Source: Catenulisporales bacterium (GTDB lineage: Bacteria > Actinomycetota > Actinomycetes > Streptomycetales > Catenulisporaceae). Taken from it: a stretch of DNA of 41,792 nucleotides. A program made the position numbers and the translations under genes. Below the pieces are notes generated by a model. The model did no database searches. It saw nothing but the letters and a program-made list of their open reading frames with translations, and had not been told where the DNA came from. Below, piece by piece: positions 1 through 41,792 of the stretch. How positions within the stretch are numbered: position 1 is the stretch's first letter; each line of letters begins with the position of its first letter. The stretch is taken from positions 1-41,792 of the forward strand of contig JAEKKI010000174.1 in NCBI GenBank assembly GCA_019510485.1, written 5' to 3'.

Positions 1-186
<186 letters not shown>

Positions 187-202
187 CTAGCTTCGGGTCC
201 CG

Positions 203-239
203 CCTCCCGTTTCCAGCACCGGGAGCCGGAAACGGGAGG
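203..239 (-). terminator. 12-bp perfect inverted repeat between argG and argH
   Basis: CCTCCCGTTTCC at 203-214 is the exact reverse complement of GGAAACGGGAGG at 228-239, with a 13-nt loop. The stem sits in the 84-nt gap downstream of argG and upstream of argH. There is no T-run after it, so it is either a weak terminator, an RNA processing or stabilising hairpin, or simply two inverted copies of the dispersed GGAAACGG word found elsewhere in the window. The repeat is seen directly; its role is inferred. Confidence 0.5.
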
Positions 240-255
240 TGGAAACAGGTATCTG

Positions 256-1452
<1,197 letters not shown>

Positions 1453-1501
1453 ATCTTTCAACTCCTTGTTAAGGCTATGTCCAACGTGGAAAACGGGGGG
1501 A

Positions 1502-2931
<1,430 letters not shown>

Positions 2932-4196
2932 TCAGGCGTCCTTGTCGGTGGCGGCGGCCAGCGCCGTGTCGAGAAGCGTGGGCAGCGCGGCCAGGAACTC
3001 GTCGGCCTGCGCGGCGGTGAGAATGAGCGGCGGGGCCAGCCGGATGGCGTCCGGCGCCGGGGCGTTGATGATGAATCCGGCGTCCAGACCGGCTGCGACC
3101 GTATCCGCCGCATACGGGCCGGTCAGCATGATCGCCAGCAGCAGCCCTTCGCCGCGCACGCCGGCGACGGCCGGGTGTTCCAGGTCTGCGATCCCGGCGA
3201 TCAGGCGCGCGCCGACCTCGGTGACGTTGGCCAGCAGGCCGTCCCGCTCGATCGCGTGCAGCACGGCCAGGCCCGCGGCGCAGGCGACGGGGTTGCCGGC
3301 GTAGGTGGAGCCGTGCTGTCCGGGACCCAATAGCGTGCCGGCCCGGCCGAGGCCCACGCAGGCGCCGATCGGCAGCCCGCCGCCGAGCCCCTTGGCCAGG
3401 GTGACCAGGTCCGGGACGACGCCGGTGGCGCTGTGCCCGAACCAGCGGCCGGTGCGGCCGATGCCGGTCTGGACCTCGTCGAGGATCAGCAGCGCGCCGT
3501 TTGCGGCTGTGATCTCCCGCGCGGCCTTCAGGTAGCCGGGCGGGGCCGGGACCACGCCCTTCTCGCCCTGGATCGGCTCGACGATGAACGCGGCGGTCTG
3601 GTCGTCGACGGCTGCTTCGAGGGCTGCGATGTCGCCGTAGGGCACGAACGTCACGTCGCCCGGCAGCGGCTCGAACGGTTCGCGGATCGCCGCCTTGCCG
3701 GTCAGCGCGAGCGCGCCCATCGTGCGGCCGTGGAACGAGCCCTCGGTGGAGACCATCTTGGTGCGGCCGGTGCGCCGGGCGGCCTTGAACGCGGCCTCGT
3801 TGGCCTCGGCGCCGGAGTTGCAGAAGAACACCCGGGCGTCGGTGCCGCTGGCGTGGCCGAGAAGCTCCACCAGCCGCTCGGCCAGCACGATCTGCGGGGC
3901 GGAGGCGAAGAAGTTGGAGATGTGGCCGAGCGTGGTCAGCTGGGTGGTGACGGCCTGCACGATCAGCGGGTGCGCGTGGCCGAGGGCGTTGACCGCGATG
4001 CCGGCGAGCAGGTCCAGGTAGCGCTTGCCGTCGGCGTCCCAGACGTAGGCTTCATCAGGGCGCCGGAGTAGCGCTCGGCCCAGGCCGCGCCGTATCCGGG
4101 TTCGACGACGGGGAGGGTGTCGTCGGTGCCGGCTGCCGTTTCCACCTCTGTGCTGTCTGTGCTGTCCTCGGTCACGTTGCTCACCACCGTGTTCAT
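2932..4196 (-). pseudogene. argD: acetylornithine aminotransferase, broken by internal deletion and frameshift
   Basis: ArgD is the PLP-dependent transaminase that makes N-acetylornithine. The start ATG at 4196 overlaps the argB stop (ATGA, 4193-4196) and opens a frame ending in [11 protein letters not shown], the usual ArgD N-terminus. The rest of the enzyme, from [20 protein letters not shown] to the stop at 2932, is in another frame. It contains [27 protein letters not shown] and the PLP-lysine motif [13 protein letters not shown]. Between the ATG of ALM (4053-4055) and the TAC codon (4045-4047) only 5 nt remain where relatives encode about 16 residues (the NTYGTP to VRGEGA stretch). So roughly 43 nt seem lost and the frame is shifted. 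A real mutation would demand another transaminase for arginine synthesis; an assembly error is equally possible. Confidence 0.85.
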
Positions 4197-5104
4197 GCCG
4201 GCACCACCATCGTTCCGATCCCCTCGTCGGTGAAGACTTCCAGCAGCAGCGAGTGCGGGACGCGGCCGTCCAACACGTGGGCGCGCGGCACTCCCCCGCG
4301 CACGGCCCGCAGGCACGCCTCCATCTTCGGGACCATGCCGGAGGACAGGGTGGGCAGCAGTTCGGCCAGTTCGTCGGCGGTGAGGCGGCTGATCAGCTCG
4401 TCGGAGTCCGGCCAGTCCGCGTACAGCCCCTTGACGTCGGTGAGGACCACGAGCTTCTCCGCGCCCAGGCCCACGGCGAGCGCGGCGGCGGCGGTGTCGG
4501 CGTTGACGTTGTAGACGCCGGGGCCGTCGGCGGCGCGGGCGATGGAGGACACGACCGGGATGCGGCCGTCGTCCAGCAGGGCGTTGAGGGTGCCGGGGTC
4601 GACGGCGGCGACGTCGCCGACCCGGCCGATGTCCACCGGTTCGCCGTCGACGACGCCGTGCCGCTTGACGGCCTTCATGGTGTCGGCGTCCTCGCCGGAG
4701 ATGCCGACGGCGAACGGGCCGTGGGTGTTGATCAGGCTGACGATGTCCCGCTGCACCTGGCCGGTGAGGACCATGCGCACCACGTCCATGGTCTCGTCGG
4801 TGGTGACGCGCAGCCCGCCGGCGAAGCGGTGCTCGATGCCGAGCTTGTCGAGCTGGGCGTTGATCTGCGGGCCGCCGCCGTGGACGACGACGGGGCGCAG
4901 GCCCGCGTAGCGCAGGAACACGATGTCCTTGGCGAAGGCGGCCTTGAGCTGGTCGTCGACCATGGCGTTGCCGCCGAACTTCACCACGATGGTCTTGCCG
5001 TGCAGCGCGGACAGCCAGGGCAGTGCTTCGGTGAGGATCTGGGCCTTGGCGAGCGCCTCGTGTTTGCGGGCGCTGGTCTTGGCGGCGCTTTGCAGGGTGT
5101 TCAT
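4193..5104 (-). CDS. argB: acetylglutamate kinase
   Basis: ArgB phosphorylates N-acetylglutamate with ATP, the second step of the acetyl cycle and the usual arginine feedback point. The 303-residue product has the amino-acid-kinase motifs [33 protein letters not shown] and [14 protein letters not shown], and ends with [20 protein letters not shown]. The ATG at 5104 overlaps the argJ stop by 4 nt (ATGA), and its stop overlaps the argD start in the same way. This indicates tight translational coupling through argJ-argB-argD. Confidence 0.96.
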
Positions 5105-6252
5105 GAGGAGTACGCCGAGTTCTCGTGGACGTAGCCGGGGGTCAGGTCGTTGGTCCAGACGGTGGCGGAGGCTTGTCCGGCGGCCAGGTCGATGGTGACC
5201 GACACTTCGCGGCCGGCGAGGTCGACCAGGTCGCGGTCGTCGCCGACGCCGCCGTCGCGGCAGACCCAGACGCCGTTGATGGCCACGGACAGCTGCTCCG
5301 GTTCGAACACCGCGTCCGTCGTGCCGACCGCGGACAGCACGCGGCCCCAGTTCGGGTCGTTGCCGTACATGGCGCACTTGAACAGGTTGCTGCGGGTGAC
5401 GGCCTTGGCGACCTGGACGGCGTCGTCCTCGGTCGCGGCGTGGACGACTTCGACGGCGATGTCCTTGGTGGCGCCTTCGGCGTCGCCGACGAGCTGCCGG
5501 GCGAGGCCGGCGCACACGGAGGTCACGGCGGACTGGAACTCGGCCGGGTCCGGCGCGACTTCGGAGGCGCCGGAGGCCAGCAGCAGGACGGTGTCGTTGG
5601 TGGACATGCAGCCGTCGGAGTCGACGCGGTCGAAGGTGACCCTGGTCGCGTCGCGCAGAACGGCGTCGAGCGCTTCGGCCTCGACGACGGCGTCCGTGGT
5701 GACGACGACGAGCATCGTGGCCAGGCCGGGCGCCAGCATCCCGGCGCCCTTGGCCATGCCGCCGACGACGTAGCCGGTGCCGTGGGCCTCGGCGGTCTTG
5801 GCCACGGTGTCGGTGGTCATGATGGCGGTCGCGGCGGCGGCCCCGCCGTCTGGGGTCAGCGCGGCGGCGGCGGTCTTCAGACCGGTCAGCAGCGCGTCCA
5901 TCGGCAGCCGGACGCCGATCAGGCCGGTGGAGCAGACGGCGATCTCGGCGGCAGAGGTGCCGAGCAGCGCGGCGGCTTCCTCGGCGGTCTTGTGGGTGTC
6001 CTGGAAACCGGCCGGGCCGGTACACGCGTTCGCCCCGCCGGAGTTGAGGACGACGGCGGAAACCGCGCCGCCCTTGAGCACCTGCTCGGACCACAGCACC
6101 GGCGCGGCCTTGACCCGGTTGGAGGTGAAGACGCCGGCGGCGGCCGTCAGCGGGCCGTCGTTGACGACGATCGCCAGGTCCGGGTTTCCCGACGCCTTGA
6201 TCCCAGCGGCGATTCCGGCGGCCCGGAAACCCTTCGCGGAGGTGACGCTCAT
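5101..6252 (-). CDS. argJ: bifunctional glutamate N-acetyltransferase / ornithine acetyltransferase
   Basis: ArgJ transfers acetyl from N-acetylornithine to glutamate, making the arginine pathway cyclic, and may also use acetyl-CoA. The 383-residue protein carries the self-cleavage motif GLATML, so the chain should be cut between Ala178 and Thr179, with Thr179 as nucleophile. Other family signatures are [18 protein letters not shown] and [24 protein letters not shown] ribosome site precedes the ATG at 6252. It lies 82 nt after argC, the widest gap in the front half of the cluster, and overlaps argB by 4 nt. Confidence 0.96.
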
Positions 6253-6334
6253 TGTTCGGCTCCCATCCGAGCAGAGATCCCCGTGGCGGTGACGACGTGG
6301 CGGAGCAGGGTACGGCCGGCCTTGCGGAAGTGGT

Positions 6335-10399
<4,065 letters not shown>

Positions 10400-10472
10400 A
10401 AACGGCGGAGGTGGAAACCGAGGTTTCGGCCGACCCCCTCGGCCGGCCGAATCCGGCATCGTGCAGAAGATC

Positions 10473-10507
10473 GCAGTCTGCCCGCCGCCCCACGGCGGGC
10501 AGACTGC
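10473..10507 (+). terminator. strong stem-loop downstream of the AfsR-like gene
   Basis: GCAGTCTGCCCGCC (10473-10486) pairs perfectly with 10494-10507 across a 7-nt loop, a 14-bp stem 74 nt after the stop codon. There is no T-run, as is usual for terminators in very GC-rich actinomycetes. The surrounding 316-nt gap (10400-10715) otherwise shows only GGAAACGG words at its left end, with no further gene. Confidence 0.7.
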
Positions 10508-10715
10508 GCGCTCTGGACCCCCCGGGTTCTGCCGGCCCCCGATGTGGAATCTCGCAGAACCCTCCCGGCCAGGTCCCTGACGGTGTTCCCTGGTTGACAC
10601 CCATTCTGGTGGCGGCGGCTTGCGTTTGGCTTGCGCCGGATGTGCGGTGCGCGAGGGCCGGCCCGGTGGGAAATCGATTGCGGCCCTGCCGGCGCCGCAG
10701 GAAGGATCACGGCGT

Positions 10716-11297
10716 ATGAGCGGAACTGACGAACCACCGAAGACCCTGCCGCCCGGCGTCCGGCCGCCGGAGCGCGCCGAGTTCGACGGCTTCGGCCTGC
10801 GCCGACCGACGCCCGCGGACGCCGAGGCGCTGCATGAGGCGATCAAAGCCACCTTCGCCGAACTGCACCCCTGGATGCCGTGGTGCACCGACCCGGTCCA
10901 GATCGAGGATCAGCGGGCCTGGATCGAGCGGGCCGAGAACGGCTGGGCGACGCAGGAGGCGTTCCACTGGTTCATCGTGGAATCGCAGGATGGCCCGGAG
11001 AAGCTGATCGGCGTCATCTCGCTCATGAACCGGATCGGGCCGGGCGGTCTGGAGATCGGCTACTGGCTCCGCACCGGCGCCACCGGACGCGGCGTGATGA
11101 CCCGGGCCGCGACCTGGCTCACGAACACCGCACTCGCCCTGCCGGGCGTCGAGCGTGTCGAGATCCACTGCGACGCGGCGAACGTGCGCAGCGCCGCCGT
11201 GCCGAAGCGGCTGGGATACCGGCTGGACCGGCAGGAGCCCGCTGAGCCGCAGGCGCCGGGTGACTCAGGGCTCGACCAATTCTGGATCACGCCGTAG
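10716..11297 (+). CDS. GNAT-family N-acetyltransferase (RimJ/RimL-like)
   Basis: The 193-residue protein belongs to the acetyltransferase group related to RimJ/RimL, which acetylates protein N-termini or small amines using acetyl-CoA. Visible features are the N-terminal LRRPTPADAEALHEAI segment, HPWMPWC, the central IGVISLMNRIGPGGLEIGYWL strand, an acetyl-CoA loop TGATGRGVMTRA in place of the usual QxxGxG, and the C-terminal VEIHCDAANVRSAAVPKRLGY typical of this subgroup. AGGAAGGA precedes the ATG by a suitable distance. It stands alone, between two strong hairpins. The substrate cannot be predicted. Confidence 0.88.
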   Translation: MSGTDEPPKTLPPGVRPPERAEFDGFGLRRPTPADAEALHEAIKATFAELHPWMPWCTDPVQIEDQRAWIERAENGWATQEAFHWFIVESQDGPEKLIGVISLMNRIGPGGLEIGYWLRTGATGRGVMTRAATWLTNTALALPGVERVEIHCDAANVRSAAVPKRLGYRLDRQEPAEPQAPGDSGLDQFWITP

Positions 11298-11312
11298 GGG
11301 CGAAGAAACGGC

Positions 11313-11347
11313 GATGCGCCGGCTGGGTCTGTTCCAGCCGGCGCATC
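11313..11347. terminator. bidirectional terminator between GNAT gene and pheT
   Basis: GATGCGCCGGCTGG (11313-11326) is the exact reverse complement of 11334-11347, with a 7-nt loop. It sits in the 66-nt gap between two convergent genes and so can end transcription from both sides. Confidence 0.8.
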
Positions 11348-11363
11348 GTGGTTCACGGTCTGC

Positions 11364-13861
11364 CTACGACCGCAACGCCGCCCCGGTCCGCGCCGCCGCC
11401 AGCGCCACCGCGGCTTCCCGGGCAGCGCTCGCCTCCTCCGCGGTCAACGTCCGATCAGGCGCCCGGAACCGCAGCGCGAAAGCCAGCGACTTGCGACCCT
11501 CCCCTATCCGCTCGCCGGTGTAGACGTCGAACAGCCGCAGCGACTCCAGCAACGGGCCGGCGCCTTCGCGCAGCGCCGCCTCCACGTAGTGCTCCGGCAC
11601 CGCGGCGTCCACGACCAAAGCGACATCCTGCGTGGCCACCGGCATCGCCGAGATCGCCGGGGCCCGGGTCAGGATCTCCTCGGCCGGGATCATCCGGTCC
11701 AGTTCCAGCTCCAGGGCGGCGGTGCGCGGCGGCAGCCCGAGGTCGGCGACCACCCGCGGATGCAGTTCGCCGGCGTGGCCGACCAGGCGGCCGTTCACCG
11801 CCAGGCGCGCGCAGCGGCCCGGATGCCAGGGCTCGTGCTGGTCCTGCGTCACCTCCAGCTCCACGCGGCAGGCGTCGGCGATGACGCGCGCGGCCTGGAT
11901 CGCGTCCTGCCAGCCGGCCGGGCGTCCCGGGCCCCACCAGCCGGCCGGTTCGCGCAGTCCGGCCAGCACGACCGCGACCCGGCGCGGTTGCAGCGGCAGG
12001 GCCGCGTCCAGGGACGCCAGCTCCTGCTCGCTCGGCCGGCGCTCGACCGTCAGCCGCGGCGCCACCGGGGCGGCGTCCTTGCGCGGCCGGAACACCAGGC
12101 CCTGCTCGAACAGCGCCAGGTCGCTGTTACCGCGGCCGACGTTGCGCCGCAGCGCCGCCAGCAGCCCCGGCAGCAGCGTCGTGCGCATCGACGGCTGCTC
12201 CTCGGAGATCGGGTTCGCCAGCTGCACGGTGTTGCGGCGCGGGTCGTCCTCGGACAGCCCGAGCGCGTCCAGGTCGGCCGGCCCGAGGAACGGGTAGGCG
12301 ATGACCTCGACGTAGCCGGCCGAGGCCAGCGCGGTGCCGACCCGGCGGCGGATCCGCTGGGCGTGGCTGTAGCCGGTGCCCGCGCTGGCCTTGGGCAGCG
12401 TCGAGGGCAGCCGGTCGAAGCCGGCCAGCCGGATCACCTCCTCGGCCAGGTCGTTCGGGTCGCGCAGGTCCGGACGCCAGCTCGGCGGGGTGGCCACCAA
12501 GGCATCGGAGCCGGAGGCGGCCACGTCGCAGCCGACCTGCCGCAGCCAGCGCTCCACTTCCTCGCGGGTGTATTCGACCCCTGCCACTCGCCCCGGGTGC
12601 GTCCACGGGATCGTGATCGCGACCGGCCGGCTCCCCCGGCCGACCACGGTCACCCCGTCGGCGGTGCCGCCGGCCAGCTCGACCAGCAGATCCACCACGC
12701 GCTGCGACGCGGTCCGGGCCGTCGCCGGGTCCGTGCCGCGCTCGAAGCGCTTGGCCGCCTCGGAGAACAGCTTGTGCCGCCGCACAGTCCGCGCGATCGA
12801 CGTCGCCTCGAAGTGCGCCGCCTCGATCACGACGTCGCTGGAGCCGTCGTGGATCTCGGTGGACGCCCCGCCCATCACGCCGGCCAGGCCGATCGGCCCG
12901 GAGTCGTCGGTGATCAGCAGGTCCGCCGGGTCCAGCCGGCGCTTGGCGCCGTCCAGCGTCTCCAGCACCTCGCCGGCGCGCGCCCTCCGCACCACGATCG
13001 GGCCGGACAGCCGCTGCCGGTCGTAGGCGTGGATCGGCTGGCCCAGCTCCAGCATCACGTAGTTGGTGACGTCGACGATCAGCGAGATCGGCCGCATCCC
13101 GGCCATCTGCAGCCGGCGCTGCATCCACAGCGGCGACGACGCCTGCGGGTCGACGCCGGTCACGGTCCGGGCCACGAACGTGTCGCACCCGGCCGGGTCC
13201 TCGATCCGCACCGGGTGGCCGGAATCGTCACTCGCGGGCGTGTCGAAGTCGGCCGGGTCCTGGAACGGCAGGTCGAAGCCGATCGCCGTCTCGCGCGCGA
13301 TACCGCGCAGCGACAGCGCGTACCCGCGGTCCGGGGTGACTTCGAACTCGATGACCTCATCGTCCAGACCCAGATACGCGATCGCGTCGGCACCGACCGG
13401 CGACTCGGGCGACAGCACGATGATGCCGCTGTGTTCCTCACCCATGCCGAGCTCGCGCGCGGAGCAGATCATGCCGTTGGAGTCACGGCCGTAGGTCTTG
13501 CGCTCGGCGATCCGGAAGTCGCCGGGCAGCACCGCACCGGGCAGCGCCACCACCACGTGGTCGCCGACAGCGAAGTTGCGCGCGCCGCAGACGATCGACT
13601 GCGGCGTGGCGGCCGAGCCCGGCCCCTCATCGGCCGTCGTGACAACGACCTGACAGTGCCGGATCGGCTTCTTGAACCCGGCCAGCTCCTCGATCGCCGC
13701 GACCTCGCCGACCACCAGCGGCCCGGTCAGGCCCTCGCCGACCCGGTGGATGGTCTCCAGCTTGGCGCCGCCGGTCTGGGTCAGCTTGTCCGCGACGGCG
13801 AAGGCCGTGATCCCGTCCGGCAGCGCAACGTGGTCCCGCAGCCAGGAGTAGGCGACGCGCA

Positions 13862-13862
<1 letters not shown>
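11364..13862 (-). CDS. pheT: phenylalanine--tRNA ligase, beta subunit
   Basis: PheT forms the alpha2-beta2 PheRS that charges tRNA-Phe; the beta chain holds the editing site and tRNA-anchoring domains. The 832-residue product has all expected parts: the N-terminal [15 protein letters not shown], the tRNA-binding OB fold (about 45-150), B3/B4 editing domain ([20 protein letters not shown]), B5 domain, the inactive catalytic-like module with [16 protein letters not shown], and the C-terminal anticodon-binding FDX-ACB domain ([12 protein letters not shown] to the end). The ATG at 13862 shares one base with the pheS stop (TGATG), so the two are translationally coupled. Confidence 0.97.
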
Positions 13863-15004
<1,142 letters not shown>

Positions 15005-15215
15005 TTACGGCCCGGGGAGCTCGAGCCATCCAACACAGCGCCGCGAAGCGGCTCCTTGACGGGCGGTGGTGGGTGACGGGCGGGCAGGCTTACCCGCCGA
15101 GTCTAGAGGGGCCATAGGGCGAATACGGATTCCGCCCGCGCTGTGGCACAGCGCGGGCATACGGAAATACCGTCCGGGAACGCGGAGAAGCCCGCGCGCC
15201 GCGCCTGGGCAGGCG

Positions 15216-16418
15216 CTACGCGACGGGCAAGGTAAATCGGAAGCGGGCCCCGCCGGCAGCGGCGTTCCCGGCGGCCACCACGCCGCCGTGCGCTTCGACG
15301 AGCCCCTTCACGATGGACAGACCGAGGCCGGTCCCGCCCCGGCGGCCACCCCGCCAGAACCGGGTGAAGACGCGGGTGAGCTGGTCCTCCGGGATCCCGG
15401 GACCCTCATCGCTCACCGCAACCGCCACGCTCGACACACCTTCGGTATGGAGACCTGTGTTAGGTCGGGACCGGTCGTCCTCGGCTTCGATTGTGACAGT
15501 TCCCCCGCCGTGCCGCACGGCGTTTTCCAAAAGGTTAGCCAGTACTTGGCGTAATTTGTCCGGGTCAGCGGACACCGCGGGCAATCCGTGCGGGATCCGG
15601 ATCCGGAAGGTCTCCTCCGGGACGCCCTGCGCCACGCAGGCCCGAACCTGATCGGTGATCAGCTGGTGCAGGTCGACCGGGATCCGGTGCAGCTCCATCC
15701 GGCCGGAGTCCAGCCGGGCGACGTCCAGCAACTCGGCGATCAGCCGCACCACGCGGTCCGCGTCGGCGTCGACGGTCTGGAGCATCATGCGCTTCTGATC
15801 GTCGGTGAAGCGGTCCCAGCGCGCCAGCAGCGTCGCGGTGAAGCCCTTCACGCTGGTCAGCGGCGAGCGCAGCTCGTGGGCGACGGTCGCGATCAGGTCG
15901 GATTGCCGGCGTTCGCGGCGCCGGCGCAGCTCGGTGCCGCGCAGAGCCAGGACCAGGCCGGTGACCGGGGTCGAGCGGCCGTCACGGCGCAGATAGCGAG
16001 CGGTGACCAGGAGTTCGGTGCCTGATTCGGGGCCGGGCGCTTCGTGGTGCGGGCCGCCGTTGATCCCGCCCCGGCTGTCACCGTCGCCGAGGCCGGAATC
16101 CCGGGCCGGCAGCCACAGCTGCGCCTCGGGATGGCCGGTCCGTATGCTCAGCCCGCCATAGGGATCGGTCAGCCGCCACCAGTCCCGGCCGTCGGAGGTC
16201 CGCAGCGGCAGCACGTCGGTGAAGGGCCGGCCCAGCGCCTCCTCGGCGCGGATCCCGGTCAGCAGGCAGGCGGCGCGGTTGAACACCCGCACCATGCCGT
16301 CGCCGTCGGCGGCGACGAATCCGTCCGGGAGGTCGTCGGGCACCAGCAGGCCGTCGAGCGCGCCGGCGAACAGGCGCATGCCGTGTCCCGCCTCGCGCGC
16401 TCCGACCGATACGGTCAC
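15216..16418 (-). CDS. PAS-domain sensor histidine kinase
   Basis: A soluble-looking two-component sensor of about 400 residues with a PAS domain (about 20-180, DGFVAADGDGMVRVFNRAA), the phosphoacceptor helix with the conserved His in TVAHELRSPLTSVKGF, and a HATPase_c domain with N-box LRQVLANLLENAVRHGGG, G1 DEGPGIP and G2 GGTGLGLSIVKGLVEAHGG. No transmembrane segment is evident, so the signal is probably cytoplasmic. The GTG at 16418 is chosen because AGGAGG lies 9 nt upstream, although the frame stays open further. No response regulator is adjacent. A kinase between pheS and the rRNA methyltransferase gene is, from memory, a recurrent arrangement in actinomycetes. The stimulus is unknown. 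Confidence 0.88.
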   Translation of the reverse strand: MTVSVGAREAGHGMRLFAGALDGLLVPDDLPDGFVAADGDGMVRVFNRAACLLTGIRAEEALGRPFTDVLPLRTSDGRDWWRLTDPYGGLSIRTGHPEAQLWLPARDSGLGDGDSRGGINGGPHHEAPGPESGTELLVTARYLRRDGRSTPVTGLVLALRGTELRRRRERRQSDLIATVAHELRSPLTSVKGFTATLLARWDRFTDDQKRMMLQTVDADADRVVRLIAELLDVARLDSGRMELHRIPVDLHQLITDQVRACVAQGVPEETFRIRIPHGLPAVSADPDKLRQVLANLLENAVRHGGGTVTIEAEDDRSRPNTGLHTEGVSSVAVAVSDEGPGIPEDQLTRVFTRFWRGGRRGGTGLGLSIVKGLVEAHGGVVAAGNAAAGGARFRFTLPVA

Positions 16419-16530
16419 CTCCACGGCCCTCCTGACCCTACTAGCTCCGCCGGTACGTAGTGCGCATTCTGCGTCACCCTCCGTTGATCCGCCAACCCTA
16501 TCGTTCCGCTCTGACGGCTGGGTTTCCACC

Positions 16531-16551
16531 GGTGGCGGACCATTCGCCACC
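16531..16551 (-). terminator. small stem-loop after trmH
   Basis: GGTGGCG (16531-16537) pairs with CGCCACC (16545-16551) across 7 nt, 42 nt past the methyltransferase stop. It is a weak terminator candidate in the 174-nt gap before the sensor kinase; nothing else is visible there. Confidence 0.35.
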
Positions 16552-16592
16552 TGACCGCCTGGGGACCGGAAGCGGACTTCGCGCCCCGGACT

Positions 16593-17411
16593 CTAGCGCT
16601 GTGCCCGGGCAGAGGAATATAAGCACACTGCTGCCGCTGTCGCCAGGTTGAGGCTCTCCGCCCGGCCGTGGATCGGGACCCGCACCGCCGCGTCGGCCAG
16701 GCCCAGCAGCTCGTCGGGCAGGCCCCAGGCCTCGTTGCCGAACAGCCAGCAGGTGGGCTGCGCCAGGCGTCCGGCGTCCAGTTCGTCGTCGAGGTCGGCC
16801 GCGCCGGTGCCGTCGGCGGCCAGGATCCGCGAGCCGGCCGCCCGCAGGGCGCTGACAGCCTCTTCGGCGCTGATCCCGACGGCGACGGGCACGTGGAACA
16901 GGCTGCCGGCCGAGGCGCGCACAGCCTTGGGGTTGTAGACGTCGACCGACTCGGCGGTGACCACCACCAGGTCGGCGCCGGCGGCGTCGGCGCACCGGAT
17001 CACGGTGCCGGCGTTGCCGGGGTCGCGCACATGGGCCAGGATCGCGGCCAGCTTGGGGCGGCGCTCGGCGAGGAACCCGGCCAGCGGCACGTCGAGGAAG
17101 CGGCAGACGCCGATCAGGCCCTGCGGCGTGACGGTTTCGCTGAGGGAGGCCACCAGCTCGGGGGTGGCCGGAGTGATCTTCGCGCTCTGCTTACGCGCGG
17201 CGGCGAGGATCGCGGGGTGGCGATCGGCGGCCTCGCTCGTGGTGAAGATCTCCACGAGCACGCCGTCCAGATCGGCCGCCTCCCGGACCGCCTGCGGCCC
17301 TTCGGCCAGGAACAACCGTTGCTTGTTCCGATACGACCGCGAGGCGAGCCGCCGGGCCGCCACCGCGCGCGGTGCGCGCTGGTTGGAAAGCTCGGGACCC
17401 GCCTCGCTCAT
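16593..17411 (-). CDS. SpoU/TrmH-family RNA 2'-O-methyltransferase (probably 23S rRNA)
   Basis: SPOUT methyltransferases use a knotted SAM site to methylate RNA riboses. The 272-residue protein has the substrate-binding N-terminal domain (RRLASRSYRNKQRLFLAEGPQ) and the three SpoU motifs: RDPGNAGTVIRCADAAGAD, WLFGNEAWGLPDELL and IPxxGxxESLN-like VPIHGRAESLNLATAAAV. It lies 46 nt after rplT on the same strand, which fits co-expression with ribosomal genes. The family is certain; the exact nucleotide modified is not. Confidence 0.93.
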   Translation of the reverse strand: MSEAGPELSNQRAPRAVAARRLASRSYRNKQRLFLAEGPQAVREAADLDGVLVEIFTTSEAADRHPAILAAARKQSAKITPATPELVASLSETVTPQGLIGVCRFLDVPLAGFLAERRPKLAAILAHVRDPGNAGTVIRCADAAGADLVVVTAESVDVYNPKAVRASAGSLFHVPVAVGISAEEAVSALRAAGSRILAADGTGAADLDDELDAGRLAQPTCWLFGNEAWGLPDELLGLADAAVRVPIHGRAESLNLATAAAVCLYSSARAQR

Positions 17412-17457
17412 GTCCTGCTGCCGATCCGTGAAGCCGGGCTCGCCGCTCGACTGCGGA

Positions 17458-17844
17458 TCAGGCCGCGGCCTTGGGCGCGTTGACGTCGGACGGCAGGGCC
17501 TTCTTGGCCACCTCGACCAGGGCGCGGAACGCCTCGGCGTCGTTGACGGCCAGCTCGGCCAGGATCTTGCGGTCGACCTCGACGCCTCCCAGGTGCAGGC
17601 CCTGGATGAAGCGGTTGTAGGTCATGCCCTCGGCGCGGGCCGCGGCGTTGATGCGCTGGATCCACAGCCGGCGGAAGTCGCCCTTGCGGTCCTTGCGGTC
17701 CCGGTAGGCGTAGACGAGGGAGTGGGTGACCTGCTCCTTCGCCTTGCGGTACAGCCGCGAGCGCTGGCCGCGGTAGCCGGCGGCCTGCTCCAGGACTACC
17801 CGGCGCTTCTTCTGGGCGTTCACTGCCCGCTTGACGCGTGCCAT
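17458..17844 (-). CDS. rplT: 50S ribosomal protein L20
   Basis: L20 is an early 23S rRNA-binding assembly protein and in many bacteria represses its own infC-rpmI-rplT operon. The 128-residue sequence [20 protein letters not shown] followed by [16 protein letters not shown] is diagnostic, as are [18 protein letters not shown] and the C-terminal [13 protein letters not shown]. It follows rpmI by 50 nt. Confidence 0.98.
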
Positions 17845-17894
17845 TGTTCTATCTCCTGCTCAGTAACTGGTCGGGGGGCTATCAGCGCCGGGGC

Positions 17895-18089
17895 TCAGCG
17901 GCCGAGCAGCCGCTTGACACGCTTGACGTCGGACTTGGCCACCTCGACCTCGCCGGTCAGGCGGCGGGTCAGCTCCGAGGACTTACGCTCGAAGTTGTGG
18001 CGCATGCCGGCCTGGCCGCGCATGATCTTGCCCGAGCCGGTCACCTTGAAACGCTTCTTGGCACCGCTGTGGGTCTTCTGCTTCGGCAT
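17895..18089 (-). CDS. rpmI: 50S ribosomal protein L35
   Basis: A 64-residue basic protein, [20 protein letters not shown] followed by [18 protein letters not shown], which is the whole L35 family pattern. The ATG at 18089 has GAAGGAGA 10 nt upstream. It sits between infC and rplT in the standard order. L35 is a late-assembling part of the large ribosomal subunit. Confidence 0.98.
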
Positions 18090-18113
18090 GGCGCCGTTTC
18101 TCCTTCACATGGG

Positions 18114-18147
18114 GCGGATCCGTGGGGAGGTCCCCGCACGGATCCGC
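18114..18147 (-). promoter_or_regulatory. stem-loop between infC and rpmI
   Basis: GCGGATCCGTG (18114-18124) and CACGGATCCGC (18137-18147) form a perfect 11-bp stem 24 nt upstream of the rpmI start, in the 144-nt gap between infC and rpmI. Such hairpins in this operon can be L20-responsive attenuators, processing sites or terminators; the sequence alone does not say which. Confidence 0.5.
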
Positions 18148-18233
18148 TCTCGCTCTCGCTCCGGCGCTAGCCGCCGCGCCGTGTTGTCAGCGCTGGCGGC
18201 CTGCGCCTGGGAGCCCGTCCGGCCTGACGGGGG

Positions 18234-18908
18234 TCAGGACTGCTCTTCACCTGTGGCTTGCGGTGCCGGCTCGGCCGATGCGACCGGCTCGACCGACTCG
18301 ACCGGCTCGGCGGCGCCCTCGGCCTCGGCCTCGGCGCCCGACATACCGGCCTTGCGCTGCTCCTTGGCCAACCGGGCCTCGGCCATCGCCTCGGTCTTCT
18401 TCTTGTGCGGTCCGAGCACCATGATCATGTTGCGGCCGTCCTGCTTCGGCGCGAACTCCACGAAGCCCAGCTCGGCCACGTCCTCGGCGAGCTTGCTCAG
18501 CAGCCGCCGGCCGAGTTCGGGCCGGGACTGCTCGCGGCCGCGGAACATGATGGTGATCTTGACCTTGTCCCCGGCCTTCAGGAACCGCACCACGTGACCC
18601 TTCTTGGTCTCGTAGTCGTGCGGGTCGATCTTCGGGCGGAGCTTCATCTCCTTGATGACCGTGTGCGCCTGGTTCTTGCGCGCCTCACGGGCCTTCAGGG
18701 CGGACTCGTACTTGTACTTGCCGTAGTCCATGACCTTGACGACCGGCGGCCGCGCGGTCGCCGCGACCTCGACCAGGTCGAGATCCTGCTCCTGAGCCAG
18801 CCGGAGCGCGTCCTGGATCGACACGATGCCGACCTGCTCACCGTTGGGGCCGACCAGCCGCACTTCGGGAACGCGGATCCGGTCGTTGATACGGGGCTCA
18901 GTGCTGAT
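18234..18908 (-). CDS. infC: translation initiation factor IF-3 (rare ATC start)
   Basis: IF-3 binds the 30S subunit, keeps subunits apart and proofreads start codons. The 224-residue protein contains [20 protein letters not shown], the linker [18 protein letters not shown] and the C-terminal [15 protein letters not shown]-type region ending [14 protein letters not shown] Ser/Glu/Ala-rich tail of about 45 residues follows, as in other actinobacteria. No ATG or GTG fits the N-terminus. AGGAGG sits 4 nt before an ATC codon (18908) that encodes the first residue of ISTEPRIND. infC genes characteristically use ATT or ATC starts, which lets IF-3 repress its own synthesis by rejecting the non-canonical codon. 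The frame is open further upstream, but that stretch is a structured leader. Confidence 0.93.
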
Positions 18909-18978
18909 GGGGCCTCCTACGTTTTGGGCTCTTCGCCCGGGGTCTTCTTCGGTGCGCGGCTCCCGCGTACAAACGCAA

Positions 18979-19007
18979 AAGCCCCGCACGACATGCATGC
19001 GAGGCTC
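18979..19007 (-). promoter_or_regulatory. attenuator-like hairpin in the infC leader
   Basis: On the minus strand GAGCCTCGCA (19007-18998) pairs with TGCGGGGCTT (18988-18979) across a 9-nt loop, with two G-T wobbles. It is followed by TTTGCGTTTG, the most T-rich stretch in the region. It lies about 70 nt before the infC start, inside the transcribed leader, so it may be a conditional terminator. This is a structural prediction by eye. Confidence 0.5.
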
Positions 19008-19299
19008 CACCACCGGACTGACCGACACTCGGCAGGCGTCCGCGCCCGGCGAGAACGCCGAACGCACCGCCCCGAGTGTGAGGCTTTGTGACCGGAACCC
19101 GTCCGCCCGAGGGCTGACCAGGTGGGAGATGGATCTCCGCTTGCGGATCGGGACACGCACGAGTACATGTCCGGATCGGTCGTGACACTGATACTAGCAG
19201 CTTCTCAGGGGCGGCCGTGACCACGGGTGAACGCCGGTCACCGGCCGCGGCGTGGGAAGCTGGATCCGCACACGAACAGATCCGCCGCGAGGAGCCGCA

Positions 19300-19683
19300 G
19301 TGATCGACAACACCCCGGGGGCCCCGGGCATTCCCGGCGAGGGTCCGGCGGAGGACGGCGAGCAGCGCGATCTGGCGGACGTCCCGGCGGTGGAGGTCAT
19401 CGGCACGCTGGCGGTCCATCTGATGAGCGCGGCGGCGGTGAAGCTGGGCCTGGCCGAGAACGGCGAGGCCGACCTGGACCTGGACGAGGCCCGCAAGCTC
19501 ATCACGGCGCTGGCCGGGCTGGTCACCGCGGCCGCGCCCGAGATCGGCTCGCAGCACGCCGGGCCGTTACGGGACGGGCTGCGGACGTTGCAGTTGGCGT
19601 TCCGGGAGGCGTCGCCCTATCCGGACGAGCCGGGGCAGGGGCCGGGCGAGAAGTTCACGGGGGCGGTTTACCCGCGGTCCTGA
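19300..19683 (+). CDS. DUF1844 family protein
   Basis: A 127-residue cytoplasmic protein. After a disordered Gly/Pro/Glu-rich start comes the DUF1844 core LADVPAVEVIGTLAVHLMSA, then AAVKLGLAENG and DEARKLITALAGLVTAAAPE. The GTG at 19300 is chosen because GAGGAG lies 7 nt upstream. The family is widespread in actinobacteria near infC-rpmI-rplT, but its function is unknown. It is divergent from infC; the 391-nt space between them (18909-19299) holds the infC leader and presumably both promoters, though no convincing -35/-10 pair was identified. Confidence 0.85.
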   Translation: MIDNTPGAPGIPGEGPAEDGEQRDLADVPAVEVIGTLAVHLMSAAAVKLGLAENGEADLDLDEARKLITALAGLVTAAAPEIGSQHAGPLRDGLRTLQLAFREASPYPDEPGQGPGEKFTGAVYPRS

Positions 19684-19740
19684 TCGCCTGCGGTCCTGAT
19701 CGCCCGCGGTCAGCCGTCGTCACGGCACAGGCGGAGCGAC

Positions 19741-21633
19741 TCAGCTCGCGTCGTCGCCGGCCTCGGCCTTCTCCAGCACGGCCGCGAACGCCCGCACCGC
19801 CGCGGGTTCCACTTCCAGGAACGACGGCTGCTGGAGGTCGACGAGGACGATCTCCGCGCCCTCGGCCTTCGCTGCCGCGCAAGCCCGCGGGAAGGCCACC
19901 GGCATCGGTCGGGCCTCGGCGTTCCATGCCGCCAGCGCCGCCACCGATGTGAACACCGGCAGGGCACGGGTGCCGTCGGGCGCGACCAGGGTCACCAGCG
20001 CCATGTCGCTGTTCTTGTCCCGGCGCAGGTTGCGTCCCTGCTCGTCGGGGACTTCCTCGGCCTCGCCGAGCACCGCCACGATCGGCGCCAGCACTCGGGC
20101 GTTGAGGAGGTAGCCGTATGCGTGCTCGACGGCCGCCTCGCCGCGACCGTGCGCTTCCAGGACGGACAGCAGGGCCGGATCCGCGGTGCCGGTGTCGTCG
20201 GGGAAGGCGGAGGGGGCCAGGGTGCGTCCTGCGAAGTCGGTCATGGGCTCGACTGTAGTCGGCGGGGATGGGGCGTCCGATGGTGCGGCCGCGGGATCGG
20301 CGGTGGAGGTGGCGACGTCTGGTTCACCGAAGCTGGAAACGGGGGTCGAAGCAGCGACGTCTGGGACCCCGAAGCTGGAAATCGGGACCGCGACCTGAGC
20401 CTTGCGCCGCCCGCGCAGTACGAACCACGCGGCCAACAACAGCGAGCCGGTCATCGCGACCGCGGCGTCGGCGATCCCGCGCTGGCGCGGGTTCCAGCCA
20501 CCGAGGCTCTGTTCGGCTACGGTCTCGGGACCGAAGCCGAAGTACTTCGGCCCCTTATACGGCGGCGCGCTCGGCGTCGCCGGCAGGCCTTTCACATCCG
20601 CGGCGGCCTTCAACGCCGCCACCGGATCCACGATCCCGTTGCCGAGCTGATCGTCGCGGCCGTGTGCGGGGCGGTGGGAAGTGGTCCTCTTGAGGATCTG
20701 CGCGATCTGCATCGGACTCAGCGCCGGGTTCTCCGAGCGGATCAACGCCACGACGCCCGCGACGTACGCGCAAGCCGGGCTCGTCCCCGCGCCGATCAAC
20801 GTGTCGGAGCCGATCACCGGTCCGAACTCCGCATAGGTGTCGCCGCTGGGATCGTCGACCGGCAGCGCCATCGGGATGCCGACGCCGGGCGCGGCGACCG
20901 CGACGTCCCATCCGGTCGAGGAGAACTCCGCTCGCTCGCCGTACCGGTCGACGGCCGCCACGCCGATCACCCCGCGCTCGCCGGCCGGGTACTCGGTGAC
21001 GTCCTTCGCCGGGTCCTTGCCGCCGTTGCCGGCCGCGACCACGACCGACACGCCGTGCGCGATCGCGTACCGCACCGCGTCGGCCTCGTGCGTGGTGTCG
21101 CTGTCCACACCGGCGACGGTTCCGCCCAGCGACATGCTGATGACCTGCGCACCGTGGTCCACGGCGTACCGGATGCCTTCGGAGATCGGCGTCTGGGACA
21201 GCTCCAGCAGTCCACGGTCCGGGCTCTCCTCGTCGCGGATCACCCGCACCGACAGGATCTTGGCCTGGGGTGCGACACCCATGATGCCGTCGCTGTTGCC
21301 GGCACCGTGCCCGTGACCGGCGATCAACGACGCCATCCCGGTCCCGTGCACGCCCCACTCCGGATCACCCGGCTTCTCCTTGCCGCCGACCAGGTCCGGA
21401 CCGGCGGTCACCTGCCCGGTGAGGTCCGCGCGCGTACCCATCACTCCTGTATCGAGCACCGCGACGGTGATCCCGGCGCCCTTCGTGGTCTTCCACGCCT
21501 CGGGCAGGTTCAGGTACGCGATCGGCCACTGCGCCGAGCGCACCACGTCGGCGTGCGCGGCCGGTGCCGCTACGAGCAGTGGCAACATCGCGGCGACCGA
21601 AAGCGCCGACATCCGTCGCGGTATTCGGTTCAC
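19741..21633 (-). CDS. mycosin-like S8 serine protease fused in frame to an SseB domain
   Basis: The 630-residue product has a signal peptide (1-27) and a subtilisin-type domain with the triad Asp61 (AVLDTG), His96 (VHGTGMASLIAG) and Ser285 (GTSPACAYVAG), plus oxyanion Asn in VVAAGNGG. A transmembrane helix (about 387-405) and the basic stop RGRRK follow. This layout matches type VII secretion mycosins. The frame then continues through a repeat-bearing linker (14-residue repeat starting near residue 417) into an SseB N-terminal-like domain (about 464-630). The GTG at 21633 overlaps the upstream gene's stop (GTGA). Because MTDFAG at 20244 looks like a normal SseB start, with TACAGT 7 nt upstream, the SseB part may be made separately as a leaderless gene. 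No ESX genes are nearby. Confidence 0.85.
   Translation of the reverse strand: MNRIPRRMSALSVAAMLPLLVAAPAAHADVVRSAQWPIAYLNLPEAWKTTKGAGITVAVLDTGVMGTRADLTGQVTAGPDLVGGKEKPGDPEWGVHGTGMASLIAGHGHGAGNSDGIMGVAPQAKILSVRVIRDEESPDRGLLELSQTPISEGIRYAVDHGAQVISMSLGGTVAGVDSDTTHEADAVRYAIAHGVSVVVAAGNGGKDPAKDVTEYPAGERGVIGVAAVDRYGERAEFSSTGWDVAVAAPGVGIPMALPVDDPSGDTYAEFGPVIGSDTLIGAGTSPACAYVAGVVALIRSENPALSPMQIAQILKRTTSHRPAHGRDDQLGNGIVDPVAALKAAADVKGLPATPSAPPYKGPKYFGFGPETVAEQSLGGWNPRQRGIADAAVAMTGSLLLAAWFVLRGRRKAQVAVPISSFGVPDVAASTPVSSFGEPDVATSTADPAAAPSDAPSPPTTVEPMTDFAGRTLAPSAFPDDTGTADPALLSVLEAHGRGEAAVEHAYGYLLNARVLAPIVAVLGEAEEVPDEQGRNLRRDKNSDMALVTLVAPDGTRALPVFTSVAALAAWNAEARPMPVAFPRACAAAKAEGAEIVLVDLQQPSFLEVEPAAVRAFAAVLEKAEAGDDAS
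20312..20389. repeat. 42-nt imperfect tandem repeat in the S8-SseB linker
   Basis: GCGACGTCTGG...GAAGCTGGAAA starts at 20312 and recurs at 20354, an offset of 42 nt (14 codons). It encodes two similar linker peptides, PVSSFGEPDVATST and PISSFGVPDVAAST. Each copy contains the dispersed CGAAGCTGGAAA word. Confidence 0.75.
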
Positions 21634-22385
21634 TGTGGTTTCCCCGTGGTGTCGAACTGCGTGGCAAAGATCTGGGACAGCCCCAAAGACGCCTGCACCG
21701 GCGGCGAGTCGGCGACCAACGCCTTCCCGCTCCGGGCCCGCAGCTGCGCGTCGGGAGTTCCGGCACGTCCGTCGGCGAACGCCGAGACCACATAGACCAG
21801 GTACGAGCCGTTGGACGAGGCCTGGGAGTTCCAAACGGTCCGCTGGCCGTCGGCGAATCCGGCCGCCGCCGTCCCCGGGACCGCGAACACGCTCGGCATC
21901 AGCTCCGGACGGCGCGAGTCGGCATCCGGCGTCCACCGCCGCCAGACCTTGTCCCGGGCTTCCGGGCTCCCGTCGATGACGACGATCCCGACCGTCGCGA
22001 ACACCGTCTGGGTGATGTCTGTGTATGTGGCGCGCAGCACCTTGACGCAGGACGTGTCGGGCGCGTCATCGCGTAGCTCGGCGACGAAGGCCTTCGGCAG
22101 CACATCGCAGCCGGCCGCGCCGGCGATGCCGAGCCGCACGTACTGGCTGCCGTTGGCGACTGTCGCCGGAAACAGTTGATCGGCCGGCTTCGTCCGCCAC
22201 ATCGCGCGCACTGTCTGGTCCTGGAGTTGTGAGGATGACACCGCGGCCGGTTTCGCGAACTGCGGGGACTGCTCGGACTGCTCGGACACCGATGTGGACG
22301 AATCCGCCGTCAGCACGGCGACCGCGGCCAGGACACCCCCGACCAGCAAACTCGCCGCCGCCCCGAACCAGTACCGCTTAGGCAC
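21630..22385 (-). CDS. single-pass membrane protein of unknown function, partner of the S8 protease
   Basis: A 251-residue protein with a short basic start MPKRYW, one transmembrane helix (about 7-27) and an extracytoplasmic domain after a Ser/Gln-rich linker. The outer part has two cysteines about 18 residues apart (GCDVLP and TSCVKV) that could form a disulfide. It is co-directional with the S8 protease gene and overlaps it by 4 nt, so the two are translationally coupled and may act together at the membrane. I do not recognise a named domain. The start ATG at 22385 gives a normal N-in membrane anchor. Confidence 0.75.
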   Translation of the reverse strand: MPKRYWFGAAASLLVGGVLAAVAVLTADSSTSVSEQSEQSPQFAKPAAVSSSQLQDQTVRAMWRTKPADQLFPATVANGSQYVRLGIAGAAGCDVLPKAFVAELRDDAPDTSCVKVLRATYTDITQTVFATVGIVVIDGSPEARDKVWRRWTPDADSRRPELMPSVFAVPGTAAAGFADGQRTVWNSQASSNGSYLVYVVSAFADGRAGTPDAQLRARSGKALVADSPPVQASLGLSQIFATQFDTTGKPQ

Positions 22386-22509
22386 CCCGCCACCCCTATT
22401 CGAAACTGAACGCGAAGAACAGTAGCCGTCGCGGCTTCGCGTGCGTAACCCGCGCCCCTCCCCCGACCGCCACTACCGCGCCGCCGCTCACGTGTGCGAC
22501 TCTGATCTC

Positions 22510-23739
22510 ATGCCCGCCACCCCCACCCCGACCGGCTCCGAAGCAGACCGCCGCCGCCTCGACACCGCGACCGCCGGTCTGGAACCGCCGTTCGCCGCCG
22601 TCGACCTGGACGCGTTCCATGCCAACGCCGCCGACCTGACGCGCCGCGCGGCGGGCAAGCGGATCCGGGTGGCCAGCAAGTCGGTGCGCTGCCGGGCGCT
22701 GCTGGAGGAGGTCCTGGCGCTGCCCGGCTACCAGGGCCTGCTGGGCTACACGCTCCCCGAGGCGCTGTGGCTGGCCGAGTGCGGCTTCGACGACATCGTC
22801 GTCGCCTATCCCAGCGCCGACCGCGCCGCCTACGCGCAGCTGGCCGGCGACGCCACGGCGCTGGCCGCCGTCACCGTGATGATCGACAGCGCCGACCACC
22901 TGGACCTGATCGAGAAGGCGATCGCCGGCACCCCCGGCGGCAGCAGGGCCCCGATCCGCGTGTGCATCGACATCGACGCCGCCTTCCACACCGCCGGCGG
23001 CCGGGTCCGCATCGGCGCGCGCCGCTCGCCGCTGCACACGCCGGCGCAGGTCGCGGCCATGGCGAAGGAGATACTGCGGCGCGACGCGTTCCGGCTGGTG
23101 GGGCTGATGGCGTACGAGTCGCAGATCGCCGGGGTCGGCGACAACCCGCCCGGACGGCCGCTGCGGGGCGCGGCGATCCGCGCGATGCAGAGCCGCTCGG
23201 CCCGGGAGCTGGCAGCGCGGCGGGGGGCGATCGTGGAGGCGGTGCGGGCACTGGCGCCGCTGGAGTTCGTCAACGGCGGCGGCACCGGCAGCATCGAGCG
23301 CACCACCGCAGAGGACGCCGTCACCGAGATCGCCGCCGGCTCGGGGTTGTATCAGCCGTGGCTGTTCGACTCCTATCGCTCGTTCCGTGGCCGGCCCGCG
23401 GCGCTGTTCGCGCTGCCGGTCGTGCGGCGTCCGGGACCGGAGGTCGTGACGGCGCTGGGCGGCGGCTATCCGGCCTCGGGGGCGGCGGGCAAGGACCGGC
23501 TGCCGCAGCCGTACCTGCCGCAGGGGCTGTCCTACGACCCGAACGAGGCGGCCGGCGAGGTCCAGACGCCGCTGCTGGGCAAGATCGCCGCGACGCTGCG
23601 GGTCGGCGACCGGGTGTGGTTCCGGCACACGAAGGCCGGGGAGTTGTGCGAGCGCTTCGACACGCTGCACTTGATCTCCGGTGACGAGGTGGTCCGCTCG
23701 GTCCCGACGTATCGGGGTGAGGGTAAGACGTTCTTGTGA
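22510..23739 (+). CDS. PLP-dependent amino acid deaminase/aldolase (alanine racemase-like fold)
   Basis: The 409-residue protein resembles the fold-type III PLP enzymes related to alanine racemase and D-threonine aldolase. The likely PLP lysine is in RVASKSVRCRALLEE (about residue 56), followed by GLLGYTLPEALWLAECGF and the barrel strands RVCIDIDAAFH and FVNGGGTGSIERT. The C-terminal beta domain has a metal/PLP-like region LWFRHTKAGELCERFD-type (VWFRHTKAGELCERF). Such enzymes act on D- or beta-hydroxy amino acids; the actual substrate is unknown. ATG at 22510 is chosen over an upstream open frame. Its stop overlaps the next gene by 4 nt. Confidence 0.85.
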   Translation: MPATPTPTGSEADRRRLDTATAGLEPPFAAVDLDAFHANAADLTRRAAGKRIRVASKSVRCRALLEEVLALPGYQGLLGYTLPEALWLAECGFDDIVVAYPSADRAAYAQLAGDATALAAVTVMIDSADHLDLIEKAIAGTPGGSRAPIRVCIDIDAAFHTAGGRVRIGARRSPLHTPAQVAAMAKEILRRDAFRLVGLMAYESQIAGVGDNPPGRPLRGAAIRAMQSRSARELAARRGAIVEAVRALAPLEFVNGGGTGSIERTTAEDAVTEIAAGSGLYQPWLFDSYRSFRGRPAALFALPVVRRPGPEVVTALGGGYPASGAAGKDRLPQPYLPQGLSYDPNEAAGEVQTPLLGKIAATLRVGDRVWFRHTKAGELCERFDTLHLISGDEVVRSVPTYRGEGKTFL

Positions 23740-24290
23740 GCTCGGAGCTCTCGCGACGCAGGATCGTGATGATCTCCGGGGCGCCCGGCGCGGGGAAGAC
23801 GACGATCGCCGGGCCGTTGGCGCGGGCTCTGGGCCTGCCGCTGTTCGCGAAGGACAGTATCAAGGAGCGGATGCACGACGTGCTGTGCGAGACCGGGCCG
23901 GTGGAGCCGGCCTGGTCTAGGCGGCTGGGGGCGGCGTCGATGGAGCTGTTGTGGCTGCTGGCCGCCGAAGCGCCGGCGTGCGTGCTCGAAGCCAACTTCT
24001 GGCACGGGCACCAGGGCCAAAACGCCGCGCTGACCGAGCTCAGCAAGGGCGGCGTCTTGGTCGAGGTCTACTGCGCGGCACCGCGCGAGGAGGTCATCCG
24101 GCGGTTCCGGGCCCGCGCGGCCGCCGGCGTGCGGCACGCCGTGCATACCGCCCATGAGTTCGCCGCCGATTTCTGGGACAACTCCAGCAAGCCGGTCGGG
24201 ATCGGGCATGTCATCGAGCTCGATACGACGACGCCGGTCGACGTCGAGCGGCTCGCGGTCGCGGTGCGGGAGCTGCTCGACGCGGTCTGA
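23736..24290 (+). CDS. P-loop NTPase / small-molecule or nucleic acid kinase-like protein
   Basis: A 184-residue AAA-type P-loop protein with Walker A SGAPGAGKTT (about residues 14-23), the acceptor-like strand FAKDSIKERMHDVL, and LEANFWHG in the position of a second acidic motif. An Arg-rich lid (REEVIRRFRARAAAGVRH) is typical of kinases in the shikimate/chloramphenicol phosphotransferase/polynucleotide kinase group. The GTG start overlaps the deaminase/aldolase stop (GTGA), so the two are coupled. It points toward the RNA-repair cluster but is on the opposite strand. Substrate unknown. Confidence 0.75.
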   Translation: MSSELSRRRIVMISGAPGAGKTTIAGPLARALGLPLFAKDSIKERMHDVLCETGPVEPAWSRRLGAASMELLWLLAAEAPACVLEANFWHGHQGQNAALTELSKGGVLVEVYCAAPREEVIRRFRARAAAGVRHAVHTAHEFAADFWDNSSKPVGIGHVIELDTTTPVDVERLAVAVRELLDAV

Positions 24291-24378
24291 TCAGTAGGAG
24301 CCGTGGCCGGTTTGGGCGGAGAACAGGGAGCCCAGAGCGGCGACGCCGATGCGCTGACCGCGAGATGATCAACATGCT

Positions 24379-24429
24379 CGAAGGGGCTCGGGCGCCGTCT
24401 CGCGCGTCAACGAACGTCGAGCCCTTTCG
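24379..24429. terminator. long stem-loop between convergent genes
   Basis: CGAAGGGGCTCG (24379-24390) pairs with CGAGCCCTTTCG (24418-24429) with one G-T wobble over a 27-nt loop. It lies in the 168-nt gap between the P-loop gene and the end of the RNA-repair operon, where a bidirectional terminator is expected. GGCGCCGTCTCG occurs twice in and beside the loop. Confidence 0.5.
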
Positions 24430-24458
24430 CGGCCAGAGGCGCCGTCTCGTTCATGACC

Positions 24459-25490
24459 TCAGAAGTCGCCGTAGTCGACCTGCCAGCACGCCAACCCCAT
24501 CCGCCGCCACAGCGCCACCACGCGCGAGCGGTCGTCCAGCACGACTCGCACCGCGAACCGGTGCCGCACATGCGCGTCGAACAGTTCGCTCTTCACCACG
24601 TCGTCCGCGCGGGTGTCCCCAGCCTTGCGCATCCACAGCTCGTGATACGCGACACCGTGCGCGGCCAGCCAGCGCTCCGTGGCCTCGCGCACGTCCTCGC
24701 CGCGCCCCGACATCAAGATGATGCGATCCCCGCGTGCGGCGAACGCGACCAGGGCGTCGGCGGTGGCGACGATCAGAGCGTCCGATTCCAGCTTCGCCCA
24801 GTCGTACGGCCCGCGGCCCTTGTTGTCGGCGAGCGTGCCGTCGATATCGCACATCACCGCCGCCGGCAGCGCCGGGTCCGGCACGTAGGTCCGAACCGGC
24901 ACGACCTCGTTCAGCTCCGCCTCGCTCAGCTTCCACTTCGACGCCTTCGTCGAGGCCAGCCGCAGCGCCATGGCCCGGATGTGCTCCTCCCCCACCGGAT
25001 TCGGCCGCGCCGCGTCCCGCCGGACGCACTCCTCGACGTCGACATCGGTCAGGTCGTGCACCCGGAACTCCGCGCGCCCGCCGAGCAACTGCTTGAGCCG
25101 CTTCGGGATCCGCGCCACCAGGTGCGTGTTGTCCACGACCACATCGAACCCGGACTCGATCGCCGCCAGCACCGCCGCGTCCTGGACCGCGAGCACCGTC
25201 TCCTCGTGCGCGCGGCCCAGGCGCTTGGAGCCGTCGTTGTCGTCGAGCATCCGCCGCAGGTCGTCGAGGCTGACCCGGCGCATCCGGCCGTCGGCGGCGG
25301 CCATCAGCTCCCGGGCCCGGGTGGACTTGCCGGAGCCGGGCAGGCCGCGCATCAGGTGCACGACCGGCTTGCCGCGCTGCACGCCCGGGCCGGTCGGCAC
25401 CGGTGCGGCGGCGACCCCGGCCGGGAGGTCGTCGAGGTCGTCCCCGTCCACTACGTCCACGAGTGCGCTCGTCACGCCGTCGGTCACCAC
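24459..25490 (-). CDS. T4 Pnkp-like RNA 5'-kinase/3'-phosphatase
   Basis: This 343-residue end-healing enzyme has the same domain order as phage T4 polynucleotide kinase-phosphatase. The N-terminal kinase has Walker A GLPGSGKST (49-57), VVDNTHLVARIP near residue 118 and an Arg-bearing lid ECVRRDAARPNPVG. The C-terminal HAD phosphatase has DIDGTLA with Asp215 and Asp217, SGR at 262-264 and the acidic VVLDDRSRVV near 317-326. Such enzymes phosphorylate 5'-OH ends and remove 2',3'-cyclic or 3'-phosphates, giving ends that ligases can seal. A disordered acidic N-terminus of about 40 residues is extra. It is last in the operon, 25 nt after the Rnl1-type ligase. Two GTG codons stand at the start; the first (25490) follows AAGGGG. 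Confidence 0.92.
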   Translation of the reverse strand: MVTDGVTSALVDVVDGDDLDDLPAGVAAAPVPTGPGVQRGKPVVHLMRGLPGSGKSTRARELMAAADGRMRRVSLDDLRRMLDDNDGSKRLGRAHEETVLAVQDAAVLAAIESGFDVVVDNTHLVARIPKRLKQLLGGRAEFRVHDLTDVDVEECVRRDAARPNPVGEEHIRAMALRLASTKASKWKLSEAELNEVVPVRTYVPDPALPAAVMCDIDGTLADNKGRGPYDWAKLESDALIVATADALVAFAARGDRIILMSGRGEDVREATERWLAAHGVAYHELWMRKAGDTRADDVVKSELFDAHVRHRFAVRVVLDDRSRVVALWRRMGLACWQVDYGDF

Positions 25491-25515
25491 AGCCCCACCC
25501 CTTCAGTACTCGTCG

Positions 25516-26745
25516 TCAGTTCTCATCGTCGTCCCGGAACGCCTCGCCGGCCTCCGGCTTCACCTCCCGCCAGACGTGCATGGCGATCGGCCGACCGTCC
25601 AGCAGCAGGAACATCCCGGACCGCACGAACCCGTCGAAGTCCTTCGCCGCCCGTGCGAACGCCCCGCGGTCGCCGGCCAGGTGCGCCAGCGAGCGGTGCG
25701 CGTCCTCGATCTTCGCAGCCAGCGCGTCGGCGCGCACCGTCAGGTCGTCACAAACCGCGCGGACCCAGGCGTCGTACTCGTCGGGCACGTCCGCCAGCAG
25801 CGGCGCGAGCGGCCCGCCGGGGATCCGGCGCATGCCGACGACCTCGTTGGGCTGCATGCCGAGCGCCTGCGCGATCTGCTTATCGGTGGCCTGCGGGTAG
25901 CGCTGCATACCCAGGGCGCGCCAGATGTGCCGAGGGGTGATGTTGGTCAGCCGGTGGTGCAGGGAGACGTAGCCGGTCAGCTTGGTCTTGGTGCGCACGC
26001 CGGAGGCGAAGCGGATGACCCAGCCCTCGGCATCGGTGCCGGTGGCCTCGGCACCGTTCAGGTGCTGGTTCTTCTCCGCCAGCGCGGCGAGCACGCCGAA
26101 GGTGTCCGTCCAGTCGTAGGTGCGCACGACAGTGCCGATCCCCTGCCAGGCCGGAGCGGCCTGGCGCAGCGGCAGCTCGGTGCCGTCGGCGCGGAACGCG
26201 GCCAGCAGCACCAGGTCGCGGCGGTCGCCGTAGTTCACGACGATGCGGTTCTCCGGATAGATGATCTCGGCGAGGTACGTCACCGAGGGGTCCAGCGCGG
26301 AGGTGTCGGCGGCATCGAGGTAGCGCTGGGCCCAGGCCGCCTGGTCGGAGATGAACGAGCCCTTGGACGCCGTGCGCCAGGCGCCGTCGTAGTGGAACAC
26401 GATGCCCAGGGAGCCGTCGACCTTGTCGTAGACCTCGAACGGCTCGTCGGGCAGCGGCGGGGCGAAGTCGGCCGTGCCGTGCTGGCCGTGGTTGAAGAAC
26501 TTCGGCAGGCAGAAGGCGGCCACGCGGCCGGTCGTGTCGTCCACGACCAGGCCGCGGGTGCGGATGGTGACGGGGGTCCAGTACTGCTCGTACTGGCAGG
26601 TGCGGCTGTAAGTGTAGATCGACAGCGGCAGGGTCGGGTGCGCGCGGCGCGTGACCCGGTCCGCGGCGACCTCGCGAGCCAGTTCGTCCGGGTCCAGGAC
26701 GTCGGACAGCAGGAGTCGAACCCCTGCTGTCATCTGGTCACTCAT
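25516..26745 (-). CDS. T4 RNA ligase 1-like ATP-dependent RNA ligase
   Basis: This 409-residue protein resembles the Rnl1 ligases that reseal tRNA anticodon loops. The nucleotidyl lysine is Lys108 in VYDKVDGSLGI. Upstream is the family signature YTYSRTCQYEQYW with RGLVVDD and PKFFNHGQHG. Motif III is LAEIIYPENRIVV (about 158-170), motif IV AEGWVIRF (239-246) and motif V the lysine pair in RTKTKLTGYV (253, 255). The C-terminal roughly 150 residues, helical, correspond to the tRNA-specifying domain of Rnl1. The ATG overlaps the Rnl5 stop by 8 nt, so the two ligases are translated together. All catalytic motifs are intact. Confidence 0.93.
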   Translation of the reverse strand: MSDQMTAGVRLLLSDVLDPDELAREVAADRVTRRAHPTLPLSIYTYSRTCQYEQYWTPVTIRTRGLVVDDTTGRVAAFCLPKFFNHGQHGTADFAPPLPDEPFEVYDKVDGSLGIVFHYDGAWRTASKGSFISDQAAWAQRYLDAADTSALDPSVTYLAEIIYPENRIVVNYGDRRDLVLLAAFRADGTELPLRQAAPAWQGIGTVVRTYDWTDTFGVLAALAEKNQHLNGAEATGTDAEGWVIRFASGVRTKTKLTGYVSLHHRLTNITPRHIWRALGMQRYPQATDKQIAQALGMQPNEVVGMRRIPGGPLAPLLADVPDEYDAWVRAVCDDLTVRADALAAKIEDAHRSLAHLAGDRGAFARAAKDFDGFVRSGMFLLLDGRPIAMHVWREVKPEAGEAFRDDDEN

Positions 26746-27823
26746 ACTCGGTTCCCCCGCTCCTCGTCACATACTCCGCCGAGACGATCTTGCCGATCGT
26801 GCGGCTGCCCACCACGTCGTTGCGGTGCTCTTGCTGCGCGCGCACCACGATGCCCTCACGGATGTGCGCGCTCGTGCCGCTGACGGTCTCCTTGCCGGAG
26901 GCGACGGCCAGCAGCAGCGCCTCATCGTAAGGGCCTTCATACAGCACCGGCACCCCGGGGATGTCCAGGTCCGCGACCGAGGCCAGGGCCTTGGCCAGCT
27001 CGGGCACGTCGAGCCAGCGGACTGTGCCGTCGACGTCGACGCAGATGTCGAAGACGGCGTAGCCGGGGCGGTCCTGGGCGTCGGCGCCGTAGGCCAGGTC
27101 TTGCACGCCCTTTCCGTAGACCTCGCCATAGATGCCGACGCGGCGCGCGCCGTAGGACTCGGCGATCCGGGCGGCGGCCTCGGGCAGGCGGTAGCCGCGG
27201 ACGGTGCGCCAGTAGAGGTTCTTGTCGGCCTCGGCCAGGGCCAGATACTTGGCGCCGAATCCCTTGGACGACACCAGGTGCTCCCCGGTCTCGGCCAGGT
27301 ACGTGTACAGGCAGCAGGTGCCGTGCACCTTCTCGGTGGCGGACACCGGTTCGCCGGGTTCGAAGATGCCGGGATAGCGGGCGATGTTCTCGATGTCGGT
27401 CCACGGCAGCAGGTCGACGGCGGAGACGACGTCCCCGGACATGCTCACCGGCACCGGCGGCACCCACTTGACGATGCCGAGTTGCTCGGCGAAGTCCGCG
27501 CCGCCGCGGTGCGCGGCGGCCAGGTCGACGCCGTCGAGCGCCTTCGGGCGGCAGACGATGCCCTGGGACAGCTCGCCGCGCAGCCGGATGGCCTTGACAC
27601 GGTCCTTGGCCGGGCCGGCGAGCCGGCCGGTGAGGCCCAGCTCCTCGATCAGGTCCGGCGGCAGCACGGCCTGCTCGGGGATGTATATCGCGTAGTCACC
27701 GGTCCGGTAGGCGCCTTTGGCGACGACGGCGCGGAACAGGCCGACCTGCGCCAGCTCCAACGCGTCGGCGTTGGGGTGGACGTGGATGGTCAGCGGCTCG
27801 GCGGTGACACGCAGGGTGGACAT
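26738..27823 (-). CDS. Rnl5-family RNA ligase (DraRnl-type)
   Basis: The 361-residue protein matches the ligase family founded by Deinococcus radiodurans DraRnl, which seals 3'-OH/5'-phosphate RNA nicks. An N-terminal OB fold (about 1-125, MSTLRVTAEPLTIHVHPNAD) is the hallmark of this family. The nucleotidyltransferase domain has the adenylation lysine Lys165 in ATEKVHGTC, the same residue number as in DraRnl, then IYGEVYG (motif III-like), YAVFDICVD and motif IV IREGIVVR (322-328), and ends with a RTIGKIVSAEYVTR segment. The ATG at 27823 is chosen because the OB fold begins right after it, although the frame is open 40 codons upstream. A 171-nt gap before it could hold a separate promoter. 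Confidence 0.93.
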   Translation of the reverse strand: MSTLRVTAEPLTIHVHPNADALELAQVGLFRAVVAKGAYRTGDYAIYIPEQAVLPPDLIEELGLTGRLAGPAKDRVKAIRLRGELSQGIVCRPKALDGVDLAAAHRGGADFAEQLGIVKWVPPVPVSMSGDVVSAVDLLPWTDIENIARYPGIFEPGEPVSATEKVHGTCCLYTYLAETGEHLVSSKGFGAKYLALAEADKNLYWRTVRGYRLPEAAARIAESYGARRVGIYGEVYGKGVQDLAYGADAQDRPGYAVFDICVDVDGTVRWLDVPELAKALASVADLDIPGVPVLYEGPYDEALLLAVASGKETVSGTSAHIREGIVVRAQQEHRNDVVGSRTIGKIVSAEYVTRSGGTEYE

Positions 27824-27994
27824 GGCGTTCTCGTCTCGTGGGTGGGGATCGTGAGGTCTTCCGGGAGTGGACTCCATGACCGTAGAGGTCAGGGTTCTGA
27901 GGCGCCTAACGGTTTTCGCGCTGATGGGTTCGCGCCGGAGCACTGGCCGAGAACGAATGCCGGCCGGCGCGGCGCTGTGAAGGCACGGTGGGAG

Positions 27995-28843
27995 CTAGCG
28001 CTGGGGGCCTGTCGCCGTTTCCAGGTCCAGCGTCCAGTAGTCGTGCACCTGGCGGTAGCCGATGCGCTGGTAGAGGGCGTTGCTGGTGGGATTCCCCAGG
28101 TCGGTGAACAGCACGACTTCGTGGCCTGCTTCCCGGGCACGCCGGCTGATCGCCGCGGTGACGGCTCCGGCGTAGCCGCGACCACGCAGGGTCGGTGGCG
28201 TGTAGACCGGGGCGACGCGTACCGTGCCGCCGACCGGCACGGTCGCACCGGCCATGGACACCGGGACGCCGTGGACTTCCCACAGCATCAGCCCGTCGTT
28301 CGCGATGCGGTCGTCGACGACGCGGTCGTGGTCGTGGGCGGGCTGGCCGGTGTCGGCGGCGAACGCGCTGAACCAGTCAAACAAACCGTCGCGGTCGGCG
28401 GGCCCGGCGGGCCGGGCGGTCCCCGGAGGTGCGGGCCGGGGTGGCGTCAGGTCAACCAGCCGATAGAGGCGGTGCCGCTCGGATACCTTCGATCCCCGGC
28501 CCGTGGTTGCCTGCCACGCTCGCGCGAACGCCTCGGCGATGTCGGCGGGAGCAGTGATGGCGCCGGCGCCCCGCTGTACCTCGACCAGCTGCGCGACGGC
28601 CTGCGCCGGCAGGCCGGTGACCAGGGTCGGCCGCGGGGGCGTGCGCAGAAAAGCACCCTGCACGGCCTCGCCGGAACAGTACCAGCCGAACTGCGGTGTC
28701 TCAGCTCCGTAGGCTGCGGCACCGCGCCTGCGCAGGGTCGCCGCGACGGTCAGCAACACGGTGTTGCGGACCGGGTCGGCGATCAGGAAGCTTCCGGCTG
28801 CACGTTCGAACTCTTCCAGGTCGGATGTCACATGCCAGGCCAT
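27995..28843 (-). CDS. GNAT-family acetyltransferase within the RNA-repair row
   Basis: The 282-residue protein has a divergent N-terminal half (MAWHVTSDLEEFERAAGSFL) and a C-terminal GNAT domain with the acetyl-CoA loop TLRGRGYAGAVTAAISRRA and the strand VVLFTDLGNPTSNALYQRIG followed by YRQV. This arrangement is common in FR47-like acetyltransferases. It lies 54 nt after the Pnkp remnant and 171 nt before the Rnl5 ligase, all on one strand. Whether it has a role in RNA repair or is a passenger is unknown. ATG 28843 is preferred to the GTG five codons upstream because homologous N-termini begin MAW-like. Confidence 0.85.
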   Translation of the reverse strand: MAWHVTSDLEEFERAAGSFLIADPVRNTVLLTVAATLRRRGAAAYGAETPQFGWYCSGEAVQGAFLRTPPRPTLVTGLPAQAVAQLVEVQRGAGAITAPADIAEAFARAWQATTGRGSKVSERHRLYRLVDLTPPRPAPPGTARPAGPADRDGLFDWFSAFAADTGQPAHDHDRVVDDRIANDGLMLWEVHGVPVSMAGATVPVGGTVRVAPVYTPPTLRGRGYAGAVTAAISRRAREAGHEVVLFTDLGNPTSNALYQRIGYRQVHDYWTLDLETATGPQR

Positions 28844-28897
28844 GCCCCACCGTCGCACAGTGCGCTGGGCGCGGCCTACCGGATTTCGCCCCGGAGC

Positions 28898-29152
28898 TCA
28901 CAACCGCGGATCCACCGGCTCCGACTCCAAAGCCAGCACCGCGAACACCGCCTCATGCACCCGCCACAACGGCTCCCCACCCACGAACCGCTCCAGCGCC
29001 TCCAGCCCGAGCGCGTACTCCCGGCTCGCCAGCGACCGCTTACGGCCCAGGCCGCGCTGACGCAGGCGCTCCAGGTTCGCCGGCTCCAAGTATTCGGGCC
29101 CGTAGATGATCCGCAGGTACTCCGGACCACGGCACTTCACGCCCGGCTGCAC
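28898..29152 (-). pseudogene. out-of-frame C-terminal remnant of Pnkp
   Basis: This 84-codon stretch encodes QPGVKCRGPEYLRIIYGPEY, KRSLASREYALGLEALERF and the terminal VFAVLALESEPVDPRL, which is the conserved end of bacterial Pnkp ligase domains. It starts a few bases from where the 745-residue Pnkp frame ends and is offset by two positions. It has no start of its own and is best read as the original end of Pnkp, disconnected by a deletion. Confidence 0.85.
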
Positions 29153-31374
29153 CGGACCGCGCGGGCCTCGTCGTCGAGGTCGACGACGCGGCGCCGGGTC
29201 GCCGTGAAGAACTCGGGGTCGGCGGCCACCAGCCGGTCGGCCAGCTCGATGTGCCAGGCGTTGCCCTGGCCGACCGCATGGTTCGCGCCCTGCGATGCCA
29301 GGATCTGGAACGGCGCCAGCCGCAGGCCCTCCAGGCCGTCGACCGGCCAGCAGTACCGGCCGTAGGCGGCGGTGAAGGCGACGGCGTCAGCCAGCCGGCG
29401 CTCCTGCCGGGCGGCCAGGTCGCCGACGTCCAATCCGCGCTGCGCGGCGGCAGCCAGAACCGACGTCGCCGCGGCCAACGACGTGCGCGCCGCCGCGCCG
29501 ACCGCCGCGTACTGGTCCCGCAGCAGCCCCATGGCCTTGGCGGACCAAGGCAGCAGTTCGCAGTCCAGCAGCAGCCACTCCGTGTCCAGCTCCGACCACA
29601 GACTGGTCTTGTCAACAGTCGATCGCACCCGGGCCAGCACCGCCTCCACCCGCTCCGGCCGGTCGAAGAACGGCCGACCGGTACGCGTGTAGACGGCGCC
29701 GGTGCTGCCGTCCTCGACGCCGAAGCGGTTCCGGGCGGCGTCGGCGTCGCGAGCCAACACGACCACCGCCCGCGAACCCATGTGCTTCTCCTCGCACAGC
29801 AGTTCCCTGACGCCCTCCGCCCGGTACGCTCCGAACGCCTCGGCCGGGTGCTCCAGGAACCCGGGCAGCGTCGAGGTCCCGCACGGCGCCATCGTCGGCG
29901 GCAGGTACACCAGCCACCGCGGGTCCACCGCGAACCGGCTCATCACCTCCAGCGCGGCGGCGGCGTTCTCCTCCTGCACCGTGATCCGGCCCAGGTGCCG
30001 GGCCTGGACCGTGCGGCGGCCGAGGACGTCGTCCAGGTCGAGCACCCCGGGGTCGCGCCGCACCACGCCGGACGCCGAGGCGAACGTCGTGGCCGCCAGC
30101 GGGCGCACGGGCTCGTACCAGACCGCCTCGGCCGGTACCGAGACCGGCTCGCGCTCCGGGTACCGCAGGGCGCTGAGACGGCCGCCGAACACGACACCGG
30201 TGTCCAGGCACAGGGTGTTGTTGACCCACTCCAGGTCCAGGACCGGGGTGTGTCCGTACAGCACGGTCGCCTGGCCCCGGTAGTCGTTCGCCCACGGGTA
30301 GCGCACGGGCAGCCCGAACTCGTCGGTCTCGCCGGTCGTCTCCCCGTACATCGCGAACGAGCGCACCCGGCCGGAGGCGCGGCCGTGGAACTCCTCCTTG
30401 AGGCCGGCGTGCGCCACCACCAGCTTGCCGCCGTCCAGGACGTAGTGGCTGATCAGCCCGTCGCAGAAGGCGCGGGCCCGCTTACGGAAGTCGTCGTCCT
30501 CGGCGGCCAGCTGAGCCAGCGACTCGGCGAGGCCGTGCGCGACCTTGACGTTGCGGCCGTCCAGGGCGCGCACCAGCTTGTTCTCGTGGTTGCCGGTGAC
30601 GCACAGCGCGTGTCCGGCCTCGACCATGCCCATCACCAGCCGCAGCACGCCGGGCGTGTCGGGGCCGCGGTCGACGAGGTCGCCGACGAAGACCGCGGTG
30701 CGGCCGGCCGGGTGCACGGCGTCGACCGGGCGGCCGGCTTCGTCGCGGACGAGGGTGTAGCCGAGCGAGGTCAGCAGCGTTTCGAGCTCCGAACGGCAGC
30801 CGTGCACGTCGCCGATGACGTCGAACGGGCCGGTGAGATCCCGTTTGTCGTTGTAGGCCTTCTCGTAGGTGATGACGGCTTCGTCGACCTCTTCGACGCC
30901 GCGCAGGACGTGGACCTTGCGGAAGCCCTCACGTGACAGGTTGCGCAGGCCGGCGCGGAGCTCGCGGCGTTGGCGCGAGATGACGCGGGCCGGCAGGTCG
31001 GCTCGGTCTGCTCGGTCGGCGTTGCGGTCGACGCAGACTCGCTCGGGGAGGTCCAGGACGATCGCGACCGGCAGCACGTCGTGTTCGCGCGCCACCTTGA
31101 CCAGGGCTTCGCGAGCCTTGCTCTGCACGTTGGTGGCGTCGACGACGGTCAGCAGACCGCGGCGCAGGCGGATCCCGACGATGTGGTGCAGGAGCGCGAA
31201 GGCGTCGGGGGTGGCCGACTGGTCGTTCTCGTCGTCGGCGACGATGCCGCGGCAGGCGTCGGAGGAGACGACCGCGGTGGAGCGGAAGTGCTGGCGGGCG
31301 AAGGTGGATTTGCCGGAGCCGCTGGTGCCGATCAGGACGACCAGCGACAGTTCCGGGACGGCCAGCTCAGGCAT
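29137..31374 (-). CDS. bacterial Pnkp: RNA kinase-phosphatase with truncated ligase domain
   Basis: Bacterial Pnkp joins three RNA-repair activities in one chain. The 5'-OH kinase is present (Walker A GTSGSGKST 16-24; VVDATNV near 77-83). The metallophosphatase that trims 2',3'-cyclic and 3'-phosphates is present (GDVHGC 188-193, GDLVDRG 231-237, GNHE 261-264, VVAHAG, YGHTP). The ligase starts normally, with adenylation Lys530 in EEKHMGSRAVV and motif III-like EWLLLDCELLPW. After RRVVDLDDEA the frame runs into an aberrant tail and stops at 745 residues, against about 850 in relatives. About 100 nt carrying ligase motif V (EGMVVKP-type) appear deleted. Its ATG overlaps the Hen1 stop by 8 nt, as in other Pnkp-Hen1 pairs. 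Sealing by this copy is probably lost. Confidence 0.88.
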   Translation of the reverse strand: MPELAVPELSLVVLIGTSGSGKSTFARQHFRSTAVVSSDACRGIVADDENDQSATPDAFALLHHIVGIRLRRGLLTVVDATNVQSKAREALVKVAREHDVLPVAIVLDLPERVCVDRNADRADRADLPARVISRQRRELRAGLRNLSREGFRKVHVLRGVEEVDEAVITYEKAYNDKRDLTGPFDVIGDVHGCRSELETLLTSLGYTLVRDEAGRPVDAVHPAGRTAVFVGDLVDRGPDTPGVLRLVMGMVEAGHALCVTGNHENKLVRALDGRNVKVAHGLAESLAQLAAEDDDFRKRARAFCDGLISHYVLDGGKLVVAHAGLKEEFHGRASGRVRSFAMYGETTGETDEFGLPVRYPWANDYRGQATVLYGHTPVLDLEWVNNTLCLDTGVVFGGRLSALRYPEREPVSVPAEAVWYEPVRPLAATTFASASGVVRRDPGVLDLDDVLGRRTVQARHLGRITVQEENAAAALEVMSRFAVDPRWLVYLPPTMAPCGTSTLPGFLEHPAEAFGAYRAEGVRELLCEEKHMGSRAVVVLARDADAARNRFGVEDGSTGAVYTRTGRPFFDRPERVEAVLARVRSTVDKTSLWSELDTEWLLLDCELLPWSAKAMGLLRDQYAAVGAAARTSLAAATSVLAAAAQRGLDVGDLAARQERRLADAVAFTAAYGRYCWPVDGLEGLRLAPFQILASQGANHAVGQGNAWHIELADRLVAADPEFFTATRRRVVDLDDEARAVRCSRA

Positions 31375-33088
31375 CGGCCGTTTCCTCCTTCTCGTTTTCA
31401 GCGGTGAACAGCGCGAGCTGCGTCGACGGGCCGAGATCAGGGTCCTGCTCGCCGACCGGCTGGAAGCGGACGTGGTAGCCGTGGGCGGCGGCGACGCGCT
31501 CGGCCCAGCCGCGGAATTCGGCGCGGGTCCACTCGAAGCGGTGGTCGCTGTGCCGGAACCGGCCGGCCTCCAGGGTGTCGTAGCGGACGTTGTACTCGGC
31601 GTTGGGCGTGGTGACGACGACCGCGCGCGGATGGGCGGCGCGGAACACGGCGTGCTCCAGCGCGGACAGCCGGTGCGGGTCGACGTGTTCGATGACTTCC
31701 ATCAGCACGGCGGCGTCGTAGCCGGTCAGGCGGGCGTCGGTGTAGGTCAGGGCGCTTTGGAACAGGGTCAGGCGCGCCCGGACGCGGTCCGGGAGCCGGT
31801 CCACGCGCAGCTTGCGCGCGGCCATCTGGAGCGCGCGGGCCGACACGTCGACGCCGACGACCTCGGTGAAGGCCCGGTCGTGGAGCAGGTCGCGCAGCAG
31901 GGCGCCCTCGCCGCAGCCGAGGTCGAGGACGCGTGCGGCTTCCACCTCGTGCAGGCTCGCCAGGACGGCGGCGCGGCGGGCGGTCGCCAGGGACTGCTTG
32001 CGTTCGCTCGCGTGGCGCAACTTCGGGTCGGATTCGTTGACGTCGGCGGGGTTGGGGGCGGACGCTGGTGCGGATTCGCCTGGCGCGCCTTCCTCTATTC
32101 GGTGGGTGAGCCCCCTGGGAGGGTGGGGTGTGTCCGGACGGGCTAATGGCGCGACTTGGTCGGTTCCGGTTCCGGTTTCGTGGGCTTGGACGGGAGCGAC
32201 TTCGGTCTGGTCGGATGCGACCTCCGCGTGGTCGATTCCGCTCTCGGCGACTTCAGTCCCGCCCGAAGCGACGTCGACCCTCTGCGGTTCCTCCACCACC
32301 TCGAACCCGACCGCGTTGTCCAACGCCTCCGGCTCCACATCGTCGACCTCTGCCAGCCGCGCCAGCGCCTCGCGCACCAGCGGCTGGCGGCGTGCCAGGT
32401 AGCGGCGGGCGATCGCGGCGCGCAGGGGGTGGGTGCCGAGCCAGCCCTCGCCGACCCGCACCAGCTTGTCGACCTCGTCGCTGGCGACCCAGTAGTGCTT
32501 GGCGCCGTCGAGCGCGGCGAGCAGCACGAACAGGTGCGACAGCGCGTCGGCCAGGCGGACCGTGCCGGTCAGCGTCAGGCTCGTGTAGCGCGAGGCGCCC
32601 CAGTCCGGGAAGGCCGGGTCCAGCGGCACCGGTTCTGCGCCGACCATCCAGCCCAGCGGCTCGAACCAGGCCGCGGCGAGTTCCGGTTCGCGGCAGATCA
32701 GCGTCGGGACTTCGATGCGCAGCGGCAGCGGCGTCTCGGCCAGTTCCGGGCGCTTGTCGCAGCGGCCGCGCAGCGCCGTGCGGAACACGTGGCCCAGCGC
32801 CGAGGCCAGCAACGAGGAGGCGGCGTACGGCCGATCGTTGACGTATTGCGAGAGCGCGAAGTCGGCGCTGTTCCGTCCCCGGCCGCGCACCAGCGCGACG
32901 GGGTCGACTTCGAGCAGCAGCGCGGCCGTGCACTCCTGAGGGCCGGCCGCCGGGTAGAAGACGTGTGCCTTCCCGTAGGTCACATCGAAGACCTGGACCC
33001 GCTCGGGATTCTTGTGCAGCAGGTAGCCCAGGTCGGTGGCCGGCCAGTCGGCGCCGACCGGCGGCGTCGCGGTGATGGTCAGGAGCAT
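31367..33088 (-). CDS. hen1: Hen1 3'-terminal RNA ribose 2'-O-methyltransferase
   Basis: Bacterial Hen1 methylates the 2'-OH at the 3' end of cut RNA before Pnkp seals it, leaving the repaired site resistant to the same ribotoxin. The 573-residue protein has the bacterial N-terminal domain that binds and activates the Pnkp ligase (about 1-250) and a C-terminal SAM methyltransferase with DLGCGEG (389-395). The Mn-binding set is Glu464, Glu467, His468 in MEVIEHVDPHRL and a His from FRHSDHRFEW (513 or 516). Typical bacterial Hen1 is about 460-500 residues; the extra length is an acidic TEVA-repeat linker (about 262-350). It overlaps Pnkp by 8 nt and follows kptA by 55 nt. Confidence 0.94.
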   Translation of the reverse strand: MLLTITATPPVGADWPATDLGYLLHKNPERVQVFDVTYGKAHVFYPAAGPQECTAALLLEVDPVALVRGRGRNSADFALSQYVNDRPYAASSLLASALGHVFRTALRGRCDKRPELAETPLPLRIEVPTLICREPELAAAWFEPLGWMVGAEPVPLDPAFPDWGASRYTSLTLTGTVRLADALSHLFVLLAALDGAKHYWVASDEVDKLVRVGEGWLGTHPLRAAIARRYLARRQPLVREALARLAEVDDVEPEALDNAVGFEVVEEPQRVDVASGGTEVAESGIDHAEVASDQTEVAPVQAHETGTGTDQVAPLARPDTPHPPRGLTHRIEEGAPGESAPASAPNPADVNESDPKLRHASERKQSLATARRAAVLASLHEVEAARVLDLGCGEGALLRDLLHDRAFTEVVGVDVSARALQMAARKLRVDRLPDRVRARLTLFQSALTYTDARLTGYDAAVLMEVIEHVDPHRLSALEHAVFRAAHPRAVVVTTPNAEYNVRYDTLEAGRFRHSDHRFEWTRAEFRGWAERVAAAHGYHVRFQPVGEQDPDLGPSTQLALFTAENEKEETADA

Positions 33089-33143
33089 TGCACGATCGTC
33101 GCCGACCGCCCGCGGCCCGGCAACCGGGTATTAGGGACCTGAA

Positions 33144-33701
33144 TCAGCGCACGAGCGGCACATCGCTCAGGTATCCCGCCGGCACAGCGTCGGTCAGCCA
33201 CACGCCGTTCCCGGTGACGAAGAACGCGTGGCCGTCGGCGTGCATGCGAGCGGCGGCCACGGCCAGCACCGCCGGCTTGCCGTGCCGGCTGCCGACCTTC
33301 TCCGCGGTCTCGGTGTCCGGGGACAGGTGGACGGCGTGCCGTGCCATCGGCAGCAGGCCGTCGCGCCGGATCGCCTCAAGCGAGCGGTGCGCGGTGCCGT
33401 GGTACAGCACCTCCGGCGGCTCGGCCGGCTCGTATCCGAGTTCCACCGGCACCGAATGCCCCTGCCGGGCCCGGATCAGCGCCGCGCTGTCGTCGAACTC
33501 GAAACGCCGCTTGTTGTTCTCGGCCACCACCTGCTCCAACTGCTCGCGGCTGATCGGGCGGCCGTGTGCGGCGGACTGCGCCAGGAGGTCGTCGACCAGC
33601 ACCCAGCCGGCCTCGTCCATCGTCAGGCCGATCGCTTCGGGGTTGTGGCGCAGCCAGTTCGACATCCGCTTCGACAAGCGGACCATCTCTTTCTCATTCA
33701 T
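33144..33701 (-). CDS. kptA: RNA 2'-phosphotransferase (Tpt1/KptA)
   Basis: Tpt1 uses NAD+ to remove an internal 2'-phosphate from RNA, releasing ADP-ribose 1'',2''-cyclic phosphate. The 185-residue length matches the family. The N-lobe has the RNA-binding Arg-His pair in SNWLRHNPEAIGLTMDEAGWV, then NNKRRFEF; the C-lobe NAD+ fold has VLYHGTA, AVHLSPDTETAEKVGSRHG and HAFFVTGNGVWLTDAVP. ATG 33701 is chosen because it places LRHNP at the usual distance; no clear Shine-Dalgarno is present. It heads the RNA-repair row on the same strand as hen1. Presence beside ligases suggests that some junctions carry 2'-phosphate. Confidence 0.92.
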   Translation of the reverse strand: MNEKEMVRLSKRMSNWLRHNPEAIGLTMDEAGWVLVDDLLAQSAAHGRPISREQLEQVVAENNKRRFEFDDSAALIRARQGHSVPVELGYEPAEPPEVLYHGTAHRSLEAIRRDGLLPMARHAVHLSPDTETAEKVGSRHGKPAVLAVAAARMHADGHAFFVTGNGVWLTDAVPAGYLSDVPLVR

Positions 33702-33726
33702 CTTGGCGACCAAGGTCCCGCAGCCA

Positions 33727-33811
33727 CGATCGTGATCGCAACGCGATTTCGCCGGGAAACGCATTCGGCTCCGGGCCCCGCCGGGAATGGGCGACGGGTT
33801 CCGGAGCCGAA
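33727..33811. promoter_or_regulatory. inverted repeats upstream of kptA
   Basis: The 178-nt gap before kptA holds an 11-bp perfect inverted repeat, TTCGGCTCCGG (33764-33774) and CCGGAGCCGAA (33801-33811), with a 26-nt loop, and a smaller CGATC-GT-GATCG palindrome (33727-33738), 26 nt before the kptA start. The first may terminate the upstream glycosyltransferase gene; the second is placed like an operator. A TATATG hexamer on the minus strand (33846-33841) could be a -10 box. All roles are inferred. Confidence 0.4.
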
Positions 33812-33879
33812 CGCTGTACGAGATGCCACCTTCTCGCCGACATATAGGCGTCGCGGCCCGCTCTGGCGTTACACCCCGC

Positions 33880-36339
33880 TTATGACCGGGGCTGACCTGC
33901 GGCGGGAGTGCCGAGACTGCCGTAGCGCTGCATCCGCTGCCAGCGCAGCCGGGAGCCGACGAGCGCCGTCACCAACGAGTGGATCACCACCAGGTACATC
34001 AGCTGGCGGTAGACGACCTGTTGCAGCGGCAGCGTCCACAGCGCGGTCGGGCGCTCGCGGTCCAGCCGGAACGCGTACAGCGCCGTCAATGTCTGCACCG
34101 CCAGGAACGCCAGCCACACCGCGCCGACCCGGGCCGCGTCGTTGAATACGAGCCCGTATACGGCGAACACGTCCACGATCGGAGCCAACACCGGCATCAG
34201 TACCTGGAACAGCAGCATGTAGGTCAGACCGCGGCGGCCGAGCTTGCCCTCGGCGCCCCGGCGCAGGACGCTGCGGCGGTGCTTCCACATGGCCTGCAAC
34301 GTGCCGTAGCACCAGCGGTAGCGCTGACGCCAGAACTGCCGCAGCGAAGTGGGCGCCTCGGTCCAGGCCACGGCCCGCTCCTCGTAGACCGCGCGCCAGC
34401 CGTCGCGGATCACCGCCATGGTGAGGTCCGTGTCCTCGGCGAGGGTGTCGTCGCTGACGCCGCCGACTCGGGTGAGCGCGTCACGCCGGAACGCGCCGAC
34501 CGCGCCCGGCACGGTCGGCATGCACCCGGCCAGGTCGTACATGCGGCGTTCCAGGTTGAAGCCGACGACATACTCGATGTGCTGCCAGCGCCCGAGGATG
34601 CCCTTGCGGTTGCCGACCTTGGCGTTGCCCGAGACGGCGCCGACCGAGGGGTCGGCGAACGGCTGCACCAGCCAGGCGATGGTCTCGGGTTCGAAGACGG
34701 TGTCGCCGTCCATCATCACCAGCAGGTCGCCGCGCGCGGCCGCGGCGCCGGTGTTGAGCGCGGCGGGTTTGCCGCCGTTGACCTGGCTGATCAGCCGCAG
34801 GGGCGGCTGGCCGGGTCGTCGGGTCCGGATGAGCGCCTCCACGACCGCGGCGGTCCCGTCGGTGGAGCCGTCGTCGACCACGATGATCTCGATCGGGTGG
34901 ACGCTCGCCGACAGCGACTCCACGGTCGCGCGGATCCCGGCCTCCTCGTTGTAGGCCGGGACGATCACCGACACCGGACGCGTCACCGGCGGCCCCCACG
35001 GCGTCGACCGCCGCTTCTTGTGACGGCGGGCCGCGATCAGCAGGATGACGATCCGGACGCCGCTGACGGCCCCGGAGACCAGCACCGCCCAGCCGAGCCA
35101 GCCCACGACGGACACCGAGACCTGGACCGCGGCGATCAGCCCCCGGCCCTTCCAGCGGGCGGCGGTGTCGGCGGGCGCGAGCGGCGAGGGCGCGCCGACG
35201 GCTCCGGTGACGGTGTCGAAGGCGTAGCCGCGGGCTTGCAACGCCGGGATCAGCTGGTCCAGGGCCGCGACGGTCTCGCTGCGGTCGCCGCCGCCGTCGT
35301 GCATCATCAGGACGAAGCCGGGTGGCGGCGCGGCCGCGTTACCGGACTTCGCGTCCTTCGGGTCCTTCCCGTTTTTGGCGTCGGCTGCGGGACTCGGCGC
35401 CGGCATCGGCGGAATCGAGGCGTCGAGGATCTTCTGCACGCCGTCCCGCCGCCAGTCCTCGCTGTCCCGGTCGGTCAGCACCACCAGGTAGCCGCGCCGG
35501 CCGGCGTCCTGGATGGCGGCCCAGTCCAGCCGGTCCAGGGCATCCGGCTCGGAGGAATAAGGCGGACGCAGCAGCGGGGTGGAGACGCCCGCGGCGCCGG
35601 CGATCACCGACTGGGTCTGGGAGAACTCCAGCGTGCGGCGCCAGCTCGGGGCCGCGCCGAGATCGTCGTGGGTGAAGGTGTGGATGCCGACCTCGTCGCC
35701 GGCGGCCACCTCGTCGCGCACTATCCCGGGGTTCTGCGCCACGTGCGCGCCGATGAGGAAGAACGTGGCCGGGACGTGATACTTGGCCAGGACGGCCAGC
35801 ACCTGCGGCGTCCACCGGGGATCCGGTCCGTCGTCGAAGGTCAGCGCCACCTTCCCGGGCTGCGGGGAGAGGGACCGCTGCACCCCGGAGCGCGTGTCCA
35901 CGACCGGCCCGCCCTCCGTGATCCGCGGCGGCACGTCCGCGGCGCCCAACGGCGCGTGCGGTCCGCCGCTGCCCTCGGCGCCGACCTGGTGGTTCATCAC
36001 GCCGCCGAGCAGCAGCATCGAGCACAGCACGGTCAGCATCGCGGCCATCAACAGCCAGTGGCTGCGGGGGTTGCGTGGATTGCGCCGGCTACGTGCTTTC
36101 CCACCGCGATGGCCCGTGGAGGCGGGACGCCCCGGACGCCGCGGCTCCGGCGCGGTGGAACCGCCGGGACGCGGGTTGCGGCCGGGATGCCGACCGGTAG
36201 AGCTGGGATACCCGTCGGCGGATCCCGCGTGGCTGGGCGCGGATCCGTGACGGCGCGGATCGCGCGGCGGCGGCACGGCGCCGGGGCTGCGCCGCGGCGG
36301 GTGGCCGGGATCGGGGTCGCGATGAGGGGGCGTCGGCAT
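33880..36339 (-). CDS. membrane polysaccharide deacetylase fused to a family 2 glycosyltransferase
   Basis: The 819-residue protein has a Pro/Arg-rich cytoplasmic start, a transmembrane helix (about 95-115), and an extracytoplasmic NodB-type carbohydrate esterase 4 domain with TFDDGPD (167-173) and the metal histidines His220 and His224 in HTFTHDDL. A second membrane helix pair (about 400-435) leads to a cytoplasmic GT2 domain with DDGSTDG (489-495), the DGD metal site (544-546), catalytic AEDTD (634-638) and the product-binding QRYRW (672-676). C-terminal helices follow. The QxxRW class makes and exports beta-linked chains such as poly-N-acetylglucosamine, hyaluronan or cellulose; the fused deacetylase suggests the product is an N-acetylated polymer that is trimmed outside. 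Confidence 0.88.
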   Translation of the reverse strand: MPTPPHRDPDPGHPPRRSPGAVPPPRDPRRHGSAPSHAGSADGYPSSTGRHPGRNPRPGGSTAPEPRRPGRPASTGHRGGKARSRRNPRNPRSHWLLMAAMLTVLCSMLLLGGVMNHQVGAEGSGGPHAPLGAADVPPRITEGGPVVDTRSGVQRSLSPQPGKVALTFDDGPDPRWTPQVLAVLAKYHVPATFFLIGAHVAQNPGIVRDEVAAGDEVGIHTFTHDDLGAAPSWRRTLEFSQTQSVIAGAAGVSTPLLRPPYSSEPDALDRLDWAAIQDAGRRGYLVVLTDRDSEDWRRDGVQKILDASIPPMPAPSPAADAKNGKDPKDAKSGNAAAPPPGFVLMMHDGGGDRSETVAALDQLIPALQARGYAFDTVTGAVGAPSPLAPADTAARWKGRGLIAAVQVSVSVVGWLGWAVLVSGAVSGVRIVILLIAARRHKKRRSTPWGPPVTRPVSVIVPAYNEEAGIRATVESLSASVHPIEIIVVDDGSTDGTAAVVEALIRTRRPGQPPLRLISQVNGGKPAALNTGAAAARGDLLVMMDGDTVFEPETIAWLVQPFADPSVGAVSGNAKVGNRKGILGRWQHIEYVVGFNLERRMYDLAGCMPTVPGAVGAFRRDALTRVGGVSDDTLAEDTDLTMAVIRDGWRAVYEERAVAWTEAPTSLRQFWRQRYRWCYGTLQAMWKHRRSVLRRGAEGKLGRRGLTYMLLFQVLMPVLAPIVDVFAVYGLVFNDAARVGAVWLAFLAVQTLTALYAFRLDRERPTALWTLPLQQVVYRQLMYLVVIHSLVTALVGSRLRWQRMQRYGSLGTPAAGQPRS

Positions 36340-36509
36340 CTCGATGGGTTCGCTGTGGGGACGGGGGGACGGTTCGACTTCAGGACCCGCAATGGGAAAC
36401 GGGAGCCGGATACTGGATCTAAAAGCTGAAGTTGGATATCGCTTCTAGAAACCGGAACTGGAAACGGGGCATCGGGCCGGACGAGTGATCAGGCTTCGTC
36501 CACCCGCTC

Positions 36510-37199
36510 TCAGCCGGTCGGGCTCGGCGCGGACGACCGGCGCTGGTGCCCGGGCGGAGTCGGGTTGCCATGGCTGGTCGCGCTCGTCGTGGCGGACGTG
36601 CCGGTCGAGGTCGGCGTAGGCGTCGGCGGAGGTGCGGCGGCGCTCGTCGCAGGGGGCGCGGACGACGTGGCCGCCCCGGGCGCGGCGGCCGTTGTGGTGG
36701 ACCGGCTCTCGGGCCGTCCCCCTGAGGCCGGCTTGATGCTCCGGCCCGTGGCGGTGGGATGTTCGGCGGCGCCGGAACTCGCCGGAGTCGTGACCGCGCC
36801 GTCCTGGGCGATCGAGGACGAAGCCGGCGCCTTCTCCGAAGGCATCCCGGGCACCGGCAACAGCACGTTCGGCGGAATCGGACCGCCGGCGAAGCTCATT
36901 CCGAGCAGACCCGCGTAGCCGGCCACCGCCGCGAGCGCGACAAGCCCGGCACGCCGGGCGACTTTGCGTCGCCGTCCGGAGGCGTCGACGAAAACCGGTC
37001 CGGCGGCGGCGTCTGGTTCGGTGGCCGCGTTCGAGTCGAAGTCGGCGCTCGGCGAGTCCGACGTGTCGAACCGCCCATACGCGTTCGGCCCTGTTTCCAG
37101 CTTCGGGGCAGCAGATCCGGTGTGCACGGCGGCGAGGCGGTCGAGGTCCTCGGCGAGGATGCTCAAGTCGGCGGGGCCGTGCGGGCGGGGACGCGGCAT
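36510..37199 (-). CDS. single-pass membrane protein with long disordered tail, function unknown
   Basis: About 229 residues. A short N-terminal helix ADLSILAEDLDRLAAVHTG is followed by a disordered stretch with APKLETGPNAYGRF, a basic GRRRKVARR stop, one transmembrane helix (about 84-104) and a Pro/Ser/Thr/Ala-rich outer tail of about 120 residues that could span the cell wall. No enzyme domain is visible. The ATG at 37199 has only a weak ribosome site; a GTG 13 codons upstream (37238) behind GAAGGA is a real alternative. It is separated from the sigma-factor pair by a strong hairpin, so it is probably transcribed on its own. The 170-nt gap after it (36340-36509) holds copies of the GGAAACGG word. 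Confidence 0.6.
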   Translation of the reverse strand: MPRPRPHGPADLSILAEDLDRLAAVHTGSAAPKLETGPNAYGRFDTSDSPSADFDSNAATEPDAAAGPVFVDASGRRRKVARRAGLVALAAVAGYAGLLGMSFAGGPIPPNVLLPVPGMPSEKAPASSSIAQDGAVTTPASSGAAEHPTATGRSIKPASGGRPESRSTTTAAAPGAATSSAPPATSAAAPPPTPTPTSTGTSATTSATSHGNPTPPGHQRRSSAPSPTG

Positions 37200-37273
37200 C
37201 GGGCGTGTGGGGTGACCCTGACCCGTCGGAGTCTGCACTGTTCCTGGTCGTCCTTCACCGTCTGCGGAGGGGT

Positions 37274-37305
37274 TTGTGCCCCGCGGCTCACGCCGCGGGG
37301 CACAA
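37274..37305. terminator. 14-bp perfect stem-loop after the sigma-factor operon
   Basis: TTGTGCCCCGCGGC (37274-37287) and its exact complement (37292-37305) flank a 4-nt loop. It is the most stable-looking hairpin in the window. It lies 115 nt downstream of the sigma-associated membrane protein gene and 36 nt upstream of the alternative GTG start of the next gene, so it most likely ends the sigma operon. Confidence 0.75.
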
Positions 37306-37419
37306 TCCGGAGGACCGGCCGGCAGGGATGGGTTCGGCCGGGCTCGCATGCCGCGATCCCTCTGCCAGAAGAGGCGTTCCGACCCCTTGTTGACGTTACC
37401 GCAGCAGGTCAGGGTGTTC

Positions 37420-38709
37420 TCAGTGCGTGGAGTGGGTCGGATTGGGGGTGTGGCTGTGCCCGTTGCCGTCGGCGGAGCCGGACGGCGTGCTGGTCGGCGG
37501 GTTGGTCGGCGGGTTCGCCGAGTAGGCCGGGCTGGCGGGGCCGGTGCTGCTGGGCTTGTGGTCTCTGGACGGATTCGGGCCTCCCGCGCTCGGAGCGGAG
37601 TCGGGAGTCGTGGGCTGCGGGTCGGCCGGGGCACTCTGGAGAATCTGGGAGCAGAACTCCGCGATCTTGTTCTCGCCGCCGGCCAGCGCCGCGAGGCGCT
37701 GCCGGTCATGCCCGGTGAGCGCACCCTCGGTGCCGGCCTGCTGTGCGGCGTAGGCGCGGCACAGGGTCACCACGTCGGAGTCGGCCGAGGTGCTCTGCCC
37801 CGGTTCGGAGGCATCGGAGGTCCCGCCCGGCATACCGGGCACCGCGCCGCTGCCGCCGCCGGTGGCGGACGTGCCGTCCGGCCCGCCGTTCGGACCGCTG
37901 TGCGCACCACTACTGGTGGGGCCCCCGTCCGAACCCCCGCTCGGGTGCGGGGTGCCGGGGGTCGTGGATCTGCCGCCGGACGCGGTCGTCGGCGGATTCT
38001 GCGAACCGGGATCGCGATCGGGCACGCCGACTCCGCCGAGCATCTGGTGCGCGACCCGCTGGATCGGCGAGGGCAGCACGTCGGCCTCGGCCGCGACCGC
38101 CACGCCGGTGACGGTCAGCGCTCCGGCCACCGCCGCCGCCTTGACCCCGAGCAACCGCCGCATCGGCATCCCCGAGCTGTGCCGGGCCGGCGTCCCGCCC
38201 GCCCGCTCGAAAGCCCGGCGGGCCGCCTCATAGCCGCGAAGTTCATGGGGCCGGGCCGGGGCGGCGGCGGCGGCCAGGAGCCGAGCCACGGCCTGCGCGT
38301 CCCGCGATGCCAAGTCGATGGGGATGTCCACGCTGCTCACGGTCGTCTCACCTCCGTTGTCCGCTGAGCCGGCGGGCTGGTCGCTCCGCCGTGTGCCGCT
38401 CGCGGTCGCCGGGTCAGGGACGTCGGCATAGCCGCGCGCGCCGACGGACCCTTGCGGGTCGCCGACTCCATCCCAGTCGGCTGAGTATGACATCCGGGAG
38501 GCGTCGGGGGCGACGGCACTAACGTCAAACCCTGGCAAACTCGAAGGTTTCCGCAGCTCGGACCTGTCGCCGGCGGCTGCCCCGGGCTCAACTGCGGACC
38601 GCTGGTTCAAAGCCCAGGCGACCGCCAGCAGACGCTCGGCAGCGGCGTCGCTGAGCATGTCGCGCCCGTTCTCGCCGTCGCCATGCCGCTCGGTCCGGTT
38701 CCTAGCCAT
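37420..38709 (-). CDS. putative membrane anti-sigma factor / sigma-associated protein
   Basis: A 429-residue protein with a cytoplasmic N-terminal half of about 200 residues (helical segments LSDAAAERLLAVAWALNQ and RDAQAVARLLAAAAAPARPHELRGY), one transmembrane helix (about 207-225) and an outer Gly/Ser/Pro-rich region containing a small two-cysteine segment (VVTLCRAYAAQQ to IAEFCSQILQS). Its ATG overlaps the sigma-factor stop by 8 nt, the usual arrangement for an ECF sigma and its membrane regulator. No zinc-binding HxxxCxxC anti-sigma motif is seen, so the regulatory role is inferred from position and topology. Confidence 0.65.
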   Translation of the reverse strand: MARNRTERHGDGENGRDMLSDAAAERLLAVAWALNQRSAVEPGAAAGDRSELRKPSSLPGFDVSAVAPDASRMSYSADWDGVGDPQGSVGARGYADVPDPATASGTRRSDQPAGSADNGGETTVSSVDIPIDLASRDAQAVARLLAAAAAPARPHELRGYEAARRAFERAGGTPARHSSGMPMRRLLGVKAAAVAGALTVTGVAVAAEADVLPSPIQRVAHQMLGGVGVPDRDPGSQNPPTTASGGRSTTPGTPHPSGGSDGGPTSSGAHSGPNGGPDGTSATGGGSGAVPGMPGGTSDASEPGQSTSADSDVVTLCRAYAAQQAGTEGALTGHDRQRLAALAGGENKIAEFCSQILQSAPADPQPTTPDSAPSAGGPNPSRDHKPSSTGPASPAYSANPPTNPPTSTPSGSADGNGHSHTPNPTHSTH

Positions 38710-39529
38710 TTTCCGCGCCCTTCACCGTTCGCGAGCCCCGGCCCGGCCTGCCCGGTCCCGCGTCTCCGGCTCCCTCCGCTCCCCTGGTCGCCCTTCGTTG
38801 TGCCACGCGGTCGGCGCGGCCCGCGACGGTGCCCTCCGTCGTGCCGACGGCGCCGTCCTGGGAGTCCGCGGCATCGGCCGCACCGGCCGCGCCGTCGACG
38901 TCGCCGACATCGCCGCCGGCCTGTTCGGCCAGGATCACCGCCAGCCGCTTCAGTCCGCGCATCGCGGCTATTCGCACCGCGCCGTCCCGTTTGTCCAAAA
39001 CCTTCGCCGTCTGCGCCACGTCCAGACCGGCGACCACCCGCAGCAGCACCGCCTCGGCCTGGTCCTTCGGCAGCCGGGCTATCAGCCGCAGCGCCCGCTC
39101 GGTGTCGGCGCGCTCGGCGGCGGCGCTCTCGGTGTCGTCGGCGGCCGGCCAGTCGGCGGCCACCGCGGCCACGTCGCCGTTGTCCTCCTTGCGCCGGGAG
39201 GTCCTGCGCAGTTCGTCCAGGGCGCGGTGGCGTGCCACCCGGAACAGCCAGACGCGGAACCCGGCCGCGTCGCCGCGGTATCCGCGCACGTCCTTGGCGG
39301 CCTGCAGCCACGTCTCGCTGGCCACGTCCTCGGCCGTGTCGCCGACCACGGCTCGCAGATAACGAAGCAGCGGCGGATGCAGAGCGTGCCAAAGCTCTGC
39401 GAATCCCGACTCCTCGCCGCGGCGGGCCGCGGCCAAGGCGGAATCCAGGTCGCCCCAGGCCAAGCCGTACCCCTCCTCCAACTGTGCGCGCCGAGCGCTG
39501 CTGCTACAGCTTGTCGCCGCCGGGAACAT
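38702..39529 (-). CDS. ECF (sigma-70 family, group 4) sigma factor
   Basis: The 275-residue protein has sigma region 2 (about 45-115: FAELWHALHPPLLRYLRAVV, then DTAEDVASETWLQA and FRVWLFRVARHRALDELRR) and region 4 (about 135-190: LIARLPKDQAEAVLLRVVAG, LDVAQTAKVLDKRDGAVRIA). An acidic Ala/Asp/Gly-rich tail of about 75 residues follows that is not part of the usual domains. The ATG at 39529 has no clear Shine-Dalgarno, and a later start near MDLDS-like DLDSALAAAR cannot be excluded. It overlaps the membrane protein downstream and lies behind the 84-bp tandem duplication, which may be part of its control region. The stimulus is unknown. Confidence 0.87.
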   Translation of the reverse strand: MFPAATSCSSSARRAQLEEGYGLAWGDLDSALAAARRGEESGFAELWHALHPPLLRYLRAVVGDTAEDVASETWLQAAKDVRGYRGDAAGFRVWLFRVARHRALDELRRTSRRKEDNGDVAAVAADWPAADDTESAAAERADTERALRLIARLPKDQAEAVLLRVVAGLDVAQTAKVLDKRDGAVRIAAMRGLKRLAVILAEQAGGDVGDVDGAAGAADAADSQDGAVGTTEGTVAGRADRVAQRRATRGAEGAGDAGPGRPGRGSRTVKGAENG

Positions 39530-39621
39530 TACACGCACACGCAAGTGCGTCCGGATGCTATGCAGCCGAAAAGCGCACGAAAACGCTTTGGTTATGGTGT
39601 TTACATGACGCTGGTCATACC

Positions 39622-39798
39622 TTGGTGACGACCGCCAGACACGGCACGCCCGGATGAAACGGATCAGCCCGGCACAGTCGGCCCATTCGGCCCAGGCAGC
39701 CCAGGTTGGTGACGACCGCCAGACACGGCACGCCCGGATGAAACGGATCAGCCCGGCACAGTCGGCCCATTCGGCCCAGGCAGCCCAGGCAGCCCAGG
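39622..39798. repeat. perfect 84-bp direct tandem duplication
   Basis: The 84-bp unit starting TTGGTGACGACC occurs at 39622-39705 and again, identical, at 39706-39789. The last 9 bp (CAGCCCAGG) are repeated once more at 39790-39798. It fills most of the 283-nt gap between the PaaX-family gene and the ECF sigma start. Perfect identity indicates a recent duplication. The length is a multiple of three, but no gene is convincingly read through it. Confidence 0.92.
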
Positions 39799-39812
39799 GG
39801 TAGCGACGCCGG

Positions 39813-40679
39813 TCAGCGCTCGACGACGCGCCGCGCGTAGTCCAATCCACGCTCGCGCAGGCTGTCGTGCAGCCCGAAGAAGATGTCCGCCGCTCGGACC
39901 CCCTGCCAGTCGTCCGGCAGTAGTTCCGGCGGCAGCCCCGGATCTCGATGCGGCATCCGTCGCCACGCGTCCACGGCGAGGAGATAGGTGGCGAAGGCTT
40001 CTGAGTCCTCGGCCGGATCGGTCTCGGTTTCCAGGAACTGTGCCGAGAAGTCGGCGTACCCGGCCTGGACCGCGCCGAGGTCCCACCAGCGCGCCGCGGC
40101 CTCGCGCAGGTCTGCGTAGGCGAGGTAGTCGGCGTGGAAGAGGTCGACGTAGCCCGCGAGGTCCAGCCGCTCCAGCGTGTGCCGGGCCTCGTCGGCCAGA
40201 TGGGCCGGGGCGATCCAGACGCCGGGTGCCGTGGTGCCGAACCCGAGGCGGGACAGCCCGGAGCGCAGCAGGTGGCGGCGGTGGCGTTCGCTCTCGGGGA
40301 CGGAGAAGACGGCCAGGACCCAGCCGTCGGCGAGCTTCGCGTTCTGCTGGAGGTGGATGCGGCGGTCGCCGTCGGCGAGGATCTGCTCGGCCTCGGCGGA
40401 TGGCGAGTAGCCGGCGACGCCGGCGGCCTGGCGGGCTTGCAGGAAGCCGCGCTGCTTCTGCCGGGAGACCGCCGAGCGGACGGCCGGGGCGTCGACGCCG
40501 AGGTCGCCGAGCAGCGCCAGCAGGTCGGCCACCGCGATCCAGCCGCCGAGTTCACGGCCGTAGGCGCCGAAGAAGGACACGATCAGGGAACGCGGCGTCG
40601 GCGCCTTCCTCACCGTGGCCTCGGCCGGTGCCGGCCCGGTCTCGGCCGGCGTCGCGTCGGTCTTCGACGGTGCGCTCAC
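39813..40679 (-). CDS. PaaX-family transcriptional regulator
   Basis: A 288-residue regulator with an N-terminal winged helix (about 30-95: RSLIVSFFGAYGRELGGWIA, LLALLGDLGVDAPAVRSAVSR), the middle domain (LADGWVLAVFSVPESERHRR, then LLRSGLSRLGFGTTAPGVWIA) and the C-terminal PaaX domain (FATYLLAVDAWRRMPHRDPG followed by LPPELLPDDWQG). PaaX represses phenylacetate catabolism in enteric bacteria, but actinobacterial members control diverse genes and no catabolic genes are beside this one. The GTG at 40679 is chosen because GAGGAAG lies 10 nt upstream. The 270-nt gap before it (40680-40949) shows no gene. Confidence 0.87.
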   Translation of the reverse strand: MSAPSKTDATPAETGPAPAEATVRKAPTPRSLIVSFFGAYGRELGGWIAVADLLALLGDLGVDAPAVRSAVSRQKQRGFLQARQAAGVAGYSPSAEAEQILADGDRRIHLQQNAKLADGWVLAVFSVPESERHRRHLLRSGLSRLGFGTTAPGVWIAPAHLADEARHTLERLDLAGYVDLFHADYLAYADLREAAARWWDLGAVQAGYADFSAQFLETETDPAEDSEAFATYLLAVDAWRRMPHRDPGLPPELLPDDWQGVRAADIFFGLHDSLRERGLDYARRVVER

Positions 40680-40949
40680 TGACGTCGGCTTCCTCGTGGT
40701 CTCGTGGTCGCGGCTTCCAAACGCTGGCGGCACTGGCGGGCTCGGGCCGGCTGGAACCGGCCTGGGCGACACAGCGGCAAGATATCGTGCCGGCCGTCCC
40801 GGCTCAGGGCAGATTTCTCAGCTTGAACCGCTGTGTTTGCCGGTCGCGTTCCTGGGCAGCGTGGGGACAAATGCAGTGCCCCTGGCTTTGGTGTCGGGAG
40901 GTGCGTGCACTGCGGATTTGCGAGGGTGCGTCCGAGGTGCAGCGGACGA

Positions 40950-41549
40950 TCATTGGGCGGGAGATTTATCGGGGTTGATGGCCCAGCTCCATTGCCGGTC
41001 GTGCTCCGAGATGTGGTTTGACCAATTGGCGGCGGCGATGACATCGCAGGCGATGTCCACGACGCTGCGGCCGTCGGTGGGCACTCGCACGACCCATGAG
41101 GGTGCGGTCGCCTCCAAGTATTTGGCCATGTCCGCACTGCGGGTCACGTGTGCGTCGAGTTGGCTGCCGATCTCGCGGGCGCTCAGGCGATCCCGTGCGG
41201 TCGCGTCCTCGGATGTCAGGAGCACGCCTATGATCCGCGCGCTGCCGCCCATGGCGCGCACGATCAGGTCCGGTTCCAGGACGGAGACGGTGTTGGTGTA
41301 GACCAGCCTGCGATATCCCAGCGCCGCGAAGTTGCGCCAGAGTGCGGCGAGGTTCGTCTCGGTCATCTTCGTGCGCGCCGGGTCGTCGGCGGGGGCTGGG
41401 AACGCCCGGTCCAGGAAGTCGCCCTCGATCAGGCAGTGGGCGATCTGTGCGGCCTGCAGCTGCTCGGAGACCTCCCAGCCGACGGTGGTCTTGCCGACGC
41501 CGGAGCGGCCTCCGATGAGGAGTGCTTCGAAGGTGGGATCAGCCTGCAT
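40950..41549 (-). CDS. small P-loop NTPase / kinase-like protein
   Basis: A 199-residue single-domain protein with Walker A IGGRSGVGKTTVG near the N-terminus, HCLIEGDFLDRAF in the acceptor position, LVYTNTVSVLEPD and the Arg-rich segment DATARDRLSAREIGSQLDAH resembling a kinase lid. The ATG at 41549 follows AGGAGG by 6 nt and is better than the upstream open frame. No specific substrate motif is seen; it could phosphorylate a small molecule or nucleotide. It lies between an SDR gene and the PaaX-family regulator on the same strand. Confidence 0.75.
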   Translation of the reverse strand: MQADPTFEALLIGGRSGVGKTTVGWEVSEQLQAAQIAHCLIEGDFLDRAFPAPADDPARTKMTETNLAALWRNFAALGYRRLVYTNTVSVLEPDLIVRAMGGSARIIGVLLTSEDATARDRLSAREIGSQLDAHVTRSADMAKYLEATAPSWVVRVPTDGRSVVDIACDVIAAANWSNHISEHDRQWSWAINPDKSPAQ

Positions 41550-41605
41550 ACATGGCCTCCTAGTGTTTCGCTTGGTGAGGCGGGACATTCGCCCTAGAAC
41601 TCACG

Positions 41606-41792
41606 TCACCGAATCGGGATCACGTGCCCGGTGATGAAGCGCGCCTGGTCCGATACCAACAGGCAAACCACCTCGGCGATGTCCTCCGGGCTCGCGACAC
41701 GGCTACCGGGGCCACCGGCTTCGATCGCCGCGCGCGTCTCAGCGCTGATCCACCCGGTGTCCACCGCCGGCGGAAGCACGACATTCGCCGTC
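41606..41792 (-). CDS. short-chain dehydrogenase/reductase, C-terminal part (runs off window)
   Basis: The last 62 codons of a gene entering from the right edge. The translation reads TANVVLPPAVDTGWI, then SRVASPEDIAEVVCLLVSDQ and ends RFITGHVIPIR, the typical end of SDR oxidoreductases (xNxVxPxxxDTGW, the EDIAxxVxFLxSD helix and the xxTGxxxxxx strand). The catalytic Tyr-x-x-x-Lys lies outside the window, so activity and cofactor cannot be judged. Confidence 0.85.
   Translation of the reverse strand, partial: TANVVLPPAVDTGWISAETRAAIEAGGPGSRVASPEDIAEVVCLLVSDQARFITGHVIPIR

Follow-up and report, generated by a model that had tools for sequence, protein, structure and literature searches.

To our knowledge, the ligase behind the known substrate of the RNA 2'-phosphotransferase Tpt1/KptA is absent from model bacteria, and the role of the enzyme in bacteria is therefore still open. 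Tpt1 transfers an RNA 2'-phosphate to NAD+ (PMC6333775), and the substrate of its bacterial members is not settled (PMC6333775; PMC6582358), in agreement with an earlier note on the DNA studied here. E. coli ThpR produces RNA 2'-monophosphate ends (PMC6333775), E. coli KptA removes an internal tRNA 2'-phosphate in vivo (PMC9095486), and a scheme of RNA repair by KptA, a 2H enzyme and a ligase has been proposed for phages and cells (PMC9503650). In repair by Pnkp and Hen1, the healed 3' end has its 2'-OH methylated by Hen1 prior to sealing, and the repaired RNA is thereby protected (PMC4411300). The Catenulispora gene row described here is worth testing because bacterial KptA is still without a settled role: it natively sets KptA beside an enzyme that methylates the same 2' oxygen, and makes the question directly testable with a few recombinant proteins.

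The window, by which we mean the whole 41,792-nucleotide stretch of DNA analyzed, carries on one strand and in this order genes for KptA, Hen1, Pnkp, a GNAT protein, an Rnl5-type ligase, a T4-Rnl1-like ligase and a T4-type polynucleotide kinase-phosphatase (PNKP) (Table 1). Apart from the GNAT protein, the partners of KptA in the row are enzymes of RNA end healing, ligation or 2'-methylation. The earlier note had recognized KptA and placed it at the head of an RNA-repair row; both assignments stand, the row being on one strand and kept across the genus, and the T4-type PNKP is a further member, not listed in the note.

Table 1. Genes of the KptA row and their coordinates in the window
Feature	Position	Strand	Remarks
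KptA/Tpt1, predicted NAD-dependent RNA 2'-phosphotransferase	33144..33701	minus	185 aa; first gene of the row
Hen1, 3'-terminal RNA ribose 2'-O-methyltransferase, 573 aa	31367..33088	minus	TIGR04074, PF12623
Pnkp: kinase, phosphatase and most of the ligase domain	29137..31374	minus	frame broken near the 3' end
Pnkp ligase domain, C-terminal end, in another frame	28898..29152	minus	TIGR04075 positions 768-851
GNAT-family acetyltransferase	27995..28858	minus	FR47/Acetyltransf_1
Rnl5-type (DRB0094/DraRnl family) ATP-dependent RNA ligase	26738..27943	minus	TIGR02306
T4-Rnl1-like RNA ligase, KVDG motif	25516..26745	minus	PF09511, 54.8 bits
T4-type polynucleotide kinase/HAD 3'-phosphatase	24459..25490	minus	PF25109, AAA_33; last gene of the row

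The KptA open reading frame is complete, from an ATG at 33701 to a stop at 33144 on the minus strand. Its product scores 172 bits against Pfam PF01885 (cut-off 26; model positions 2-176 of 177 covered) and 256.9 against the NCBIfam RNA 2'-phosphotransferase model NF002014 (cut-off 239), and its nearest solved structure is 7kw8 (E=1.7e-53). The Arg-His-Arg-Arg tetrad (R18, H19, R66 and R121) and the histidine and threonine of the HGT motif (H101 and T103), residues named in the report of the Clostridium thermocellum structure (PMC6333775), do not vary among 26 aligned family members; judged by these residues, the active site is intact. Ratios of dN/dS within Catenulispora range from 0.14 to 0.42 (mean 0.27 over 28 pairs), indicating purifying selection. 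One KptA copy was found in the genome of the window, and the nearest named relative, at 87% identity, is from the Catenulispora MAG L043.

Hen1 follows KptA after 55 bp and overlaps Pnkp by 8 bp. It exceeds the TIGR04074 cut-off (660.7 bits against 340), scores 367 bits against Hen1_L (PF12623) and matches both solved halves of bacterial Hen1, 4dqz and 3jwg. Pnkp matches TIGR04075 at 1174.9 bits over model positions 2-733 of 851, and PF16542 over positions 1-264 of 377. The Rnl5-type ligase (381.8 bits against TIGR02306, cut-off 151.15) has the Naegleria gruberi RNA ligase 5cot as its nearest solved relative; from the extent of the family match and a likely start at Met41, its true start is likely near 27823. 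An 8-bp overlap joins it to the Rnl1-like ligase, whose family profile retrieves T4 Rnl1 (2c5u) at E=1.7e-12, the match to a chain named tRNA ligase being much weaker (E=0.94); a fungal-type Trl1 ligase that would leave a 2'-phosphate is not supported by this profile comparison. The structure predicted for the Rnl1-like protein from 12 sequences is too weak (pLDDT 64, pTM 0.43) to serve in a fold search. The T4-type PNKP scores 169.8 bits against PF25109 (HAD_PNKP) and also matches AAA_33, and its nearest solved relatives are Pnkp1 (4xrp, E=1.3e-41) and T4 Pnkp (1ltq, E=2e-34). The genes are presumably co-transcribed; a consensus scan, which is uninformative for actinobacteria, found no sigma-70-type promoter upstream of KptA. 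PADLOC defense models gave no match in the row except a weak methyltransferase similarity of Hen1, and we therefore reject a known anti-phage defense system. Elsewhere in the window (19741-21936, minus strand), a single open frame fuses a subtilase to an SseB N-terminal domain.

The break in Pnkp comes from a 94-bp deletion at about 29164/29165, within the ligase domain, that removes the EGMVVKP stretch and shifts the frame. It is found in the window only and not in five aligned relatives; Pnkp is a single full-length match in all relatives found, so that the intact ligase domain of a Pnkp-Hen1 system is absent in the window and present in relatives. Because the assembly is 77% complete and in 326 contigs, the deletion may be an assembly fault or a mutation of this strain. 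If it is real, sealing would fall to Rnl5 or Rnl1.

Across the family, KptA occurs in 13 of 14 genomes. Eight Catenulispora genomes, that of the window included, have contigs that span the junction, and in every one of them Hen1 comes immediately after KptA on the same strand; one of these genomes is complete in a single contig of 10,467,782 bp; two further Catenulispora genomes, with contig breaks at the junction, were left out of the eight. Gaps between KptA and Hen1 across the genus, taken from alignment ends, are roughly 45-105 bp. The full seven-gene order stands on a single contig in the window and in genomes G304, G307 and G308, while elsewhere in Catenulispora there are parts of the row on broken contigs, with GNAT lost (G301) or Rnl1 split. 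Unrelated genes lie between Pnkp and Rnl5 in G306, G307 and G308. KptA, Hen1 and Pnkp thus stay tight while the middle of the locus is plastic, with GNAT lost and foreign genes and an integrated element inserted. A polysaccharide deacetylase/glycosyltransferase gene upstream of KptA is also kept in several genomes. The GNAT gene, gone from the G301 row, evolves fast: between species it is 56-63% identical, and its neighbors are 75-90% identical.

The Rnl1-like gene of three Catenulispora genomes is interrupted at around codon 50-58. Its halves lie at L139 2323-3783 and L140 14545-17913 (G301), at L137 1187 and L138 18271 (G303) and at L113 13252 and L141 8560-9636 (G309), about 30 kb apart in G301 and 42 kb in G303. 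The G301 junction has a 16-bp shared core, CAGTACGAGCAGTACT, with a tyrosine recombinase nearby, and past the junctions of G309 and G301 lies an in-frame ATG or GTG that could give a new short N-terminus. The arrangement suggests an integrative element whose attachment site is an RNA-repair ligase gene.

In the sister-genus genomes sampled, KptA is apart from Pnkp, which one of them lacks altogether, and neither Rnl5 nor Rnl1 is present. The KptA tree groups the Catenulispora genes in one clade (100/98), nested with those of the sister genera (99/96), a clade that also holds a long-branched planctomycete MAG row. Since the tree places it with genera in which KptA and Pnkp are apart, KptA was most likely inherited within the family and moved next to Hen1-Pnkp in the genus; a recent horizontal gain is not supported. 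A ThpR-type 2H phosphoesterase match is present in all 14 family genomes, 13 of them above the curated cut-off.

The earlier note had offered two mechanisms, removal of 2'-phosphates and ADP-ribosylation of 5'-phosphate ends. The position beside Hen1, the ThpR-type match in every family genome and the published scheme (PMC9503650) favor the first, and the second is a biochemical possibility (PMC6582358). Our preferred reading, to which we give somewhat better than even chances, is that KptA belongs to an RNA-repair operon as its predicted NAD-dependent 2'-phosphate remover. Ribotoxins would leave 2',3'-cyclic phosphate and 5'-OH ends. Some of the 3' ends would then be opened so that a 2'-phosphate remains, a step that the ThpR-type 2H phosphoesterase of the cell, for one, could perform. 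Such a phosphate would block the position that Hen1 must methylate and, once ligated, would stay as a scar at the junction. KptA, which we infer to meet 2'-phosphate ends in this organism, would move the phosphate to NAD+ and restore the 2'-OH, and Hen1 could then methylate it. Pnkp or the T4-type PNKP would heal the ends, and Pnkp, Rnl5 or Rnl1 would seal the 5'-PO4 to the 3'-OH. In an alternative timing, KptA would clear the junction scar after ligation; the T4-type pair in yeast leaves 2'-OH junctions and bypasses Tpt1, and action before ligation is therefore favored.

Several points temper this reading. The phosphatases of Pnkp and T4-type PNKP are thought to take off 2',3'-cyclic and 3'-phosphates themselves, and the row might therefore not need KptA; Tpt1 enzymes reportedly vary in their activity on terminal phosphates (Munir 2019). 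It also counts against the reading that the linkage arose once and was passed on within a single genus. Because unrelated genes separate them in some species, the KptA-Hen1-Pnkp and Rnl5-Rnl1-PNKP halves need not be one unit. In a more ambitious form of the proposal, which we hold only tentatively and think less probable than not, KptA would supply the 2'-phosphate removal that Hen1-type "repair with immunity" has been missing, and this step, 2'-methylation and ligation would work as one line. If it were true, Hen1 would methylate and so immunize the cleared ends, and bacterial Tpt1 would gain a natural substrate and a physiological role.

The linkage of KptA to RNA ligases claimed in the earlier note extends to the whole genus Catenulispora (the Pnkp ligase domain, Rnl5 and the T4-Rnl1-like enzyme), but not to bacterial KptA in general. 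Among 297 genomes of the class, KptA was found in 54, Pnkp in 87, Hen1 in 88, Rnl5 in 24 and Rnl1 in 12 (over cut-off). By coordinates, KptA is close to Pnkp in none of the 39 other genomes carrying both, which implies that most bacterial KptA works without the linkage; the two lie on different contigs or, in single-contig genomes of the Streptomyces order, about 2 Mb apart. KptA, Hen1-Pnkp, Rnl5 and Rnl1-PNKP are at separate places in Streptomyces. In the four Streptomyces-order genomes read, Rnl1 is paired with the T4-type PNKP in a two-gene cassette, and a more divergent pair is seen in actinobacterium L127; the Rnl5 loci read in other actinobacteria, five in all, are without the row's partners. 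At 67 further KptA loci from many phyla, tblastn and profiles for Rnl1, Rnl5 and PNKP found no Hen1, Pnkp, Rnl5, Rnl1 or PNKP within flanks of up to 10 kb, and a general linkage of KptA and ligases across bacteria is rejected on these 67 loci. Ten KptA neighbors from Bacteroidota and Acidobacteriota, inspected directly, included no ligase. Pfam assignments of 80 KptA-neighboring genes are mixed and mostly metabolic among the 25 most frequent of 120 families, a listing that could miss a single divergent ligase. At the level of whole genomes, co-occurrence is strong: 40 of the 54 genomes with KptA also have Pnkp, as do 47 of the 243 without it (odds ratio 12), and outside the window's own order the figures are 17 of 30 and 47 of 239, both comparisons being confounded by kinship and genome size.

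The same 80 genes, neighbors of solo KptA genes, include two for ADP-ribosylglycohydrolases and one for a NADAR protein, a hint that the ADP-ribose product of KptA is processed. In two actinobacterial genomes that are complete in other respects, the KptA match falls into two pieces (G133:C1:1672443-1672918 and G194:C9:49143-49639), and the gene is therefore probably broken there.

The scatter of these modules outside the genus lends weight to a rival in which there is no shared pathway: a chance event in the genus ancestor would have set KptA upstream of Hen1-Pnkp, and gene-order inertia would have kept it there while it did a separate job of its own, as it does in other bacteria. KptA is unlinked to these genes in Streptomyces, in the sister genera and at the 67 further loci, the named families of its neighbors elsewhere are mixed and mostly metabolic, the deacetylase/glycosyltransferase gene upstream is likewise kept in several genomes, and a single event of linkage leaves room for such descent. 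Against it, KptA-Hen1-Pnkp is tight in an otherwise plastic locus, and every other module gathered there is of the RNA-repair kind and lies dispersed in Streptomyces. We judge chance placement unlikely, if worth keeping in mind.

On virus-classified contigs, ligases do occur near KptA. Of 80 KptA loci examined in IMG/VR, three have an Rnl5-like protein with OB-fold and RNA ligase domains (PF21189 and PF09414) less than 4 kb away, at 0.8 kb (L165), 2 kb (L176) and 3.3 kb (L151). Co-occurrence with ligases elsewhere, on which the earlier note had partly staked its idea, is thus seen on three virus-classified contigs and, confounded, at genome level with Pnkp, but not as linkage in the cellular genomes examined outside the genus. 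These viral-labeled neighborhoods are independent of the Catenulispora linkage; the label of L176 is doubtful because folD-like and YqeY genes are present. The L165 row (8120-13014) is a compact NAD/RNA-repair cassette of an Rnl5-like ligase, a methyltransferase-like ORF, KptA, a metallophosphoesterase, a NADAR gene and a HAD-like ORF. On the large contig L151, a nicotinamide/nicotinate phosphoribosyltransferase-family gene of NAD salvage (11320-12906) lies about 0.8 kb after KptA.

Alternatively, KptA could ADP-ribosylate 5'-phosphate RNA ends as a cap, mark or block during repair, with a macrodomain or similar hydrolase to uncap them. S. coelicolor KptA (SCO3953) carries out this reaction on 5'-phosphorylated RNA in vitro and SCO6450 reverses it (PMC6582358; PMC11833690), and the window KptA is 52-61% identical to the KptAs sampled from its order. 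We consider this improbable: the ligases of the row would all be stopped by a 5'-ADP-ribose cap, the domain searches turned up no ADP-ribosylhydrolase gene in the row, and 2'-phosphotransfer is the activity conserved across TRPT1 homologs (PMC6582358). More doubtful still, to the point of being very improbable, is the erasure of an internal regulatory tRNA 2'-phosphate written by an ArkI-type kinase and unrelated to breaks: archaeal ArkI writes and KptA erases Up47, some bacterial ArkI homologs are active and E. coli KptA can erase Up47 in vivo (PMC9095486), but ArkI is mainly archaeal and thermophilic and the kinases of the row are end-healing Pnkp types.

Taken as a repair operon with a 2'-phosphate remover, as we prefer, the row can be set against four known systems. 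It resembles the Pnkp-Hen1 bacterial repair operon in having adjacent, overlapping Hen1 and Pnkp genes for end healing, 2'-O-methylation and ligation; Hen1 has the N-terminal Hen1_L region and methyltransferase domain and adjoins Pnkp, as expected of such an operon. The Catenulispora row differs in adding KptA upstream and two ligases and a second kinase-phosphatase downstream, and in the window's assembly by a broken Pnkp ligase domain. Its last two genes, a KxDG-motif Rnl1-family ligase followed directly by a kinase with a HAD phosphatase, are by their sequences a candidate counterpart of the phage T4 Pnkp-Rnl1 tRNA repair pair. Unlike that pair they are chromosomal in actinobacteria, forming a separate two-gene cassette in Streptomyces and, among the genomes sampled, joined to Hen1-Pnkp and KptA only in Catenulispora. 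The Rnl5-type ligase exceeds the curated cut-off of the Deinococcus DRB0094 (DraRnl) family, and it sits with Rnl1 and PNKP, unlike Rnl5 at the five loci examined in other actinobacteria, which are without these. The row thus shows scattered RNA-repair modules gathered into one locus in one bacterial genus. The Tpt1 of Runella slithyformis is said to belong to a "putative RNA repair gene cluster" that ties KptA to RNA ligation. With the KptA-2H-RNA ligase scheme (PMC9503650), the row shares a KptA genomically tied to ligation and a proposed clearing of 2'-phosphates; the 2H enzyme is not in the row, a ThpR-family gene being elsewhere in the genome, and the partner is Hen1-Pnkp with 2'-O-methylation. 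KptA and ligases acting together in RNA repair had already been proposed, and the partnership with Hen1-Pnkp in Catenulispora is the new form.
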